A stretch of 64,000 nucleotides of DNA from Chloroflexota bacterium. GTDB lineage: Bacteria > Chloroflexota > Anaerolineae > Anaerolineales > Anaerolineaceae. The number at the start of each line of letters is the position of its first letter. Within the stretch, counting starts at the first letter, position 1. Position numbers and translations under genes: made by a program. The stretch spans positions 1 through 64,000 of the forward strand of contig JAAZOK010000172.1 in the NCBI GenBank assembly GCA_012797815.1. The letters are read 5' to 3'. Of this stretch, positions 1 through 64,000 are shown in pieces. A model generated the notes under the pieces. The model was not told the origin of the DNA. It saw only the letters and a program-made list of their open reading frames with translations, and ran no database searches.

Positions 1-8
1 AACGGCAT
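1..8 (-). CDS. 5' end of a truncated divergent gene
   Basis: Only the first two codons and part of a third lie in the window. Read on the minus strand, an ATG at 6-8 is preceded five bases upstream by a strong Shine-Dalgarno (ggaggt, complement of 13-19). This implies a gene running leftward off the window, divergent from the ribokinase gene. Its product cannot be known. Confidence is limited because only the start signal is visible. Confidence 0.35.
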
Positions 9-122
9 TTTAACCTCCATTTGATCTGTATTCTATGAGGGTACAATTACATAACCAAAATGTCAATAAGAAAATATATAATTGTATATGGCATTACCTA
101 AAATCACCCCCAGGAGCAAATC

Positions 123-1040
123 ATGAAAATAGTTGTTTTTGGCAGCATCAATATGGATCTGACCGCTTACGTGCCCAAATTACCATTGCCCGGTGAGACC
201 CTGTTGGGAGATTCTTACATCACCGTTCCAGGCGGGAAAGGAAATAATCAAGCAGTAGCTGCCGCCCGGTTAGGGGCAGCAGTGCAGTTTGTAGGGCGAG
301 TAGGTGATGATATCTTCGGTAAACAGGTGCTCAAGATCGTGGCTGCTGAAAACGTGGATGTTTCTCCGGTGGCTGTGGATACAGAAAAAGGAACCGGATT
401 AGCAGTCATCAGCGTGGATAAGAATGCTGAGAACGCTATCACGGTCATCTCAGGAGCAAACTGGACCCTGGGCGACAGCGATGTTGCCAGAGCCGAACAA
501 TGCCTGGATGGTGCCGCCGCATTAATGCTGCAGATCGAAGTTCCATTGGAAGCCAGCCTGCATATCGCCGAGATCGCCCATCAGAGAAACGTAAAAGTGA
601 TCTTTGATCCGGCTCCTGCCGTCTCATTACCCGACAAAGCCTACCAGGTGATCGACTTTATCACTCCCAATGAAACGGAGACGGAGGTTCTGGTCGGCAT
701 CAAACCGCAAAACGAGTCAGAAGCCAAGCAAGCGGCAGCGATCCTGCATCAACGCGGCGTGAAAAATGTGATCATCAAAATGGGTGCCAAGGGAGTTTAT
801 TATGACACCGGTACTGACCAGGGCTTTGTAAAACCCTACCATGTAAAATCCATCGATAGTGTCGCCGCCGGCGATGCTTTCAACGCCGGGTTGACGGTGG
901 CACTGGCAGAAGGAAAAGATATCAAAGAAGCGGTACGCTGGGGAGCAGCAGCCGGCGCAATTGCGACCACCCGCAAGGGCGCGCTACCTGCCATGCCACA
1001 CCGTGAGGAATTGCTCCACCTGATAGCGCAGCAGGGTTGA
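123..1040 (+). CDS. rbsK: Ribokinase (PfkB family)
   Basis: Cytosolic kinase that phosphorylates D-ribose to ribose 5-phosphate with ATP, feeding the pentose phosphate pathway. The 305-residue length is normal for the family. Visible features are the N-terminal substrate-binding GGKGNNQA stretch (about residues 40-47), the central DPAPA segment, and the C-terminal PfkB signature AAGDAFNAGL, whose Asp is the catalytic base. The start follows a caggag ribosome site. The gene is alone in the direction of reading, and a hairpin just after it (1070-1091) ends the transcript. A nucleoside hydrolase and nucleoside importer at the other end of the window would supply ribose, so a role in nucleoside salvage is plausible (inference). 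Confidence 0.93.
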   Translation: MKIVVFGSINMDLTAYVPKLPLPGETLLGDSYITVPGGKGNNQAVAAARLGAAVQFVGRVGDDIFGKQVLKIVAAENVDVSPVAVDTEKGTGLAVISVDKNAENAITVISGANWTLGDSDVARAEQCLDGAAALMLQIEVPLEASLHIAEIAHQRNVKVIFDPAPAVSLPDKAYQVIDFITPNETETEVLVGIKPQNESEAKQAAAILHQRGVKNVIIKMGAKGVYYDTGTDQGFVKPYHVKSIDSVAAGDAFNAGLTVALAEGKDIKEAVRWGAAAGAIATTRKGALPAMPHREELLHLIAQQG

Positions 1041-1063
1041 ACGGAACAATTTTCACCAATAGA

Positions 1064-2017
1064 TCACTCGAGCGGGACCACAATCCCGCTCTTTTTATTT
1101 TTACCCAATCGCAAGATCACCACCCCACCCAACACCAGAGCGCTGCCCAGCAGTTCAAGCGCATGCATGCGTTCACCGAACACCAAAAAAGCGGTGATTG
1201 TGGTGAAAACCGGTTCGGAGGTTGCAATCAAATTGACCACACTGGCAGGAAGATATTGCAAACTGACATTATACAGTCCGAAACCCAGCACGGTTGGTAC
1301 GGCTGCCAGCAAAAATAGCGGCAACCAACCTCTCCAATCGGCTCCCAGCCAGAATAGGTCGGTTGGTTTTTGCGCAATACCCGGAAAACCCAGCGCAGGG
1401 AACATATTCACAATCAGGAGAACAGTTCCGGCAAATGCGAAAGTGAACAGCAGTGTGGTCCAGGGATTCAACCCCCGCTGGGATGCACTTCTGCCCATCA
1501 AGCTGTATGCAGCGTAAGCCAGTCCCGAAAGAATGCCGCTCAAAATACCGACCAGGTTGGTGTGCCAGACCGCCATGTCAAACGCGCCCGACACGAGCAC
1601 ACAACCCGCCAAACTACACAGGATCGCCATGCTCTTGACCCAGGTCAATTCCTCGTTCAAAAGCCATTTACCTAAAATCGCCGTGAAAGCAGCCGAACAA
1701 TAACACAAAACAGTTGCTACTGCTGCGCCGTTAAATGCCACCGACAATGTCCATAAGGAATTGAAGATCGCCAGGATAAACCCATAGATAAGCAAAAATC
1801 CACCCTGTTCCTTATCGATTTTCAATAAATCCCGCTGTCGAAAGAACAAAATGGGAAGGACGGTAATGACCACAAAAAAGTCACGCCAAAATGCCAGCAC
1901 CAGTGCCGGCATATTGTAATTGAGCGTCAGGTAACGGATCAGAATAGCAGTGGAAGATAGAAAGGCAGCGCTCGCCAGTGCAATGAAATAGGCTTTATTG
2001 GCATTATTCTTATTCAT
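1064..2017 (-). CDS. EamA/DMT-family permease
   Basis: A 317-residue integral membrane protein of the drug/metabolite transporter superfamily. It has about ten hydrophobic segments arranged as two repeated EamA domains (roughly residues 10-145 and 160-305). The second half shows the typical run SEPVFTTITAFLVFGERM near the end, and the C-terminus is short and basic (KNKKS). Family members export or import amino acids and other small metabolites; the substrate cannot be deduced here. The gene is monocistronic, divergent from the yhf operon and convergent with rbsK. The last nine codons contain the rbsK terminator hairpin. Confidence 0.88.
   Translation of the reverse strand: MNKNNANKAYFIALASAAFLSSTAILIRYLTLNYNMPALVLAFWRDFFVVITVLPILFFRQRDLLKIDKEQGGFLLIYGFILAIFNSLWTLSVAFNGAAVATVLCYCSAAFTAILGKWLLNEELTWVKSMAILCSLAGCVLVSGAFDMAVWHTNLVGILSGILSGLAYAAYSLMGRSASQRGLNPWTTLLFTFAFAGTVLLIVNMFPALGFPGIAQKPTDLFWLGADWRGWLPLFLLAAVPTVLGFGLYNVSLQYLPASVVNLIATSEPVFTTITAFLVFGERMHALELLGSALVLGGVVILRLGKNKKSGIVVPLE
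1070..1096 (+). terminator. Rho-independent terminator of rbsK
   Basis: An 8-bp perfect GC-rich stem (gagcggga/tcccgctc) with a 6-nt loop is followed by five T residues. It lies 29 bases after the ribokinase stop codon and inside the last codons of the convergent EamA gene, so the C-terminal coding end of that gene doubles as terminator. Confidence 0.85.
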
Positions 2018-2128
2018 GATGGTTGCTCGTGAGTAATGGGTCAGCGCTTGATTATATCGTGATTATGGATGCTTTTATGATTTATGGGTGACATTTTCAT
2101 TGGTGATTCACAACATCCATCCAAAACA

Positions 2129-2156
2129 TTGACTTTTTTCCCATCTTAGTTATAAT
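2129..2156 (+). promoter_or_regulatory. Sigma-70-type promoter of the yhf-mttB operon
   Basis: TTGACT (2129-2134) and a perfect TATAAT (2151-2156) are separated by 16 bases, about 36 bases upstream of the yhfZ start. This is the only good promoter seen before a tightly packed set of nine genes, so it probably drives all of them. Confidence 0.7.
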
Positions 2157-2161
2157 GGTGA

Positions 2162-2181
2162 ATATACAATATTCTGTATTT
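2162..2181. promoter_or_regulatory. Candidate operator upstream of yhfZ
   Basis: An inverted repeat, ATACA-N6-TGTAT (2164-2179), sits at and just after the expected transcription start and before the yhfZ start codon. GntR-type regulators often bind AT-rich half-sites of this size, so autoregulation by YhfZ is a reasonable inference. The region is very AT-rich, so the repeat could be chance. Confidence 0.4.
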
Positions 2182-2192
2182 AGTATTTTATT

Positions 2193-3131
2193 ATGGAAAA
2201 CGATTTACTCAGACCACTCATCTCACAACAGGGCAAAGTTGTTATTGCCTTATCAAAAATCTTTTTAAATTGCAAACCTGCCGAAAAGATCGAACGGTAT
2301 CAAGATTATGCCAAACGATTTAAGGTTGGTGTTGGCACCGTTCAGGCAGCGCTTAAATATTTACAGGACGTAGGTGCCATCAATTTGTCCACGAAAGGTC
2401 ATTTGGGTACATTTATAGAAGACATTAACTACCCACAATTGTGCGCTCTGGCCGGACAAGACATCATTGTGGGTGGGATGCCTCTCCCCTATTCCCGTAG
2501 ATATGAAGGGCTGGCAACGGGTTTAAATAAAGCTTTTACAAGCGCGAACCTTGGAATAAATTTGTTGTTCTCGCGTGGTTCTATGAATCGCATCAAAAAT
2601 CTTATCCAAAATAGATATGATTTTATCGTTCTTTCCAAATATGCCTGCGATTCAGCCATCACGTTTGGTTGGAAAATAAAAAGCATCCTTGAGCTTGGCA
2701 TTGAAACCTATGTAGGACAACACGCTATTTTATTGCGCGATCCTTCCAAGAATACGATCGAGAATGGAATGAAAGTGGGGATTGATCCCGATTCTATTGA
2801 CCAGGTCAATTTATGCAAAGAGATCACCAAGAATCTAACGGTTGAATTTGTAGAAATTAGCTACATGAATTTAAGTACCGCTCTGCAGGAAAATCAAATT
2901 GATGCCACTATTTGGAATACCGATGATTTTGCTGCCAACGGGCAGTCTTTCAAAATCATTTCCATAGAAAAAAATCAGATCACACAAAATCTTGACAATA
3001 CAGTAGCAGTGATCGCCGTAAAGGATGATCACCAGTCCCTAATTCATACTTTTCAATCCAGCATCGATGTCAACCTCATCCTGGAGATTCAGAGGAAAGT
3101 AATGAAAAGGGAAATGCTTCCGATGTATTAA
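2193..3131 (+). CDS. yhfZ: YhfZ-family transcriptional regulator (GntR-like HTH plus binding domain)
   Basis: A 312-residue regulator. Residues about 10-75 form a winged-helix unit (KRFKVGVGTVQAALKYLQDVGA resembles the GntR recognition helix). The rest resembles the YhfZ C-terminal domain, which has a periplasmic-binding-protein-like fold (an internal GIDPDSIDQ segment and an ATIWNTDD segment). It therefore probably senses a small ligand of the pathway encoded downstream. It is the first gene of the operon and overlaps the next gene by one base. In E. coli the homologue also heads the yhf operon, and its ligand is unknown to me. Confidence in family is good; the effector is not identified. 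Confidence 0.8.
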   Translation: MENDLLRPLISQQGKVVIALSKIFLNCKPAEKIERYQDYAKRFKVGVGTVQAALKYLQDVGAINLSTKGHLGTFIEDINYPQLCALAGQDIIVGGMPLPYSRRYEGLATGLNKAFTSANLGINLLFSRGSMNRIKNLIQNRYDFIVLSKYACDSAITFGWKIKSILELGIETYVGQHAILLRDPSKNTIENGMKVGIDPDSIDQVNLCKEITKNLTVEFVEISYMNLSTALQENQIDATIWNTDDFAANGQSFKIISIEKNQITQNLDNTVAVIAVKDDHQSLIHTFQSSIDVNLILEIQRKVMKREMLPMY

Positions 3132-3529
3132 TGGGAGGAAATTTGTCTTTCAATCATCGCTTCGATATTTTACTTGAAAGTAAGCTAACTTCGCCCGAAT
3201 CAATTCACATTACTAATGAAGTCATTGGACGAATTGAGAGCCATTATCAGATCAAACTAGACGAAGAAAATGGCGCTTCCCTCGTTACTCACCTGGCAAT
3301 CACCATAAAAAAGCTCCTTTCTTCAGAATATTTAAATGAGATACCGGAAATCTGTAAAACAGAAGCCCTGACATTCATCGAAGAACATGAATTTGCCATG
3401 GAGCTATCTCGATTCATTCAGAATTTTTATCAAATCGATTTCAACCAAAGTGAAATCGCATTCCTTACCATTCATTTAAAGAACATAACCCAACACTTCG
3501 ATAGGAAGGAGGGCAAAAAAGAACAATAG
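3131..3529 (+). CDS. yhfY: PRD-domain protein (YhfY-like)
   Basis: A 132-residue protein consisting of little more than one PTS regulation domain. Two helical halves carry histidines at conserved spacing (LVTHLAITIKK and FLTIHLKNITQHF). PRDs are usually phosphorylated by PTS proteins and control antiterminators or activators, but here no DNA- or RNA-binding part is attached, as in E. coli YhfY. The ATG overlaps the yhfZ stop. An in-frame TTG at 3143, directly after a strong gggagg site, may be the real start. It is presumably a modulator of the operon (inference). Confidence 0.75.
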   Translation: MGGNLSFNHRFDILLESKLTSPESIHITNEVIGRIESHYQIKLDEENGASLVTHLAITIKKLLSSEYLNEIPEICKTEALTFIEEHEFAMELSRFIQNFYQIDFNQSEIAFLTIHLKNITQHFDRKEGKKEQ

Positions 3530-3557
3530 TTAATTCATTTATTAAGGAGGAAGGATC

Positions 3558-3932
3558 ATGATTAAGGTCAATATCGGAGGAATGAATACACAAGAAATTA
3601 AAAGTCTAGTAGAGCAAGTTGCTGAAGGGAAAATCGAAGCAAAACTCACATCTGACATCAGCGGGGTACAAGAGGTAGCCAAAGGTGAAGCTGATTACTA
3701 TATCGGAGCTTGTGCCACCGGTGGCGGGGGCGCCATCGCGATGGCAATTGCCATTCTTGGATATTCAAAATGCTTTACTGCCAGCATGCCCGGAAAGCCT
3801 CCGCGCGAAGAAGAAGTTGAAAAAGCGGTCCGGGATGGAAAGAAAGCTTTTGGATTTACCTGTGATCATGTGCAACTAGCGGTACCCATGATTGTGAAAG
3901 CTATTTTAGAAACCTCTTCAGCAAAAGAATAA
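3558..3932 (+). CDS. yhfU: DUF2620 family protein (YhfU-like)
   Basis: A 124-residue small soluble protein recognised as YhfU/DUF2620. It opens with a beta-strand (IKVNIGG) and contains a striking glycine-rich ACATGGGGAIAMAIAILG stretch (about residues 51-68). The start follows an ideal aaggaggaagg site. In the yhf set it is always next to the YhfT membrane protein, as here (15 bases before it). That pairing suggests a cytosolic component working with YhfT in a manner reminiscent of PTS IIB with IIC; this functional reading is inference, since the biochemistry is not known to me. Confidence 0.78.
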   Translation: MIKVNIGGMNTQEIKSLVEQVAEGKIEAKLTSDISGVQEVAKGEADYYIGACATGGGGAIAMAIAILGYSKCFTASMPGKPPREEEVEKAVRDGKKAFGFTCDHVQLAVPMIVKAILETSSAKE

Positions 3933-3947
3933 TATGGAGGAATAAAA

Positions 3948-5252
3948 ATGTCCGTAATAAAAATCGTTGTTGTAGCCATTGCAGGTGCGCTCGGTTCCGC
4001 TCTGGCAAATCGGGGAATTGCGGTCTATCATGATGGTCTCAGACCGATCATGCCCGAATTGATCGAAGGACGCATGAAAAGAGTTGAACTGGCGACCATC
4101 GCATTTGGTTTAAGTTTTGGTCTGGTGATCGGATTTGGCATCCCATTCTCACTCACCTCATCCATCATTCTCGTTCACAGCCTGTGGCTTGGAACAGATA
4201 TCATTGGGACGTGGTTCCCTGGTACCTTCGAAAAGGGGTGGATGAAAGACAAGAAGAGCATGTGGGGATTTATTGGTTCGCTCGTTGTCGGTGGTGTCTA
4301 TGGCGCACTGCTGGTAGTTGGGCTACAAGCTATTGTGAATTTGTTCGAGAAACTCCCCATCAACTTCTTTGGTTCTCTCGGTTCACTGGGTGACCCCATC
4401 ATCTATGCCTTCGCCATCTTCCCGGCTGTTGCCGTAGCCATGCAATTCGGAATCACAAAAGGGCTCATCACTTTTGCGCTGACCATACTGGCACGCCAGA
4501 TCGCTTCAACCGCCGGGCTCTCCAGCGCTGATGGTATTGCTCTGGCAGTCGGTATCTTAGTTCTAATGGCTTTCGCCATCGCTGATAAGCCAAAAGGTGA
4601 GAAGAAAACCGAATCTGGTATGCAAGCTTTATTTACCGAACGCGCAAACCGTATTAAGAAAAATCTTCCCTATATCGCTTTAATGGGTGCCGTTTATGGC
4701 ATCGCCTGTAACTTGGCGGTTATGATGGAAGGTCCACAATCCATTACCGCATTAGCCGCAGGCGATCGAGCAGCAGCGACCAGCATTACGGTCGCTCGGG
4801 CTATTTCATTCATTCCACTAAAAGCGATGACTTCTCTTACCTCAGGTGTCTTCGCTATTGATGGATTTGGATTCGTCGCAACGGTCGGCTTGCTCTCTCC
4901 CAGTTGGATCATCGCCGCTATTGCCGGTGCTGCCACCATGAGCCTCGAAGCATATAGTCTTGTATTTATCGGAAAACTATTGGATAAATTCCCGGGTGTT
5001 CGCAACGCAGCCGATAACATTCGCACATCGATGACCAAGCTGCTTGAGGTTGCCACCCTGGTAGGTTCCATGATCGCCGCTAACACGATGGCTCCCGGGC
5101 TCGGGTTCCTTGTCGTCGCCGGTGCTTACATGTTAAACGAAATTACCGGAACCCGTATTGTACGCATGGCAATTGGACCAATTGCAGCCATTTTCACGGG
5201 TGTCTTGATCAACATTCTGGCTGTGGTTGGTTTGTATATCCCAGCTGCATAA
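3948..5252 (+). CDS. yhfT: YhfT-family membrane transporter
   Basis: A 434-residue polytopic membrane protein with ten or more hydrophobic segments. It starts with a membrane segment rich in small residues (VVVAIAGALGSALANRG) and has a central charged loop (DKPKGEKKTESG, about residues 210-221). It corresponds to E. coli YhfT, annotated as a putative transporter of unknown substrate. The gene follows yhfU by 15 bases with an aggag site. As the only transporter in the operon it is the natural importer of the substrate acted on by YhfS, YhfX, YhfW and the methyltransferase (inference). Confidence 0.8.
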   Translation: MSVIKIVVVAIAGALGSALANRGIAVYHDGLRPIMPELIEGRMKRVELATIAFGLSFGLVIGFGIPFSLTSSIILVHSLWLGTDIIGTWFPGTFEKGWMKDKKSMWGFIGSLVVGGVYGALLVVGLQAIVNLFEKLPINFFGSLGSLGDPIIYAFAIFPAVAVAMQFGITKGLITFALTILARQIASTAGLSSADGIALAVGILVLMAFAIADKPKGEKKTESGMQALFTERANRIKKNLPYIALMGAVYGIACNLAVMMEGPQSITALAAGDRAAATSITVARAISFIPLKAMTSLTSGVFAIDGFGFVATVGLLSPSWIIAAIAGAATMSLEAYSLVFIGKLLDKFPGVRNAADNIRTSMTKLLEVATLVGSMIAANTMAPGLGFLVVAGAYMLNEITGTRIVRMAIGPIAAIFTGVLINILAVVGLYIPAA

Positions 5253-5278
5253 AAGTATATTTCCTTCCTTAACAAGTC

Positions 5279-6370
5279 ATGAAAACATTCCCTATTGACC
5301 AAATTACAGTAGACAAGGCGAAACTAATGCAGTTTCGCCTTGTCGAATGCATCTCGCACCATTTTGATGGCGAATCTATTTTGGACGCCGGCGACTATGG
5401 AGTTAATCAAAAAACCGGCCGTCCTCAGCACACCGTAAAAGCGGAAAAAGTCCTGGCTGAGTTCTTTCACTCTGAAGATGCTTGTCTGGTGCGCGGATCA
5501 GGGACAGGCGCCATTCGCTCTTTGCTCATGTCTGTTGCTAATCCAACCCAAGAAATATTGCTTCATAAAGCGCCTATTTATCCAACCACAGCCGTAACCA
5601 TCCGTGCCATGGGGTTAAAACCTGTTTTCATTGATCTGAACCATCCTCAGGAGATCAATAAAGCAGAAGTCGCCAGAGTTGATCTTGGCATTATTCAGCA
5701 CGCCCGTCAGCAATTAGAGGACCGGTATTCTTTAGGTGAGGCTATAGCCTTCCTAAAAGAGATCAATCCTGCGCTCTTTCTCATCACTGATGAAAATTAC
5801 CTTGTCTGCAAGGTTGAACAGATAGGAGTCGAACTCAGGGCAGATGCATCGGCATTTTCCGCTTTTAAATTATTTGGACCCGAAGGAATTGGGGTTGTCC
5901 TCAGTTCCCATAAAGTAATCCAAGCCATCAGAAAAGATCTTTACTCAGGAGGATCACAAATCCAGGGAGTAGAAGCACTAGACACGTTACGCTCTATGAC
6001 CCTTGCGCCTGTTGCTTTTGCTATTCAAAAAGAAATAGTAGACGAAACCGTAAAATATATCAACGAAAATAAAATATCCGGAATAAAAAATGCATTCGTC
6101 GCAAACGCCCAATCCCGGGTGATCCTGGTGGAATTTGAAGATCCTATTGCAAAAAAAGTTCTTAAAAATGCCGTCAAATTAGGGGCTGCACCTCACCCTG
6201 TTGGGTCTGAATCGAGATACGAAATTGCCCCCATGTTTTACCGTGTGTCAGGAACATTTCTGTTGGAAAATCCGTCATTGGCAGATTTCATGATCCGTAT
6301 CAATCCCATGCGTAGTGGTTCAGATTTAATTGTCAGTATTTTAACGAAATCGATTGAACAGGCAGGATAA
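5279..6370 (+). CDS. yhfS: YhfS-like PLP-dependent aminotransferase-fold enzyme
   Basis: A 363-residue fold-type I PLP enzyme. The probable Schiff-base lysine is K197 in SAFSAFKLFGPEGIG, a context like that of selenocysteine synthase/cysteine desulfurase relatives. A cofactor-phosphate loop is seen at RGSGTGAIRS (about residues 72-81) and the aspartate-like position near ITDENYL. Family members perform beta- or gamma-eliminations, transaminations or aldol cleavage on amino acids; the exact reaction is unknown. It lies between the YhfT transporter and the YhfX racemase-like enzyme and shares zero spacing with the latter, so the two probably act in sequence on an amino-acid-like substrate. Confidence 0.78.
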   Translation: MKTFPIDQITVDKAKLMQFRLVECISHHFDGESILDAGDYGVNQKTGRPQHTVKAEKVLAEFFHSEDACLVRGSGTGAIRSLLMSVANPTQEILLHKAPIYPTTAVTIRAMGLKPVFIDLNHPQEINKAEVARVDLGIIQHARQQLEDRYSLGEAIAFLKEINPALFLITDENYLVCKVEQIGVELRADASAFSAFKLFGPEGIGVVLSSHKVIQAIRKDLYSGGSQIQGVEALDTLRSMTLAPVAFAIQKEIVDETVKYINENKISGIKNAFVANAQSRVILVEFEDPIAKKVLKNAVKLGAAPHPVGSESRYEIAPMFYRVSGTFLLENPSLADFMIRINPMRSGSDLIVSILTKSIEQAG

Positions 6371-7549
6371 ATGATGTTTTTAAGTCAAATAGGAAAAAAT
6401 AATCCCGACCTTATTTCGGTCGCCCTGGAATTTCACCGGTCCGGGAAAATTCCGCCCAGTTGTTTTGTAATCGATCTGGATATGGTGGCAAAAAACACCC
6501 AAATATTAGCACAATCTGCATACGAGCATAAGCTATCGCTATATTTCATAACGAAACAGGTCGGGTTTAACCCGGTATTTGCCAAAGCAGTAAACAAACA
6601 CGGGATCCTAAAAGCAGTAGCAGTTGATTGGAATGAAGCTTTCAGTCTAATAAAAAATAATATTCCGCTTGGACATATCGGACACCTGGTGCAGATTCCA
6701 AATAAATATTTATCACCGTTGCTGCGCGCAAAACCGGAAGTAATCACGGTTTTTTCAGTTGAAAAAGCCCACCAATTGGCACAGATAGCGCAAAACGAAA
6801 ATTTAGAACTTAATTTATTAATTCGTGTGGTTGATGACCAAGATTTTCTATATTCGGGGCAAACCGGGGGAATCGCTTCCAAGGATCTCGAAAAAAGCCT
6901 GGACACAATAAATACTTTCCCCAATATAAAAATTGCTGGCGTAACCGCATTCCCATGTACGATTTTTGATATATCGAAAAACAAATTTGTCCCAACCCAG
7001 AATTTGTACACATTGAACAAAGCCGCTGAAACCATTGCAAAACACTATCGGAATGAGCAGCTACAAATCAATGCGCCCGGGAATTCATGTTCAGCCACAT
7101 TTCCTTTAATTCGTGAATATGGGGCAACACACGCCGAACCCGGAAATGCTCTGACCGGGACAACACCACTCCATGCACTTTGCAGTCAGCCTGAAAAACC
7201 GGCTCTGATTCATGTAACAGAAATTTCCCACGAGTTCGAGAACACTTACTATTGTTATGGTGGAGGGCTTTACCGACGCTCTGTTGTCACAAAAGCGCTG
7301 GTCGGCAATGATCCGAAGAAACTAACCGAAGCAAAAGTAATTTCACCGGAAAAAACATCCATTGATTATTACGTTGGATTGAAAACCGATGGGAGAGAAC
7401 AATTCAATATTGGCGATTCCGTGCTCTGGTCATCCAGAGCCCAGTTGTTTGTAACACGCTCATCCGTGGCAGTGGTCAGGGGCATTCAAGAAAACAATCC
7501 TGAATTAGTTGGAATCTTTAACCCTTTTGGGCAAAGAATCGATCAATAA
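6371..7549 (+). CDS. yhfX: YhfX-like alanine racemase-fold PLP enzyme
   Basis: A 392-residue fold-type III PLP enzyme similar to alanine racemase. The expected PLP lysine is K62 in LYFITKQVGFNP, at the end of the first beta-strand of the TIM barrel. The C-terminal beta domain includes the YYCYGGGLYRRS stretch. In E. coli the homologue YhfX is a putative racemase. It may interconvert the stereochemistry of an amino acid or catalyse a related decarboxylation. The start codon follows the yhfS stop directly, indicating translational coupling. The substrate is not identified. Confidence 0.8.
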   Translation: MMFLSQIGKNNPDLISVALEFHRSGKIPPSCFVIDLDMVAKNTQILAQSAYEHKLSLYFITKQVGFNPVFAKAVNKHGILKAVAVDWNEAFSLIKNNIPLGHIGHLVQIPNKYLSPLLRAKPEVITVFSVEKAHQLAQIAQNENLELNLLIRVVDDQDFLYSGQTGGIASKDLEKSLDTINTFPNIKIAGVTAFPCTIFDISKNKFVPTQNLYTLNKAAETIAKHYRNEQLQINAPGNSCSATFPLIREYGATHAEPGNALTGTTPLHALCSQPEKPALIHVTEISHEFENTYYCYGGGLYRRSVVTKALVGNDPKKLTEAKVISPEKTSIDYYVGLKTDGREQFNIGDSVLWSSRAQLFVTRSSVAVVRGIQENNPELVGIFNPFGQRIDQ

Positions 7550-7559
7550 ACGTGATGCT

Positions 7560-8780
7560 ATGAAACGTGCATTATTGCTTGTATTAGACGGATTGGGCAT
7601 CGGTGCGATGCCCGATGTATTTCAAACAAGGAGCCAGGATATTCCCGCTAATACTCTCGAATGTATCTTACGGCATCATCCTGACCTCGCAATTCCAACA
7701 CTAACTCGTTTAGGATTGTTAAACAGTCTACGTCATTTACCGGAAAAATCTATCGATCTGATTGCCAGCTGGGGATGGTGCAGTCTGGCTTATCAAGGAG
7801 CAGACAGCTATCTCGGACACCAGGAGATAATGGGCGCCATTCCACTGGATCCCCAAAAGACTTTAATCAGTGAGAAAGCAGATGAGTTTGAAAACATATT
7901 AAAAAGACGGGGTTATGCTGTCTCAAGACCATTCTCCGGAAAACCGCTCCTATGTATCAATGACGCGATCATCATCGCCGATAATCTTGAGGCGGATGCC
8001 GGACAAAACATTAATCTAACCGTCTGTACAGATCGAATTGATTTTGACGAAGCTATTAGTATCGGAAAAACAATCCGCAGGAATATTCAAGTTGCCCGCG
8101 TCATTGTATTTGGTGGTCCCGGACTGACCCTCTCGAAAATTCTAGCGCACATCGAAGAACGAAAAAACGGGCAAATAGGTATTAATAGCCCGGCGCTTGG
8201 TGTCTATAACGAAAATCTATTGGTAAAACACCTGGGGTTCGGAGTAAACCCGGATTTGCAGGCTGCCTCCATTTTCGCCCGGGCCGATAAAGAGGTATTT
8301 CTGGATGGCAAGATGGCAGACCTGATCGATTGCGATCAAGCCATACGCAACCCAATTGTCGAAACACACAAACTGTGTAATTGCATCCAAGCACAATTCA
8401 AAGCCATGAAAAGTGGATTTATTGCCGCCACAGTCCAGGAAACCGATCTGGCTGCTCATGGAGGCGAGATAGATAGATTCGCTACTATTCTCGAAACGGT
8501 TGATAAATTCTTATGGGAGTTTTTATCCCAAATGGATTCGGAAGACCTGCTTATCATCACCGCAGATCACGGCAACGATCCTGGATTGAAAACAGGATTG
8601 CACACCCGTGAGATGACGCCGCTGCTTGTATACTCCCCCACCCTTCCAGCCATACCGCTGGGAAGTCGAGATAGTTTATCCGATGTGGGAGCATCGCTGG
8701 TTGATTATTTCAACCTCCCTAAAACACAAAACGGAAAATCTTTCATCACTGAAATATATAGAGGAAAAAATGAAATTTGA
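7560..8780 (+). CDS. yhfW: YhfW-like phosphopentomutase-family metalloenzyme
   Basis: A 406-residue member of the alkaline phosphatase superfamily resembling phosphopentomutase (DeoB). The N-terminus LLLVLDGLGIGAMPD carries the first metal ligand (D10). A GHQEIMG loop follows, and the C-terminal ITADHGNDPG and HTREMTPLLVY motifs supply further metal ligands. True phosphopentomutases move phosphate on ribose or deoxyribose; the YhfW branch has an unknown substrate. The ATG at 7560 was chosen because homology begins there. The 3' end overlaps the methyltransferase gene by 11 bases, tying the yhf genes to the methyltransfer genes. Confidence 0.8.
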   Translation: MKRALLLVLDGLGIGAMPDVFQTRSQDIPANTLECILRHHPDLAIPTLTRLGLLNSLRHLPEKSIDLIASWGWCSLAYQGADSYLGHQEIMGAIPLDPQKTLISEKADEFENILKRRGYAVSRPFSGKPLLCINDAIIIADNLEADAGQNINLTVCTDRIDFDEAISIGKTIRRNIQVARVIVFGGPGLTLSKILAHIEERKNGQIGINSPALGVYNENLLVKHLGFGVNPDLQAASIFARADKEVFLDGKMADLIDCDQAIRNPIVETHKLCNCIQAQFKAMKSGFIAATVQETDLAAHGGEIDRFATILETVDKFLWEFLSQMDSEDLLIITADHGNDPGLKTGLHTREMTPLLVYSPTLPAIPLGSRDSLSDVGASLVDYFNLPKTQNGKSFITEIYRGKNEI

Positions 8781-10194
8781 ACTATTATCACAACAAGATC
8801 TGGATAGGATAGATCTGGAATCTCGTCAAATTCTAGGTAAAGTCGGCGTGAAAATCAATAACATGAAAGCACGAGAGTTATTCAAGAATGCCGGTGCAAA
8901 AGTTAACGCCGAAACACACATAGTTTGGATTCCGGCAGATTTAATTGAAGCTGCATTGGCAGGGGTCTCACATCATTTTAATGTTTGGGATCGAACCGGC
9001 AGCACATGTTATGACCTTAACAATGGAAAGACCTATGGACATAATGTAGGGGGTTGTGTACGAATCTATGATTTCGATATGGGCGCCTCCCGAGACGCGA
9101 CCGAACAAGATCTCATAAAGGCGACAACGCTGATAGATGCGCTTGAAAATATCCATGTTTGCAGACCTGTGGTATACCCACAGGAATTTCCCGCCGAACT
9201 GAGAGATATATATACAGCCGCCTGTATGCTCCAATACACCAATAAACCTTATGGAGTTTCTGCCTACAGCCTTCGTAATCTGGATTATATCTTGCGACTC
9301 GGCAGCCTGGTGAGCGGCAGTTATGACGCATTTCTCGAAAAACCCTTCATATGGGGAAGTGTATGTCCTGCCAGCCCATTGAATTATTCAGAATCCACAA
9401 CAGCGATCCTGATGAAATATGCAGAAATTGGATTGCCTGTTGCCATTGCGCCCTGTCCGGTCAGCGGCGGTACCAGCCCGGTAAGTTTGGCGGGTACCCT
9501 CATCCAACAAAATGCCGAATTTCTGACCGGTTTGATCTTAGTGCAAATCATCAACCCGGGAAATGAAGTGAAATATACAACCCGCCCTATTCCGATGGAT
9601 ATGAGAACGGGCACAGCCACTTTTGGTTCTGTAGAGCTGGGACTGATGTCCACTGCTATCGTTCAACTGGCGCAGAAATATGGAATTTGCTCGGATGTTT
9701 ATGGTTTGGGAACCAGTACCTTTGCATTTGATCCCCAAAACGGGTTCGAAAAAGCCTTGAATGCACTTCTGCCGGTACTGGCGGGTGCAAATTTAATTGC
9801 TGCCGCCGGATTGATGGAAGATGCCCTAACCTCCAGCTACGAACAATTGGTAATCGATAATGCAATCCTAGGCAATATTTTCAGAATCACACGCGGAATC
9901 AACATATCCGATGAAACCATTGCGCTTGATCTGATCGAGAAGGTCGGGCCAGGAGGAAATTATTTATTGGAAGATCACACGCGTATTTTTGCACGGCAAG
10001 AGCTATTCACCCCTAAGATTTGTTATCGTTCTGGAAATCAACAATATAAGGAAAAAGGATTTACTTCAATTACCGATGCAGCCCATGAGCAGGTAAAAAC
10101 CATCTTGGAAAATGGCGCCGTACGTGTTGTTGATGAAGAAACTACCGCACAAATTAACGTATTGCTTGATGAAGCTAAAGCAACGTCTAAATAA
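8770..10194 (+). CDS. MttB-superfamily corrinoid-dependent methyltransferase (non-pyrrolysine)
   Basis: A 474-residue protein matching the trimethylamine methyltransferase (MttB) superfamily. Conserved features include an N-terminal helical region (ESRQILGKVGVKI, residues about 14-26), the PVSGGTSPVSLAGT segment, and the C-terminal GPGGNYLLEDHT motif. The frame is open across the full length, so there is no in-frame UAG and it is not a pyrrolysine enzyme. Non-Pyl relatives demethylate glycine betaine, proline betaine or carnitine and pass the methyl group to a corrinoid protein. The chosen ATG follows a gagg site and overlaps yhfW by 11 bases. The cognate corrinoid protein is next. Its substrate is probably a methylated compound linked to the yhf pathway (inference). 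Confidence 0.9.
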   Translation: MKFELLSQQDLDRIDLESRQILGKVGVKINNMKARELFKNAGAKVNAETHIVWIPADLIEAALAGVSHHFNVWDRTGSTCYDLNNGKTYGHNVGGCVRIYDFDMGASRDATEQDLIKATTLIDALENIHVCRPVVYPQEFPAELRDIYTAACMLQYTNKPYGVSAYSLRNLDYILRLGSLVSGSYDAFLEKPFIWGSVCPASPLNYSESTTAILMKYAEIGLPVAIAPCPVSGGTSPVSLAGTLIQQNAEFLTGLILVQIINPGNEVKYTTRPIPMDMRTGTATFGSVELGLMSTAIVQLAQKYGICSDVYGLGTSTFAFDPQNGFEKALNALLPVLAGANLIAAAGLMEDALTSSYEQLVIDNAILGNIFRITRGINISDETIALDLIEKVGPGGNYLLEDHTRIFARQELFTPKICYRSGNQQYKEKGFTSITDAAHEQVKTILENGAVRVVDEETTAQINVLLDEAKATSK

Positions 10195-10220
10195 TATCAA
10201 AATGAAAACAGGAGAAGAAA

Positions 10221-10856
10221 ATGAGTTTATTAACAGACATCGCCGATGCCATCTATGACGGCGATCTAGATACTGTAGTCGCACAGACAAATTCTGCCAT
10301 CCAGAATGAAACACCGGCTCTCGAAATTCTTGAAAAGGGGTTGATGGCCGGCATGGATAGGGTTGGGCAGGATTTTAAAGCAGGCGATTTATTCATTCCA
10401 GAAGTGTTGATCGCATCACGAGCCATGCAGGCTGGCATGGAAATTCTCAAACCATTATTGGTAACTCAAAAAATAAAATCACCGGGCAAGATCATCCTGG
10501 GAACGGTTCAAGGCGACCTGCATGATATCGGGAAAAACCTGGTCGCTATCATGCTGCAGGGAGCCGGTTTTGAAGTGATCGACCTGGGTGTAGATGTGAG
10601 CAAGGAAGTGTTTTTGAAAGCAATCATTGAGAATAAACCCAACCTGGTTGGGATGTCTTCTCTTCTCACCACCACCATGCCTCAGATGCCCGAGATCATA
10701 GAGACTATTAAGCAAGCAGGGCTGCGTGATCATGTGAAGATCATGGTCGGTGGTGCACCGTTGAATGAGAATTATGCTCAGAAGATCGGTGCGGATGGAT
10801 ATGCTCAAAATTCATCAATCGCAGTTGAACTGGCAAAATCCCTGATTAACACTTAG
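10221..10856 (+). CDS. Corrinoid protein, methyl carrier for the MttB-type enzyme
   Basis: A 211-residue cobalamin-binding protein. An N-terminal helical methionine-synthase-like domain (about residues 1-85) precedes the B12-binding Rossmann domain with the lower-ligand motif D99-x-H101-x-x-G104 in GTVQGDLHDIGKN. Further B12-contact segments are GMSSLLTTTM and VGGAPLNE. It accepts a methyl group from the preceding methyltransferase on cob(I)alamin and passes it on to tetrahydrofolate or another acceptor. The second methyltransferase and the reductive activator are not in this window and must be elsewhere. It is the last gene before a strong terminator. The ribosome site is aggaga. Confidence 0.93.
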   Translation: MSLLTDIADAIYDGDLDTVVAQTNSAIQNETPALEILEKGLMAGMDRVGQDFKAGDLFIPEVLIASRAMQAGMEILKPLLVTQKIKSPGKIILGTVQGDLHDIGKNLVAIMLQGAGFEVIDLGVDVSKEVFLKAIIENKPNLVGMSSLLTTTMPQMPEIIETIKQAGLRDHVKIMVGGAPLNENYAQKIGADGYAQNSSIAVELAKSLINT

Positions 10857-10874
10857 ACCAGCAAATCAAGATGA

Positions 10875-10913
10875 CAAAAACAGGGTTGCTTCGATTAAGC
10901 AACCCTGTTTTTG
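10875..10913 (+). terminator. Terminator of the yhf-mttB operon
   Basis: A perfect 17-bp stem (10875-10891 with 10897-10913) with a 5-nt loop ends in a T-rich arm, 19 bases after the corrinoid gene stop. It is one of the strongest hairpins in the window and closes the nine-gene operon. Confidence 0.92.
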
Positions 10914-10956
10914 TTCTTATCACAATGGCATAGAATTAGGAATAGTTTCACAGAGA

Positions 10957-11055
10957 TCATCTTAATCCCATTAAGAAGATGATAAGAGCCCAAAAATCGC
11001 AGCAGAATGCCGGTGCCGGCACGTTGTAATCCAGCACATCCGGGGATTCCACCAT
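10957..11055 (-). pseudogene. Possible short remnant resembling the EamA permease N-terminus
   Basis: A 32-codon frame begins with an ATG touching the stop of the gene at 11056. It encodes LDYNVPAPAFCCDFWALI, which resembles LNYNMPALVLAFWRDFFV of the EamA permease near 1870-1930, and the DNA also shares a gtgccggca..ttgtaat core. It may be a decayed fragment of a paralogue. The match is short and could be coincidental. Confidence 0.2.
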
Positions 11056-11421
11056 TCAGGATCCTTCTCTTTGATTACGCCCATATCCCATCCACAGGAG
11101 CAGCAAGCTGAGAATAAGGATATCCAGCATTAACGTTATCAGATCCAAGGTTCCGAACTGGTCCGTAAACGTGAGAATGATGTTCAAGACAAGCCACGCC
11201 ACACAAATCCACTGACCAATCCCGCTCGATAGTTTCCATGAGCACCATCCAAACACCAGACCATTCCCGATCATCATCCCAACAAGTAAAACGATAGAAG
11301 GCGAAATCGATCCATTCCTGTGACTTTGAAGCCAGGTGAAGATCGCCAGTAAAACCCAGATCAACATATTCAGTATGAGCAAATAATGCAAAACAGGGAT
11401 CATCCATTGATTCTTTTTCAT
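11056..11421 (-). CDS. Small four-helix membrane protein, unknown function
   Basis: A 121-residue hydrophobic protein with four predicted membrane segments (about residues 9-28, 42-60, 68-84 and 88-112) and basic ends, including a C-terminal GYGRNQREGS. I do not recognise a family. Codon choice looks like that of its neighbours. The ribosome site is agaaggtagg before ATG. It lies downstream of the degV terminator on the same strand, so it is probably transcribed separately or by read-through. Confidence 0.65.
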   Translation of the reverse strand: MKKNQWMIPVLHYLLILNMLIWVLLAIFTWLQSHRNGSISPSIVLLVGMMIGNGLVFGWCSWKLSSGIGQWICVAWLVLNIILTFTDQFGTLDLITLMLDILILSLLLLWMGYGRNQREGS

Positions 11422-11445
11422 TTCACTCCTACCTTCTCTTAAACC

Positions 11446-11484
11446 AAAATAGACATATGTCGCTCCACGACATATGTCTATTTT
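11446..11484 (-). terminator. Terminator downstream of degV
   Basis: A perfect 17-bp inverted repeat (11446-11462 with 11468-11484) with a 5-nt loop, ending in T residues in both directions, lies 25 bases after the degV stop. It also contains two copies of the palindrome acatatgt. Confidence 0.8.
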
Positions 11485-11509
11485 ATCAAACTTTTCAGAT
11501 TATCTTGTC

Positions 11510-12370
11510 TTATAATCCTTCAAAGACTGCAGCAGGTGCATAGCAAACCCCCACCAGGCTGGAACCGGTGTGAGCGCCTAACACCAACGAGAGCTGACTA
11601 ACCGGGTACCAAACGGTCTTGAAAACAGAATCCAATTGTGCTTTCAACGATTCCGCGCCTTCAGCATTATCCGCGTGGACAATCTGGGCAACCATTTTTT
11701 CACTTGGCGAGATGGTTTTACCGACCAGATTGACCAATCCGTGCAAAGCCAGCTTGAAGGAACGTGATTGACCCAGCTGGGTATAATTGCCTTTTTCATT
11801 ATCCACACCAATGAGCGGTTTAATATTAAGGATAGAAGCAAGCAACCCTTTCATGTGGCTGATGCGTCCACCATTGATGAGGTATTTCAGTTCTTTCAAG
11901 GTATAAATAGTGCGAGTGGCATCTGCAATGCGTTTCAAGTAAGGTACGATCTGATCCTTCGTCCAACCGGCTGCCACTGCTTTGGCAGCTTCGATCACCT
12001 GCCAGCCCGCTCCCACGGAAAGGGTTTTGGTATCGACCACGGTCACATTGGCTTCCGGAACCATGGCAGCAGCAGCATTCGCCGAATTCACTGTACCGCT
12101 TAAACCGGATGAAATATGGATCGATAGAATATCTTTATCCTCTTTGGCTAACTTCCGATAGAGATCCGCAAATTCTCCCGCGGAGGGTTGGGAGGTTTTT
12201 GGTAAGACCTCACTCGTTTCCATCGATTGATAGAATTGGTCCAGAGCTTGCCCCTGACCATCAAGATAGACTTTCTCTCCAATACTCACTTTAAGGGATA
12301 CTTCGTGAATTTCAAAGTTATTGGTATTAAGACAGTGCGAATCGGTTCCAGAATCTGTGACTATTTTCAT
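11510..12370 (-). CDS. DegV family fatty-acid-binding protein
   Basis: A 286-residue DegV protein. The N-terminus MKIVTDSGTDS and the LSIHISSGLSGT loop (about residues 81-92) form the lipid carboxylate-binding surface known for the family. The VVDTKTLSVGAGWQV segment and the GGRISHMKG region follow at the expected places. DegV (FakB-like) proteins bind fatty acids, and some present them to the FakA kinase; no fakA is in the window. The gene is divergent from the heliorhodopsin gene, with a shared 266-bp intergenic region, which invites the idea of a common function or regulation. Confidence 0.9.
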   Translation of the reverse strand: MKIVTDSGTDSHCLNTNNFEIHEVSLKVSIGEKVYLDGQGQALDQFYQSMETSEVLPKTSQPSAGEFADLYRKLAKEDKDILSIHISSGLSGTVNSANAAAAMVPEANVTVVDTKTLSVGAGWQVIEAAKAVAAGWTKDQIVPYLKRIADATRTIYTLKELKYLINGGRISHMKGLLASILNIKPLIGVDNEKGNYTQLGQSRSFKLALHGLVNLVGKTISPSEKMVAQIVHADNAEGAESLKAQLDSVFKTVWYPVSQLSLVLGAHTGSSLVGVCYAPAAVFEGL

Positions 12371-12636
12371 TTTTTCATCTCACCAGTTAATTTTTGCTGA
12401 TTAAGCGCAGTAATTGTACGACCAACCTCTCAAAATCAAGATTACTCACAATAATAAAAGTACCCTCACTTTCGTAATTGAGCAGCATTACCTATGTCAT
12501 TTCCCCGTCTTCTGATGCCAAGCGAATAAAACACGATATCCTTCACTTTCAAAACGATTTTTGTAATGGTAGAGAATTTTGCATGCTTGCATTTTCCACA
12601 GAAACACTATAAATTTTAAGAAAAGGAAGGGAAAAA

Positions 12637-13419
12637 ATGAAAACAAACAAAACTGACGATAGGACATTTCGCAAGCTGCGCCGATTCAATTTCATCATGG
12701 GCTTTTTACATCTCATTCAAGGCATCTTCATGTGGGTGGTAAGTAATGACACAACTTATCCTATTTTTACTAATTTCTTGAAATTCAATACCACCACTCT
12801 CACCCTCACCCCCGATCCAAAGCTGCTCTATGAACTGCCTTTTGGTCCGGCAGTTGCAATTTTCTTACTGATTTCCGCCGTGGCACATTTTTATCTGGCA
12901 ACTTTTGGATATCCCGCTTACGTGAAAAACCTAAAAAAGGGCATGAATCCGGTCAGATTCTACGAGTATGCGCTCAGTTCATCTTTGATGATCGTGTTGA
13001 TCGGGATGCTGGTGGGTATCTGGGATCTGGGAAGCATGATCTTGATGTTCGGTATCAATGCCATGATGAATTTCTTCGGAATTTTGATGGAGCGCCACAA
13101 CCAGACCACCGAAAGGACCGATTGGCATGCTTTCGTTTATGGGAGCATCGCCGGTATCATCCCCTGGGTCGTGATCGTGATCTATTTCTTGAGCGCCCTT
13201 TCCTCCTCAGATGCCAAACCGCCAGCGTTCGTATATGCCATCATCCCCACCATCTTTGTATTCTTCAACAGTTTTGCCATCAACATGGTGCTGCAATATA
13301 AGAAAGTGGGACGCTGGAAAGATTATCTCTATGGAGAACGGGTCTACATCATCTTGAGCCTGATAGCCAAAACCGCTTTAGCCTGGCAGATCTTTGCCGG
13401 GACCCTGGCGCCGATTTAA
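12637..13419 (+). CDS. Heliorhodopsin
   Basis: A 260-residue seven-helix retinal protein of the heliorhodopsin family, which is inverted in the membrane relative to other rhodopsins. The Schiff-base lysine is K245 in the helix-7 motif SLIAKTALAWQIFAGTL. The counterion is E110 in RFYEYALSSSLMIVLIG of helix 3. Histidines H25 and H84 match positions conserved in family members near the retinal pocket. The extramembrane loop between helices A and B (about residues 36-66) is long, as in the prototype. Heliorhodopsins do not pump ions effectively and are thought to be light sensors. An aaggaaggg site precedes the ATG. The gene stands alone, divergent from degV and ended by a shared hairpin. No retinal synthesis gene is nearby. 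Confidence 0.95.
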   Translation: MKTNKTDDRTFRKLRRFNFIMGFLHLIQGIFMWVVSNDTTYPIFTNFLKFNTTTLTLTPDPKLLYELPFGPAVAIFLLISAVAHFYLATFGYPAYVKNLKKGMNPVRFYEYALSSSLMIVLIGMLVGIWDLGSMILMFGINAMMNFFGILMERHNQTTERTDWHAFVYGSIAGIIPWVVIVIYFLSALSSSDAKPPAFVYAIIPTIFVFFNSFAINMVLQYKKVGRWKDYLYGERVYIILSLIAKTALAWQIFAGTLAPI

Positions 13420-13439
13420 ATTGACAAATGTTCAAAAAT

Positions 13440-13468
13440 AGAGAGCGGTGAAATACTCACCGCTCTCT
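13440..13468. terminator. Bidirectional terminator between heliorhodopsin and typA
   Basis: A perfect 12-bp stem (13440-13451 with 13457-13468) with a 5-nt loop lies between two convergent genes, 21 bases after the heliorhodopsin stop and 14 bases from the typA stop, with short T- or A-rich flanks on both sides. Confidence 0.85.
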
Positions 13469-13481
13469 TATTATCACTATC

Positions 13482-15341
13482 TTACTCTTCGTCTAACGCC
13501 TTCTTGGAATTTTTGATCAGTTTACCGCGCTCTTCACTATCCAAAATACGTTTGCGGATACGGTATGTTTGCGGTGTTACTTCCAACAGCTCATCATCCG
13601 CCAGATATTCGACGGCTTCATCCAAACTCATCTCGCGTGGTGGGGTCAATCGGATCTCTATATCCTTATTAGAAGAACGCATATTGGTGAGATGTTTTTG
13701 TTTGCATACGTTAATGGTCAGGTCACCCGGACGGGTATATTCACCGATCACCATGCCTTCATAAACATCCACTCCGGCACCGTAAAAAAGGGTCCCGCGT
13801 TCTTCGGCATTCTTCAAGCCGTAAGTGCTGGTAACGCCGCTTTCCCATGCCACCAGAGAGCCGGTATAGCGCGTGGTGAGGTTACCAGTGATAGCGTCAT
13901 ACCCATGAAAAAGGGTATTCATCACGCCCAGCCCGCGTGTAGCAGTCAGAAACTGGTAGCGGAATCCCAGCAATCCACGGGTTGGCACAACATAGACTAT
14001 GCGCACAGTGCCGTCGGCATTTTCACGCATATCCTTCATGGTGCCATGACGCTTGCCAAGCATTTCCACCACTGCGCCCACCGTATCGGCACTGGTCTCA
14101 ATATAAACCTCTTCGTATGGCTCCAACAAGGAACCATCTTCTGCCTTATGGAAAATAACCTCGGGGCGTGACACTTGAAATTCATATCCTTCACGGCGCA
14201 TGGTTTCGATCAGGATCGCCAGGTGCAGTTCACCACGTCCGGATACCAGGAATGAATCAGTGCTTTCAGTCTCTTCCACACGTAGCGCCACATTTGTACG
14301 CAACTCAGCAAACAGACGCTCCCGAATTTTACGGGAGGTACCCCATTTGCCTTCTTTGCCGGCGAAAGGAGAAGTATTCACACCAAAGGTCATCCGCACA
14401 GTCGGTTCTTCCACCCGAATAGGGGGCAGGGCATCGGGGTGTTCGGGATCGGTGAGTGTTTCACCAATGGCAATACCTTCCAACCCTGCCAGCGTGATGA
14501 TCTCTCCGGCGCCGGCTTCTTCCACCTCGATACGTTCCAGTCCTTTGTGGATATATAAATACTGAGCACTTTCTTTGATCAATTCCCCATTCAGTGATAT
14601 GCGGGTCAGATCTTGCCCAACATGAATTTTTCCCGCATAAATACGTCCCATAGCAGTCACGCCGCGATAATCATCGTACCCCAGATTAGTGACCAGCATG
14701 CGGTAAGGCGCATCCATATCCACCATGGGTGCGGGAATATAGCGCAGAATAGTTGAAAACAACGGTTGCAAATCAGGGCTTAATTGAGGGGTGAGTCCGG
14801 CTTGAGCAATTGTCGCGCTGGCATAAATAACGGGAAAATCAGCCTGCTCATCACTGGCGCCCAGATCGATAAAAAGATCAAAGGTTTGGTTGAGAGCACG
14901 TTCCGGTTCGGCATCCTTGCGATCCACTTTATTGATGACCACGATGGCTTTATGTCCCATCTCAAGAGCTTTTTTCAAGACAAAACGGGTTTGCGGCATG
15001 GGACCTTCGGCTGCATCCACCAGCAGCAGCACACCATCTACCATGTTCATAACACGTTCGACCTCACCACCAAAATCGGCATGTCCCGGGGTATCCACAA
15101 TATTGATCTTGACCTGCTGCTTGGTCTCAGGATCAAAAATGGAAACAGCCGTATTCTTGGCCAGAATGGTGATACCGCGTTCGCGCTCAAGGTCATTGGA
15201 ATCCATCACGCGCTCAGCAACCTGCTGGTTCTCACGGAAGGTGTGTGCTTGACGCAACAACCCATCCACCAGGGTAGTCTTTCCATGGTCGACATGCGCG
15301 ATGATGGCAATATTTCTTAGATCTGTTCTTTCTTTCAACAT
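13482..15341 (-). CDS. typA: Translational GTPase TypA/BipA
   Basis: A 619-residue ribosome-associated GTPase of the EF-G superfamily, acting in ribosome assembly and stress or low-temperature translation. The G domain shows G1 [10 protein letters not shown] (residues about 15-24), the [16 protein letters not shown]3 region and [10 protein letters not shown]4. Domains II, III and V follow, and the C-terminal TypA-specific region ends in a lysine-rich tail ([14 protein letters not shown]). Length is typical. It is monocistronic, between the heliorhodopsin terminator and the agu operon. Confidence 0.97.
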
Positions 15342-15493
15342 TTAGATCCCTTTTTTCCCATTAAAAAACCCGGCTTCATTTTGCCGAGGTCTTTTCATGA
15401 AGAGCGGGGCTTATCTTATCAGATTGCGTGGAGTTTGAGAAGGGAGAATTCTATATTTCTTTTCTATTGTGTCCCCACCAACAAAGAGGAAAA

Positions 15494-15522
15494 AGAAGAG
15501 TGACTTTCTTTGTCACTCTTCT
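15494..15522 (-). terminator. Terminator of the agmatine operon
   Basis: An 11-bp perfect stem (15494-15504 with 15512-15522) with a 7-nt loop is followed on the minus strand by a T-rich run (tttttcctc). It lies just downstream of the aguA stop. Confidence 0.85.
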
Positions 15523-15532
15523 CTCGAATAAA

Positions 15533-16627
15533 TTATGGTTTTGGCTGTTGCTGGGTGATGCAGTGAATATTGCCGCCGCCCAGCAGAATTTCCCGAGCAG
15601 GAACACCCACCACTTTTCTCTCAGGCAGCAAAGCCTGTAAAGCCTGCAGTGCTGGTTTGTCATGTTCATCATCAAAAGTAGGAACGATCGCGCCGCCGTT
15701 GCAGAGGTAGAAATTGATGTAGGAAGCAGCCATTCGATCTCCCGCTTCGCGCGGCAGTGTTCCATCTACCGCATCCACCCCCCGGCTTTCTTCTTCGGTG
15801 ATCAGAACCGGATTGGGTTGGTGGATCTTGTGGATCTCCAGCTTGCGACCACGGGCATCGGTGATCGATTGCAGGATCTCATAGTTTTCCTGAGAGATCT
15901 CGTACTGCGGATCAGATTTATCATCCGTCCAGGTCAAAGCGACCACTCCCGGGCGAATAAAACAGCAGATATTATCCACATGTCCGTTGGTTTCATCATT
16001 GTATACGCCATGATTCAGCCAGATGAACTTTTTGATGTTCAAATAATCAGCCAGCAGATCTTCTATTTCCTTTTGGTTTTTATCCGGGTTCCTATTCTCG
16101 TTTAACAAACACTCGCGCGTGGTCATCAAGGTACCTTCGCCATCAACATGGATCGATCCGCCTTCCAGCACAAGGGGGGCTTTATAGCTATCAACCCGCT
16201 CTACTTCAGCCACTTTGCGTGCCACCACATCATCCAGGTCCCACGGGAAATACAACCCTCCGAGCAGTCCACCCCAGGCATTGAAATCCCAATCCACCAC
16301 CCGTGCCGAGGTTCCATTCACCACAAAGGTTGGTCCGCAATCTCTCATCCACGAATCATTGTTGGCTATTTCCACCACCCGTACCTCACCCGGCAGCATC
16401 TGACGGGCGTTATTGAACTGGGATTGGGACACCCCCATGGTTACCGCTTCAAATTGACTGATGGCAGTTGCCACCGCCACAAATGCTTTTTGTGCGGGTT
16501 TCGCACCATTGCGCCAGTTATCAGGGCGTTCAGGCCAGAGCATCCAGGTACCGGCATGCGGTTCAAATTCGCCTGGCATACGAAAACCATCTTTGCGGGG
16601 AGTACTTTGAATTCGATAAGACATCAC
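15533..16627 (-). CDS. aguA: Agmatine deiminase
   Basis: A 364-residue guanidino-group modifying enzyme that hydrolyses agmatine to N-carbamoylputrescine and ammonia. Family landmarks are [23 protein letters not shown] near the start, [15 protein letters not shown] around residues 88-102, [15 protein letters not shown] with the catalytic His, and the nucleophile C356 in [14 protein letters not shown] at the C-terminus. It is the last gene of the operon, 29 bases after the permease. With the carbamoyltransferase upstream it forms the agmatine deiminase pathway, giving putrescine and carbamoyl phosphate. Confidence 0.96.
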
Positions 16628-16656
16628 GGACCTTCTTTCTTTTTCTTACCTATCGA

Positions 16657-18057
16657 TCAGGCTTTCTTTTTGCTTCTTGCGATCAAAATCTCACCGATAA
16701 TCACGGTCAGCACCACACCAATCAACACCGGCGCGGCATATGCCCAATCCATCGGTTCACCCGGCACATAAACGAAGAACACTACTGCCTGCAGGATGAA
16801 GATTTCACAAACCACAGCCAGAATGGTGGTGAAGAGTTTTCCACCGGGAACCTTATAAGGGCGGTGCGCATCGGGGTCGGTCTTGCGCAATTTCAAAAAA
16901 GCCGGGAACATCACCAGATAAGGCAGCAAGAATACCATCGAGCTGAAGGCAAATAACGTCCAGAACAGGTCTTCAGCCGAACCAGCCATGAAACCGTAAA
17001 TCACCATGACCGCAGTTGAAACGATTCCGGTGATGAGGAACGCACCAACAGGAGTTTTATAAACAGGGTGTTCACGCCCAAAAACAGCCGGGAGTTCACC
17101 TTCTTTTGCTGCTTCATCTGCAGTACGGTTGGCACCCATGGTCCAGGTGACCATATTCGCGAGGAAGGAGTATAAAGCAGCCACACCCAGCACCACAACC
17201 AGCGCACCACCAATTCCCGTTTCGCCCAGTAGCACCCGCAGTGTATCGATGATACCTGAGATCAACCCCAGTTCATCCAGTGGCAACGCCATCAAGATAC
17301 CTACGGTGCCTAAAAGATAGAACACGGCAATCAGCGCACCTGAAGTGATGATAGCCCGCGGAATATCTTTGCCAGGATTCTTCATCTCTTCCGAAGCGCC
17401 CGACATCAATTCAAAGCCCATAAAGTTATATACGATCACAGGTAAGAATGCCAGGCCAGCCCCCCATTCGGGAAGCATGCTTTGGAAAGAAAGATCATTG
17501 GCGACACCGTTTTTCCCGGCATAAATGAATGCACCCACCCCGATAACAACCATGATAAGTGCCTTGATAATGGCGCCAATATTGGGGATCCATTTGCTGG
17601 TTTCGAGGGTGATCGACCCGATCCAAACGGTGATCCAGGTCATAACGATACCAATAAGAATCTGCCACCATAATCCCATTTCAGGGAAGAATAATTGAGC
17701 GAACATACCTGCAAAAAGAATATAAACTGATGGCATCCATAAGGCAACATTGATCCAGTATAACCAGGTGGTCCGGGCAGCCCATTTTTCGCCGAATGCC
17801 TTCTTGACCCAAATGTACAACCCACCCTGTTCGGGATATGTCGTTCCCAATTCAGCGGTGATCAATCCGTAGGGAATAAAGAAAAGCACCAGGGTGATCA
17901 ACCACCATGAAATTGAGGAGGAACCAATTGCCGCCGAAGGCGCCAGCGTATCCATCACAAGAATCGCGCATACGGTAAACAGCGTCATATCAAGACTGCG
18001 CAACACTTTTTTGAAGCCGGTTGGTTTCCCTTTTTCTGAAGTTTTTACAGCGTTCAT
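16657..18057 (-). CDS. APC-superfamily amino acid/polyamine permease, probable agmatine-putrescine exchanger
   Basis: A 466-residue membrane protein with about twelve helices. The first helix region carries the APC feature SLDMTLFTVCAILVMDTLAPSA, and SGASEEMKNPGKDIPRAI is the conserved loop after helix 6. I set the start at the internal ATG (18055-18057) because it follows ggaggt at ideal spacing. Its position between putrescine carbamoyltransferase and agmatine deiminase suggests it exchanges external agmatine for putrescine, like AguD; substrate assignment is from context only. Confidence 0.85.
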   Translation of the reverse strand: MNAVKTSEKGKPTGFKKVLRSLDMTLFTVCAILVMDTLAPSAAIGSSSISWWLITLVLFFIPYGLITAELGTTYPEQGGLYIWVKKAFGEKWAARTTWLYWINVALWMPSVYILFAGMFAQLFFPEMGLWWQILIGIVMTWITVWIGSITLETSKWIPNIGAIIKALIMVVIGVGAFIYAGKNGVANDLSFQSMLPEWGAGLAFLPVIVYNFMGFELMSGASEEMKNPGKDIPRAIITSGALIAVFYLLGTVGILMALPLDELGLISGIIDTLRVLLGETGIGGALVVVLGVAALYSFLANMVTWTMGANRTADEAAKEGELPAVFGREHPVYKTPVGAFLITGIVSTAVMVIYGFMAGSAEDLFWTLFAFSSMVFLLPYLVMFPAFLKLRKTDPDAHRPYKVPGGKLFTTILAVVCEIFILQAVVFFVYVPGEPMDWAYAAPVLIGVVLTVIIGEILIARSKKKA

Positions 18058-18093
18058 TTCTACCTCCATTTGAATTTCCTGTTCAAAACAGGA

Positions 18094-19110
18094 TTACTGA
18101 AAATGACTTTCTAAAAAGTCTACAATTTCGCCAGCGTGGACTGCTTTTTGTTCGGCGCTGGCATGTTTCAGGCGCGGGTAGACCAGCCACACCAATAACC
18201 CCTTTTCGGTATGCAAGCGGTTTTCAGCCTGATCGAAAATAACGGAATGTTCCGAATCCATCACTTCGTCCGTGGCTTCAACACCGCGCGATGCCGGCAA
18301 ACAGTGCATGAACTTGACATGGGCAGGTGCTTTCTTGATCAGATCCATATTGACCTGATAGCGCGGCATGAAGGCTTTCTTTCGATCGGGAATTTCTGCT
18401 TCCTGACCGACCCACCACCACAGATCCGTATAGATGAAATCGGCATTCTTCACCGCTTCGACCGGATCTTCGGTCACACGAACGGTTCCACCGGATTTCT
18501 CACAATTCTCATGGGCAATCTTCATCCAGGCTTCGGGAGCCTGATATTGCTTGGGGGCAGCGTGAATGAAATTCATTCCCAACCGTGTGCAGATGAACAT
18601 CAGAGAACTGAGTACGTTGGTGGCATCACCCACAAAAGTTACATTGAAATCTTCCAGCTTTTTCCCCTCGGGAGCATGTTCCATCATGGTCAGCACATCG
18701 CAAACCACCTGCGTAGGGTGGTTGTAATCGGTCAGCCCGTTGATCACAGGCACGGTTGCATTCTTTACCAGCCCCAGCATGGTCTCGTGTTTCAGTGTGC
18801 GCGCCATGATAACATCCACATAGCGGGAGATGACTTGTGCGGTATCGCCCAATGATTCGCGCACACCCAGATGAATTTCTCCCGGTTTCAGGTACAGAGC
18901 ATGTCCACCCAATTCAGCCATCCCCACCTCAAATGAAATACGAGTACGGGTAGAGGGTTCTTCAAACAGCATTGCCAGCGAAGCGCCTTCCAATAATTTG
19001 GGAGTAGCGCCCTGCTTATCTGCCTGCTTGATCCTGCGGATCAGGGTGATCAGATCCAGCAGTTCTTTTTTGGTAAAGTCTTGCGTATCGATAAAGTGTT
19101 TCAGTTCCAT
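18094..19110 (-). CDS. ptcA: Putrescine carbamoyltransferase
   Basis: A 338-residue aspartate/ornithine carbamoyltransferase family enzyme. The carbamoyl phosphate site is FEEPSTRTRISFEVG (about residues 50-64), with HPTQ near residue 130 and the catalytic HCLPA motif near residue 268. Ornithine enzymes have an SMG loop after the Asp-Trp pair, but here the segment reads DLWWWVGQEAEI, which fits a putrescine-type enzyme. It would phosphorolyse N-carbamoylputrescine to putrescine and carbamoyl phosphate. No carbamate kinase is encoded nearby. An ornithine carbamoyltransferase label in an automatic annotation would be the main alternative; operon context argues against it. Confidence 0.87.
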   Translation of the reverse strand: MELKHFIDTQDFTKKELLDLITLIRRIKQADKQGATPKLLEGASLAMLFEEPSTRTRISFEVGMAELGGHALYLKPGEIHLGVRESLGDTAQVISRYVDVIMARTLKHETMLGLVKNATVPVINGLTDYNHPTQVVCDVLTMMEHAPEGKKLEDFNVTFVGDATNVLSSLMFICTRLGMNFIHAAPKQYQAPEAWMKIAHENCEKSGGTVRVTEDPVEAVKNADFIYTDLWWWVGQEAEIPDRKKAFMPRYQVNMDLIKKAPAHVKFMHCLPASRGVEATDEVMDSEHSVIFDQAENRLHTEKGLLVWLVYPRLKHASAEQKAVHAGEIVDFLESHFQ

Positions 19111-19145
19111 CCTATGCTCCTTTCGGAATTCTTAATTTTTAAAAC

Positions 19146-19172
19146 AAATATCCGGCTTATCACCGGATATTT
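19146..19172 (-). terminator. Hairpin between the Lrp gene and ptcA
   Basis: A perfect 10-bp stem (19146-19155 with 19163-19172) with a 7-nt loop overlaps the stop codon of the Lrp-type gene and is followed by a T-rich stretch on the minus strand. It may limit read-through into ptcA or stabilise the lrp mRNA end. Confidence 0.65.
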
Positions 19173-19668
19173 AGTAATCATCTTCCTCATCCCGTTCGAT
19201 CCTGAAATCGGAATCCCTTGGCATCCACTCATCAATGTTGCGGATGATGCGCGGTACCAACGAATACCCCCTGATCTGTACCCCTTCAATGGTGGGGATT
19301 TTTTTTCGTATGAATTCACGTAGGTCCTCATTGGTCTTAAAACGACATTCAATAGAGAGATCTTTGGTTCCTTCACCCAGGGCAATATAGGATATATCGG
19401 AAATTGTTTTGAAGTTCTTTATCACTTCTTCTTCTTTATCAGCATCTACTTCGAGAAAAATATCCACTGCTGTCAGGTATCCAAATACCTCCGGGTCAAT
19501 GATCGCCGTCAGTCGCACGGCTCCCAACCGTACCAAACGATCGATGCGCTTACGGATAGTGCGTTCATTCGCATTCAGATCGCGCGCGATCTGCGATGCA
19601 GACAGCCGGGCATCCTTGTGCAGCGCCTGGATGATCTGGTGATCAAGTTGGTCAAATTGCTTTTTCAT
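19171..19668 (-). CDS. Lrp/AsnC-family transcriptional regulator
   Basis: A 165-residue regulator. Residues about 1-60 form the Lrp-type helix-turn-helix (LDHQIIQALHKDARLSASQI, then DLNANERTIRKRIDRLVRLGAV), and residues about 65-145 form the RAM ligand-binding and oligomerisation domain. It ends with an acidic tail (RDEEDDY). It is first in line before ptcA, the permease and aguA on the same strand, so it very probably controls agmatine use, and two palindromes overlapping its own promoter point to autoregulation. The effector could be agmatine or an amino acid (inference). Confidence 0.9.
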   Translation of the reverse strand: MKKQFDQLDHQIIQALHKDARLSASQIARDLNANERTIRKRIDRLVRLGAVRLTAIIDPEVFGYLTAVDIFLEVDADKEEEVIKNFKTISDISYIALGEGTKDLSIECRFKTNEDLREFIRKKIPTIEGVQIRGYSLVPRIIRNIDEWMPRDSDFRIERDEEDDY

Positions 19669-19674
19669 AATTTA

Positions 19675-19709
19675 TTCCGATTCGGAACTATGCAATTCCT
19701 TATCGGAAT
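19675..19709. promoter_or_regulatory. Paired palindromic operator at the Lrp promoter
   Basis: Two perfect palindromes share the TTCC/GGAA ends: TTCCGA-T-TCGGAA (19675-19687) and ATTCC-TTATC-GGAAT (19695-19709). Their centres are 21 bases apart, two helical turns, so they face the same side of DNA. They lie between the promoter -10 box and the start codon of the Lrp-type gene. This is the expected layout for cooperative binding by an Lrp-family octamer or dimer pair; binding itself is inferred. Confidence 0.7.
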
Positions 19710-19710
19710 C

Positions 19711-19739
19711 ATTATAGCAGGAATAGGAACCATTTTCAA
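19711..19739 (-). promoter_or_regulatory. Sigma-70-type promoter of the Lrp/agmatine operon
   Basis: On the minus strand TTGAAA (complement of 19734-19739) and a perfect TATAAT (complement of 19711-19716) are 17 bases apart. The expected start point falls in the palindromic operator next to it, which fits autorepression. Confidence 0.75.
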
Positions 19740-19926
19740 GCACCGGAACAAAAATCAGAAAACTCATTACATTTATCATTCTATATCCAGCCGGTCAGCA
19801 AGATTCATCTTCCGCAACGGAAGACCTCCCCATTTCGATAATCATTGCAAAAAGCAAATTAATAATTCGCTGACAACATCATCTCCCATTCTTTTGTACA
19901 CTCTAAATCAGGAAGAAAGTGAGGTC

Positions 19927-20298
19927 ATGATGATAAAAATGGAGCCTCTTACCCCAGAAGAAGAACAGGTCATCTTGCACAAAGGCACCGAGCGACCTTT
20001 CAGTGGAAAATACGATGACTTCTTTGAAAAAGGGACCTATATCTGCCGCCAGTGCGGTGCTCTGCTTTACCGGTCCGACAACAAGTTTGACGCCGGCTGC
20101 GGCTGGCCCAGCTTCGATGACGCCGTCCCGGGAGCCGTTAAAGAATTACTCGATGCGGATGGTTACCGCACCGAGATCCAATGTACTGCATGTGGTGCTC
20201 ATCTAGGTCATGTGTTTAAAGGAGAGAGTTTTACACCCAAAAACACACGTTATTGTGTGAATTCAATCTCAATGAGGTTCATACCCGATGAAAAATAA
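19927..20298 (+). CDS. msrB: Peptide-methionine (R)-S-oxide reductase MsrB
   Basis: A 123-residue repair enzyme that reduces methionine-R-sulfoxide. Two CxxC zinc-binding pairs are visible (CRQCG and CTACG), with FDAGCGWPSF and the catalytic cysteine near the end in NTRYCVNSISMRF. The frame is open further upstream, but homology and a gaaagtgagg site fix the start at one of two adjacent ATGs (19927 or 19930). The 3' end overlaps msrA by 11 bases, so the R- and S-specific reductases are co-translated. Confidence 0.95.
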   Translation: MMIKMEPLTPEEEQVILHKGTERPFSGKYDDFFEKGTYICRQCGALLYRSDNKFDAGCGWPSFDDAVPGAVKELLDADGYRTEIQCTACGAHLGHVFKGESFTPKNTRYCVNSISMRFIPDEK

Positions 20299-20833
20299 CG
20301 ATTCGATGCAAACGGCAGTTTTCGGTAGTGGCTGCTTTTGGTGTGCAGAGGCTATTTTCAGCCAGTTAGAGGGAGTCAAATCGGTCATGCCTGGGTATGC
20401 GGGCGGGCATACGCCCAACCCTACCTATCAGCAGGTATGCAGCGATACCACCGGGCATGCGGAGGTAGTGAAGATCGAGTTTGATCCGGCAGTCATCACC
20501 TATGCAGATCTGCTGGAAATATTCTGGCAAACTCATGATCCTACCACGCCTAATCGCCAGGGTAATGATATCGGCAGCCAGTATCGCTCGATCGTTCTCT
20601 ACTCAAATGAAGAGCAAAAACAGGCAGCACAACATCTACTGGAAGAATTAGGCAAAGAGAAGAAATTTTCAGCTCCCATTGTGACAGAGATCGTGCCGTT
20701 AGAAGAGTTCTATCCGGCGGAGGATTATCACAAAGATTACTATCTCCGTAACAAGATGCAACCTTATTGCCAGTTCGTGATCTCGCCTAAACTTGCCAAA
20801 TTCAGAAAGAAATATCAGGAAAAACTGGCGTAG
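20288..20833 (+). CDS. msrA: Peptide-methionine (S)-S-oxide reductase MsrA
   Basis: A 181-residue enzyme reducing methionine-S-sulfoxide in proteins. The catalytic motif GSGCFWCAEAIF is at residues 13-24, followed by the family segments GYAGGHTPNPTYQQV and SDTTGHAEVVKIEFDP, and AEDYHKDY in the C-terminal third. The ATG lies inside the msrB 3' end; a second in-frame ATG at 20306 is also possible. Together with msrB it gives complete repair of oxidised methionine, sensible for an anaerobe exposed to oxygen. Confidence 0.96.
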   Translation: MKNNDSMQTAVFGSGCFWCAEAIFSQLEGVKSVMPGYAGGHTPNPTYQQVCSDTTGHAEVVKIEFDPAVITYADLLEIFWQTHDPTTPNRQGNDIGSQYRSIVLYSNEEQKQAAQHLLEELGKEKKFSAPIVTEIVPLEEFYPAEDYHKDYYLRNKMQPYCQFVISPKLAKFRKKYQEKLA

Positions 20834-20859
20834 CGCACAAATTCTTTTACAATAGAAGT

Positions 20860-21459
20860 ATGTGTGATGAGTTTCCTGCTGACCAGGAATTATTCGAACG
20901 CAGTTTTAGCGGAAAAGACTTCAGCTGCATCACAGTCGCGGATCGCGATTTCATGCAGTGTTCTTTTCATTCCTGCCAGATGGCAGAGATTGACCTGCAA
21001 TCCTGCCATTTTCAAGATTGTTCATTTGAGCAATGTGATCTCAGCCTGGCAAAGTTGGAGCACTGTCAATTTCAAAACACCACTTTCCAGCGTTCACGTC
21101 TGGTGGGCATCGACTGGACCCGTCTGATATGGCAGAAGAAAACGCTAAAAACACCCCTGTTTTTCATCGAATGCAATCTCAATTATTCCAATTTTTTCGG
21201 TTGTTTGCTCAAAGGTACCAAATTTACAGATTGCATGTTGCAGGAGGTTGAGTTCGGTGAAGCAGATCTGAGCAGAGCCGATCTACGGCGTGCTGATCTC
21301 ACAAAAGCGCGCTTCTTTCACACTGATCTGAGCGAATCGGATCTGCGAGATGCCGGAAACTACGATATCAACGCGGTGGTCAACACCCTGCACAAAACCA
21401 GGTTCACCCTTCCCGAAGCGGTATCCCTGCTGCACAGCCTGGATATCATCCTGGACTAA
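20860..21459 (+). CDS. Pentapeptide-repeat protein
   Basis: A 199-residue protein built of A(D/N)LXX-like repeats forming a right-handed beta-helix. The clearest repeats are near the C-terminus (EADLSRADLRRADLTKARFF); earlier repeats are rich in Cys, Phe and Gln (CSFHSCQMAEIDLQSCHFQD). It resembles the Qnr/McbG-like group in general form, but no specific target can be assigned. It follows msrA by 26 bases with a weak ribosome site (aatagaag) and probably shares its transcript. Confidence 0.85.
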   Translation: MCDEFPADQELFERSFSGKDFSCITVADRDFMQCSFHSCQMAEIDLQSCHFQDCSFEQCDLSLAKLEHCQFQNTTFQRSRLVGIDWTRLIWQKKTLKTPLFFIECNLNYSNFFGCLLKGTKFTDCMLQEVEFGEADLSRADLRRADLTKARFFHTDLSESDLRDAGNYDINAVVNTLHKTRFTLPEAVSLLHSLDIILD

Positions 21460-21468
21460 TAAGGTTGT

Positions 21469-22788
21469 TCACCCAGCCCATATAGAACCACAGGCATTTC
21501 TATATTGATCAATTACCCCACGAATAGTGGCGTGAACGAGTTCTAAAGGAACCGGTTCCACATCGCCGCTTTGAACGGATGGGTACAGGTGTGGGAAATA
21601 TTGGCTCACCAGTGCCAGCGGTAAGGGATTTTTCCCCAGATTACTCATCAACTTCTGATTAGCATTTTGCACGGCGGGGCAGCCCCAGTAATAGCGAACG
21701 CGATCGCTGAAGCTGTATTTCAGGTCGAAATGAATTTCTTCATCCGTACCGGTATAGTACTTTTTCCAATGCGCAGGCTCGCTGTGCATGGTATCCATCA
21801 AAACGCCGATAAGGTGAGAGCGCTGCTCCGGCTTCTTGAAGAATAATTCTTCCTCAATGGCTGCCAATCGAAATAGGGCTTCACGGAAAGCAAAGGTTAG
21901 CGCCGGTCCGACCTTCAAAATTGAAAAATGATCCTGCACCATTTGTTTTAATGATTGTGGGGTTTGATAATCGGTGGAATGAGCCTCGAACACCATCCCC
22001 GGAACTGACGCTATGAATTCACGAAGCGGTCTGATTTTCGAACGGTCATAGGGAAAAATCATGCGATCATTGAACTCAACCCCGGGGGAGACAACCAGCG
22101 CAATGATGCGCCGGAAGGCATCTTCCAGACCGTAACGGGAAAAAACATCCCGGTAGACCTGCAGGGTTTGCTGCGCATATTCCACTTTCGTGATAGGACA
22201 GTTCACACCCTGATCAGCAGTCATTCCTCCCGGCGAAGGCACTTCTGTACCGATCACATAAACCGGCAGATCTTTGCTGTGATTTTCACAAGCGGTATTT
22301 TCTGCAATCAGGCATAGTCGGGCAGCGCGCTCTGCCATCGTTTTAACGGATAGCTCATTTTCACCGGCGCAGGTCATCGAGGTATCCAGATGGATCTTTC
22401 CATATCCGGCTTTGACATATGCCTGTACCATTGCACCTGCTTTTTCCATGGCAATAGCTGCATCTTCATCCCGCCAAGGATTGGGACCCAAATGATCACC
22501 ACCCAGAATGATGCGGCTCACAGGGAAATTCATTTCCAGTGCAATTTTCCGCAGGTATTCGGTAAACTGCATGGGCGTCATTCCGGTATATCCACCCTCC
22601 TGGTTCACCTGATTACAGGTTGACTCAATCAGCAGACAAGCATCATTTTCCCTGTGAGCGCGCATAGCCGCTTGAAGAACCATTCGGTTCGAGGAACAAA
22701 CGGAATAGATCCCAACAGGCATACCTGCTTTATGTGCCTGAATGATCTTATGCAGCGGGGTGTTGATAGAAAACCGTTCTTTTCCCAT
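21469..22788 (-). CDS. gatZ: GatZ/KbaZ-like tagatose-bisphosphate aldolase accessory protein
   Basis: A 439-residue TIM-barrel protein of the GatZ/KbaZ family. Recognisable segments are GIYSVCSSNRMVLQAAMR near the start, LIESTCNQVNQEGGYTGMTP, RIILGGDHLGPNPW and IHLDTSMTCAG. In enterobacteria this subunit is needed for full activity of the class II aldolase GatY/KbaY, and older annotations called it a putative tagatose 6-phosphate kinase. Here no GatY is present; instead a LacD-type aldolase gene lies 11 bases upstream. It may therefore act alone or with LacD. The start is not ambiguous. Confidence 0.88.
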   Translation of the reverse strand: MGKERFSINTPLHKIIQAHKAGMPVGIYSVCSSNRMVLQAAMRAHRENDACLLIESTCNQVNQEGGYTGMTPMQFTEYLRKIALEMNFPVSRIILGGDHLGPNPWRDEDAAIAMEKAGAMVQAYVKAGYGKIHLDTSMTCAGENELSVKTMAERAARLCLIAENTACENHSKDLPVYVIGTEVPSPGGMTADQGVNCPITKVEYAQQTLQVYRDVFSRYGLEDAFRRIIALVVSPGVEFNDRMIFPYDRSKIRPLREFIASVPGMVFEAHSTDYQTPQSLKQMVQDHFSILKVGPALTFAFREALFRLAAIEEELFFKKPEQRSHLIGVLMDTMHSEPAHWKKYYTGTDEEIHFDLKYSFSDRVRYYWGCPAVQNANQKLMSNLGKNPLPLALVSQYFPHLYPSVQSGDVEPVPLELVHATIRGVIDQYRNACGSIWAG

Positions 22789-22799
22789 ACTAAAAGCAC

Positions 22800-23780
22800 T
22801 TATCTTTCAGCATACGTTCTATACCAATCCGTTTTTACCGGCATCGGTTTCACACCAGCAAACCAGGGAGCACTCAGAGCATCCACCAATTCTGTGAGGG
22901 TGTGCATACGCTTCCAGGCAACTTCCCGCAAAAAGCGTATGCGCTCATCCCCCATTAATTCAGCGGCTTCCTTCCACACCGCCCGCCCGGCTGCCACACC
23001 CGAGGCACCTGCCAGGCAAGCCGCCGTGACCTGGCGCAGGAAAATCTCATAATCGACCGAAGCCGACAGCAAGATCCAGGGAATCGTGCTGATACGAGTC
23101 AGTTCCATACAGGAAGTTTGCCATTGGCTGAAGTCTTTTTCGGTATTGATATCTGCCGGAAATTCCGCCTTGAGAACATCGGCTCCCAACGGTGTGAGTT
23201 TTTCTGCAGAGCGCAGGATCACATCCATCCGTTCCTGCCCTTCCAGCCTTTTTTGAGCGGCATCCAGCGGGTAAGTAAGCACCTCAAGGAAGAATGCGAT
23301 ATCAGCATGTCGACATTCTTCTGACACACGCTTGACCAGGTCCTCGATATGAGTGCGCGATGGAGATTGCGGATGATAGTAAACCAACAACTTTACCGCA
23401 TCAGCACCCAGGCGCTTGATCTTATCAACACTCCAACCGGGTAATATCTGGCTTGCGCGAGCCGTTGGGTCACCTGTATATCCGGTCTCATCCAAAGCCA
23501 CCAGCAGCCCGCAGCTACCGGGGATGGTTCGTGCAGCGATATTCTGCGCCGTCCCATACACGGGATCCAGTAAAAAGGCACTGCAACTATTGGCAAGGTT
23601 TTTCACCACTGCCTGCTTGAAAGAGACCATCGCTTCATCTGTCCCCTGATCTTTCGCTTGAAGATGAAGAAGATTACGTAAATTATTGCGATGATCCAGC
23701 GCTAAAATGGCAAATTTTCCCTGCGGAGTTGCACACTGCTGCAATCCGCGAATTTTTCCTATTGATCTGGCAGCCATCAT
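22800..23780 (-). CDS. lacD: Tagatose 1,6-diphosphate aldolase, LacD type
   Basis: A 326-residue class I (Schiff-base) aldolase cleaving tagatose 1,6-bisphosphate to dihydroxyacetone phosphate and glyceraldehyde 3-phosphate. Family segments are FAILALDHRNNLR near residue 25, FLLDPVYG, LVALDETGYTGDP, DAVKLLVYYHP with the likely catalytic lysine, and FFLEVLTYPL. The start was placed at the ATG (23778-23780) preceded by gggagaaag; this gives the length usual for LacD. It is divergent from the DeoR regulator and co-transcribed with gatZ. Confidence 0.88.
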   Translation of the reverse strand: MMAARSIGKIRGLQQCATPQGKFAILALDHRNNLRNLLHLQAKDQGTDEAMVSFKQAVVKNLANSCSAFLLDPVYGTAQNIAARTIPGSCGLLVALDETGYTGDPTARASQILPGWSVDKIKRLGADAVKLLVYYHPQSPSRTHIEDLVKRVSEECRHADIAFFLEVLTYPLDAAQKRLEGQERMDVILRSAEKLTPLGADVLKAEFPADINTEKDFSQWQTSCMELTRISTIPWILLSASVDYEIFLRQVTAACLAGASGVAAGRAVWKEAAELMGDERIRFLREVAWKRMHTLTELVDALSAPWFAGVKPMPVKTDWYRTYAER

Positions 23781-23890
23781 TTTTCTTTCTCCCGGTTTCA
23801 CCAGGGAATATTTATTAGCCCGAACCATGGTGTGCGTTTTTGTTTTGTTTAACTATTTTAGCGACTCAACCCGGTGTATTTCCATATATT

Positions 23891-23961
23891 GAACATATAT
23901 AAACATATATTATGTGCTTTTTTGTGCTATTATTTGACAAATACTCAATTAGAAACATATG
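23891..23961. promoter_or_regulatory. Candidate operator for the DeoR regulator in the lacD/deoR intergenic region
   Basis: Tandem copies of aacatatat (23892-23900 and 23902-23910) and a third related aaacatatg (23953-23961) lie in the 195-bp region between the divergent lacD and deoR genes. A TTGACA box at 23934-23939 lies between them. DeoR-family repressors bind such repeated AT-rich half-sites, so joint control of both transcripts is likely (inference). Confidence 0.45.
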
Positions 23962-23975
23962 ATGAAAGGAGTCTC

Positions 23976-24743
23976 ATGCTAAAAGAAGAAAGACAACAAA
24001 TGATCATTCAGGAACTGGATAGAAATGGCAGTGTATCGGTCGGTGAGCTCGCCGGGCAATTTCATGTCTCAAGAATGACCATCCGTAGAGATCTTCTGGA
24101 GATCGAGCAGAGCAATCAACTAAAAAGAACGCATGGTGGGGCAGTGCTCCCGTCAAAATCTCCCAATTACAGCGAACCACCCACCATCAAACGAATGGAA
24201 CTTTTAAAAGACGAAAAGATTCGCATCGCCAAAGCGGTGGCAGCATCCATTGGGGAAAAAGAAGTGATCTTTCTGGGCTCCGGCACCACAACGCTCTATG
24301 TGGCAAAAGAGCTCTATGAAAGAGACGATATTACCGTGCTCAGTAATGCCATCACGATCATTAATGAATTGAGCACCAACGGGAAAATGCCAATTATCGG
24401 TATCGGTGGCTTTTTGCGACGCGAGGAGCAATCCATGATTGGGCACTTTGCCGAGCGGGTCATTGAAGAGCTGCGGGTAGAAAAAGTGATTGTGGGTATG
24501 CGCGGCGTCCATCCGCGCTACGGGCTCACCAGCGAAGATCCGCAGGAACTGATGACCGACCGAAAGATTCTCGGTATCAGCGATAACGTCATCATCGTCG
24601 CTGATCACACGAAGATCGGCTATGTTTCGACGAGCCTGACTGCTCCCATCACGGCTGCGAGCACGATTGTCACCACCACCAATGCACAGGAAGATTATGT
24701 ACGTGCAATTCGCGAACAGGGAGTAGAGGTAATCCAAGTTTAG
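23976..24743 (+). CDS. DeoR-family transcriptional regulator of the sugar PTS cluster
   Basis: A 255-residue regulator. The N-terminal DeoR helix-turn-helix is clear (RNGSVSVGELAGQFHVSRMTIRRDLLEIE), followed by the LKRTHGGAVL signature. The C-terminal sugar-phosphate sensor domain, related to ribose 5-phosphate isomerase, carries FLGSGTTTLYVAKEL and VIIVADHTKIGYVS. The ATG at 23976 follows aaaggag and starts the typical DeoR sequence, although the frame is open upstream. It should respond to a phosphorylated sugar made by the adjacent PTS. Confidence 0.93.
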   Translation: MLKEERQQMIIQELDRNGSVSVGELAGQFHVSRMTIRRDLLEIEQSNQLKRTHGGAVLPSKSPNYSEPPTIKRMELLKDEKIRIAKAVAASIGEKEVIFLGSGTTTLYVAKELYERDDITVLSNAITIINELSTNGKMPIIGIGGFLRREEQSMIGHFAERVIEELRVEKVIVGMRGVHPRYGLTSEDPQELMTDRKILGISDNVIIVADHTKIGYVSTSLTAPITAASTIVTTTNAQEDYVRAIREQGVEVIQV

Positions 24744-24770
24744 AAATTACAAAGGAGAAAAAATTCATTT

Positions 24771-25808
24771 ATGCAAGACGATAGAGGTAAATTCACACAG
24801 GCAGAGATTCTCTCACAACCAGAAACCTGGGAAGAAACGCTCCGGTATTTAAAGTCCGATTGGGTTGGAAAACTTCCCGATCTTCAGGATTACGACCAAA
24901 TCGTTATAACCGGTTGTGGTTCGACGTATTACCTTTCGATATGGGCAGCGCGTTTTCTGCACTGTACCACAGGTGTGCCCGCCATCGCCCTCCCCAGCTC
25001 GGAATTATGGTATGCAGGAGATGTGTGGTTAAAACCGTTCAAGAAAGTTCTTTTCATCGCGATTTCACGTTCCGGGCAAACAACAGAAACTCTCAAGGCT
25101 TTGAATGGCTTCCTGGAAAACCATACAGAAGATGCTCTGGCAATCACTTGTTACAAAGATAGCCAGCTGGCAAAAATGTCACCTCTCTCCATTATCACAA
25201 CAGCCGGAATGGAACACAGCATAGCACAGACACGCTCCTTCAGTAATATGATGTGGCCTATCATTTTGTTGAGTGAAAAGAACATCACAGAAACCTTGAT
25301 CAGCGCAATTCAAGTTACAGCGCAATCTTTCCTGGCAAATTATCAGGAAACGGCTGCCGGAATTGGGGAAAATCTGGATATTGAACGATTCTTTTTTCTG
25401 GGAAATGGTCCTCTATTTGGTCTCTCTCAAGAAGTCATGTTGAAAATGAAAGAAATGTCGTTGAGTTATTCAGAGGCTTTCCATTTTTTGGAATTCCGGC
25501 ATGGTCCTATGTCGATGGTCGATCATGAATCTTTGATCGTTGGTTTTACCAATAGAAGCACATTTTTGTATGAACTTCCTGTTTTCAACGATATGAAAAA
25601 GCTGGGGGCAAAAATCCTGGCGGTTGGAAACAGTGTCGAGAAAGCACACAGCATAGATTATCTCTTTAACATAGGGGATAAAGTTCCCTCTCCGTGGACT
25701 TACCCGTTTTATCTCCCACCCATCCAATTACTGGCCTGCAAGAGAAGTCTGGCAAAAGGATTGAACCCGGATAAACCGGAAAACCTCACCGCAGTCGTTG
25801 AGCTATAA
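24771..25808 (+). CDS. SIS-domain sugar-phosphate isomerase/deaminase (AgaS/GlmS-like)
   Basis: A 345-residue protein with two SIS domains (about residues 30-170 and 195-335), like the isomerase half of GlmS and the AgaS/FrlB group. The first sugar-phosphate loop is ITGCGSTYYLS and the next is AISRSGQTTET; the second domain has FFLGNGPLFGLSQE and FLEFRHGPMSMVD with the conserved Glu-His-Gly-Pro. It likely isomerises or deaminates an amino-sugar 6-phosphate or cleaves a fructosamine-type phosphate after PTS uptake. It starts 27 bases after deoR with aaggag. Confidence 0.87.
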   Translation: MQDDRGKFTQAEILSQPETWEETLRYLKSDWVGKLPDLQDYDQIVITGCGSTYYLSIWAARFLHCTTGVPAIALPSSELWYAGDVWLKPFKKVLFIAISRSGQTTETLKALNGFLENHTEDALAITCYKDSQLAKMSPLSIITTAGMEHSIAQTRSFSNMMWPIILLSEKNITETLISAIQVTAQSFLANYQETAAGIGENLDIERFFFLGNGPLFGLSQEVMLKMKEMSLSYSEAFHFLEFRHGPMSMVDHESLIVGFTNRSTFLYELPVFNDMKKLGAKILAVGNSVEKAHSIDYLFNIGDKVPSPWTYPFYLPPIQLLACKRSLAKGLNPDKPENLTAVVEL

Positions 25809-25820
25809 GGGAATAAAACC

Positions 25821-26282
25821 ATGCAACTAGAAGATCTGTTCATCAAAAACGCTATCAGGGCAAAATTGCCGTTGCAAACAAGGGAAGAGATCATCCAGAA
25901 AGCAGGTGAAATTCTGGTTGAAGCGGATGCTGTTGAGCCCAGATACATCCATGCGATGAAGCAGGCAATAGATGAATTAGGACCTTATTGCGTAATCGCA
26001 CCCGGAATTGCACTTCTACATGCACGTCCCGAAGATGGAGTGAAAAGAGCCTGCCTTTCCCTGCTAACCCTCAAAAGCGCGGTTCCTTTTGGTCATTCGG
26101 CTAACGATCCGGTGGACCTGGTCTTCACCCTTGGGGCGCAGGATAAAAAAGGGCATATTGAAGCCCTGGCAGAATTGGCTCAATTTTTATCGAAAGAAGA
26201 TTTCCTCCAGCGTTTGCGAACTTGCGAAACCTCTCAAAACCTTCAAGAAGAGATCTTTCAATATATTTCAAAAAGAAAGTAG
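25821..26282 (+). CDS. PTS IIA component (fructose/ascorbate type)
   Basis: A 153-residue EIIA domain of the mannitol/fructose/UlaC type. The phosphorylated histidine is H68 in the conserved setting APGIALLHARPEDG. It receives phosphate from HPr and passes it to the IIB protein encoded next. HPr and enzyme I are not in this window. The gene follows the SIS isomerase by 12 bases and precedes IIB by 7 bases. Confidence 0.92.
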   Translation: MQLEDLFIKNAIRAKLPLQTREEIIQKAGEILVEADAVEPRYIHAMKQAIDELGPYCVIAPGIALLHARPEDGVKRACLSLLTLKSAVPFGHSANDPVDLVFTLGAQDKKGHIEALAELAQFLSKEDFLQRLRTCETSQNLQEEIFQYISKRK

Positions 26283-26289
26283 AGAAGAA

Positions 26290-26565
26290 ATGGTCATTGC
26301 AACGTTATGTGGAATGGGTTTTGGAACAAGCATGATGCTCAAATTATTTATTGATGACATCCTGAAAGTGGAAGGAATTAAGGCAGAAATAAATCCGTGG
26401 GATTTAGGATCATTCAAGGGAAACAAAGTGGATATTGTTGTCGCTCCGATAGATATGGAATCCCACCTGCGTGATTATACGGCGAAGGTTGTCTATATTA
26501 ACAATCTTGTAGATAAGGCAGAAATAAAAGAAAAAGTACTCGCGGCAATTCGAGAGCTCTCATAA
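26290..26565 (+). CDS. PTS IIB component (ascorbate/galactitol type)
   Basis: A 91-residue IIB protein with the phosphocysteine P-loop ATLCGMGFGTSMM near the N-terminus (Cys at residue 7). The frame remains open upstream within the IIA gene, but the ATG at 26290 matches the family start and follows agagaag. It hands phosphate from IIA to the sugar bound by the IIC channel downstream. Confidence 0.9.
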   Translation: MVIATLCGMGFGTSMMLKLFIDDILKVEGIKAEINPWDLGSFKGNKVDIVVAPIDMESHLRDYTAKVVYINNLVDKAEIKEKVLAAIRELS

Positions 26566-26641
26566 TTTTTAGTTAGAGAAAGGAGGATTCAAGATCAATT
26601 ATTTTTCAGGTCAATCTCGAAAACAAATTTAGGAGGATAAA

Positions 26642-27958
26642 ATGGCAGTATTTGATACTATACTCTCTTTGATCACATTACCGGCAATCGTTCTGGGATT
26701 CATTGCACTAATCGGTCTCCTTCTCCAGAAGAAATCAGCAGGGGATGTGTTTAAAGGAACACTAAAAACAACCCTCGGGCAATTGATCATTGGTATCGCA
26801 ACCAGCGCTTTGATAGCCGCTCTTTCACCCATCCAGCTCTTCTTTGAAACAGGCATTCCTTCAGGTGGATTTGAAGTTTTCACCACCTATGATGAGGGTG
26901 TGGTTGGAGCGGTTCAAAGCGCGAACCTGGCAAATATCGGTGCTGAAATCGCTTGGACGATGCTCTTCGGTTATGTCGTCCATATTCTTGTATCCCGTTT
27001 TTCAAAACACCACTATATCTATCTGACCGGTCATATGTTCTGGGCCTGTGCCGGCGCATTCGCGATCTTATTCCATTCTTTTGGTCTTCCTACGTGGGGA
27101 GTCGTTTTATGTGCCTCGATCGTTGATGGTCTTTATATGACCCTTGCTCCTGCGCTGGCTCAACCTGTTATGCGGAAAATCACCGGAAGCGACGAGATTG
27201 CCTTCGGTCATGGGCAAACGCTGTTGAACATGCTGGGTGCCTGGGTTGGTAAATTGGTCGGAAAACCGGAAGACTCAACGGAAAATGTCAAAATCAAAGA
27301 ATCATTCAATTTCTTACGCGACATGGCAGTATCGATCTCACTCGTGATGCTGGCAGTTTCCTTCATCGGCGCATTTCTGGCTGTTGGGCAGATCGGTGTC
27401 GCCGGCTTTGAAGAACAAATCAGCGGCGGGCAGAATTGGATCGTATACACCCTGTTGACCGCCCTTAATTTCACCGCCAGTGTCCTGGTGCTGCTGCAAG
27501 GAGTTCGCATGTTGATCGCAGAGATCACACCTGCTTTCAAGGGTATTGCGGAAAAACTCATACCGGGTGCAAAACCTGCCCTGGATTGCCCCGTGATCTA
27601 TCCATACGCTCCCAATGCGCTTATCTTTGGTTTGATCTCCGGCACCGTTGGGCAGGTGGTAGGCATGATCGTACTTGCTCTGATCGGCTGGCCTGTGCCA
27701 CTGCCCAGTATGATTGCAGCCTTCTTCGCCAGTGGATCCGGAGCCATTTTTGGTAATGCTACCGGAGGGCGTAAAGGGGCCTGGTTGGGCGGTTTCTTGT
27801 GGGGATTCGTCGGCTGGTTATTGATCAGCTTCGCATATAAATTCCAGGTATTCGGCGACCTGTCTGCATTGGGCGCCGCGGGCTTAGGATTTACCGTTCC
27901 CGATGTGATTGTCCCTGGAATTTTCCTCTGGGGAATCGCCAAGTTATTCGGTATCTAA
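26642..27958 (+). CDS. PTS IIC component, UlaA/SgaT type
   Basis: A 438-residue membrane permease of the ascorbate-type PTS family, with about eleven hydrophobic segments. The N-terminal LPAIVLGFIALIGLLLQKKS and TLGQLIIGIATSALIAALSP segments, and PYAPNALIFGLISGTVGQ in the second half, are typical of UlaA-like proteins. Although ascorbate is the classic substrate, the neighbouring LacD, GatZ and SIS genes argue for a hexose or amino sugar. The ribosome site is aggagga. A hairpin follows the stop. Confidence 0.9.
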   Translation: MAVFDTILSLITLPAIVLGFIALIGLLLQKKSAGDVFKGTLKTTLGQLIIGIATSALIAALSPIQLFFETGIPSGGFEVFTTYDEGVVGAVQSANLANIGAEIAWTMLFGYVVHILVSRFSKHHYIYLTGHMFWACAGAFAILFHSFGLPTWGVVLCASIVDGLYMTLAPALAQPVMRKITGSDEIAFGHGQTLLNMLGAWVGKLVGKPEDSTENVKIKESFNFLRDMAVSISLVMLAVSFIGAFLAVGQIGVAGFEEQISGGQNWIVYTLLTALNFTASVLVLLQGVRMLIAEITPAFKGIAEKLIPGAKPALDCPVIYPYAPNALIFGLISGTVGQVVGMIVLALIGWPVPLPSMIAAFFASGSGAIFGNATGGRKGAWLGGFLWGFVGWLLISFAYKFQVFGDLSALGAAGLGFTVPDVIVPGIFLWGIAKLFGI

Positions 27959-27968
27959 AACTCTCACA

Positions 27969-28001
27969 AAAAGAGAGGAGGGAGTATTTCTCCTCTCTTT
28001 T
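27969..28001 (+). terminator. Terminator after the PTS IIC gene
   Basis: A perfect 11-bp stem (27969-27979 with 27991-28001) with an 11-nt loop, ending in T residues, 10 bases after the IIC stop. The following SIS gene may then rely on read-through or its own promoter. Confidence 0.75.
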
Positions 28002-28136
28002 CATTTATATAATTTTGATGATGAACAATGAAATCATTCATATAAATAGACGTACATCTGTTGAATTATTTCGGATCATTCTGTACAAAAGCAGGTGAAA
28101 AATTAGTTTTCCAAAAGAGAAATGATGGAGTAAAAA

Positions 28137-28883
28137 ATGTCTGCGTTAACAAAAAAATATGTTGATTTGGTAATGTCTCTCCTCCAGAAGATCAATGATG
28201 AAGAAGATGCTGCCATCGATCAGGCGGCTCAATTAATGGCAGATGCCATTCAAAACGGCAATCGTATTTTTGGCTTCGGCTGCACCCATTCCTGCTTACC
28301 GATTCAGGAGGTTGTATATCGTGCTGGAAGTCTCATGCTGATCAACCCTATTTTCGCCCCGGGTATTGCCCACCTTGATGTTCATCCGACCACCATGACG
28401 ACAGGTCTCGAACAATTGACCGGCTATGCAAAAGTACTTTTTGATAACCAACCCATCCAAAAAGGAGATATCCTCATCATCATCTCGGTTTCCGGGCGCA
28501 ATGCAGTTCCTATCGAAATGGCAAAACTCGCCCGAGAACGCGGCATTGTGGTTATCGGGATCACATCCAGAAAATACACCGCAGGAGTTACGTCCAGACA
28601 CCCCTCCGGAAAGAAAATGTATCAATTTGCCGATGTTGTCATTGACAATAAAGTTGAAAAAGGAGATGCCATGCTCTCGCTGGATGGTCTCAGCACCAAA
28701 TTTGCATCCGCTTCCGGTATCACCAGCAGCGCCATCATGCACTGCCTTTCAGCCGCCACCATTGAAGAACTGCTTTCAAGAGGAATTACACCACCGGTCT
28801 TCATCGCTGCCAATGTGGACGGAGGAACCGAGCACAATGCAAAACTGCTCAAGGAATATCGCGACCGAATATTTTATGTATAG
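28137..28883 (+). CDS. SIS-domain protein, UPF0309-like
   Basis: A 248-residue single-SIS-domain protein. Loops for a sugar phosphate are FGFGCTHSCLPIQEV (about residues 45-59) and IIISVSGRNAVPIEMAK (about 118-134); the IGITSRKYTAG segment is typical of the UPF0309 group. These proteins are probable sugar-phosphate isomerases often found with PTS or ABC sugar genes. It is separated from the PTS genes by 178 bases and a terminator, but its content ties it to that cluster. The ribosome site is gatggag. Confidence 0.82.
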   Translation: MSALTKKYVDLVMSLLQKINDEEDAAIDQAAQLMADAIQNGNRIFGFGCTHSCLPIQEVVYRAGSLMLINPIFAPGIAHLDVHPTTMTTGLEQLTGYAKVLFDNQPIQKGDILIIISVSGRNAVPIEMAKLARERGIVVIGITSRKYTAGVTSRHPSGKKMYQFADVVIDNKVEKGDAMLSLDGLSTKFASASGITSSAIMHCLSAATIEELLSRGITPPVFIAANVDGGTEHNAKLLKEYRDRIFYV

Positions 28884-28898
28884 GTACATTTTTGAATG

Positions 28899-28940
28899 GA
28901 AAAGCAGTGTATTAAACCTATGCACTGCTTTTCTTTTTTA
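28899..28940 (+). terminator. Terminator after the second SIS gene
   Basis: A perfect 11-bp stem (28899-28909 with 28923-28933) followed by six T residues, 15 bases after the SIS stop. The T-tract runs almost to the ribosome site of the mobB-like gene, so the two genes are separate transcripts or linked by read-through. Confidence 0.88.
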
Positions 28941-28964
28941 ATTATTTTCCGCTACAATAGGAAA

Positions 28965-29411
28965 ATGAGTGCTTCTCAATCTAATCCTTTCATTTTAGGT
29001 TTTTATGGGCATTCCGGCGTTGGCAAGACTTATTTGATCCGCCACATCGTCAGCCGTTTAACCGCAGAGAAGCAGCATGTTGCTGTTGTAAAAATATCCA
29101 ATCAGTCGATCAACCTGGATACCGAAGGAAAAGATACCTACCTTTACGGTCAGGCGGGAGCAGAAACGGTAGTTTTCTCATCCACCAATGAGACGACCTT
29201 CCTGCTTAAAAAAGCCCTTTCCACCCGCCAGATCGTCGACCGCCTGCTGCAGCAAAGCAGCTATGATTTCATCTTCGTGGAAGGTGCGCTGGAGGAGTGG
29301 ATTCCCAAGATCCGGCTGGGCGATATCGATCTGCGTCCCAATACCCTTTCTACTTACGATGGCAATTTTGAAGACCTCTATCAAAAAATAAGACAAAACA
29401 AGCTCGAATGA
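28965..29411 (+). CDS. mobB: MobB-like P-loop GTPase (molybdopterin-guanine dinucleotide biosynthesis)
   Basis: A 148-residue nucleotide-binding protein with Walker A FYGHSGVGKTYLIR near residue 15 and the MobB-like segments VAVVKISNQSINLDTEGKDT and FIFVEGALEEWIPKI. MobB assists MobA in attaching GMP to molybdopterin. The protein is short, and the usual MobB histidine-rich KH..HD context is altered to KISNQSINLD, so it may be a divergent relative. The ATG at 28965 follows aatagg; an upstream in-frame ATG lies inside the terminator region and is unlikely. Confidence 0.75.
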   Translation: MSASQSNPFILGFYGHSGVGKTYLIRHIVSRLTAEKQHVAVVKISNQSINLDTEGKDTYLYGQAGAETVVFSSTNETTFLLKKALSTRQIVDRLLQQSSYDFIFVEGALEEWIPKIRLGDIDLRPNTLSTYDGNFEDLYQKIRQNKLE

Positions 29412-29424
29412 AAAGGAGATCAAA

Positions 29425-29580
29425 ATGAGCGAGATCCAGATCAAAGTAAATGATGAAGAAATCCCCCTGACCCAATTCCCGGCAGAGATCATCACCCAGA
29501 CCATTCTGGGCATGTTGAAAGCCCTGCGCGGTGTAGAGGATATCAAGGAGGTAGAGATCACCATCAAAAGCACCAAATAA
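29425..29580 (+). CDS. Small 51-residue protein linked to mobB
   Basis: A 51-residue acidic soluble protein starting MSEIQIKVNDEEIPLTQFPA and ending in a strand-like VEITIKSTK. It has a strong aaggag site seven bases before the ATG and starts 14 bases after the mobB-like stop, so it is almost certainly translated from the same transcript. The predicted fold is beta-beta-helix-beta by eye. I do not recognise the family. It is too short for standard gene calling. Confidence 0.7.
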   Translation: MSEIQIKVNDEEIPLTQFPAEIITQTILGMLKALRGVEDIKEVEITIKSTK

Positions 29581-29688
29581 AGGGTTTGTTTTTATTATAT
29601 TAACAATTCGTCAATGTCTAAATTGATGCAACTTTTTCTTGATTTTCTCGTTATATTTAATACAAGAATCTAAAGAAAGGAGAAAATC

Positions 29689-29859
29689 ATGAAACTCAGT
29701 CCTCCCACCAAAATCGTTTTTTGGCTCTCAACCATCCTGGGCGTCCTTGGGATCATCGGCAATTTCGTTGCCCTCCCTCTCATCGGCGGTTATGAATTCT
29801 GGTTGGTAGCCGCAGGGTTTGTCCTGCTATGGCTTGGAAACGCTCTTAAAGGTTTCTAA
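29689..29859 (+). CDS. Small 56-residue membrane protein
   Basis: A 56-residue peptide with two hydrophobic helices (about residues 9-26 and 33-52) joined by a short PLIGGYEFW loop, with a basic start (MKLSPPTKIVFW). A perfect aaaggag site precedes the ATG. It is probably a small inner-membrane protein of unknown function. It stands alone between the mobB pair and a terminator. Confidence 0.65.
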   Translation: MKLSPPTKIVFWLSTILGVLGIIGNFVALPLIGGYEFWLVAAGFVLLWLGNALKGF

Positions 29860-29895
29860 AACAATTCATTCTAAGCAATATTAGTGTTATAAAGA

Positions 29896-29926
29896 AAAGG
29901 CCGTCACATTATTGTGGCGGCTTTCT
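29896..29926. terminator. Terminator between small membrane protein and proA
   Basis: Stem aaggccgtcaca/tgtggcggcttt with one mismatched position and a 4-nt loop, T-rich on the plus strand (tttcttgtt). It lies between convergent genes and can serve both. Confidence 0.75.
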
Positions 29927-29932
29927 TGTTAA

Positions 29933-31195
29933 TCAAGTACGGGTATGGTAATTTCCTTTTACCACCCATTTATAAGTGGTCAATTCTGGCAGTGCCATAG
30001 GACCGCGCGCATGCAAGCGCTGGGTTGAAATTGCCACCTCCGCTCCCAACCCCAACTCCGCACCATCCGTAAAGCGGGTGCTGGCATTCACATATACCAC
30101 CGCTGAATCGACCACCCGCAAGAAATGAGCAGCATTGGTATCCTTTTCTGTCATGATACCGTCAGAATGACCGGTGCTGTGTTCTCCGATAAATGCAATT
30201 GCTTCGTCCACATCCCGCACCACTTTCACACCCAAATCCAGTGAAAGCCATTCACGATCATAATCACCTTCAGATATTGGTCGTATATACTCCGATGGAT
30301 CAATCACCCATTGCTGTAGCACGTCAGAGGGAATGTGCAGGGTTACTTTTTCTTGTGCCATTCGTTCGATCAGGCTTTGTAAAAAGGTGTGCGTGATCTT
30401 CTCATGCAGCAACACGGTGTCCAGTGCATTACAAACAGTGGGACGCTGTATTTTGGCGTTGGTGATCACTTCCAACGCGCGGGGCAGATCGGCACTTGCA
30501 TCGATAAATAAATGACAAATTCCGATGCCGCCTGTGATGACCGGGATGAGGCTGTGCTCACGGCAGTAAGTATGCAGGGCTGCCCCTCCACGGGGGATGA
30601 GCATATCAACATAGAGATACATTTTTAATAATTCATCGACCAGCCCTCTATCCGGATTATCAATGAATTGCACCACTCCTTCCGGCATGCCATGGTGTTT
30701 CAAAGCTGCACGAATACAGCCGACCAGGACTGCATTGGTGCGCAATGTTTCTTTTCCTCCCCGCAGGATGACCGCGTTGCCCGATTTGATCGCCAGGGCA
30801 GCTACATCAATGGTCACATTGGGGCGCGATTCATAGATCACCGCCAGTACTCCCAGCGGGACGCGTTGTTTATAGATCTGCAATCCATTAGGCAACTCTT
30901 TTTGATCGAATTGTTGATCGAGCGGGTCCGGCAAGGTAGTAATCGCCCGTACACCGTCTGCCATGGCAGCAATGCGTTTCTCATCAAGTTTGAGTCGTTC
31001 CAACATAGCAGGGTTCAGTCCATTGGATTCCGATTCTGCATAATCTACCAGATTTTGTTCCAGGATAGCAGTTTGTTTATTTTTTAAAACATCAGCTAAA
31101 GTGAGCAAGATCTGATTGCGCTGATGAGAAGTGGTTTGGGACAGATCGCGTGACGCTGTTTTTGCTTGCCGGCATATTTCAAGGATCGGCATCAT
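29933..31195 (-). CDS. proA: Gamma-glutamyl phosphate reductase
   Basis: A 420-residue NADPH-dependent aldehyde-dehydrogenase-fold enzyme making glutamate 5-semialdehyde, second step of proline synthesis. Seen are the VPLGVLAVIYESRPNVT segment (about residues 110-126), NAVILRGGKE, and the catalytic cysteine in RPTVCNALDTVLLHE. The C-terminus AEVAISTQRLHARGPMALPEL is typical. It follows proB by two bases, the same transcript. Length is normal. Confidence 0.97.
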   Translation of the reverse strand: MMPILEICRQAKTASRDLSQTTSHQRNQILLTLADVLKNKQTAILEQNLVDYAESESNGLNPAMLERLKLDEKRIAAMADGVRAITTLPDPLDQQFDQKELPNGLQIYKQRVPLGVLAVIYESRPNVTIDVAALAIKSGNAVILRGGKETLRTNAVLVGCIRAALKHHGMPEGVVQFIDNPDRGLVDELLKMYLYVDMLIPRGGAALHTYCREHSLIPVITGGIGICHLFIDASADLPRALEVITNAKIQRPTVCNALDTVLLHEKITHTFLQSLIERMAQEKVTLHIPSDVLQQWVIDPSEYIRPISEGDYDREWLSLDLGVKVVRDVDEAIAFIGEHSTGHSDGIMTEKDTNAAHFLRVVDSAVVYVNASTRFTDGAELGLGAEVAISTQRLHARGPMALPELTTYKWVVKGNYHTRT

Positions 31196-31197
31196 GC

Positions 31198-32316
31198 TTA
31201 ACCTCCTTTGCCCTTCAAGAACACCAGATCATCGCGATGGATCAACTCTTCGGCGTATAAGTACCCCAACGCTGATTCGATCTGGTTGGTGTGCATCCCC
31301 TTGACACGCGCGATCTCATCTGCCGCATAGGCACAACGCCCCAGCGCGCAGGGTTTACCGCCCTGATCGAACACATAGATCACATCACCACGTTGGAATT
31401 CCCCGCGCACAGCCCGCACCCCCACCGGTAGCAAACTACCGCCTTTTTGCAATGCCTTCAACGCCCCCTCGTCGATCTCCACGCCTACCCCCGTTTGTGC
31501 GCTCGCCAGCAAATAGCGCTTGCGGTTTTCCATTTTATCTTCCAGGGGATAGATCCAGGTACCAGGTGTATCCCCATCCATGATCTGTTGCAAGATATTT
31601 TCATTCCCGCCATACGCGATAACCACGGTGGTGCCGCTGCGACGCGCTACTTCAGCCGCCTGCAGTTTGGTCAGCATACCCCCTGTACCCAATCCGGAAT
31701 TGGAACCGCTAACCGCATTCCAAATAGAGGGGGAAATCTCCGCTTCTCTGATCTCTTTGATGAGCCCGGACCGTTTATCCGCCGGATTGCCGTCATATAA
31801 TCCATCAATGTCGGTCAATAAAAGCAGCAGGTCCGCTTCCAGCATGGTCGCCACCAGGGCTGACAGATTGTCATTATCCCCAATCCCGATCTCGTCGGTG
31901 GCAGTGGTGTCATTCTCATTGACGATCGGCAGCACCTTATTTTCAAGCAGCGTCTCCAGCGTACCACGCGCATTGATATAGCTCTTGCGGTTGGTGATAT
32001 CCGTACGTGTGAGCAATACCTGTCCCACATGAATGCCATACATAGAAAAGATCTGTTCATAGATCGCCATCAGGCGCGGCTGCCCTACGGCTGCCAACAT
32101 CTGTTTGGCGGGAATATGTTTGCCCAGGTTGGGGAAATTGAGCGCCTCTTTACCGGCAGCAATGGCTCCTGAAGAAACCAGCACCGTTTGACAGTGTCGC
32201 TCCTGCAATACTTTAATCTGTCTGGCAAATTCCACGATACGTGGATAATGCAATGCACGCGAACCACCGGTAAGCGTAGACGTGCCAACCTTGATAATTA
32301 TCCGCTGATAATGCAT
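31198..32316 (-). CDS. proB: Glutamate 5-kinase with PUA domain
   Basis: A 372-residue enzyme that phosphorylates glutamate in the first, feedback-inhibited step of proline synthesis. The amino acid kinase domain (residues about 1-255) shows IIIKVGTSTLTGG, VLVSSGAIAAGKEAL, PIVNENDTTATDEIGIGDND and GTGGMLTKLQAA; the PUA domain occupies about residues 275-355. It is the first gene of the proBA pair and is followed by proA two bases later. Confidence 0.97.
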   Translation of the reverse strand: MHYQRIIIKVGTSTLTGGSRALHYPRIVEFARQIKVLQERHCQTVLVSSGAIAAGKEALNFPNLGKHIPAKQMLAAVGQPRLMAIYEQIFSMYGIHVGQVLLTRTDITNRKSYINARGTLETLLENKVLPIVNENDTTATDEIGIGDNDNLSALVATMLEADLLLLLTDIDGLYDGNPADKRSGLIKEIREAEISPSIWNAVSGSNSGLGTGGMLTKLQAAEVARRSGTTVVIAYGGNENILQQIMDGDTPGTWIYPLEDKMENRKRYLLASAQTGVGVEIDEGALKALQKGGSLLPVGVRAVRGEFQRGDVIYVFDQGGKPCALGRCAYAADEIARVKGMHTNQIESALGYLYAEELIHRDDLVFLKGKGG

Positions 32317-32383
32317 AGCGTCCTCCCGATAATTCCCTCTAGTATATCAAAAGCGCCATGTTAATAGGATTGTTTTGAACAAC

Positions 32384-32411
32384 AAAAAAGGGTCAGGGAA
32401 AACCCTGACCC
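32384..32411 (-). terminator. Terminator of the AOR-VOC operon
   Basis: A perfect 9-bp stem (gggtcaggg 32390-32398 with ccctgaccc 32403-32411) and aaaa loop, followed on the minus strand by a six-T run. It sits 21 bases after the VOC gene stop. Confidence 0.88.
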
Positions 32412-32431
32412 CGCCCTCCTTGGCGATGATC

Positions 32432-32974
32432 TCAATTTTGTATATCAGGGAAGACCTTTTCAGGCGGCACCCGGTTTTGGGGACGTTCAATGAATTCGAT
32501 GCTCACTCCCAGATCCCTCTCGGTATCCAGATATGCAAAATGTCCATCCCCATCCAATCCAAAACCAGCTCCATCCATGGTCATGGTCAATCCGGCAACA
32601 GTCGCATCTTGCAGAGCCCTATCCATATTCGCCACTACCAACCCGATATGGTGCACTCCATAACCATGCTCGTGCACAAAATCAGCATATACAGATTTCC
32701 CCTCCACGGGTTGGATCAATTCAATACGGGTAGATCCAAAATACGACAGCGCAATACGCATGGCATAATCAGCTGGCTTCCCGTGGTAGGTCATGTGCTT
32801 CAATAAAGGTTTTTTATAGGTATAGAAATGCCAGGGACCTACTCCAAAGAGCTGCGTATAACGATGGGCGGTCTTTTCCACATCTGGTACGATGATGGCG
32901 ATCTGCGTAACGCCCTGGTGGGTATATTCTGCTAATGGTGCGGCGGATTCTTCATGCGAGGCAATTCCATTCAT
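32432..32974 (-). CDS. VOC-superfamily protein (glyoxalase/epimerase-like)
   Basis: A 180-residue protein with two beta-alpha-beta-beta-beta units, like methylmalonyl-CoA epimerase. Metal-ligand candidates are His25-like Q in QGVTQIAIIVPDVEK, E in STRIELIQPVEG, H in YGVHHIGLVVANMDRAL and E in VSIEFIERP. The first typical His appears replaced by Gln in the leading strand, which would be an odd feature if true. Its ATG overlaps the stop of the aldehyde:ferredoxin oxidoreductase by 4 bases, so it is translationally coupled and may act on the aldehyde or acid handled by that enzyme (inference). Confidence 0.85.
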   Translation of the reverse strand: MNGIASHEESAAPLAEYTHQGVTQIAIIVPDVEKTAHRYTQLFGVGPWHFYTYKKPLLKHMTYHGKPADYAMRIALSYFGSTRIELIQPVEGKSVYADFVHEHGYGVHHIGLVVANMDRALQDATVAGLTMTMDGAGFGLDGDGHFAYLDTERDLGVSIEFIERPQNRVPPEKVFPDIQN

Positions 32975-34842
32975 GTATCATTTCCTTCCTTATCTAACCC
33001 CACCTGTTCTAATTTTTCCGGTGAAGGATAGCCGTCTTCCCAATTCCACTGGCGATGCCGGTAATACTCTTTCAACATGGGTTCCAGTTCACAAATTTTC
33101 CCTTCAGCAGGTCCTTCGGGTACGGCTTCCTTTAAATAGCGCTCCGGTAATGTGTCATCCGCGGGGGTGATGCCACGCTGCAAATTTGCAATTCTCTCGA
33201 GATTGGAGATCCTCTCCCCCACATTATACAAAGAATCTGCGCTATAGTTCGCTCCGGTGGCGCTGTTCAAAACACCGATCAGTGCTTCCGGGAAGCCCAG
33301 GTCTGCACGCGTCATGAACTTGCAGGTACCCAACGAATCTCCGAAGGCATGCATGTCTTCCAAAAACGCTCCGGCATTTCCTTTACCGGTCGTACCAAAA
33401 CGCTCTCCAATAGCAGTAGTACCGGAGATACGGATCATGCTGGCATCATCCATGCCACCATATTCAAAATTTCCATAAGCGCGCATGTGGCAGGCTCCAC
33501 GGCTGGAGGTGGCATACCCCAATCCCCAGGAGGGCTGTCCGCGCGGATCGGTTGCCACTGTCTCCAGCCCTTTGACATGCAGGGCATAGCGGGCAGCATC
33601 CGCACCCCATTCCTGTGCACAAGCCCGCACACCTCCGGCAAGTTGCGCACCAAATCCCTGTTTTTTACCGATCCGTTCGATCAACGGGATGATTGCATCT
33701 TTATTCCCCCAGGTTAATTCCAATCCATCGCAATCCTGAGAAGTGATTATCCCCCGCTGGTAGCATTCCATGGCAAAAGAAATGACCGCCGGAGTTGAAA
33801 TGGTATCCAGCCCATAGCGATTGAGATCATCATGGGCGCGTAAAATGGCATCCATCTCGTGCATTCCACAACGTGCGCCTAACTCTTTGAAGGTCGATGC
33901 ATTCACGCTATCGCTGTACAGGTTCTTGAATTTTCCGGACTGCACAGTGTAGATAGACCAACACGGCATGCAACAGCCAATACAGGCGCGCATACCGATC
34001 TTGAATTTCTCGTTGTAGTACTCGGCACTGATCTGGTCAATAAACTCAAAAGCTGTTTTTTGAGCATTATAGGTGGTCAGCGCCCCGGCTTTGTTATAGC
34101 GCGTCAGGGCACCATAGGTGCCTGATTTCCAGCGGCTGGCAAAGTATTTCTTTACGGCAGCTTTCTGCAACGTCTGGCATTCCTGCCAAAAAGACTGCGG
34201 ATCATAGATTGGAACACTACCGGAGCCATAGACCGCCACCGCTTTGAGATTCTTGCTGCCCATCACTGCCCCCAAACCACCCCGTCCGGCGGACCGCACT
34301 CGATCGACCATGATAGTCGATATCGCAACTCCCTTCTCTCCGGATGGACCGATAGAAGCGATGGACAGGCGTGATTCGCGATTATCAACTCGTATGGCAT
34401 GTTCGGTCTCAAAGACATCTTTGCCCCAGTAACAACTGGCATCTTTGAGCTCAATACCCTCATCGCTTATCAAGATATAAATGGGTTTTGCAGATCGACC
34501 GGTCACCACCAGCGCATCCAAACCGGCTCTTTTCAACTTCGTCCCAAAACTCCCTCCCACACTGCCGATCGAAAATATGCCCGTTTCGGGTGCCACCGCT
34601 CCGATTTCCGTTCGGGAAGAGGTGGGCACAATGGTGCCGGTCAACGGTCCGGTGGCAAAAGCCAGCAATGCTTGTGGGTCCAACGGATGCAGATCGACGG
34701 GCATCACATCCACCAACCAGCGGGCTATAAAACCACGCCCCCCGATGTAACGTTCTTTCAATCTCTCATCGAGTAATTCAATGGAAACGGTGTGCTCCGT
34801 CAGATCAATCCGGGCAACCTTATCACAATATCCCCCATTCAT
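32971..34842 (-). CDS. Aldehyde:ferredoxin oxidoreductase family tungsten/molybdenum enzyme
   Basis: A 623-residue AOR-family enzyme that oxidises an aldehyde to an acid with ferredoxin as acceptor, oxygen-sensitive and cytosolic. The N-terminal part has YIGGRGFIARWLVD and GPLTGTIVPTSSRTEIG, contacts for the bis-pterin cofactor. The 4Fe-4S ligands are seen as CxxCxxxC in ACIGCCMPCWS, with the later cysteine in DSLGTCKFM. The start was set at the ATG following ggaga (34842), since upstream codons lie in the ferredoxin gene. The substrate is unknown; the cofactor could be W or Mo. Confidence 0.95.
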   Translation of the reverse strand: MNGGYCDKVARIDLTEHTVSIELLDERLKERYIGGRGFIARWLVDVMPVDLHPLDPQALLAFATGPLTGTIVPTSSRTEIGAVAPETGIFSIGSVGGSFGTKLKRAGLDALVVTGRSAKPIYILISDEGIELKDASCYWGKDVFETEHAIRVDNRESRLSIASIGPSGEKGVAISTIMVDRVRSAGRGGLGAVMGSKNLKAVAVYGSGSVPIYDPQSFWQECQTLQKAAVKKYFASRWKSGTYGALTRYNKAGALTTYNAQKTAFEFIDQISAEYYNEKFKIGMRACIGCCMPCWSIYTVQSGKFKNLYSDSVNASTFKELGARCGMHEMDAILRAHDDLNRYGLDTISTPAVISFAMECYQRGIITSQDCDGLELTWGNKDAIIPLIERIGKKQGFGAQLAGGVRACAQEWGADAARYALHVKGLETVATDPRGQPSWGLGYATSSRGACHMRAYGNFEYGGMDDASMIRISGTTAIGERFGTTGKGNAGAFLEDMHAFGDSLGTCKFMTRADLGFPEALIGVLNSATGANYSADSLYNVGERISNLERIANLQRGITPADDTLPERYLKEAVPEGPAEGKICELEPMLKEYYRHRQWNWEDGYPSPEKLEQVGLDKEGNDT

Positions 34843-35153
34843 GGGCGTTTCTCCTTCACCGCAATGGGGACCGGATTCCAGTCCGAGTTCGCCATCAACC
34901 TGCCCCAATCCTCTTGAGCAGCCAGATGCAAAACACCCGGTGAGCATACCTGAATGCACCACTCATCACATTCCTCCCACATGCAAGCTTGATCAACCAG
35001 CGGTTGAGAGGTTCCAAATTGCGGATGTGTCAGGATCGAGATCAATGATTCTTTTTCTCCACAACCCCCTTCCCGCATCAGGGAACATGCCATCACACAT
35101 AATTGACAGCCCGTACAGCGGTTCAACTGATAAAACAAATATTTTCCATCCAT
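34839..35153 (-). CDS. 4Fe-4S ferredoxin-like electron-transfer subunit
   Basis: A 104-residue iron-sulfur protein. A first cluster motif is C13-x2-C16-x2-C19-x3-C23 (NRCTGCQLCVMACS). A second group, C57-x4-C62-x3-C66-x3-C70, gives enough cysteines for another cluster, like the HycB/DmsB class in shortened form. The ATG at 35153 is favoured over an upstream TTG. Its end overlaps the AOR gene by 4 bases, so it is the natural electron acceptor of that oxidoreductase. Confidence 0.88.
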   Translation of the reverse strand: MDGKYLFYQLNRCTGCQLCVMACSLMREGGCGEKESLISILTHPQFGTSQPLVDQACMWEECDEWCIQVCSPGVLHLAAQEDWGRLMANSDWNPVPIAVKEKRP

Positions 35154-35225
35154 TCCAATTCCTCTTCTCAATAATAATAAAGTCGTGCTTGAACCACTAT
35201 TATTATAGTCGTTTCAGTAGATCAA

Positions 35226-35262
35226 AAAACAGGGATGCTACCAGAATTGGCATCCCTGTTTT
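35226..35262 (-). terminator. Terminator of the exopolysaccharide operon
   Basis: A perfect 13-bp stem (35226-35238 with 35250-35262) with an 11-nt loop, running into T residues on the minus strand. It lies 23 bases after the last gene of the exopolysaccharide operon and upstream of the ferredoxin gene. Confidence 0.87.
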
Positions 35263-35285
35263 CATTTTATTTATGCTCTCTGCTT

Positions 35286-36155
35286 TTATTCTTCCCGATC
35301 TCCTATATTCAGTTGGGCATAAGAAACCTGTTCTTTCTCAGAAGAGAGCGCGAATTCAAGAGCAGCCAATGCGCGCGAGACTATTTTCTCCACGGTTACC
35401 GCATCATCAGGAAAGGTAGCAACGCCTACGCATACTGCGGCATTTTCTTGCTGGACAATCCCATTGATCAGACGAGAAGCGGCAATCTTCGCTTCTTCCT
35501 GCCCGGTCTCCGGTAAAATGGCACCCAGGGTATCCCTGTCATAGCGGGATACTTTATCAAGGGTGCGCAAAATGCCCATACTGATCTTGGCTGTTTCAGC
35601 CATTAACTCCTCAGCCCGCTCATTATCACCCTCAGAAACATAATCTTGGTAGTTCAACAAGCGCACCATCATCACACTGACCGATTTTTTGGTACGCCGG
35701 GAACGGATGAATTCTTCATCCAGCGTCTGTCTGAAAACATGCCATTTGATCAACCCCAATGTATCATGCAAAGTAAGTTCCTCGATAAGGACGTTACTGG
35801 ATGAGTATTGCTGGAGGATATAGTCTATCTCATGATGGATGGCGTGCGAAAACAGCACCGCCAGCAGTGCCACACCTGCGAACACCCCAAACGGAAGCAG
35901 GGCGATACGTAAAGTAGCCTGCGCAGAATACTGCATCCAACCATATACCGCCACACTTAACACCAGCATTATCCAATCGAACCATTTATTGAACTGCAGA
36001 ATGGCAATAACCGTCACAAAACCCAGTAGACATAATCCCAAAACGAGGATCTGTTGGTCGACTATAACCAATCCGCCCGCGCCTGCTACCAAAACTAAGA
36101 CCAACAGTGCGATCAGGATAGACAACTTATTCTTAGAAACGGACCTATTTTTCAT
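35286..36155 (-). CDS. Membrane protein with degenerate GGDEF domain
   Basis: A 289-residue protein. Residues about 10-115 contain four hydrophobic segments; residues about 125-285 resemble a diguanylate cyclase domain (LHDTLGLIKWHVFRQTLDEEF, VSRYDRDTLGAILPETG, AVCVGVATFPDDAVT). Where active enzymes have GG(D/E)EF this one has YDRDT, so it should lack cyclase activity and may bind nucleotide or act as a partner protein. It is last in the exopolysaccharide operon and overlaps the BcsB-like gene by 11 bases, so a role in c-di-GMP control of the synthase is likely (inference). Confidence 0.82.
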   Translation of the reverse strand: MKNRSVSKNKLSILIALLVLVLVAGAGGLVIVDQQILVLGLCLLGFVTVIAILQFNKWFDWIMLVLSVAVYGWMQYSAQATLRIALLPFGVFAGVALLAVLFSHAIHHEIDYILQQYSSSNVLIEELTLHDTLGLIKWHVFRQTLDEEFIRSRRTKKSVSVMMVRLLNYQDYVSEGDNERAEELMAETAKISMGILRTLDKVSRYDRDTLGAILPETGQEEAKIAASRLINGIVQQENAAVCVGVATFPDDAVTVEKIVSRALAALEFALSSEKEQVSYAQLNIGDREE

Positions 36156-38337
36156 GCTTCCTCGGCTTTCTGTTCTTCAGCAGTTCTTCGACAATTTTTA
36201 TTACCAGCAAAATCACCGCAAGTGCTCCAAAACCGATACCAACCCAAATGGGCAGAGTATCTGCTTTTTGTTGTTGAACCTCCGGTGATTCTTCTACCTT
36301 GGGTACCAGATCGGCGGTATTCTGGATCATGGCAGATGAGATCGAGTTTTCTGCCCGGGTCAATGCCAGGTCCCCATATAGATTTTTAATGTTGGTGGTA
36401 TCCATCAAAGCATCCACCGCCCAACCGATCCCTTTGTCAGAGGTACCGGTTGCGATCAACATGGGATTACCATCACTATCGAGCAACGCTTCCAAATAAC
36501 CGATATCTGCAAAATTGGGGTCTACCTGTACCACATCATTCAATGCAGTGGGGTTATTTGTGCCCTCCTCAAATGGTTGAGGAAGTTGTTTGTTCAGTTC
36601 AGCGATTTTACTGTTCTTGGTGGGTTGCCCGATTATGAACAAATGAGTGGGTTTTTCGGCTACCTTATCATATTCAGAAGGAGTGTAAACTTGCAGTCCG
36701 ATCCCTTCCCCATTCAGATAGTGACCCAGGAAACCACTTAATCGAATGACCATTTCATCGACCATTCTGTTGGGATCATCAGGAAGGATGAATCCAAAAT
36801 CGGACATGTCAGAATTGCCGATGAAGGCGTATGGAAACTCGTTGATAGAAAGCACATCGCTGGATGGACCCAACGGAACATTTAACTCCGTATCCGCGAA
36901 GACCACGATCCACGACGAAGTGGGGTCCACATCCAAGCAATCATAACGGGCATCCCGGTAGCCATCCGGGAGATTCATATTACTTACCACCGTCAATACA
37001 TTGTCACCATAATCAAACAAACGGGCAGGGATGACGACATCTTGCCAGGCATCTTCGGCATTATCGGTGGTCAATTGGATGGTATCGGTAGGGGTGCCGT
37101 TCATCAGAACGGTAATATACGATTCTTCCAATTCGCCAAAATCCGAATGAGCGAAATGCAAGCGCATGGTTACATCACTCGTTACTTTCCACGAGGTAGC
37201 CAGAGGCAGTGTGTAGGCAATACGTTGTTCCGTGGTGCCCCATGAGGTGGTATCCAGATACTGGTAATCAGCCAGGGTAAACGTTGAAACATAAGTTGCC
37301 TGTGAGGATACGGAAGCAGGCACCTGGTTCAAAACAGCCAGGGCATCTGGAAGCTGCGTGATGACTGAATCCATGGTAAGCGCTGTAGCAGCTTTCAATA
37401 AGGCAGCATCCGTGTTACCGGTCACCACCAGTACCGATTGATATTGATTATCACGGAACTGTCCGGTCCACAAAATTCCGGCTTCATCGGAATATGGATT
37501 GCCGTTCGCGTCCTGCAATATTCCATCCACGATCTTCCATGGTGCAGAAAGTTCGGACAATAAAGCAAGGTGGCTGGCTCGCCCCACCAGAATGACGTTC
37601 CCCTTCAAGGCAGCCGGGTTGGACCCGGCATCACTTTGCGAAGCGAAAGCGATGTTCAAGGTACGCCAGCTCGCGGATTGCCCCAATTTGGCACTTACCA
37701 GTGCTGCAGCATTGGTTTCAACCGAGGTCGGCGAATCGGGCAGCACAAACGTAACCTCGTTCTCGACAATCCCGGAATCAAGCACAAAGGGGACGGGAAA
37801 TTCATTTAATACCGGAGCAGCTATTTTATCCTGGTACACCAGATCGAAACTAGAGGTGGTGTGGACGGTGAACCATAGTAAATCGTCATCCAGATTCATG
37901 CAGTCAAACCCCTCAAATCCCAGGTAAAAGACCAACTGGATGCGATTGTACCCCTCTACCCATAATTCCCTGGGAATCTGTACGCTCAACTCCCCGTGGT
38001 CGCTATTTTCTGCGTTAAGCTCAACACTGGCAATTTGCGAACCATTGAAATTCACCACAAATGAGGATTTATCGCTAAGTGCTTGAGCATGGCTGAATTT
38101 TAAATTGAGCATGCTGCCCGCTTGCGGTTCCCAGGTGGAAGGATAGACAAAACCATATTCATGCACTGCATTGATTCCCTTGAACGAATCATCTGAAAGC
38201 AGAATGCCCAGATCTTCAAAGGTAAATGTGCTTGATTGCTCCTGCACCTTGGATTGTGGTACTCCGGCAAAGATTATTAAAAATGCGAGAATGATTGATA
38301 AGCTATTCCATATTTTTCTTCCAGTTTTCTTTGACAT
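36145..38337 (-). CDS. BcsB-like cellulose synthase accessory protein
   Basis: A 730-residue exported protein similar to the cellulose synthase subunit BcsB. An N-terminal membrane segment (about residues 8-28) acts as signal or anchor, followed by alternating carbohydrate-binding-like and flavodoxin-like domains; the paired LNLKFSHAQALSDKSSFVV and VTMRLHFAHSDFGELEESY strands show the internal duplication. A C-terminal helix (IGFGALAVILLVIKIV, about residues 700-715) anchors it in the membrane before a basic tail. In cellulose systems BcsB guides the growing chain out of BcsA. The ATG at 38337 was chosen for its aaggag site. Confidence 0.85.
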   Translation of the reverse strand: MSKKTGRKIWNSLSIILAFLIIFAGVPQSKVQEQSSTFTFEDLGILLSDDSFKGINAVHEYGFVYPSTWEPQAGSMLNLKFSHAQALSDKSSFVVNFNGSQIASVELNAENSDHGELSVQIPRELWVEGYNRIQLVFYLGFEGFDCMNLDDDLLWFTVHTTSSFDLVYQDKIAAPVLNEFPVPFVLDSGIVENEVTFVLPDSPTSVETNAAALVSAKLGQSASWRTLNIAFASQSDAGSNPAALKGNVILVGRASHLALLSELSAPWKIVDGILQDANGNPYSDEAGILWTGQFRDNQYQSVLVVTGNTDAALLKAATALTMDSVITQLPDALAVLNQVPASVSSQATYVSTFTLADYQYLDTTSWGTTEQRIAYTLPLATSWKVTSDVTMRLHFAHSDFGELEESYITVLMNGTPTDTIQLTTDNAEDAWQDVVIPARLFDYGDNVLTVVSNMNLPDGYRDARYDCLDVDPTSSWIVVFADTELNVPLGPSSDVLSINEFPYAFIGNSDMSDFGFILPDDPNRMVDEMVIRLSGFLGHYLNGEGIGLQVYTPSEYDKVAEKPTHLFIIGQPTKNSKIAELNKQLPQPFEEGTNNPTALNDVVQVDPNFADIGYLEALLDSDGNPMLIATGTSDKGIGWAVDALMDTTNIKNLYGDLALTRAENSISSAMIQNTADLVPKVEESPEVQQQKADTLPIWVGIGFGALAVILLVIKIVEELLKNRKPRKHEK

Positions 38338-38348
38338 ATGCACACTCC

Positions 38349-40052
38349 TTAATTATTGACCTGGTCGGGTTGGTTAGGATCGGCGATCGTATATAAACGC
38401 CAGGGTAATGGTGAGGGAAACTCGGTTTTAAATTTTGTCCAGGTCTCAAAACCCTCATAAATACCCGGATAATACTGCAAAACCTGTGAACGCCCACGGG
38501 CATCAAAAGTAGGATAAGGCACCAGAATTTGATCTGCCTTCCCGACCGGATTCCGTAAAATATCAAAGAAATCCATATCGGTCGTCATGACCAGATTCTT
38601 GGGATGATCCACCATCAAAGCCAGCGACATCGAGATGGAATGATCCACTATGGTAATTGTATTGGCGGGTTGGGCATTCAGGTAATTGGCAATCATTTGC
38701 ATTTCAGCCAGGGATGCATTCTCATAAGATACCGATTGCTGTTCACCAGCAATGATCCATGACAACAATAATTTCTGCGGCATAGGCTCCTGGATCAGAT
38801 CCCATTTCTTGCTAACCTGACTATAGGTTGGAAATGCCAGGCACACCACAAGCAGCAGATTAATAACCATGCGCTGCCATTTTTTCTCCAATGCTAAATG
38901 AACCGCCCCCATCACAATAACACCGCCCGGAATGAGCCAGATGAAATAACGGCTGAAAGCAGGCAAGTAACCACGATAGCCAATCAGGAAAGTGAACATA
39001 ATGATCGACCAACCCAACAAGATGTAATCGAGGTCGATCCAGCGCTTTTTGGCAATCATAATCAATAAGAGCAACAGGCTGGCTACTACCAACAAAGGAC
39101 CCACAAAAGATATCTCCGTGAATAGCAATCGCAATGAACCACTGATCGAGTTCATGGCGTAATACCAGAGTTGATCCGGACCAAGAGTCTGGGCAGTATC
39201 GGGAGTATTCGCGGTAGCCCCCGGACCCACCAGGAAGTAGATGGGATTCCCCATGATCGTCCAGTTCAGAAAGACCCAGAACATAAAACCATAGGCAGGC
39301 GGGACCAGGAAAGAAAGCAGATCTGCTTCCAGTTTCTCGGGAGAAGTTTTTCCTCTACTAAAAAGCCAATTCCAAGAAATGCCCACTGCCATGACAGCGG
39401 TCCAGGCCAGTGCTTCATAACGGCAATAAATTGCCAACCAGGCACCGATAGCAGCCATCATGATGCCACTATTTCTGCGTTCTTGTCGCCAGATCAGATA
39501 TCCATTGAAAGAGAATAACAGGAATCCTATAAAAGGCGTCTCGGACATACCCAGAGCTGCATTATGTAATATCAGCGGTTGAACTCCCACCAATATCATC
39601 CAGATAATGCGCCAGAGTTTTTCCACCTTGAAGCGTCCCAAAATGCTGTATAGCTGTGTCATCGCAAAAGCAGCATACATGGCGCTCATCAAAGTACCCG
39701 AGATCAAATCCAAATCAAATGGGTGTAAGAGGATAACAAAGGGGATATCAGAAACAGCCGGCAACGGAGGCCAGATATAACCGATCGCCGAAAGGTGGGG
39801 ATCACGTCCAAATATCGCAGCAAATGCCTGCGATATTCTGGATAGCCCTTCATAATCAGAGATAGCATAAGAAAGCGTGCCATAAATGCCGATCAGCGCA
39901 TAAACCAAAAAAGTAACAATAAAGATATATGTGGAGGGATACGAAAACAACTTTCGAATACCCTCCTTTATGTACAGACGGTTCTTCTCACGTGGAGCAT
40001 AAACCGGAGAAACAGCGGGAGCAGGATCGATAACGTTATTTTCAGGAAGCAC
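38349..40052 (-). CDS. GT-C-type membrane glycosyltransferase (GT39/ArnT-like)
   Basis: A 567-residue polytopic protein with about eleven hydrophobic segments and a C-terminal soluble part (about residues 440-567). After the first helix comes an SDYEGLSRISQAF segment, at the place where GT-C enzymes carry catalytic acidic residues. Such enzymes transfer sugars from polyprenyl-phosphate donors outside the membrane. The GTG start at 40052 is proposed because of a strong ggaggag site; in-frame ATGs up to 40112 would lie deep in the preceding gene. It may decorate the polymer made by the neighbouring GT2 synthase. Confidence 0.75.
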   Translation of the reverse strand: MLPENNVIDPAPAVSPVYAPREKNRLYIKEGIRKLFSYPSTYIFIVTFLVYALIGIYGTLSYAISDYEGLSRISQAFAAIFGRDPHLSAIGYIWPPLPAVSDIPFVILLHPFDLDLISGTLMSAMYAAFAMTQLYSILGRFKVEKLWRIIWMILVGVQPLILHNAALGMSETPFIGFLLFSFNGYLIWRQERRNSGIMMAAIGAWLAIYCRYEALAWTAVMAVGISWNWLFSRGKTSPEKLEADLLSFLVPPAYGFMFWVFLNWTIMGNPIYFLVGPGATANTPDTAQTLGPDQLWYYAMNSISGSLRLLFTEISFVGPLLVVASLLLLLIMIAKKRWIDLDYILLGWSIIMFTFLIGYRGYLPAFSRYFIWLIPGGVIVMGAVHLALEKKWQRMVINLLLVVCLAFPTYSQVSKKWDLIQEPMPQKLLLSWIIAGEQQSVSYENASLAEMQMIANYLNAQPANTITIVDHSISMSLALMVDHPKNLVMTTDMDFFDILRNPVGKADQILVPYPTFDARGRSQVLQYYPGIYEGFETWTKFKTEFPSPLPWRLYTIADPNQPDQVNN

Positions 40053-43000
40053 TATTCTCCTCCTCTCCTGATCCCTCATCCTCATCCAACCCCTTTTCCT
40101 GGCTGAATCCATGAATGGTCTTCTCCCAATAATGCGGTTTGCTGATCAACTGCAGAAAACCTTTCCACGCACCAATGCTCATCAGCCCCCAATAGATAGG
40201 ACTTAACAGGGCGAAACGCACATTATCGTAGTGCTTGCGCCGCATGGCACCTGCCACATTCATGTAGGTAAAGACAAAATTTCCCAGATACAGGCTTATT
40301 GAACTCAGATAAAAAATGACGCCAGGGAAAGTTTCTTGAATAAATGCCCATTTGGTCAGGAACCACACCGTGGTTATCGTCCATAGCACCGGGTTGACCA
40401 ATGCTGCAAAAAAGGTACCTCCAGTGACGAATTGAAAACTGATGAAGCCTTTAAGTCCTACTTCGCGCAGCAACTTGAAGGGATCGCGCATATGTACCAA
40501 CCAGGTTTGGATATAACCCTTGATCCAGCGCGAACGTTGGCGCAACCAGTTGTTCAAACGACTATTGGCTTCTTCATAGGTAGTGGAATCGATAGTGCGG
40601 GTATGAAATCCACGTTTATAAAGACGCATTCCCAGGTCAGCATCCTCGGTCACATTATGAGGATCCCAGGCACCCACTTCAGCCAGGGCACGACGTTTGA
40701 AATGGTTTGACGTTCCGCCCAGGGGAATAGGTGCCTCCGATGCATCCAGCCCGGGCAAAAAAAGATCAAACCACATCGAATATTCCGATGTGAACCACTG
40801 CGTGAGCAGATTTTGTGTGCGATTGTAGTAGTTCAATTTTGCCTGTATGCATACCACCTGTGGATCAGATTTTTCAAATGCAACAACCGCTTTCTTGAGT
40901 TGATCGCGGTCCGGGCGGTCTTCTGCGTCGAAGATCACAATATATTCGCCCTTGGCATGGATCAGTCCGTAGTTGCAAGCTTTCGGTTTGGTTCTCGGTT
41001 GTGAACCGGGCACAATGGTCGCTTTGAAATGCGGAGGAAGGTTGAGTTCATAGAAACGTTGAATGGTCTCGGTATCATCTTCTTCCATCAGGATCTTGAT
41101 ATCTAATTTAGTGCTGGGGTAATCCAGGCGGGTAAGTGATTTCATCAGATTCGGCAACACATCCGCTTCTTTATATACCGGCACCAGCAAAGTATATACA
41201 GGCAGTTGTTTCGGATCAAGCGCCGCCAGTTCTTCATCTGAAACCGGCACTTCACAATCATGGTTCATGGCGCTGTAGACCAGATAGAATTTATACGCTG
41301 AAAACCCAATATAGAAGACGGTCACCAGTTCGTTCACGGTAATCGTAAAGGAAGTAAAATCAAGGATCGCCCATATTAATGAAAGAAAAAATAGAACAGA
41401 GAAAAATATGGACTGTCCCCTGCTGAGTACTTTAAAAGCCGATTCCCGTGGGGACCGCGTCAATAAATTTGAAGTACTGGTTATGGTGTAATCAGTAGAG
41501 TAGATACTCTCCAATGCATGTTCCAGACCTTCTTCTGAGGTTACAACCAGACGTACTTTCTTCCCGGTTATTTCCTTCACCTTTTCAATACCGGTCTTAT
41601 CGATCGGGTCAACGATCGCCAGTGTGAGCTCAGTTTTAGTAGCTTTTATTGGCAGCACACCATATTCACGCTCTATCTCCGCATCCACCAAGCGGACAAC
41701 ATCTTCCTGGATGCGCACACCTTTTAGATCGACGAACTTAAGACCCGCCTGCTGCGCCAGGATTTCGTATATCTGTTTTTCATGAATGAATTGCTTGATT
41801 AAAAGAGCCTGTCCCAGGCGCACTCCCGTCTGCTGTGAAAGTTCTAATGCCTCGTTCAACTGGCGGCGGGTGATATAACTATTCTCCAGCAGGTAGGTGC
41901 CGATATTCTTACGCCCCAATGTCCTGGTAATAGCTTCCTGCAACTCAGCGCGAGCTACCAAACTCGGATGAATAGAAGCACCCAGACGCTCCTCAAAGAA
42001 TGGAAGGTTCTGGGCTGTCATGGGGTCGGCAAAAGCCACCATGACATGCTGGCCTTCTTTTCGGATAGGGAGCATCATATATTGATTAGCAAAAGCCGCG
42101 TCAACCAACCCGGCTGTCTTCCGCTCAACCGGATCACGATAGAAGGTGCGAGTGATGCGATTCCCCATGCCATCGAATTCTTCACGCTGCTCTTCTATCA
42201 ATTTTGTATCAAATGTAGGAATGGAAAAAACCCTGCCCAGGATTTGATTTACCTGCGTACCATCATAACGACTGGCTTGTTTAAAAGCTTCATCGAAAGC
42301 CAGTTTATTTTCTGCCATCAGCTGGATCATTTGATTTGCCTGCGTTTGGGTAAGAAAATCAGAATTGATCAATTCCTGCACTGAGTGGTAGGATCCTTCA
42401 TCGATGGTTTGTTTACTGACACCCCAGGTTTTCTCGATGACCGCCTGTAGTACTTTCGCCGGCGCCAGCACGGGAAAGACCTGTTTATTTACATTCCGCT
42501 TGAACTGATTGAATCCCTTTCCATTAAAGGGATAGGGAGTGGCAATCCAGATGGCTTCCCCGGTTTCGTAGAACGGAATTAACGAATAGTTACGAACGAG
42601 TTCTTGAGAGAACCCCTGCAAGAATTGATGGTCGATAATCGAATGATCAAAGGATACTGCCGGAATGCCAGTTTGAAGACTAAATAGCGTGGGCAGGTCT
42701 CCCTCATCGAGGTACCCTCTGGCGATCAATCGTCTTCCCAACAACTCATCCTCGATAGTTGACATCCCATCGACTTCTTGAAGCTGCTTTTGTGTAAGAA
42801 TTTCCAGCGTCAACAAGATATCTTGAAATGAGAGTTCAAAATATTTGTTGTCATGATTCGATCGATCAGCATAAACCTGGTTGATCCAGGTTTGCAGTTG
42901 TTCCGAACTGATCAAATAAGGAGTGACAGTGCGTTGCGTTAGTGTTTGCAGCGCAGCAATCTTCTCTTTTGAAATTTCAACCCCGGCGATTTGAACGGAA

Positions 43001-43992
43001 GTCTCCGTGCACTTCAATATGATGACTCCCAGTTCTTCAGCCAGGCTTTCTGGAAGCAGCCGCTTACATTCTGGGTCAAGGCTCGTACCGGGCGGCATCA
43101 CGGGTATACCTGTCAACGCTGATTTCGCATCCTGCAGTTTCTCAATTGAAATGATACCCAGCGTTATGAACGCATCGATAATATTGACACGGTATTGCGT
43201 CGCGTAGACGCGAGCGCGTTGTACATCATTCGCATCCAGTGAAAAGTGATCCTGGCAATAATCAACGATCATCTGATCAGAAAGTTCCCGTCTTTTCTGT
43301 CCCTCCAAATAAATACGACGAAAAGCATTTTTCCACTGTCTCTCAGAACAGATCACCAGTCGCACATTGAAATTGAACAGGTTGTTAAGTTGCGAGATAT
43401 TATTTTCCAGGGCGGCGCCATTACATCCCACGAACAAACGACCACCCAGCCACCACAATGGGATTACCTGAAATTTTCTGGCAACATCCATTGGGATAAG
43501 CGATGCAAGATCATTCTTGATAGCTGTTTCACCCAGATCGAGATGCGGTAGCTGGTAATAGACACCTTGACACTCCAGATCCGCTTTTTCTAATGGTGTC
43601 AGGGAAGGTAGCGGACGATTTCCTTCATTTTCCTTTTGGTCGCTTTTTTCCCGCACTTCCCGTCTCTGTGGTTCCCCGTTCAACCGACGATAGAGTTCTC
43701 CATAATCGGCTTGAGGGAAATCGATATTGGGATCATCGTATAAAACATGTTGGAATTTCTGGAGTGAAAGATAAGGAATGCAATAAAGGCTGACGGGGCG
43801 TTTTAGCAATCGCTCAAGGTCGGATATATTTTCGAAGGCATGATCTGCCGTACCCAATACATAATGATCTCCATCCGCCCATAATGGCACCACATCATAT
43901 TTCTTCGAAATAGATTCGGGTATACCAGGATAAATATTCTGCGGCTGGAATTGTGTTGAAAGCTGCAGATAAGGCAATGTCCTATTTTTCAT
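40042..43992 (-). CDS. MshEN-array/GT2 fusion: probable c-di-GMP-regulated polysaccharide synthase
   Basis: A 1316-residue fusion. Residues about 5-870 contain roughly six tandem GspE/PilB N-terminal (MshEN-like) modules; the clearest are the last two (GTYLLENSYITRRQLNEALE then VRLGQALLIKQFIHEKQ). MshEN domains can bind c-di-GMP. Two membrane helices follow (about 880-920), then a BcsA-like GT2 domain from about 930 with DAED (about 1022), TEDAD (about 1115) and QRSRW (about 1152), and C-terminal membrane helices. E. coli NfrB also joins GT2 and an MshEN-like domain, but in the opposite order. The start at 43992 follows ggag; ATGs at 44001 and 44016 are alternatives. Confidence 0.88.
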   Translation of the reverse strand: MKNRTLPYLQLSTQFQPQNIYPGIPESISKKYDVVPLWADGDHYVLGTADHAFENISDLERLLKRPVSLYCIPYLSLQKFQHVLYDDPNIDFPQADYGELYRRLNGEPQRREVREKSDQKENEGNRPLPSLTPLEKADLECQGVYYQLPHLDLGETAIKNDLASLIPMDVARKFQVIPLWWLGGRLFVGCNGAALENNISQLNNLFNFNVRLVICSERQWKNAFRRIYLEGQKRRELSDQMIVDYCQDHFSLDANDVQRARVYATQYRVNIIDAFITLGIISIEKLQDAKSALTGIPVMPPGTSLDPECKRLLPESLAEELGVIILKCTETSVQIAGVEISKEKIAALQTLTQRTVTPYLISSEQLQTWINQVYADRSNHDNKYFELSFQDILLTLEILTQKQLQEVDGMSTIEDELLGRRLIARGYLDEGDLPTLFSLQTGIPAVSFDHSIIDHQFLQGFSQELVRNYSLIPFYETGEAIWIATPYPFNGKGFNQFKRNVNKQVFPVLAPAKVLQAVIEKTWGVSKQTIDEGSYHSVQELINSDFLTQTQANQMIQLMAENKLAFDEAFKQASRYDGTQVNQILGRVFSIPTFDTKLIEEQREEFDGMGNRITRTFYRDPVERKTAGLVDAAFANQYMMLPIRKEGQHVMVAFADPMTAQNLPFFEERLGASIHPSLVARAELQEAITRTLGRKNIGTYLLENSYITRRQLNEALELSQQTGVRLGQALLIKQFIHEKQIYEILAQQAGLKFVDLKGVRIQEDVVRLVDAEIEREYGVLPIKATKTELTLAIVDPIDKTGIEKVKEITGKKVRLVVTSEEGLEHALESIYSTDYTITSTSNLLTRSPRESAFKVLSRGQSIFFSVLFFLSLIWAILDFTSFTITVNELVTVFYIGFSAYKFYLVYSAMNHDCEVPVSDEELAALDPKQLPVYTLLVPVYKEADVLPNLMKSLTRLDYPSTKLDIKILMEEDDTETIQRFYELNLPPHFKATIVPGSQPRTKPKACNYGLIHAKGEYIVIFDAEDRPDRDQLKKAVVAFEKSDPQVVCIQAKLNYYNRTQNLLTQWFTSEYSMWFDLFLPGLDASEAPIPLGGTSNHFKRRALAEVGAWDPHNVTEDADLGMRLYKRGFHTRTIDSTTYEEANSRLNNWLRQRSRWIKGYIQTWLVHMRDPFKLLREVGLKGFISFQFVTGGTFFAALVNPVLWTITTVWFLTKWAFIQETFPGVIFYLSSISLYLGNFVFTYMNVAGAMRRKHYDNVRFALLSPIYWGLMSIGAWKGFLQLISKPHYWEKTIHGFSQEKGLDEDEGSGEEENSAS

Positions 43993-44263
43993 GGTCTCCA
44001 TCAGTATCTGTATCATCTATGAATTCATAGCCATGCCTGCGTCGTTTCGAATTTTTCGACGTACCGTTGTTCTTTTCGCGCAAGGTAAATAAAATACCAA
44101 TATCAGAAATTGCCAGGATAATTGAGAAAACGACAATGATGATCAAAGGGATGGTAAAATATCCAACCCACATACCCAAAAATAATGCCATTACAATACC
44201 GAGTGTCAGGAATACGCGGATCAAAACAATTACGATCAGTCGAGTACGATTTTTAATTTCCAT
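43982..44263 (-). CDS. Small membrane protein heading the exopolysaccharide operon
   Basis: A 93-residue protein with two closely spaced hydrophobic helices (about residues 8-32 and 34-58), then a basic KNSKRRRHG stretch and a very acidic tail (FIDDTDTDGDHE). No family recognised. Its 3' end overlaps the start of the synthase gene, so the products are probably made in step; it could be a membrane partner of the synthase (inference). The ATG follows aaaaagag, a weak ribosome site. Confidence 0.7.
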   Translation of the reverse strand: MEIKNRTRLIVIVLIRVFLTLGIVMALFLGMWVGYFTIPLIIIVVFSIILAISDIGILFTLREKNNGTSKNSKRRRHGYEFIDDTDTDGDHEK

Positions 44264-44523
44264 CTCTTTTTATGCCTGCTCATCACACTGAGGTTCTTCT
44301 TATTTTCGTACCAACCGGATAGAACAAGAATAGTTCTCAGTCATTTTAAATACCGTTCGATCTTCTATGCGAACTCTTTTTAGTTATTTATCTTGATGAA
44401 GATTACCTGAAATATAATTATAAAGATAATCCTATATATTTGTAATCTAGTATATATGATTTTTATCATAGATGTGAAAAGTATTTAATGGGGTCATTTT
44501 ATAAAGAAGAATACATCGTTACC

Positions 44524-44592
44524 TCATCCGATATCCACACCAACAATGCTTGCCAGGATATTCAACTCCATTGCGATCATTGATCTTTTCAT
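44524..44592 (-). CDS. Possible 22-residue leader peptide or small protein
   Basis: A 22-codon frame (MKRSMIAMELNILASIVGVDIG) has a good ggaggg ribosome site before its ATG, basic N-terminus and hydrophobic middle. It lies downstream of a terminator-like hairpin and upstream of the exopolysaccharide operon on the same strand, so it could be a leader peptide or a small secreted or membrane peptide. Short frames like this arise by chance, and support is limited to the start signal and layout. Confidence 0.3.
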   Translation of the reverse strand: MKRSMIAMELNILASIVGVDIG

Positions 44593-44619
44593 ACTGCCCT
44601 CCGCTCTTCTTTAACACAA

Positions 44620-44643
44620 AAACCGATCATCATTGATCGGTTT
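44620..44643. terminator. Terminator-like hairpin in the intergenic region
   Basis: A perfect 10-bp stem (44620-44629 with 44634-44643) with a tcat loop; the plus-strand side ends in TTT and the minus-strand side in TTTGTG. No gene obviously ends here, so its role is unclear. Confidence 0.5.
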
Positions 44644-44860
44644 CGCTACTGGCTCCCTAAAATTCAGAGGGGGATTACAATGAAAACAATACAATTCCCT
44701 GAAGCGACCATTTTTAAACTTTAGTTCACAGCCTTCAATTCCATCATTTAACAGCAATGCACATAGTATACATATTATTAACAAAATTACAAGATGGTAA
44801 CTCTCTTTAAAAGGGTAAAATTCAAGGCATGACAACACAAAAAAGGAGGTTATCCATATC

Positions 44861-45733
44861 ATGACTATCACAAGCGAACAAAAAGAACGCATCTTGAAAC
44901 TGCAAAAAGAAGAACTTGACGGGCATTACACCTACCTCAAATTGGCTAAAGCGATAAAAGACGAGCACAACGCAAACGTGATCAAGAATATCGCCCAGGA
45001 TGAAATGAAGCACTACCAGATCTGGAAGCGTTATACAGAAAAAGATACAAATCCTAATAGACTGCGGATCAATTTTTATTATTGGTTATCCAAGATCCTG
45101 GGATTAACTTTTGGCATTAAATTGATGGAACGCGGGGAAGAGAAAGCACAGGCGAATTACGCAACATTGATCGACTCTATCCCCGAAGCCAAAGAGATCT
45201 TGGCTGAAGAAGAAAAACATGAAGATGAGTTGCTGGACATGCTGGATGAAGAAAGCCTTAAATATGCAGGTTCGGTCGTTCTTGGGTTAAACGATGCGCT
45301 GGTGGAACTGACCGGCTCTCTGGCAGGCCTGACCTTTGCCTTTCAAAACACCAAAGTCATTGCCCTGGCAGGCTTGATCACCGGTATCGCCGCCTCTTTC
45401 TCAATGGCGGCTTCGGAATATTTATCTTCTAAATCAGATGAAGATGGAAAGGTTCCGTTACGTTCAGCCATTTATACGGGCATCGCATACATCCTCACCG
45501 TGGCTATCCTGATTTTTCCCTACCTGATCGCCAAAAACTATATCATTGCCCTGTTATGGACAATTACAAATGCCATCCTGGTGATCGCGATCTTTAATTT
45601 CTACATTTCCGTTGCCAAAGACCTCGATTTCAAGAAACGTTTCCTGGAAATGTCCGCCATCAGTCTGGGTGTAGCTCTGTTCTCCTTTGTCATTGGGGAT
45701 GTCATCCGCAGAGTTTTTGGTATTAATGTATGA
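44861..45733 (+). CDS. Ferritin-like/VIT1 fusion iron transporter
   Basis: A 290-residue protein. Residues about 1-130 form a ferritin-like (erythrin) four-helix bundle with iron ligands in EELDGHYTYLKLA, DEMKHYQIW and EEEKHEDELLDML. Residues about 135-290 form the VIT1/CCC1 membrane domain with five helices (VLGLNDALVELTGSLAGL is the signature opening). Such fusions sense or bind iron in the cytosol and export it or manganese across the membrane. An ideal aaaggagg site precedes the ATG. It is likely a protection system against excess ferrous iron. Confidence 0.92.
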   Translation: MTITSEQKERILKLQKEELDGHYTYLKLAKAIKDEHNANVIKNIAQDEMKHYQIWKRYTEKDTNPNRLRINFYYWLSKILGLTFGIKLMERGEEKAQANYATLIDSIPEAKEILAEEEKHEDELLDMLDEESLKYAGSVVLGLNDALVELTGSLAGLTFAFQNTKVIALAGLITGIAASFSMAASEYLSSKSDEDGKVPLRSAIYTGIAYILTVAILIFPYLIAKNYIIALLWTITNAILVIAIFNFYISVAKDLDFKKRFLEMSAISLGVALFSFVIGDVIRRVFGINV

Positions 45734-45762
45734 TCATAATTACACAGAAAAGGAATCAATAA

Positions 45763-46695
45763 ATGAATAGCATTACAAAGAAAAGATTAACCCTGTTTTT
45801 AGTTTTTGCTTTTGGTATTTCTTGGATCACCGGGCTGGTCATTTACCTGACCGGGGGGTTGACCAACAGCCCTATTGTAATTGAGAGCGGTTCGATCTCA
45901 CTGGCTTATATATTGCTTGCCAGCGTCTACATGTGGGGTCCTGCTATCGCCAACATCCTCACCCGTTTCATCACCAAGGAAGGAAGAAGCGACCTCTATC
46001 TGAAACTAAACTTACGTAAAGATTGGCGTCATGTTCTGGCAGCCTGGGTAGGCACTCCTATCCTGGTACTGCTGGGGACAGCGCTTTTCTTCGCATTATT
46101 CCCTGATTATTACGATGCCGATTTCTCCGTATTACGGTCGCAGCTTGCTCTCAGTGGCGGGGATGCCAACACGACTGCCATCAATTCCCTCATTGTCATG
46201 CAGATTGGTTATGCGATCTTGATCTCGCCTATCTTGAACTTCATCAGCACCTTTGGGGAAGAATTCGGCTGGCGGGGTTATCTGCTGCCCAAATTGCTAC
46301 CACTTGGGAAACGAAAAGCTATCATCTTGCAGGGGGTCATTTGGGGTGTATGGCACTGGCCGATCATCTTAATGGGTTATAACTATGGCTTCGATTACCC
46401 CGGTAACCCCATTCTTGGACCGATTGCGATGGTCTGGTTCACTATTTTAGTGGGTATTTTCTTCGCATGGCTCTCCCTGAAAACAGAGAGCGTCTGGCCA
46501 GCCAATATCGCACATGGTGCTCTCAATGGGATCGCCTCATTGGGCGTGCTGTTCCTGATCCAGAGCCCACCTACTCTTCTCGGTCCTTATCCAACCGGTG
46601 TGATCGGTTCGATCCCGTTCTTGATCGTGGGTGTATTGATCATGCTATTTGGCTTTCCCAAAGAAAAGCCGGCGCCCGTGATCAGTGCAAATTGA
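45763..46695 (+). CDS. CPBP-family intramembrane metalloprotease
   Basis: A 310-residue membrane protein with about eight helices. The three CPBP (Abi) motifs are present: EEFGWRGYLLP (about residues 167-177), WGVWHWPIILMG, and NIAHGALNGI in the last third. Members cleave prenylated or membrane proteins, or act in bacteriocin self-immunity; this one has no bacteriocin genes around it. It begins 29 bases after the VIT gene and probably shares its transcript. Its last 14 bases overlap the convergent HAD gene. Confidence 0.9.
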   Translation: MNSITKKRLTLFLVFAFGISWITGLVIYLTGGLTNSPIVIESGSISLAYILLASVYMWGPAIANILTRFITKEGRSDLYLKLNLRKDWRHVLAAWVGTPILVLLGTALFFALFPDYYDADFSVLRSQLALSGGDANTTAINSLIVMQIGYAILISPILNFISTFGEEFGWRGYLLPKLLPLGKRKAIILQGVIWGVWHWPIILMGYNYGFDYPGNPILGPIAMVWFTILVGIFFAWLSLKTESVWPANIAHGALNGIASLGVLFLIQSPPTLLGPYPTGVIGSIPFLIVGVLIMLFGFPKEKPAPVISAN

Positions 46696-47497
46696 GATTT
46701 TCTATTAGAAAATCTGCCGGTCCCTCCTCATTATTAGAGGAGATCACATAATCTGCAGCAATTTTTAATGTAGGAGCAGCATTGCCAAGTGCTACTCCTA
46801 CACCCGCGTATTGGATCATTTCAAGATCGTTTTCTCCATCACCAAATGCGATGATCGATTCCATCGGGATGTCTAACATTTCCGCCACCTTCTTGAGAGC
46901 GGCTCCCTTACTGACACCTTCCGGATGGATCTCCAGTAGGATTGGCAGTGAAAAGCAAAGATCAATACCTTGCGGGATCTCTTTCTTTAAAATCTCGGCC
47001 ATTTCTTCCAGACAGCGACGATCATCACTGTGAATAAAGACGATCTTTAAAACATGATCCAGTTCCCCACCCAGATCCTGCCATTCCTCCACTATTCTTG
47101 GGGTAGGACCACCGTACCTTTCCAACGCATTATTAAAGATACCGCCGGCTTTGACCACTGTATCATTGACAAAGTACAGCATCATATCCATCTGCTGTCT
47201 ACTTCCCAATTCAAGCACACGCCTGGTTAGATCAGGGCGCAGTTCCTCATGCAACACTTCCCTGCCGTCGCGGTATTGTACCAAACAACCATTGACAAAG
47301 ATCAGAGGATCATCCATACCGAGTTCGTCTACAAGGGATTGCACAGCAGCCAGATTTTTTCCGGTTGCGATCATCACTTTGATACCGCGTGCTTGTAAAT
47401 CAAATATGGTTTGTTTGGTTTTGTACGTCAACTCTTGCTGATCTGTTAGCAGTGTATGGTCAACGTCAAAACAGACCAGACGGATATCGGATTTCAA
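46682..47497 (-). CDS. Cof-type HAD-superfamily sugar phosphatase
   Basis: A 271-residue hydrolase of the Cof/YidA subfamily (HAD IIB). Motif I is CFDVDHTLL (nucleophile Asp in residues about 9-17), motif II has MIATGKN, the IIB cap lies between about residues 85 and 190, and motif III/IV is GDGENDLEMIQYAGVGVALGNA. Such enzymes remove phosphate from sugar phosphates or cofactors; the substrate is open. It follows the HtrA protease gene by 28 bases on the same strand. Confidence 0.9.
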   Translation of the reverse strand: MKSDIRLVCFDVDHTLLTDQQELTYKTKQTIFDLQARGIKVMIATGKNLAAVQSLVDELGMDDPLIFVNGCLVQYRDGREVLHEELRPDLTRRVLELGSRQQMDMMLYFVNDTVVKAGGIFNNALERYGGPTPRIVEEWQDLGGELDHVLKIVFIHSDDRRCLEEMAEILKKEIPQGIDLCFSLPILLEIHPEGVSKGAALKKVAEMLDIPMESIIAFGDGENDLEMIQYAGVGVALGNAAPTLKIAADYVISSNNEEGPADFLIENLNLH

Positions 47498-47525
47498 TGG
47501 AATGAATTCTCAGCTTTCTGTTGAT

Positions 47526-48689
47526 CTAGTAAGTAGCTTCTGCCAGCACCACACTCGCGCTCATTTTTTGATTGTTTCGATAGAATTCGATCGTCACCTC
47601 ATCACCTGGTTGGTAAGCAAACAACGCATTCAGGTATGTGGTTTTCTCGGTGATATCGATATCACCGATGCGCGTTATGATATCCTGTACGTGCAAGCCA
47701 GCTTGTGCAGCGGGGCTCCCGGTTGTCACTTCCGTAACATAACCACCCCAATCAACCGGTAAATTATACCGCTTTGCAATCGAAGAATTGATATTCTGCA
47801 CACCCACACCAAAATACGGGCGTGCAAAATAACCCTTATTAATGATCTGATGGCTGATCAATTCCACTGTATCTGATGGAATGGCAAAGCCCAATCCTTC
47901 GGTTATCGCATTGCTGTAACTGCTGCTGCCGCGCACCACCAGCGTATTCACACCGATCACCTCTCCTGCCAGATTCACCAACGGTCCGCCGGAATTACCG
48001 CTGTTGATCGCCGCATCGGTTTGGATGAGATTTTCCATATTATAGCCATCGCCGGTATCCAATGTACGCCCGGTAGCACTGATAACCCCCACGGTAACGC
48101 TGTTACGAAAAGTACCCAGTGGGGAGCCGATGGCGATCACCGTTTCACCCGGTTTTAGATCCTCCGAATTCCCCAGAGAGGCAACTGCAGGCATACTGCC
48201 TTCCACCTTCAACACAGCCAGATCGGCATAGACATCCCGGCTTACCAGTTGCGCATCCAATTCAGTGCCGTCGCTCAACACAACATACAGGGAATTTGCA
48301 TTGGCATCCGTGATGACATGATTATTGGTAATGATATACCCTTCATCGGATACGATAAAACCGCTACCGCTCACCTGTGCGTCAGCAGTTCTGCCGAAAA
48401 TTGACTGGGTGCCGGGAATGGTACCGACTACCGTCACCACTGCCGGCTCGATCTGTTCCACGACCTGCGTGATAATCGTATCGATCTCGGATGTGGTCAC
48501 GGTAATGTTCTTGCTGACCACATGTACCTCTTCCGATTGCGGAGTTGCGGTGGCGGTAGCCATTTCGGTTGCACCGGCTTTTAAAGTAGCCGATACCATA
48601 GAACCACCGATGTACGCCCCCAGAAAACCGCTCAACCCTGCCACCACGATCAACAGTAGAACTATCCCGATTCGTTGTGAAGTTTTCAT
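47526..48689 (-). CDS. HtrA/DegP-like serine protease with PDZ domain
   Basis: A 387-residue envelope protease. An N-terminal signal anchor (about residues 7-30) precedes a low-complexity linker and the trypsin-like domain with catalytic triad H124 (IITNNHVITD), D156 (YADLAVLKV) and S233 (NSGNSGGPLVN). One PDZ domain follows (about residues 290-380, GSPAAQAGLHVQDIITRIG). It degrades or refolds damaged exported proteins under stress. It is membrane-anchored and faces outward. The gene is first of a pair with the HAD phosphatase. Confidence 0.95.
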   Translation of the reverse strand: MKTSQRIGIVLLLIVVAGLSGFLGAYIGGSMVSATLKAGATEMATATATPQSEEVHVVSKNITVTTSEIDTIITQVVEQIEPAVVTVVGTIPGTQSIFGRTADAQVSGSGFIVSDEGYIITNNHVITDANANSLYVVLSDGTELDAQLVSRDVYADLAVLKVEGSMPAVASLGNSEDLKPGETVIAIGSPLGTFRNSVTVGVISATGRTLDTGDGYNMENLIQTDAAINSGNSGGPLVNLAGEVIGVNTLVVRGSSSYSNAITEGLGFAIPSDTVELISHQIINKGYFARPYFGVGVQNINSSIAKRYNLPVDWGGYVTEVTTGSPAAQAGLHVQDIITRIGDIDITEKTTYLNALFAYQPGDEVTIEFYRNNQKMSASVVLAEATY

Positions 48690-48814
48690 TTACTCACCTG
48701 CCTCAATCATCTTCTATATAACTGCATGCTCAGTTTTCTATCATAGCCTAACTTATTTTTTAGATTTCTTCATGCGCCTGTGGATTGATTTAAACATACC
48801 CGATTTTAAACACA

Positions 48815-48859
48815 AGCGACCTGTTTTCGTCTTAATACTTTGTCAAAAAACAGGTCGCT
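48815..48859 (-). terminator. Terminator of the ATPase-TrkA operon
   Basis: A perfect 13-bp stem (48815-48827 with 48847-48859) with a 19-nt loop, 15 bases past the stop of the last TrkA-type gene on the minus strand. Confidence 0.75.
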
Positions 48860-48874
48860 CGGATTTGTTGCCAG

Positions 48875-49537
48875 TTACATATTCAATATTTTTTCCAATT
48901 GATCCATCTGCGCCGCATGCACCAGCGCGATCACCTCATCGCTCGCCTGCAAAATCAGAGAGCCATGCGGAATGAGAATGTCATCTTTCCGCAAGACAGC
49001 CAGGATCACACTATCTTGCGGTAATTTTGCCTGATCCAGGCGCTTTCCGACCAGACTGCTGGTTGGGGCAAGTTTTTCTTCCACAATGGAAAATTTTCCA
49101 CGGCGCAATTTCAGAAGTGTCATCATGTCACCCATAGACATCTCCTCCAAGATCAAATGCACCATCAGATCTGCCTGGTTCAATGCTACATCCACCCCCA
49201 TATCTTCCGTGAACATCCAATCATTCTTGGGGTTGTTCACTCGAGCGATGGTACGCGCCACGTTGAATTCGAAACGGGCAAGATTCGTTACCACCAGATT
49301 GGTCTCATCACTTCCCGTTACGGCAGCGACTACCTGCACTTTACGGATGCCCGCCGCTTCAAGCACCACCGGATCCGTACCGCTGCCAAGCAGCACCTGT
49401 TCTGCTCCGATCTCACGCTGAAGGCGCTCGATCTCCTCGCGTCGTTGTTCGATCACCTTTACCTCATGGTCTGCCGAAAGCAAATGCGACGCCAGGTATG
49501 TTCCAACCTTTCCACCACCAATGATCAATACTTTCAT
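48875..49537 (-). CDS. TrkA/RCK-domain potassium regulatory protein (second of pair)
   Basis: A 220-residue cytosolic protein with an N-terminal TrkA-N Rossmann fold (MKVLIIGGGKVGTYLASHLL, residues 1-20, then acidic E34-like in VKVIEQRREE) and a C-terminal TrkA-C domain (about residues 140-218). These proteins bind NAD(H) or ATP and gate potassium channels such as TrkH or KtrB. Neither channel gene is nearby; instead it follows a related RCK gene and a P-type ATPase in one operon, a point developed in the findings. Confidence 0.9.
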   Translation of the reverse strand: MKVLIIGGGKVGTYLASHLLSADHEVKVIEQRREEIERLQREIGAEQVLLGSGTDPVVLEAAGIRKVQVVAAVTGSDETNLVVTNLARFEFNVARTIARVNNPKNDWMFTEDMGVDVALNQADLMVHLILEEMSMGDMMTLLKLRRGKFSIVEEKLAPTSSLVGKRLDQAKLPQDSVILAVLRKDDILIPHGSLILQASDEVIALVHAAQMDQLEKILNM

Positions 49538-49552
49538 GTGAAACCTCCTGCC

Positions 49553-50197
49553 CTATTTCAACATTTCTTTTACGCGATCGGTCATTTCGGCTACCACTGC
49601 CAGATGCACCACATCGCCCATTTGCAACTGCTGGTTCGGATTGGCAAGCATGGTCTTTCCTTCCCGTGTGAGAGAAATGGGGTGTGCAACGTTGGGGATC
49701 TCTAACTGACCCAATTTCTTCCCTTCAAAAGCGGAGGTCATTTCGATTTCCGTGATCATCACATCACCGGAACCGATGCTCATCACCGTCTTTAGATGTG
49801 TGAAGGATAAGATCTCGGAAATACGGGCAGCGGCAATGGAGACCGGCGAAATGGTGGGGATGCCCAGGCGCCGGTAGATTTCTGCTTTCCTTGGATCATA
49901 AACACGCGCCACCACCTTCGGTATACGGAACACAAATTTCGCCATGCGGGCGGTGACCACATTAGCCTCATCACTGGCAGTAACCGCCACCAGCGCATCG
50001 GATATATCGATACCTGCCTGATTCAGCACATCTCTATCAAAACCGATGCCGACAACAGATTTTCCATGAAAGGTTTTGCCCAGATTTTCCAGGGCAACCG
50101 CATCCTTATCCACCACGGTTACCTGGTTCCCACGCTGGTCCAGTTCCCGGGCGATATTCGAACCCAGCCGCCCACACCCAATGACAATCACTTTCAT
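49553..50197 (-). CDS. TrkA/RCK-domain potassium regulatory protein (first of pair)
   Basis: A 214-residue paralogue of the next gene, with the Rossmann start MKVIVIGCGRLGSNIARELD and D32-like acidic position in VTVVDKDAVALENL, then a TrkA-C domain (about residues 130-212, ITEIEMTSAFEGKKLGQLEI). Its ATG overlaps the stop of the P-type ATPase gene by four bases, so translation of the two is coupled. The pair could form a hetero-octameric ring. Confidence 0.9.
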   Translation of the reverse strand: MKVIVIGCGRLGSNIARELDQRGNQVTVVDKDAVALENLGKTFHGKSVVGIGFDRDVLNQAGIDISDALVAVTASDEANVVTARMAKFVFRIPKVVARVYDPRKAEIYRRLGIPTISPVSIAAARISEILSFTHLKTVMSIGSGDVMITEIEMTSAFEGKKLGQLEIPNVAHPISLTREGKTMLANPNQQLQMGDVVHLAVVAEMTDRVKEMLK

Positions 50198-53049
50198 CGT
50201 TTACCTCCTTGGTCTGCTCTCTTGGGAGCCTTCTTCCATTGGATCATTTTGCGTACCTCGTCCGCGACCATCAACAGGGGCGACCAGGCAAAGAGAAATG
50301 GCCAGTAGCCGAGAGAAAAGCTTGCCGTCCCGATAAAACGGTGAAACAGTGGTACATAAACAATGGCTGCGATCACGATCAGTTCGGAAAGAATTCCGAT
50401 CCAAACCAGTTTGTTGTTGAGCCAGGGCATCCGGGTAATAGGTGTATTTTCTGCCCGTTGCGCAAAAAGATTGCCGATCTGGGTAGTCACTACTGCTGCC
50501 AGTGCCATAGCGGTGGCGGAGTGGTAGATTGCACCACTGGCGGGTAGGTTCAGCCATTGTCCGGCATATCCATTGGTCCAATAATAATAATAGAATGCTG
50601 CCATCACGGCAAAACTTTGCAGTGGGCCCAACAATAAATAAGCACGTCGCAACAATTTCGGAGTGATAACATGCTCATCTAAATTGCGGGGTGGCTGCTG
50701 CATGGTACCCGGTTCGGGTGGCTCTGCCCCCAACGCTAGAGCCGGGACAATGTCTGTGCCAAGATCAACCGCCAGAATGTGCATCACATTCAGTGCCAGT
50801 GGGATACGGGCTGCAGAAAAAGCATATAAAATGAAAGGCACTGCTTCGGGAGTGTTACTGGTAAAGATATAGGTGGTGAATTTCTTGATGTTGGCATAAA
50901 CAGCACGCCCCTCCTCAACCGCATTCACAATGGATGCAAAATTATCATCCATCAAGATCATGTCTGCCGCTTCTTTGGCAACATCACTGCCGGTGATTCC
51001 CATGGCAACTCCGATATTGGCACGCTTCAGGGCAGGAGCATCATTCACGCCATCTCCGGTAACCGCCACGATATTTCCCAGCTCCTGCAATGCCATGACC
51101 ACCCGCAGTTTGTGTTCCGGGGAGACCCTGGCAAAGATCACTTCTTTGGAAAAGGCAGCTTCCAATTCCTGATCGGAGAGCCGGTCCAGGTCAAATCCCG
51201 TAATGATGCGTGGATTAGCCGAATGGATAATGCCCACTCTGCGTGCGATGCTCTCGGCAGTCAATCCATAATCCCCGGTGATCATGATGACCCGAATGCC
51301 GGCTTGATTACATTTCTGAACCGCCATGCTGATCTCTTCACGCGGTGGATCCATCATGGCCACCAGCCCCAGAAAGATCAGGTCCTGCTCGACTTCATCC
51401 GCCAGCTGACCTTCCAATTCTTTCGGCAGATAGCGGATGGCGACAGCCAGCACCCGCAGCCCGTCACGTGCCATGGCATCGTTCTCCTCCATGGCAGCTT
51501 TTCTTATCTCAAGTGTCAATGGAATAACCCTGCCCGAATAATCAACCCGGGTGCACAGATCCAACAATTCTTTTGGAGCACCTTTGACAAAAGCCACCCG
51601 CGGGCTTTGGGAATACGCGCTGCGCTGATTGCCCGATTTATCTAGATGAATGGTTGACATACGCTTACGTCGTGAATCAAAGGGGTTCTCTAAAATACGG
51701 GGGTACTGTATTAATTCATCATCTTCGCTTATGCCTGCCTTAGCTGCCACAACTTTCAAAGCGGCTTCGGTCGGATCACCCAGGATATGCCAGTTCGTTT
51801 CATTGGCTTGCGGGGAGATAAGCCTGGCATTGTTGCATAAAAGGATCGCACGCAAAATTCCTCTCAGTGAACTCACTTCAACTGGGGTATCCCGGTGATC
51901 GAGACAGTAGAATTCTCCCAGCGGGTTATAGCCGATGCCACTCACCTCCACGGATGTGCCACATTTCCCCTGTGCGCCATGCTCGGATTCCGGCACCCAT
52001 AGGCGGCGCACCGTCATTTCATTCTGGGTTAAGGTACCCGTTTTATCGGTACAGATCACGGTAGTACAACCCAATGTTTCCACTGCCGATAGTTTCTTTA
52101 CCAGCGCGTTGCGTTTCGCCATCCGTTGAGTACCCATCGCCAATGCCAGTGTTACCGTGGGCAACAATCCTTCCGGAACAAAAGCGACGATCATTCCCAA
52201 CCCAAAAATAAAACTTTCCGCCAAATTAATCGGTGCCAGAAAATATGCCAGCACAAAGAAAATGGTGCCAACCAGCACGGCGATGATCGACACGGTTTTG
52301 GTGATGGATTGCATTTCGATCTGCAGCGGGCTCAATTCTTCTTTCATGGTCTGGGTGAGATGGGCGATCTTGCCAAATTCGGTTTGCATGGCGATTGCAT
52401 ACACAATACCCTTGGCAGTGCCGGCCGCCACACTCGTCCCGGCAAACACCAGGTTGGGTTGCTCGGTCACCGAAATTTCAGTTAACACCGATGCATCAGC
52501 ACTTTTGCCAACCGGACGAGATTCACCTGTCAATGTGGATTGGTCGACCCTGAAGGCAGCCTGTTCAACCAGGCGGCAATCTGCTGAAATCTTCTCCCCT
52601 TCCGCAAAAAGCACTACATCTCCCGGCACCAGCTCCTCTGCCAAAATCCTGGTTTCCTGCCCGTCCCGCAATACCCTGGTATAGGTTGGAAGCAATTTCC
52701 GCAGTTCTTCAGACGCTTTTTCGGCTCTGAATTCCTGCCAAAAACTAAAGGCACCGTTGATAATATTCACCAGCCAAACAGCCACTGCCAACTCGGGCAT
52801 ACGGGCGATGAACGCTACCATACCGCCCACCCATAGGAGGATTGCCATTAAATGGGTGAAATTGGCAACAAACTTTACCAGCAATGGCTTACGTTTTTCG
52901 GTTTGCAGCAGATTTTCCCCGTAGTTCTGCTGTCTTTCCAAGATCTCCTGCCGATTCAGTCCGTCAGGAGATGAATCTAAAAATGCAAACACTTCCCCCG
53001 TCTGTAGCGAGGCAAGTTTCATTCGATCGATACCCGATTCTTCGTTCAC
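50194..53049 (-). CDS. P-type cation ATPase, type IIC-like (Na+/K+-ATPase relative)
   Basis: A 951-residue ion pump. The actuator domain has TGES (residues 174-177), the phosphorylated aspartate is D335 in CTDKTGTLTQNEM, and the hinge reads TGDGVNDAPALKRANIG. Helix 4 carries PEGLLPTVTLAL (from 292) followed by AVETLGCTTVICTDKTG; helix 5-6 has SNTPEAVPFILYAF and ILAVDLGTDIVPALALG. These strings are nearer to Na+/K+-ATPases than to calcium pumps such as PacL. Coupling to two RCK proteins suggests transport of K+ or Na+. Alternatively it is a calcium pump mislabelled by my memory of these motifs. Confidence 0.9.
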   Translation of the reverse strand: MNEESGIDRMKLASLQTGEVFAFLDSSPDGLNRQEILERQQNYGENLLQTEKRKPLLVKFVANFTHLMAILLWVGGMVAFIARMPELAVAVWLVNIINGAFSFWQEFRAEKASEELRKLLPTYTRVLRDGQETRILAEELVPGDVVLFAEGEKISADCRLVEQAAFRVDQSTLTGESRPVGKSADASVLTEISVTEQPNLVFAGTSVAAGTAKGIVYAIAMQTEFGKIAHLTQTMKEELSPLQIEMQSITKTVSIIAVLVGTIFFVLAYFLAPINLAESFIFGLGMIVAFVPEGLLPTVTLALAMGTQRMAKRNALVKKLSAVETLGCTTVICTDKTGTLTQNEMTVRRLWVPESEHGAQGKCGTSVEVSGIGYNPLGEFYCLDHRDTPVEVSSLRGILRAILLCNNARLISPQANETNWHILGDPTEAALKVVAAKAGISEDDELIQYPRILENPFDSRRKRMSTIHLDKSGNQRSAYSQSPRVAFVKGAPKELLDLCTRVDYSGRVIPLTLEIRKAAMEENDAMARDGLRVLAVAIRYLPKELEGQLADEVEQDLIFLGLVAMMDPPREEISMAVQKCNQAGIRVIMITGDYGLTAESIARRVGIIHSANPRIITGFDLDRLSDQELEAAFSKEVIFARVSPEHKLRVVMALQELGNIVAVTGDGVNDAPALKRANIGVAMGITGSDVAKEAADMILMDDNFASIVNAVEEGRAVYANIKKFTTYIFTSNTPEAVPFILYAFSAARIPLALNVMHILAVDLGTDIVPALALGAEPPEPGTMQQPPRNLDEHVITPKLLRRAYLLLGPLQSFAVMAAFYYYYWTNGYAGQWLNLPASGAIYHSATAMALAAVVTTQIGNLFAQRAENTPITRMPWLNNKLVWIGILSELIVIAAIVYVPLFHRFIGTASFSLGYWPFLFAWSPLLMVADEVRKMIQWKKAPKRADQGGKR

Positions 53050-53146
53050 AGCTTCCTTATGGCTATTAATTTATCTTACAGTAAATGGATGATTGTTACA
53101 ACAGAAGAGGGATAATACTACGATTTCATGAAATGACAAGAGGGAT

Positions 53147-53887
53147 TTAACGATTAACGATGGACTCAACGAATTCGATCAAGCGCCGGTAATGCGATCC
53201 CTGCCAATAGATCTTGCCACAGTTCGTACATCGCGCAAAATCATGATAGTGGCTGCGTGTCCCCGGCAACAATTGATCTGCGATCGTTTCTTCGTCAACT
53301 GCATACAATAACCCATTGCAATTTACACAGCGGGTAAAAGGGTTCAATTGTTTTTCGAGTTGAAAGCGCCGTATCACTTCCAGGGTCTGTTCACGGGGAG
53401 CAAGCGAATAGATCAAACAGCCATGACTGATCTGCTTTCTCTTCAACAATCCACGATCCCGTGTGACACAGATCCTCTTTTCTTTCTCAGAGATCGCTGC
53501 CAGTTCGTCATCGGAATAATCATTGCGATACAACACATCCAGACCCAATAACCGTAAATAAGCTGCCAGTCGACCGAGATGGCAATCCAACACGAATGCA
53601 CACCCCCGCAGTGGGTCAGGACGAAGGTTTCCGATCGAGGTGATATCCAATGTCTCAAAAACGGGATAAATGCTTACCCGGTCACCCTGCTGCAATTGAT
53701 GAGAAAAATCAACGGAAACCCCGTTAACCAGAATCAGATCTATTTCTGTATGTGGTACACCGCAGGATTCGACCAAATGTTTTACCGTCTGTCCCGGCGG
53801 GAATTCCAGGTCAAACGAAACTGCTCTTCTTTCATAGGGGAGCAGATCATTTAATTCTGCATAAAAACGAAAACTTGCCCTGATCAT
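53147..53887 (-). CDS. Mut7-C RNase domain protein with N-terminal ubiquitin-like domain
   Basis: A 246-residue fusion. Residues about 1-85 are a ThiS/MoaD-like beta-grasp domain (GQTVKHLVESCGVPHTEID, VNGVSVDFSHQLQQGDRVSIYP) without a C-terminal Gly-Gly. Residues about 95-175 are the PIN-like Mut7-C domain (FVLDCHLGRLAAYLRLLG, RNDYSDDEL, CVTRDRGLL with acidic catalytic positions). A zinc ribbon with CVNC and CTNC follows. These proteins are predicted RNases. The ATG at 53887 is preferred over one six codons upstream. Confidence 0.9.
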   Translation of the reverse strand: MIRASFRFYAELNDLLPYERRAVSFDLEFPPGQTVKHLVESCGVPHTEIDLILVNGVSVDFSHQLQQGDRVSIYPVFETLDITSIGNLRPDPLRGCAFVLDCHLGRLAAYLRLLGLDVLYRNDYSDDELAAISEKEKRICVTRDRGLLKRKQISHGCLIYSLAPREQTLEVIRRFQLEKQLNPFTRCVNCNGLLYAVDEETIADQLLPGTRSHYHDFARCTNCGKIYWQGSHYRRLIEFVESIVNR

Positions 53888-53984
53888 ACGCTGTCCACTT
53901 TGCATGGATCTATGTTGATTATACGTTTTATCAGGGTAAAAAATGGTCGGCAGTGATAATTTCTATCGTCACAAGCAATAGAGA

Positions 53985-55745
53985 TTAGGAACGGTTGCGG
54001 ATCAACTCCAGTAATTCAAGAGCGGCTTGTTCGGGCCCACTCTGTTCCTGCCCGTGAATGCCCAACATGGTGCGCAATTGCCCGATGAACAAACCATCCT
54101 CAAAGAAAGCATTGAAATATTTTCCGGCGATCTCTTCGTGCAGATCTTGATATTGAACCGGTCCAAAGATATTGGCAAAGTAGTTCTCGACGATACCGGT
54201 TGTGGTAGTGGTACCCTTGCTCATCACAGCCCCACGTCGAAACACCTGCAGGGCATCTTGTGGTGCGGCGAATTTCTCAATGGCTTTGTGTTCGTCATCC
54301 ACAGCCTCATAATTATTGGCATATAGAACGGCATCCACCGGGATACCTTTAATGAGATATTCATACCTGGTGACGGGCAACACCACTCTGGCATTGACCT
54401 GGTCAGGGTTCATAATGATGGTGCGGTCCATCTGACCAAAAGCATACCCTGCTTGCAGGTCATCCAGGCGCACAAAAGCACCCATCTCGGTTCCAAAACC
54501 GACCACATCGCCGTCCGGCGTGAGCGCGAAGGAGCCCATATCATCCGCCACAATCAAGATCTCTTTGATCTCGGACGAACGGATGCGGCGCAGTGCTTCA
54601 ATGGTCTCTGACTTACCGGCACCTGAATCTCCCATTACCACCAGGGAAAACGGACGGCAGCCGTGCAGTGTGATGCGCACCATGGCTCCATGGAACGGCA
54701 GAAAACCACTGCGCATACGTTTGATATTATGCAAGGTCAGGATCATTTTCTTCAGATAGCCGAAATATCCGAATTCGTCTTTGTAGGGAATGGTTCCGAT
54801 CAGACAATCATTTTCCCTGTCCTCGTAGAAAACGGTTTCATTTCCACCGACGTGCGGAGCTGCCTCAGGAGGAGCACCATAGATGAAGATCGCATCCGGT
54901 TTGCGCTTCAGGTCTTCTTCATCTGCCAGCTCGAACAGATTACATAAGGAAAAGCCCAATTCAAAGAAATCCAGGCAGAAGTAAACCATGATCAGCAGCT
55001 CACCCACCTTTGCCGGGTAACATAACCACTCGTTGGGTGGTAAATGCAGGTCAGTCAGAGGATTCTTAGCGATCGGTTCAAATTGCCCGGTGCGTTTATT
55101 CATGGGGGTTTTGAAGATCATGGGAGGATAGATCAATGCCTGGCGAATGACGAAGATATCTTGTAGAGAATCGTATAACCCGGCAGGATAATTGATATGG
55201 TAAGGCAGGGCAATGGCTCCGATCTCCGCGCCAGCACTGACCTGGCGGTAGATCTTGGGATGGTTGCCGGTGATATTTTCCTGAATGGTGCGATAGGTGG
55301 AACGCACGATGTGCATCAAACTCTCCACCAGATCGTTGAAGGTACGGTATGGTTTCTGATCAAAACGGTCAAAAACCGAGTCACAGATGATCAAACGGTG
55401 CAGATGGCGCCAGTAATTGTAGAACTGTTCGACCAGTTCATTCAACAGGAATGGATCTTTTAAGAAAGTTCCCGATCCTTCCACCAGTTTCACAACTTTA
55501 TCGCCCGGCAGGCGTGAGAGATAATAAAGTGTTTCAATGAGGGTTTCCATCGACTCGCGGCTGACCTTAGAATCCGGGAATACCGCCAGCAGCACCGACT
55601 CACTTTCTTCCAGCCCTTTCAGAAAACGCCACAGGATCTTTTCGAACAATTCACTCTGAATGAGTTCTTCGGAATTATTGCAGACACGGTTCCTGACCCG
55701 CAGAATGATCTTGTCTCTGTAAAAATGAAATGAACCGTTTTGCAT
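53985..55745 (-). CDS. PEP carboxykinase/HPr kinase-like P-loop protein, unknown function
   Basis: A 586-residue cytosolic protein. The C-terminal half (about residues 345-560) resembles the PEPCK-ATP/HPr kinase fold: FLPFHGAMVRI, Walker A MGDSGAGKSETIEALRRI (P-loop 372-379), ILIVADDMGSFALTPDGDVVGF as the Walker B/kinase region, and a threonine run KGTTTTTG. The N-terminal half (about 1-300) matches no family I can name. A true PEP carboxykinase is shorter and has other conserved residues, so it may be a protein or small-molecule kinase. It is monocistronic with its own strong promoter. Confidence 0.75.
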   Translation of the reverse strand: MQNGSFHFYRDKIILRVRNRVCNNSEELIQSELFEKILWRFLKGLEESESVLLAVFPDSKVSRESMETLIETLYYLSRLPGDKVVKLVEGSGTFLKDPFLLNELVEQFYNYWRHLHRLIICDSVFDRFDQKPYRTFNDLVESLMHIVRSTYRTIQENITGNHPKIYRQVSAGAEIGAIALPYHINYPAGLYDSLQDIFVIRQALIYPPMIFKTPMNKRTGQFEPIAKNPLTDLHLPPNEWLCYPAKVGELLIMVYFCLDFFELGFSLCNLFELADEEDLKRKPDAIFIYGAPPEAAPHVGGNETVFYEDRENDCLIGTIPYKDEFGYFGYLKKMILTLHNIKRMRSGFLPFHGAMVRITLHGCRPFSLVVMGDSGAGKSETIEALRRIRSSEIKEILIVADDMGSFALTPDGDVVGFGTEMGAFVRLDDLQAGYAFGQMDRTIIMNPDQVNARVVLPVTRYEYLIKGIPVDAVLYANNYEAVDDEHKAIEKFAAPQDALQVFRRGAVMSKGTTTTTGIVENYFANIFGPVQYQDLHEEIAGKYFNAFFEDGLFIGQLRTMLGIHGQEQSGPEQAALELLELIRNRS

Positions 55746-55756
55746 GATTAACTCCG

Positions 55757-55777
55757 ATGTCCCATAATATAAGACAT
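55757..55777. promoter_or_regulatory. Inverted repeat in the 5' leader of the PEPCK-like gene
   Basis: ATGTC-N11-GACAT (55757-55777) lies between the promoter start point and the gene start. It could be a repressor operator; there is no adjacent regulator gene to suggest which. Confidence 0.35.
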
Positions 55778-55798
55778 TGTCCTATTAATTGATGGCGT

Positions 55799-55827
55799 AT
55801 TATAGTAAATATTTCGATTCCAGTCAA
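55799..55827 (-). promoter_or_regulatory. Sigma-70-type promoter of the PEPCK-like gene
   Basis: On the minus strand TTGACT (complement of 55822-55827) and a perfect TATAAT (complement of 55799-55804) are 17 bases apart, about 55 bases upstream of the start codon. This is one of the best promoters in the window. Confidence 0.8.
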
Positions 55828-55852
55828 TAAGGCAGTTTCCCTGTTCTTGTCA

Positions 55853-56602
55853 TCAATGGGTCAAAATCTGTGATAGAAATTGTTTGGTGCGTTCACAAGC
55901 TGGATTATTGAAAAAGATATCCGGCGCGGCTCTTTCCACGATCTTCCCCATGTCCATGAAGATCACTTCATCCGCAGCAGCTTTGGCAAAACCCATTTCA
56001 TGAGTCACGATCACCATGGTCATACCGTCCTTCACCAGGAGCAGCATCACATCCAGAACTTCCTTGATCATCTCGGGGTCCAGGGCGCTGGTGGGTTCGT
56101 CAAAAAGCATGACCTTGGGTTCCATAGCCAGGGCACGCGCAATGGCAACACGTTGCTGCTGTCCACCGGATAGCTGGGCAGGATAATAATCTGCTTTATC
56201 GGCAATCCCAACCTTGGTCAATTGCTGCCGGGCAATTTTCTGGGCTTCCTCTTTTTTGATTTTCTTCACAATGCGCAATGCCAGCGTGATATTCTCCAAT
56301 ACGGTCAAATGTCCATACAGGTTAAAATTCTGGAATACCATCCCGATATTGGAGCGGATTTTATTCATGTGATGCTGGTTATGAGAAAGAGAAACCCCGT
56401 CCACGACCACCTCTCCGCCGGTTGGGCATTCCAGCCAGTTCATGGTACGCAGCAGGGTGGATTTTCCCGAGCCGGAGGGTCCGATGATGACCAATACCTG
56501 CTTTGGGAACACTTTCAAGCTTACATCATTAACCGCTTCAACCACACCAAAGTTTTTAGAGAGATTCTTGATCTCGATCATAGGTATATTATTTTCGTTC
56601 AT
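55853..56602 (-). CDS. Polar amino acid ABC transporter ATP-binding protein
   Basis: A 249-residue ABC ATPase of the GlnQ/HisP group. Walker A is [20 protein letters not shown] (about residues 36-55), the signature is [19 protein letters not shown], Walker B is [14 protein letters not shown], and the switch region is [16 protein letters not shown]. It powers the importer made with the permease upstream (14-base overlap) and the binding protein. The substrate is a polar amino acid not resolvable from sequence. Confidence 0.95.
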
Positions 56603-57467
56603 TGCGCATCTTTCCTTCGATAAATTTCATAACAAGTGAGAGCACCAGGGTCAGGGTCAGATATAGAATGCAGAGGATCGAATATGCCTGGGCGAATTTA
56701 AAAGAATGACCCGCATATAAGCGGGCGATCTGGGTAATATCACGTACTGCCAGAATGGAAACGAGGGAGGAATCTTTCAGCATCGAAATGAGATCGTTTC
56801 CCAAGGCGGGTAGCACATTTCGGATCGCCTGAGGCAAGATCACAAACCGCATGGCTTGCCAATGGCTCATCCCCTGTGATCGCGCTGCTTCCATCTGTCC
56901 TTTGTTGATGGATTGAATACCGGCACGAAATATTTCCGCCGAAAAGGCACCGTAAGTAATTGCCAGAGAGATGATCGCCCTTGAATTCATGGAAACAGAG
57001 CGATTTTCAATGGCAGCCAATGTTTCACCAATACCCTGCCAGCCAATGCTCGTAAGATAAATTCCCAGATTACTGAGAAAGTTCGTGATCGCAGGGATCA
57101 GAACCAGAGCAATAAAAAAAATGAGCACCAGTAGAGGTACACCACGGATGATCTCAACATAGATCGTTGAAAGGTTGCGCCAAAAAACACTCTCTGATAC
57201 GCGCCCCAGCCCCACGATCAACCCTATGAACAAGGCAATACAATACGCAATGAGCGTGGTTGAAATCGTGACACCCAAGCCTGCCCGGATGATATTGAAT
57301 GCGTCCTTGAAATCGGGATTGATCTGGATCAATATAAACGTGGTCAGGATCAGCAGTCCGATCGCCACCATCCACCAGGGAAAATCCTGTTTCTTCAATT
57401 CCATCTCATTGACAGACTGAACCCCATTTTTATTTTTTTGAGTTATTAATCGGTCATTTATAGCCAT
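56589..57467 (-). CDS. Polar amino acid ABC transporter permease
   Basis: A 292-residue membrane permease of the HisM/GlnP type with about seven hydrophobic segments. The family start of the permease domain is [20 protein letters not shown], and the EAA loop is [32 protein letters not shown]. It has an N-terminal extension of about 30 residues before the first helix. A single permease gene suggests a homodimer. It overlaps the ATPase gene downstream. Confidence 0.94.
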
Positions 57468-57540
57468 CTGTTTCTCCGTTTTTGGGGGGTTACCGCCGGG
57501 TCTTCATGCAAAGACCCGGCAGTATTATCCTTCACATTTC

Positions 57541-58401
57541 CTACTGAATATCGTCGTAGGTGATGGTGAAATCAGGACCAAAATACTTCAGGTTGATCTC
57601 ACTCAAGAAACCATTATCTTTAAGTGCTTGAATGGCTAAATTGACCGGTGCCACCAGGTCGCTGCCCTTTTCGAAGGGGAAACCCAATTCGTCACTGGAG
57701 ATAGAGGGACCGATTAATTCAAGATCTTCTGCATTGCTGCCCATATAACCCAACCCAGCCGTTTCATCGATCAGAACGGCATCCACGTCACCCGCAATCA
57801 AAGCCTGTACGGCAAACGGGAACTGCTCGAAAGCACTGATACGATCTTCGGACAGATAGAGAACAGCCGTTTCATAGTTGGTGGTTTCAGCCTGCGTGCC
57901 GAGCATCAGATCAGGATTGGCGACAAATTCATCAATATTGGCGAAACGATCTTCACCTTTTTTCACCAGCAGACGTTGTTCCACATTGACATAACCATCA
58001 GAAAAATCGACCTGTTTTAACCGTTCTTCTGAAATGGTTACGCCATCACCGGCGGTGTCAACCAGCCCATCAGCCACTGATTGGATCATACCTTCCCAGG
58101 CAGTTTCCACAAATACCGGTTGGCAGTGTAGCAGTTCGCAGATAGCCGGCCATACTTCATAGTCCCAACCGCCGGCTTGACCGGTCTCAGATGAGATATA
58201 GTTGAAGGGCAGATAGGCATTTTCAACAGCAATAGTTACTTCCTGGCAATCCAGGTCGACGAGGGCGTCTTCAGCGGTACCCAGACATTCATATGTCTGT
58301 CCTTCCATACCGGCTTTAACTTCCTCTTCCTTCGCACATGAGGTCAGCAGCATAGCTGCCACGATCAGGGCGACAAAAATAAAACTGTAATTTTTCTTCA
58401 T
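57541..58401 (-). CDS. Amino acid ABC transporter substrate-binding lipoprotein
   Basis: A 286-residue exported binding protein. The lipobox LLTSC ends the signal peptide at about residue 22. The mature part is a family 3 solute-binding fold: VTIAVENAYLPFNYISSETG near the start, FVETAWEGMIQSVADGLVDTAGDGVTISEERLKQVDFS, and DAVLIDETAGLGY. The ATG at 58401 follows aaggag; an upstream TTG is possible. It is the first gene of the operon and sits behind a leader of about 215 bases with a terminator hairpin. An extra cysteine pair (ECLGTAEDALVDLDC) precedes the first strand. Confidence 0.94.
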   Translation of the reverse strand: MKKNYSFIFVALIVAAMLLTSCAKEEEVKAGMEGQTYECLGTAEDALVDLDCQEVTIAVENAYLPFNYISSETGQAGGWDYEVWPAICELLHCQPVFVETAWEGMIQSVADGLVDTAGDGVTISEERLKQVDFSDGYVNVEQRLLVKKGEDRFANIDEFVANPDLMLGTQAETTNYETAVLYLSEDRISAFEQFPFAVQALIAGDVDAVLIDETAGLGYMGSNAEDLELIGPSISSDELGFPFEKGSDLVAPVNLAIQALKDNGFLSEINLKYFGPDFTITYDDIQ

Positions 58402-58479
58402 TTCCAAACTCCTTTAGCATCTTTTTTTGTCTTGCAAACGTCCAATGTTCCTTCCTCCGGGACACCTCCTGCATGCTGA

Positions 58480-58511
58480 TAATAAAAAAGGCTTTCCTGC
58501 CTGGAAAGCCT
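58480..58511 (-). terminator. Terminator hairpin inside the leader of the amino acid ABC operon
   Basis: A perfect 9-bp stem (58489-58497 with 58503-58511), 5-nt loop, followed on the minus strand by TTTTTTATTAT. It lies between the promoter at 58630-58658 and the binding-protein gene, so it can act as an attenuator. No convincing antiterminator partner was found by eye. Confidence 0.75.
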
Positions 58512-58629
58512 CTCTTGTTTCAGCATTTTGTTTCACCGCCATTCAAAAACGAGAACAACTCCTCCAATCAGGATCTTGTTTATTTTGTTCGTTCGTTTAG
58601 AATGGTTGTGTTTTTGCATATTGGGCGCA

Positions 58630-58658
58630 AATATACTAAGAAAATGATAATTTGTCAA
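58630..58658 (-). promoter_or_regulatory. Sigma-70-type promoter of the amino acid ABC operon
   Basis: On the minus strand a perfect TTGACA (complement of 58653-58658) and TATATT (complement of 58630-58635) are 17 bases apart. It lies about 230 bases before the binding-protein gene and defines a long leader. Confidence 0.82.
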
Positions 58659-58695
58659 GGATGTTATTTTAATCACACGAAATACATTACATTCA

Positions 58696-59637
58696 TTATT
58701 GAGAAATTTCGATCATTCGATCAATGAAAAGTTCTACAAAATCCCTGGCTCGTACATCCAGCGCCACATATCCGTTTTCGGTTTTCTGTTCATAATTATA
58801 GAAATCAGCAAAAGTCTTGCCCATGCTGACACCCTGGTTGGTATCTACATCCAGCACCAAGTGGCTGATATCCAGTAAATGGGATTGAAAAAGTGCCGCA
58901 AGCGCTAGCGGATCGTTGAGCGCGCAGCCTTTTACCGCCTGCGATTCAGACAGGAACTCCATCACGTAACGAGAAGATTTGACAATGAACTCACTGACCG
59001 GTGAATGTACCTGATTGATCCGTTCCAGATCTTCTTCGGTCATGAGGGTCTGATAGGTCACATCCAACGGCACCAGTGTAAAAGGGATCCCGGAATGAAA
59101 TACAATGTGGGTCGCATGTGGATCACAATAGATATTGAATTCCGCCTGGGGTGTCATATTGCCACAGTGATTGATAGCTCCACCCATAATATAAAGATGT
59201 TTCACTTTTCCAACGACCTGCGGATATAGCCGGACCAGCATGGCGATGTTGGTTAACGGTCCGATCGCCACAATACTTATCTCTCCCGGATTCTCCAGCA
59301 CATAATCCTTGATCAATTCCACGGCATGGTTTTGGTGTGGTTTTGTGTGGGGGGTGGGTAATTCGGCATAACCCAACCCGTTCTTACCATGGGTCACTTC
59401 AGCATTGACGACGGGTAACACAAGCGGGCGATCCATCCCGGCGGCAACCGGGATAGAGGAGGCATTCAGCAATTCCAACACACTGAGAGCATTGATCACC
59501 CCCTGTTTCATAGGACAGTTGCCATTGACCACAGTGATGGCTTCCATTCTAACCTCCGGGGATGCCAGAGCATACAGAATGGTCAAGGCATCGTCAATAC
59601 CGGGATCCGTATCCAGAATAAAACGTTCTTGTTTCAT
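58696..59637 (-). CDS. Inosine-uridine preferring nucleoside hydrolase
   Basis: A 313-residue enzyme that splits ribonucleosides into base and ribose. The calcium-binding aspartate motif FILDTDPGIDDALTIL is at the N-terminus, followed by TVVNGNCPMKQGVINALSVLEL, IGPLTNIAMLVRLYP, YIMGGAINHCGN with AEFNIYCDPHA, and the C-terminal NDPLALAALF. The ATG (59637) after tatggag is chosen. It lies just downstream of the nucleoside importer operon terminator, so it is likely expressed with it by partial read-through. Confidence 0.95.
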   Translation of the reverse strand: MKQERFILDTDPGIDDALTILYALASPEVRMEAITVVNGNCPMKQGVINALSVLELLNASSIPVAAGMDRPLVLPVVNAEVTHGKNGLGYAELPTPHTKPHQNHAVELIKDYVLENPGEISIVAIGPLTNIAMLVRLYPQVVGKVKHLYIMGGAINHCGNMTPQAEFNIYCDPHATHIVFHSGIPFTLVPLDVTYQTLMTEEDLERINQVHSPVSEFIVKSSRYVMEFLSESQAVKGCALNDPLALAALFQSHLLDISHLVLDVDTNQGVSMGKTFADFYNYEQKTENGYVALDVRARDFVELFIDRMIEISQ

Positions 59638-59648
59638 ACTAACTCCAT

Positions 59649-59696
59649 AAAAAAGCCCCACAAGGAGGAGGAGAGCAAGATCTTGTAGGGCTTTTT
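59649..59696 (-). terminator. Terminator of the nucleoside importer operon
   Basis: A 15-bp stem with one G-U pair (59649-59664 with 59682-59696) and 17-nt loop. On the minus strand its T-tract (cttttttatggag) runs into the ribosome site of the nucleoside hydrolase gene. Confidence 0.85.
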
Positions 59697-59721
59697 CCTA
59701 AAAGAATATAAATACTGATAT

Positions 59722-60675
59722 CTAGCGTGACTCTTTCAAATATGGATTTCCTATATCTGCTGGACCTCCACCCTTCTTGAAGAAACCAGCCAGTACCAGC
59801 ACTGTTAAAATATAGGGCAGGGACATGAACAATTCACGCGGGATGAAAGTGTCTGGAATGACCGTTTGCAGCACTCTTTGTAATGCATCCATAAAGCCAA
59901 AGAACATACAAGCTGCAAACACGCCAAATGGGCGCACATTTCCAAAAATCACCGCGGATAACGCGATAAAACCGCGCCCTGCCACCATGTTTTCCGAAAA
60001 TAATGAAGTTTGTGAGATCGACAGATATGCTCCACCAATCCCGGCTAAAAATGAACCGCACAAGGTAGCAACATAGCGAATACGTACCGGGTTCTTACCA
60101 ACCACTGCCAGTGCTTTCGGATTCTCTCCGGTAGCCCTCAACCACGAACCCCAGGGGGTTCGATAAAAAACAATGTAGAGGAAAAACGGCAGTAACAACG
60201 CTGGAAACATTAAAATGGTCTGATCATTAAAAATGGGACCCAATACCGGGACATTTTCCAGAAAAGCCATGTGCAAATTCGGCAATGTATTCACCATTGG
60301 AGAATTACCGCCATGTTCAAAGATAATTTGCAGCATATATCCAGTAAGACCAACACACAACAAATAGATTGCCAGACCGGTTATGGATTGGTTGCTGCGC
60401 AGTGTGATCGCGATAAATGAGAACAACAAACCGACTAACATACCAACCACACCCGCGATCAACAAGCCCAACCAAGGACTGCCGGTAAAATAAGAACCCA
60501 ATGCTGCCGCCAGAGCACCCATCAGCATTACGCCTTCAACACCAATGTTCAGTACTCCCGAACGCTCTGTGATCATTTCACCCATACCAGCAAGCAGAAT
60601 AGAAATGCTTACACGTATCGTTGAATAAACCAGAGAAAGTGTAAAAATTGATTTTAATATTTCTCCCCAGTTCAT
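59722..60675 (-). CDS. Nucleoside ABC transporter permease (NupQ-like)
   Basis: A 317-residue permease of the BMP-linked branch of the RbsC/BPD2 family with about nine helices. The landmark ERSGVLNIGVEGVMLMGALAA is near residues 37-57, and NPKALAVVGKNPVRIRY is the cytosolic coupling loop. Its start overlaps the end of the partner permease by four bases. It forms a heterodimer with that partner. Confidence 0.93.
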   Translation of the reverse strand: MNWGEILKSIFTLSLVYSTIRVSISILLAGMGEMITERSGVLNIGVEGVMLMGALAAALGSYFTGSPWLGLLIAGVVGMLVGLLFSFIAITLRSNQSITGLAIYLLCVGLTGYMLQIIFEHGGNSPMVNTLPNLHMAFLENVPVLGPIFNDQTILMFPALLLPFFLYIVFYRTPWGSWLRATGENPKALAVVGKNPVRIRYVATLCGSFLAGIGGAYLSISQTSLFSENMVAGRGFIALSAVIFGNVRPFGVFAACMFFGFMDALQRVLQTVIPDTFIPRELFMSLPYILTVLVLAGFFKKGGGPADIGNPYLKESR

Positions 60676-61751
60676 TGTGGTAACTCCTTGTTTACTTTTT
60701 TATCGCTCCGTCGGAAAAACAATTTAACGAATCCGGGCTGCATGATATCTTTAGCTGCCACAAATAGAACCACGATACCATTAATCAGAGTCGTCAACTG
60801 GCGTGGAATGCCCGAGTATACCGACATCTCAAGAATGCCGGTTTTCAGGGCACCGAACAAGGTTGCTGCGATCACCACACCAAAGGGGTTCAGTAAACCA
60901 ACCAGTGCCACCGTGATCGAGTCATAACCATAGCCCGGAGAGAATTGGTCGAGGAAACGATAGTGCACGCCGGCTACTTCAACTGCGCCTGCCAAACCAG
61001 CCAGAGCACCACTCAGGAAGAATGCAAAATTCATTCTTTTTTCCACCGGAATACCATGATAGCGCGCTGCTGTTTGATTAAAGCCAACCGCACGCATTTC
61101 ATATCCCAGGGAAGTTTTATACAACAAAACATATGCGAATATCACTACCAGGATCATGACAAACACACCCGCATGTAATCGTGTGCCAGCCAATAGAGTA
61201 GGTAATTTGGCGGTATCTGCAATGAACGGAGTAGCCGGTACAACACCTTCCATAGGAAGAACTTTCAAAACCATGAAATGCGTAAAATATGTCGCCGGGT
61301 AGTTGAGCATAATGGTACTGAGGATTTCGTTCACTTTTCGTTTAGTTTTTAACCAGGCAGGGATCAGGCCATAAAGCCCCCCTACCAGAGCACCCGATAA
61401 TAACATCAGGGGGAGATGGAGATATGCAGGGAGATTAATGGCATACCCCACCATCGCAGAAGCCAAAGCTCCAAGTAACAGTTGCCCTTCAACACCTACG
61501 TTAAAAACTGCGCACTGCGCCCCAACCAAGAACGCAATACCCGCAATCGATAGCGGTACAACTCGCGAAATGGTGTCAGCGATATTAAAGAAATTACCAA
61601 AGGAACCTTTTACAAAATAATAAACTGCATTGAATGGATTCCGACCGGTTGCAGCGAGCAGCAATCCAACCACTACAAATGCAAGGGCTACTGCAATAAT
61701 CGTAGTGAAGACTGCTTGTCTTTTTAGAAAAAACCTGCGAATACTTTGCAT
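60672..61751 (-). CDS. Nucleoside ABC transporter permease (NupP-like)
   Basis: A 359-residue membrane permease. The segment AQCAVFNVGVEGQLLLGALASAM and the coupling loop MRAVGFNQTAARYHGIPVEKRM identify the NupP/YufP group. It has nine or ten helices and a short basic C-terminal tail (FFRRSDKKVNKE). It is 15 bases downstream of the ATPase gene and overlaps its partner permease. Confidence 0.93.
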   Translation of the reverse strand: MQSIRRFFLKRQAVFTTIIAVALAFVVVGLLLAATGRNPFNAVYYFVKGSFGNFFNIADTISRVVPLSIAGIAFLVGAQCAVFNVGVEGQLLLGALASAMVGYAINLPAYLHLPLMLLSGALVGGLYGLIPAWLKTKRKVNEILSTIMLNYPATYFTHFMVLKVLPMEGVVPATPFIADTAKLPTLLAGTRLHAGVFVMILVVIFAYVLLYKTSLGYEMRAVGFNQTAARYHGIPVEKRMNFAFFLSGALAGLAGAVEVAGVHYRFLDQFSPGYGYDSITVALVGLLNPFGVVIAATLFGALKTGILEMSVYSGIPRQLTTLINGIVVLFVAAKDIMQPGFVKLFFRRSDKKVNKELPQ

Positions 61752-61766
61752 GGTATTACCCTTTCT

Positions 61767-63293
61767 TTATGCAGGAATATGTTCGTACGAACCGCCTAAC
61801 ATCATCAAGCCCAGATCTTCAGCGGTGACTTCGTCTTTATTTACAATAGCAACGATCGCACCTTTGTAAATAACAGCGATTCGTGTCGAAAGTAGCATCA
61901 CTTCGTCTAATGAGAGGGAGAACAGCAGCACCGCTTTACCGGCATCCCGCTGTAAGATCAATTGTTCATGCACGAAGTCCGTTGCCGCTATATCCAACCC
62001 ACGGGTCGGTTGGGCAGCGATGATGGTATCCGGTGCATGGAAGATTTCCCGTGCAACAATCACCTTCTGTTGATTGCCACCCGAGAGCAAGCGGGCTTTC
62101 AGATCCAAACTGGGAGTGCGGATATCAAATTTCTCAACCAGGTTCTCTGCGTTTTCATGCACGGAATTCCAGTTGATCATAGTCCCATCAGAAAACGGTT
62201 TATTACGCTGTAACCCCAGGAACAGATTTTCTTGGATATCGAAATCTTCCACCAGACCTTCCCGTAAGCGATCTTCCGGAATCACTCCAATCCCGGAATC
62301 ACGCATTTGTTTCACTGAAAGATGTGTGATTTCTTTATCATGCAAGAAGATTTTTCCCCCTGTTAATGGTTGCAGCCCAATTAAAGCGCGCACCAGTTCC
62401 GACTGTCCATTGCCGTCCACTCCTGCAATTCCAAGCACTTCTCCGGATTTCACTTCAAAAGATATATCCTTAAGCACAGGATGATGGAAATCATTGACTG
62501 CAGATAAGTTTTGAGCTTTAAGAATTGGTTCGCCAATCTTTTTTGATTTTGGAGCTGGCTTCAGGAAAACATCCCGCCCAACCATCAATCGCGCCAATTT
62601 AACTTCGTCGGTATCAACTTTCTGGACGGTATCGATCACTTTTCCATCCCGCAACACAGTAATACTATCCGAGATCTGCATAATCTCTTTTAATTTATGA
62701 GAGATGAATAGGATGGTTTTGCCATCTTTCCTCAACCGTTCAATAATGCGGAAAAGATCATCGGATTCCTGAGGAGTCAGGAGTGCGGTAGGTTCATCAA
62801 GAATTAGAAGATTAGCATTACGGTAAAGTGCTTTTAAAATTTCTACTCTTTGTCGAATACCAACAGAGATATCCTCGACTAAAGATTTAGGATTGACCGC
62901 CAAACCATATCGATCTGATAATTCCTGGGTTTGTTCATTAATCCTATTGAGGTCCAGAAACAGCTTCCCTTTGATCGGTTCTTCACCCAGCATGACATTC
63001 TCTGCAACGGTCATAGCGGATATCAATTTAAAATGTTGATGGATCATCCCAATCCCTAAATTGATCGCATCAGAAGGGCTGTTGATATTTACTTTTTGAC
63101 CATCGATAAAAATATCCCCCGAAGATTGTATATACAACCCATAAAGAATATTCATCAGGGTTGTTTTCCCTGCTCCATTTTCGCCAACGATACTGTGTAC
63201 TGTCCCTTTTTCGACTTTTAAATTCACATGGTCATTTGCGAGCACGTTACCGAAATGCTTACAGATATCACGCAATTCAAGTATATAAGCCAT
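61767..63293 (-). CDS. Nucleoside ABC transporter ATP-binding protein (two-domain)
   Basis: A 508-residue protein with two ABC domains. The first has an intact Walker A (GENGAGKTTLMNILYGLY, about residues 37-54), signature SVGIRQRVEILKAL and Walker B LLILDEPTALLTPQE. The second has a degenerate P-loop (IAGVDGNGQSELVRALIG) but a clear LSGGNQQKVIVAREI signature, as in RbsA/YufO proteins. It powers the BMP-type importer. A hairpin separates it from the binding-protein gene upstream. Confidence 0.95.
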   Translation of the reverse strand: MAYILELRDICKHFGNVLANDHVNLKVEKGTVHSIVGENGAGKTTLMNILYGLYIQSSGDIFIDGQKVNINSPSDAINLGIGMIHQHFKLISAMTVAENVMLGEEPIKGKLFLDLNRINEQTQELSDRYGLAVNPKSLVEDISVGIRQRVEILKALYRNANLLILDEPTALLTPQESDDLFRIIERLRKDGKTILFISHKLKEIMQISDSITVLRDGKVIDTVQKVDTDEVKLARLMVGRDVFLKPAPKSKKIGEPILKAQNLSAVNDFHHPVLKDISFEVKSGEVLGIAGVDGNGQSELVRALIGLQPLTGGKIFLHDKEITHLSVKQMRDSGIGVIPEDRLREGLVEDFDIQENLFLGLQRNKPFSDGTMINWNSVHENAENLVEKFDIRTPSLDLKARLLSGGNQQKVIVAREIFHAPDTIIAAQPTRGLDIAATDFVHEQLILQRDAGKAVLLFSLSLDEVMLLSTRIAVIYKGAIVAIVNKDEVTAEDLGLMMLGGSYEHIPA

Positions 63294-63317
63294 CGTTCCT
63301 CCAACAGCTGGTTATAT

Positions 63318-63352
63318 AAACAAAGTGGGAGGAATAACCTCCCACCTTGTTT
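63318..63352 (-). terminator. Intercistronic hairpin after the BMP gene
   Basis: A 15-bp stem with one mismatch (63318-63332 with 63338-63352) and 5-nt loop between the binding-protein and ATPase genes. The T-tract on the minus strand is short, so it probably lowers read-through or protects the abundant upstream message rather than stopping all transcription. Confidence 0.7.
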
Positions 63353-63363
63353 TTTACATCTAT

Positions 63364-64000
63364 TTATTGAGGAAGCACAAAAGCATTCGCTTCATCAACA
63401 GTCGTTGGGACAACGATGGTTCCGTCGATGATTTCCTGCTTGAGTTCTTCAACACGGGTTAACAGGTCAGCAGGTACGGCATCCTTGGTATATTCCATAG
63501 GACTGTAGCCAACACCACCAACACTCAGATCATAGGTGGTTACGCCGGCTTTGAAGTTGCCATCGTAAGCTGATTTGATCGCATCATAAACTGCGATTTC
63601 CACATGTTTGAGCATAGAAGTCAGCACTGAACCAGGAGCTACACCGTCTTGGTTGGTGTCAACACCGATGGCATAGAAACCATTTTCTTTGGCTGCTTCA
63701 ATAGTGCCCAAGCCGCAAGAACCGGCTGCAGCATAGATGATATCGGCGCCCTGATCGTGCTGGGTCAAAGAAAGGTCTTTTCCAGCCGCTACATCGGTGA
63801 AGTTGCCGGTGTAACCGGAGAGAACCGTTATATCAGGGTTGATGGCACGTGCGCCTGCAATGTAACCAGCTTCGAATTTCTCGATCAGAGGTGATTCCAT
63901 ACCACCGATGAAACCAACGGTACCGGTTTGGGTCATACCACCAGCGATGGCGCCAACCAGGAAGGAGCCCTGTTCTTCAGCGAACACCAAAGAAGCCACA
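63364..64000 (-). CDS. BMP-family nucleoside-binding lipoprotein (C-terminal part, truncated by window)
   Basis: About 211 residues of the C-terminal two thirds of a basic membrane protein family binding protein; the gene continues beyond the right edge, so signal peptide and lipobox are not seen. Visible segments are EEQGSFLVGAIAGGMTQTG, GTVGFIGGMESPLIEKFEAG, DIIYAAAGSCGLGTIEAAKE and YAIGVDTNQDG, typical of purine-nucleoside receptors such as PnrA. It is upstream of and in the same direction as the ATPase and permeases. Confidence 0.94.
   Translation of the reverse strand, partial: VASLVFAEEQGSFLVGAIAGGMTQTGTVGFIGGMESPLIEKFEAGYIAGARAINPDITVLSGYTGNFTDVAAGKDLSLTQHDQGADIIYAAAGSCGLGTIEAAKENGFYAIGVDTNQDGVAPGSVLTSMLKHVEIAVYDAIKSAYDGNFKAGVTTYDLSVGGVGYSPMEYTKDAVPADLLTRVEELKQEIIDGTIVVPTTVDEANAFVLPQ

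Follow-up and report, generated by a model that had tools for sequence, protein, structure and literature searches.

An MshEN(x6)–GT2 synthase from a Chloroflexota bacterium with one candidate c-di-GMP sensor module

Whether six MshEN modules in front of one processive glycosyltransferase amount to six c-di-GMP sensors is the question raised by a locus in a 64,000-nt stretch of Chloroflexota DNA (hereafter the window). The synthase is encoded by a single uninterrupted open reading frame of 1324 aa at 40042–44016 on the minus strand, which carries all the features described below; its Met9 corresponds to the upstream end at 43992 given in the initial annotation, and either start is possible. 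Pfam detected MshEN (PF05157, E = 4.9e-64) in six stretches between residues 14 and 840, together with the GT2 families PF13632 (E = 3.1e-27) and PF13641 (E = 2.9e-21), and when the whole genome was searched, the PF05157 cut-off was passed singly by five stretches, the first lying just under it (21.0 vs 23.1 bits). AlphaFold2 models of residues 1–870 (pLDDT 86.1, pTM 0.56) and 600–1324 (pLDDT 91.6, pTM 0.87) contain six α/β C-subdomains, a GT2 fold and membrane helices, bearing out both the MshEN-plus-GT2 make-up and the module count for which structure prediction had been proposed as a check. The order is thus six MshEN C-subdomains, two transmembrane helices, a BcsA-like processive GT2 and C-terminal membrane helices; the GT2 takes the place after the array of an ATPase domain of the type II/IV secretion type (GspE/PilB/PilF), none of which was detected in the synthase by Pfam. 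Full-length orthologs with 59–65% identity occur in three genomes of the same genus.

The catalytic half has the DxD-type, TED and QxxRW motifs and the GT-A fold with transmembrane helices that characterize processive GT2 enzymes of the BcsA/HAS type. The GT2 domain (residues 931–1190; 40447–41226) was delimited by Pfam, superposition on BcsA and its motifs, of which the complete set previously reported is present: DAED at residue 1030 (40918–40929), TEDAD at 1123 (40636–40650) and QRSRW at 1160 (40525–40539). Between sensor and GT2 lies a pair of predicted transmembrane helices (residues 866–918; 41263–41421), modelled at 866–885 and 887–918 with a hydropathy peak at 870–888, and the domain is followed by C-terminal membrane or interface helices (residues 1191–1305; 40102–40446; AlphaFold2 model and motif scan) ending in PHYWEKTIHG. 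The GT2/transmembrane part superposes on BcsA (PDB 4P00) with a Z score of 24.5 and an rmsd of 3.1 Å over 390 residues. The FxVTxK gating-loop motif of BcsA is absent from the synthase, which has WEKTIH at 1297, and the reported lack of a PilZ domain extends from the protein (Pfam) to the entire genome.

PF05157 models the C-subdomain of MshEN, whereas c-di-GMP sits in the helical N-subdomain with its two 24-residue motifs, and it is primarily MshEN_N that binds the ligand (PMC5013675). How many PF05157 matches a protein has and how many c-di-GMP sites it is likely to have are easily confused; we separate the two here, and reject the former as a count of the latter because the model covers the C-subdomain. 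In the AlphaFold2 model, helical subdomains precede modules 2–6, the one ahead of module 2 being partial. Module 1 is a C-subdomain alone (residues 14–94; 43735–43977; Pfam, motif alignment and model), with no N-subdomain. Module 2 combines a helical remnant without motif residues (102–154, with helices at 102–108, 114–127 and 142–154; 43555–43713) with a C-subdomain (154–236; 43309–43557). Module 3 pairs a degenerate N-subdomain, a helical region in the model (~242–302; 43111–43293), with its C-subdomain (311–383; 42868–43086), and module 4 likewise has a degenerate N-subdomain (397–449; 42670–42828) and a C-subdomain (450–529; 42430–42669), the C-subdomains of modules 2–4 having been placed by the PF05157 search. 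In module 5, the degenerate N-subdomain was recognized from its modelled helices (540–596; 42229–42399), and the C-subdomain carries an inserted β-hairpin (601–698; 41923–42216). Modules 2–6 retain 0, 0, 7, 0 and 11 of 14 key motif positions, respectively, and the pair of 24-residue motifs was found in none of modules 1–5. None of these five exceeded the cut-off of 38 bits for NF053729, a curated c-di-GMP-motif model, in the genome-wide search; module 4 reached 17.5 bits and modules 1, 2, 3 and 5 were unlisted. Their identity among same-genus orthologs is 28–59%. Matches to module 6 filled the list of fold matches, so that the lack of any of weight for modules 1–5 in that list says nothing about them. 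By these motif comparisons, modules 1–5 are MshEN copies whose motifs are lost or degraded; judging from precedent for this fold, they probably have a scaffolding, spacing or docking role.

Module 6, adjacent to the membrane, is the only one to pass NF053729 (48.7 bits by hmmscan, 55.7 bits in the genome-wide search). Its N-subdomain (residues 704–756; 41749–41907), with the sequence NIGTYLLENSYITRRQLNEALELS-QQTGV-RLGQALLIKQFIHEKQIYEILAQQ, forms four helices that hold both 24-residue motifs, and its C-subdomain (758–840; 41497–41745) is the best PF05157 match of the protein in both Pfam and the genome search. The modelled module superposes on MshE with bound c-di-GMP (PDB 5HTL) with a Z score of 19.7 and an rmsd of 2.1 Å over 138 residues. 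It keeps all six hydrophobic stacking positions (I705, L720, L724, L734, I749 and L753), both glycines of the G11/G40 pair, and the equivalents of R38 and Q61. In MshE, affinity falls by more than a factor of 10 when the hydrophobic residues are changed and by at most about 5-fold when Arg9 and Gln32 are, and G11L/G40I bind poorly, if at all (PMC5013675). In motif I, R1, L2, G10 and Q24 are replaced by N, I, S and S, and only the relaxed pattern accommodates it; motif II carries Q at G10 and I at L17; and the literal consensus RLGxx(L/V/I)2xxG(L/V/I)2xxxxLxxxLxxQ (PMC5013675) is matched by neither. In motif I of every long-array ortholog compared, the initial Arg has given way to N, S or T and the final Gln to S, A or H; in the present synthase, the turn Gly of each motif is missing as well (S713, Q742). 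Judged by these substitutions, the c-di-GMP affinity of module 6 could be weak, or binding lost. Even so, no other part of the sensor is as well conserved in orthologs of the same genus as the N-subdomain of module 6 (77–88% identity), which comes close to the GT2 (88–92%) and stands apart from the module's own C-subdomain (54–64%), a pattern that points at the ligand-binding half; nine of nine other long orthologs scanned also score above the NF053729 cut-off at this module. The proposal that MshEN provides the c-di-GMP input is therefore likely to be right for module 6, and the loss of nucleotide-binding residues that would have counted against it applies to most modules but not to this one.

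MshEN–GT2 proteins with the sensor first are found in Bacillota, Actinomycetota, Pseudomonadota and Aquificota, among other groups, and most have one or two modules; this order is common in the GT2 family and not unusual. The genome search suggested at the outset recovered the six-module form again, and only in Chloroflexota, where every full-length ortholog of this length has six C-subdomains and about 1310–1350 aa, with array identity between genera of about 10–32%. A class-wide search of 396 genomes, a sample that omitted some genomes already known to carry the long form, found it once (G328) beyond the source genome; it is rare within that sample. One carrier of the gene, Pelolinea submarina (L048), is in culture. 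Three deeper Chloroflexota relatives (L045, L049 and L115) have 3–4 NF053729 stretches; in L049, module 4 comes close to the canonical motifs, with 13 of 14 key positions. A plasmid search returned partial relatives only, less than 60% identical. Literature searches yielded nothing specific on MshEN in Chloroflexi or on tandem MshEN with exopolysaccharide, and no functional study of sensor-first MshEN–GT2 synthases.

Downstream of the synthase, the operon continues with ORF2 (38349–40112), a polytopic, GT-C-like membrane protein without a Pfam match but with a weak match to the putative glycosyltransferases LA_3751/LA_3752 and with PMT_2 in its homologs. In 54 of 80 loci it is encoded on the GT2 strand no more than 250 nt from the GT2 gene, and in 68 no more than 2.5 kb away. 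Next are a BcsB-like periplasmic subunit (36145–38343; PF03170, E = 1.1e-54), under all NCBIfam BcsB cut-offs and with counterparts in 24 of the 80 loci, and a membrane-anchored degenerate GGDEF protein (35286–36155; PF00990, E = 6.6e-11). The last has DRDTL at its active site and RTLD (RxxD) at its I-site in a motif alignment, and thus appears to be catalytically dead with an intact I-site. The genome contains 13 GGDEF matches, of which the top eight have the canonical GG[DE]EF, together with 6 EAL matches and three c-di-GMP-I riboswitches, and c-di-GMP signalling is therefore present. The synthase is its only MshEN protein; because of the riboswitches, we rejected the idea that it is the only c-di-GMP receptor.

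Given the architecture, folds, motif state, conservation and operon observed, we think that the protein is probably an exopolysaccharide synthase gated by c-di-GMP, in which one sensor still works, perhaps less well, and five modules serve as scaffold or for docking. Module 6, just ahead of the first membrane helix, would bind c-di-GMP and either relieve inhibition of the attached GT2 or activate it; the presumed polymer would be threaded through the membrane helices of the synthase itself and reach the BcsB-like subunit, with ORF2 and the degenerate GGDEF protein as accessories. Modules 1–5 would have lost ligand binding and now serve as scaffold, spacer or docking surface for putative partners.

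It is unlikely that no module binds c-di-GMP and that the whole array is a docking or assembly platform, with input through the RxxD of the degenerate GGDEF protein or none. The loss of Arg and Gln from motif I throughout the long-array clade would fit, as would the dead A-site and intact RxxD of the GGDEF protein, the non-binding degenerate MshEN domains of XpsE (PMC5013675) and PilF GSPII-A (PMC12002112), and the presence of GspE-N/EpsL and PilB-N/PilZ complexes among the fold matches (2bh1, 7lkm); however, the NF053729 score of module 6 and the near-catalytic conservation of its N-subdomain argue otherwise. The multivalent or graded array initially envisaged, in which several modules bind c-di-GMP at different affinities, is highly improbable here, since module 6 alone passes NF053729 and the other motifs are lost or degraded (0–7 of 14 key positions). 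Modules 1–5 also diverge fast. The multiple NF053729 stretches of the deeper relatives and the nearly canonical module 4 of L049 would favour such an array, as would the two ligands that PilF binds per chain; PilF, however, shows no strong cooperativity.

Fast divergence is equally what would be expected if modules 1–5 were neutral baggage of tandem duplication, kept for want of a frame-preserving deletion, and one or two modules suffice in related lineages; but neutral decay would hardly preserve six C-subdomains and a near-constant length at such low array identity, and we regard this as very unlikely. It is also rather improbable that the array is a multi-input device, its decayed sites cooperating or binding another ligand or partner (e.g. 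the RxxD-bearing degenerate GGDEF protein), so that c-di-GMP at module 6 is integrated with further signals at modules 1–5.

We regard the synthase, with its probable single sensor, as an atypical form of a widely distributed enzyme family and not as a system of a new type. Like BcsA–BcsB, it has a superposable GT2/transmembrane core and a BcsB-like operon partner, but BcsA carries a C-terminal PilZ domain and the FxVTxK loop, whereas the input domain here is N-terminal; as both features are missing and the CelA equivalog score (82.6 bits) is far under the cut-off of 699.1, a cellulose synthase was rejected. E. coli NfrB, which likewise joins a GT2 with DxD/TED/QxxRW to MshEN, binds c-di-GMP with a Kd of 1 µM, needs it for function, and is a precedent for a GT2 under MshEN control (PMC8669469). 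Its GT2 comes first and its single MshEN last, so the order here, with the GT2 after six modules, is indeed reversed, as noted earlier. NfrB partners NfrA and YbcH, in place of which ORF2, the BcsB-like subunit and the GGDEF protein follow here; with reversed order and no nfrA/ybcH partners in the window, identity with NfrB was also rejected, and the score against its NCBIfam model is 155 vs a cut-off of 1170 bits. Thermus thermophilus PilF, whose tandem array has been solved, offers a close parallel for an array in which not every copy binds c-di-GMP: its GSPII domains B and C bind and A does not, giving two ligands per chain with very different affinities and little cooperativity (PMC11731258, PMC12002112). 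The PilF array has three modules, each with N- and C-subdomains, and acts on a pilus ATPase instead of a glycosyltransferase.

The MshEN–GT2 proteins of Paenibacillus, Nocardioides, Clostridium, Desulfosporosinus, Aquificota and other bacteria share the order of sensor, transmembrane pair, GT2 and C-terminal helices, about 42–61% identity across module 6 and GT2, and an ORF2 neighbour, often with BcsB. They differ in having one full MshEN (about 615–640 aa), or an orphan C-subdomain plus a full MshEN, some having 2–3 N-subdomains with one C-subdomain, and both of their motifs are usually nearer the consensus. Together they indicate a large family of sensor-first MshEN–GT2 synthases, Gram-positive bacteria included, and a natural series of one, two and six modules with full, half-degenerate and lost motifs in which MshEN switching of a processive glycosyltransferase without PilZ can be tested.

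The synthase, whose domain architecture, predicted folds, motif integrity, sequence conservation and operon context were all established computationally, is encoded by a minus-strand ORF of 1324 residues (40042-44016). A Pfam search of the protein returned six stretches of PF05157 (MshEN; E = 4.9e-64), a model of the MshEN C-subdomain, followed by GT2 families. The C-subdomains, delimited with a purpose-built profile, span residues 14-94, 154-236, 311-383, 450-529, 628-698 and 758-840, and the catalytic motifs DAED, TEDAD and QRSRW lie at 1030, 1123 and 1160, consistent with the initial annotation of six MshEN modules ahead of a complete GT2. The array is followed by two membrane helices, the GT2 domain and C-terminal membrane helices. 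PilZ, which that annotation had reported missing, was found neither in the protein (Pfam) nor in the whole genome.

Structure prediction, proposed earlier as a means of counting modules, returned six alpha/beta C-subdomains in the array. AlphaFold2 with an alignment of relatives gave pLDDT 91.6 and pTM 0.87 for residues 600-1324, and 86.1 and 0.56 for residues 1-870, where individual modules are confident and their placement relative to one another is not. Module 6 superposes on the c-di-GMP-bound form of MshE (5HTL; Z 19.7, rmsd 2.1 Å, 138 residues, 30% identity) and also matches PilF GSPII-B complexes (Z about 17.5), while the GT2 domain and its membrane helices together match BcsA (4P00; Z 24.5, rmsd 3.1 Å, 390 residues). 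In these models a helical subdomain precedes modules 3, 4, 5 and 6, is partial ahead of module 2 and is absent at module 1.

The N-subdomain is the primary c-di-GMP binder, via two 24-residue motifs and a five-residue joiner (PMC5013675). NF053729, its curated NCBIfam model (53 positions, cut-off 38 bits), exceeded the cut-off at a single stretch of the protein, residues 705-756 in module 6; genome-wide, module 6 scored 55.7 bits and module 4 fell below the cut-off at 17.5. Modules 2-6 keep 0, 0, 7, 0 and 11 of the 14 key motif positions, and the earlier suggestion of multivalent or graded control by the array is thus not borne out. Module 6 (NIGTYLLENSYITRRQLNEALELS-QQTGV-RLGQALLIKQFIHEKQIYEILAQQ) lacks the first Arg and last Gln of motif I, losses common to 10 of 10 long orthologs compared, and the turn Gly of both motifs. 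Nevertheless, it is likely to bind c-di-GMP, possibly more weakly, because it retains the two Gly that MshE cannot lose without losing binding, together with the full set of six stacking hydrophobics, because Arg9 and Gln32 changes in MshE cost at most about fivefold (PMC5013675), and because PilF GSPII-B binds at 6 nM without Arg at either first motif position.

Identity to three same-genus orthologs is 88-92% for the GT2 and 77-88% for the module 6 N-subdomain, falling to 54-64% for the module 6 C-subdomain and 28-59% for modules 1-5, which points to the single N-subdomain with the predicted ligand site as the selected part of the array. The remaining modules are probably not mere debris, since every full-length Chloroflexota ortholog has six C-subdomains.

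The proposed genome search for this architecture was run with module 6 plus GT2 against 84,980 species genomes and confirmed at least 560 places; the further analysis covered the best 80. Among these 80, sensor-first MshEN-GT2 proteins are the majority, with hosts in Bacillota, Actinomycetota, Chloroflexota, Pseudomonadota, Aquificota, Nitrospinota and others, and the six-module form is confined to Chloroflexota. Three make-ups recur in the same set. Some proteins have one N- plus one C-subdomain, others join an orphan C-subdomain to a full MshEN, and a single well-supported clade of Bacillota combines two or three N-subdomains with one C-subdomain. Clostridial proteins at loci L079, L081, L095, L106 and L107 carry three N-subdomain repeats and one C-subdomain in their N-terminal 180 residues, making them better candidates, by domain content, for multivalent sensing than the window protein. 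On the GT2 tree the six-module proteins group together, with the edge-truncated L052 placed among them; the support of 88 carries no star. Deeper Chloroflexota branches keep more recognisable N-subdomains (four NF053729 stretches in L045, three in L049, four in L115), which suggests that the array once had more functional sites and lost all but one of them in the genus of this bacterium, a direction we infer. Module 4 of the L049 protein (residues 398-455) has a nearly canonical motif with 13 of 14 key positions, and that protein may have two c-di-GMP sites. GT2 relatives from Armatimonadota/WS1 (L083, L097, L105, L109, L113, L114, L118) have no MshEN and mostly keep the ORF2 neighbour described below; their sensor was either lost or never there.

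Closely packed downstream of the synthase gene, on the same minus strand, are ORF2 (38349-40112), a BcsB-like gene (36145-38343) and a GGDEF protein gene (35286-36155). ORF2 had no Pfam match; it is likely a GT-C-like membrane enzyme, as its homologs match PMT_2 weakly. Among the best 80 of at least 560 places, it lies on the GT2 strand within 250 nt in 54 loci and within 2.5 kb in 68, and BcsB is present in 24; ORF2 also adjoins Armatimonadota GT2s without MshEN. In the GGDEF protein DRDTL replaces the active-site motif and the I-site RxxD is retained as RTLD, so that it may serve as an I-site receptor; operon- or BcsB-linked relatives in L046-L049, L078, L080 and L088 are likewise degenerate at the A-site, some with RxxD. 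The genome's 13 GGDEF matches, six EAL matches and three c-di-GMP-I riboswitches indicate that c-di-GMP signalling is present. The riboswitches, over the Rfam cut-off, lie at 5754 and 7577 of contig C123 and 19941 of contig C151, two of them near EAL genes.

For ligand binding, activation and product, we infer the following sequence. Most likely, module 6 binds c-di-GMP; the relation of its two subdomains would then shift, as observed in PilF GSPII-B, and the GT2 active site would receive this shift by way of the neighbouring helix and the two membrane helices. The enzyme would elongate and extrude a glycan and pass it to BcsB. Modules 1-5 would hold or position partners, for which there is precedent in partner-bound MshEN-type domains among the fold matches (EpsE-EpsL, 2BH1; PilB-PilZ, 7LKM).

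Like NfrB and BcsA, the window protein couples a processive GT2 to a c-di-GMP receptor domain. Filing it with either was ruled out: for NfrB the domain order, opposite as first annotated, and the equivalog test fail, and for BcsA the PilZ, gating-loop and equivalog tests fail. It is instead a long, six-module variant of a widespread MshEN-GT2 family. MshEN-glycosyltransferase fusion was already stated in 2016 (PMC5013675), and PilF is a known tandem MshEN array with one non-binding copy (PMC11731258, PMC12002112); what is new is that a GT2 carries an array of six modules, that this array has apparently decayed to one predicted site, and that the sensor-first family is so broad.
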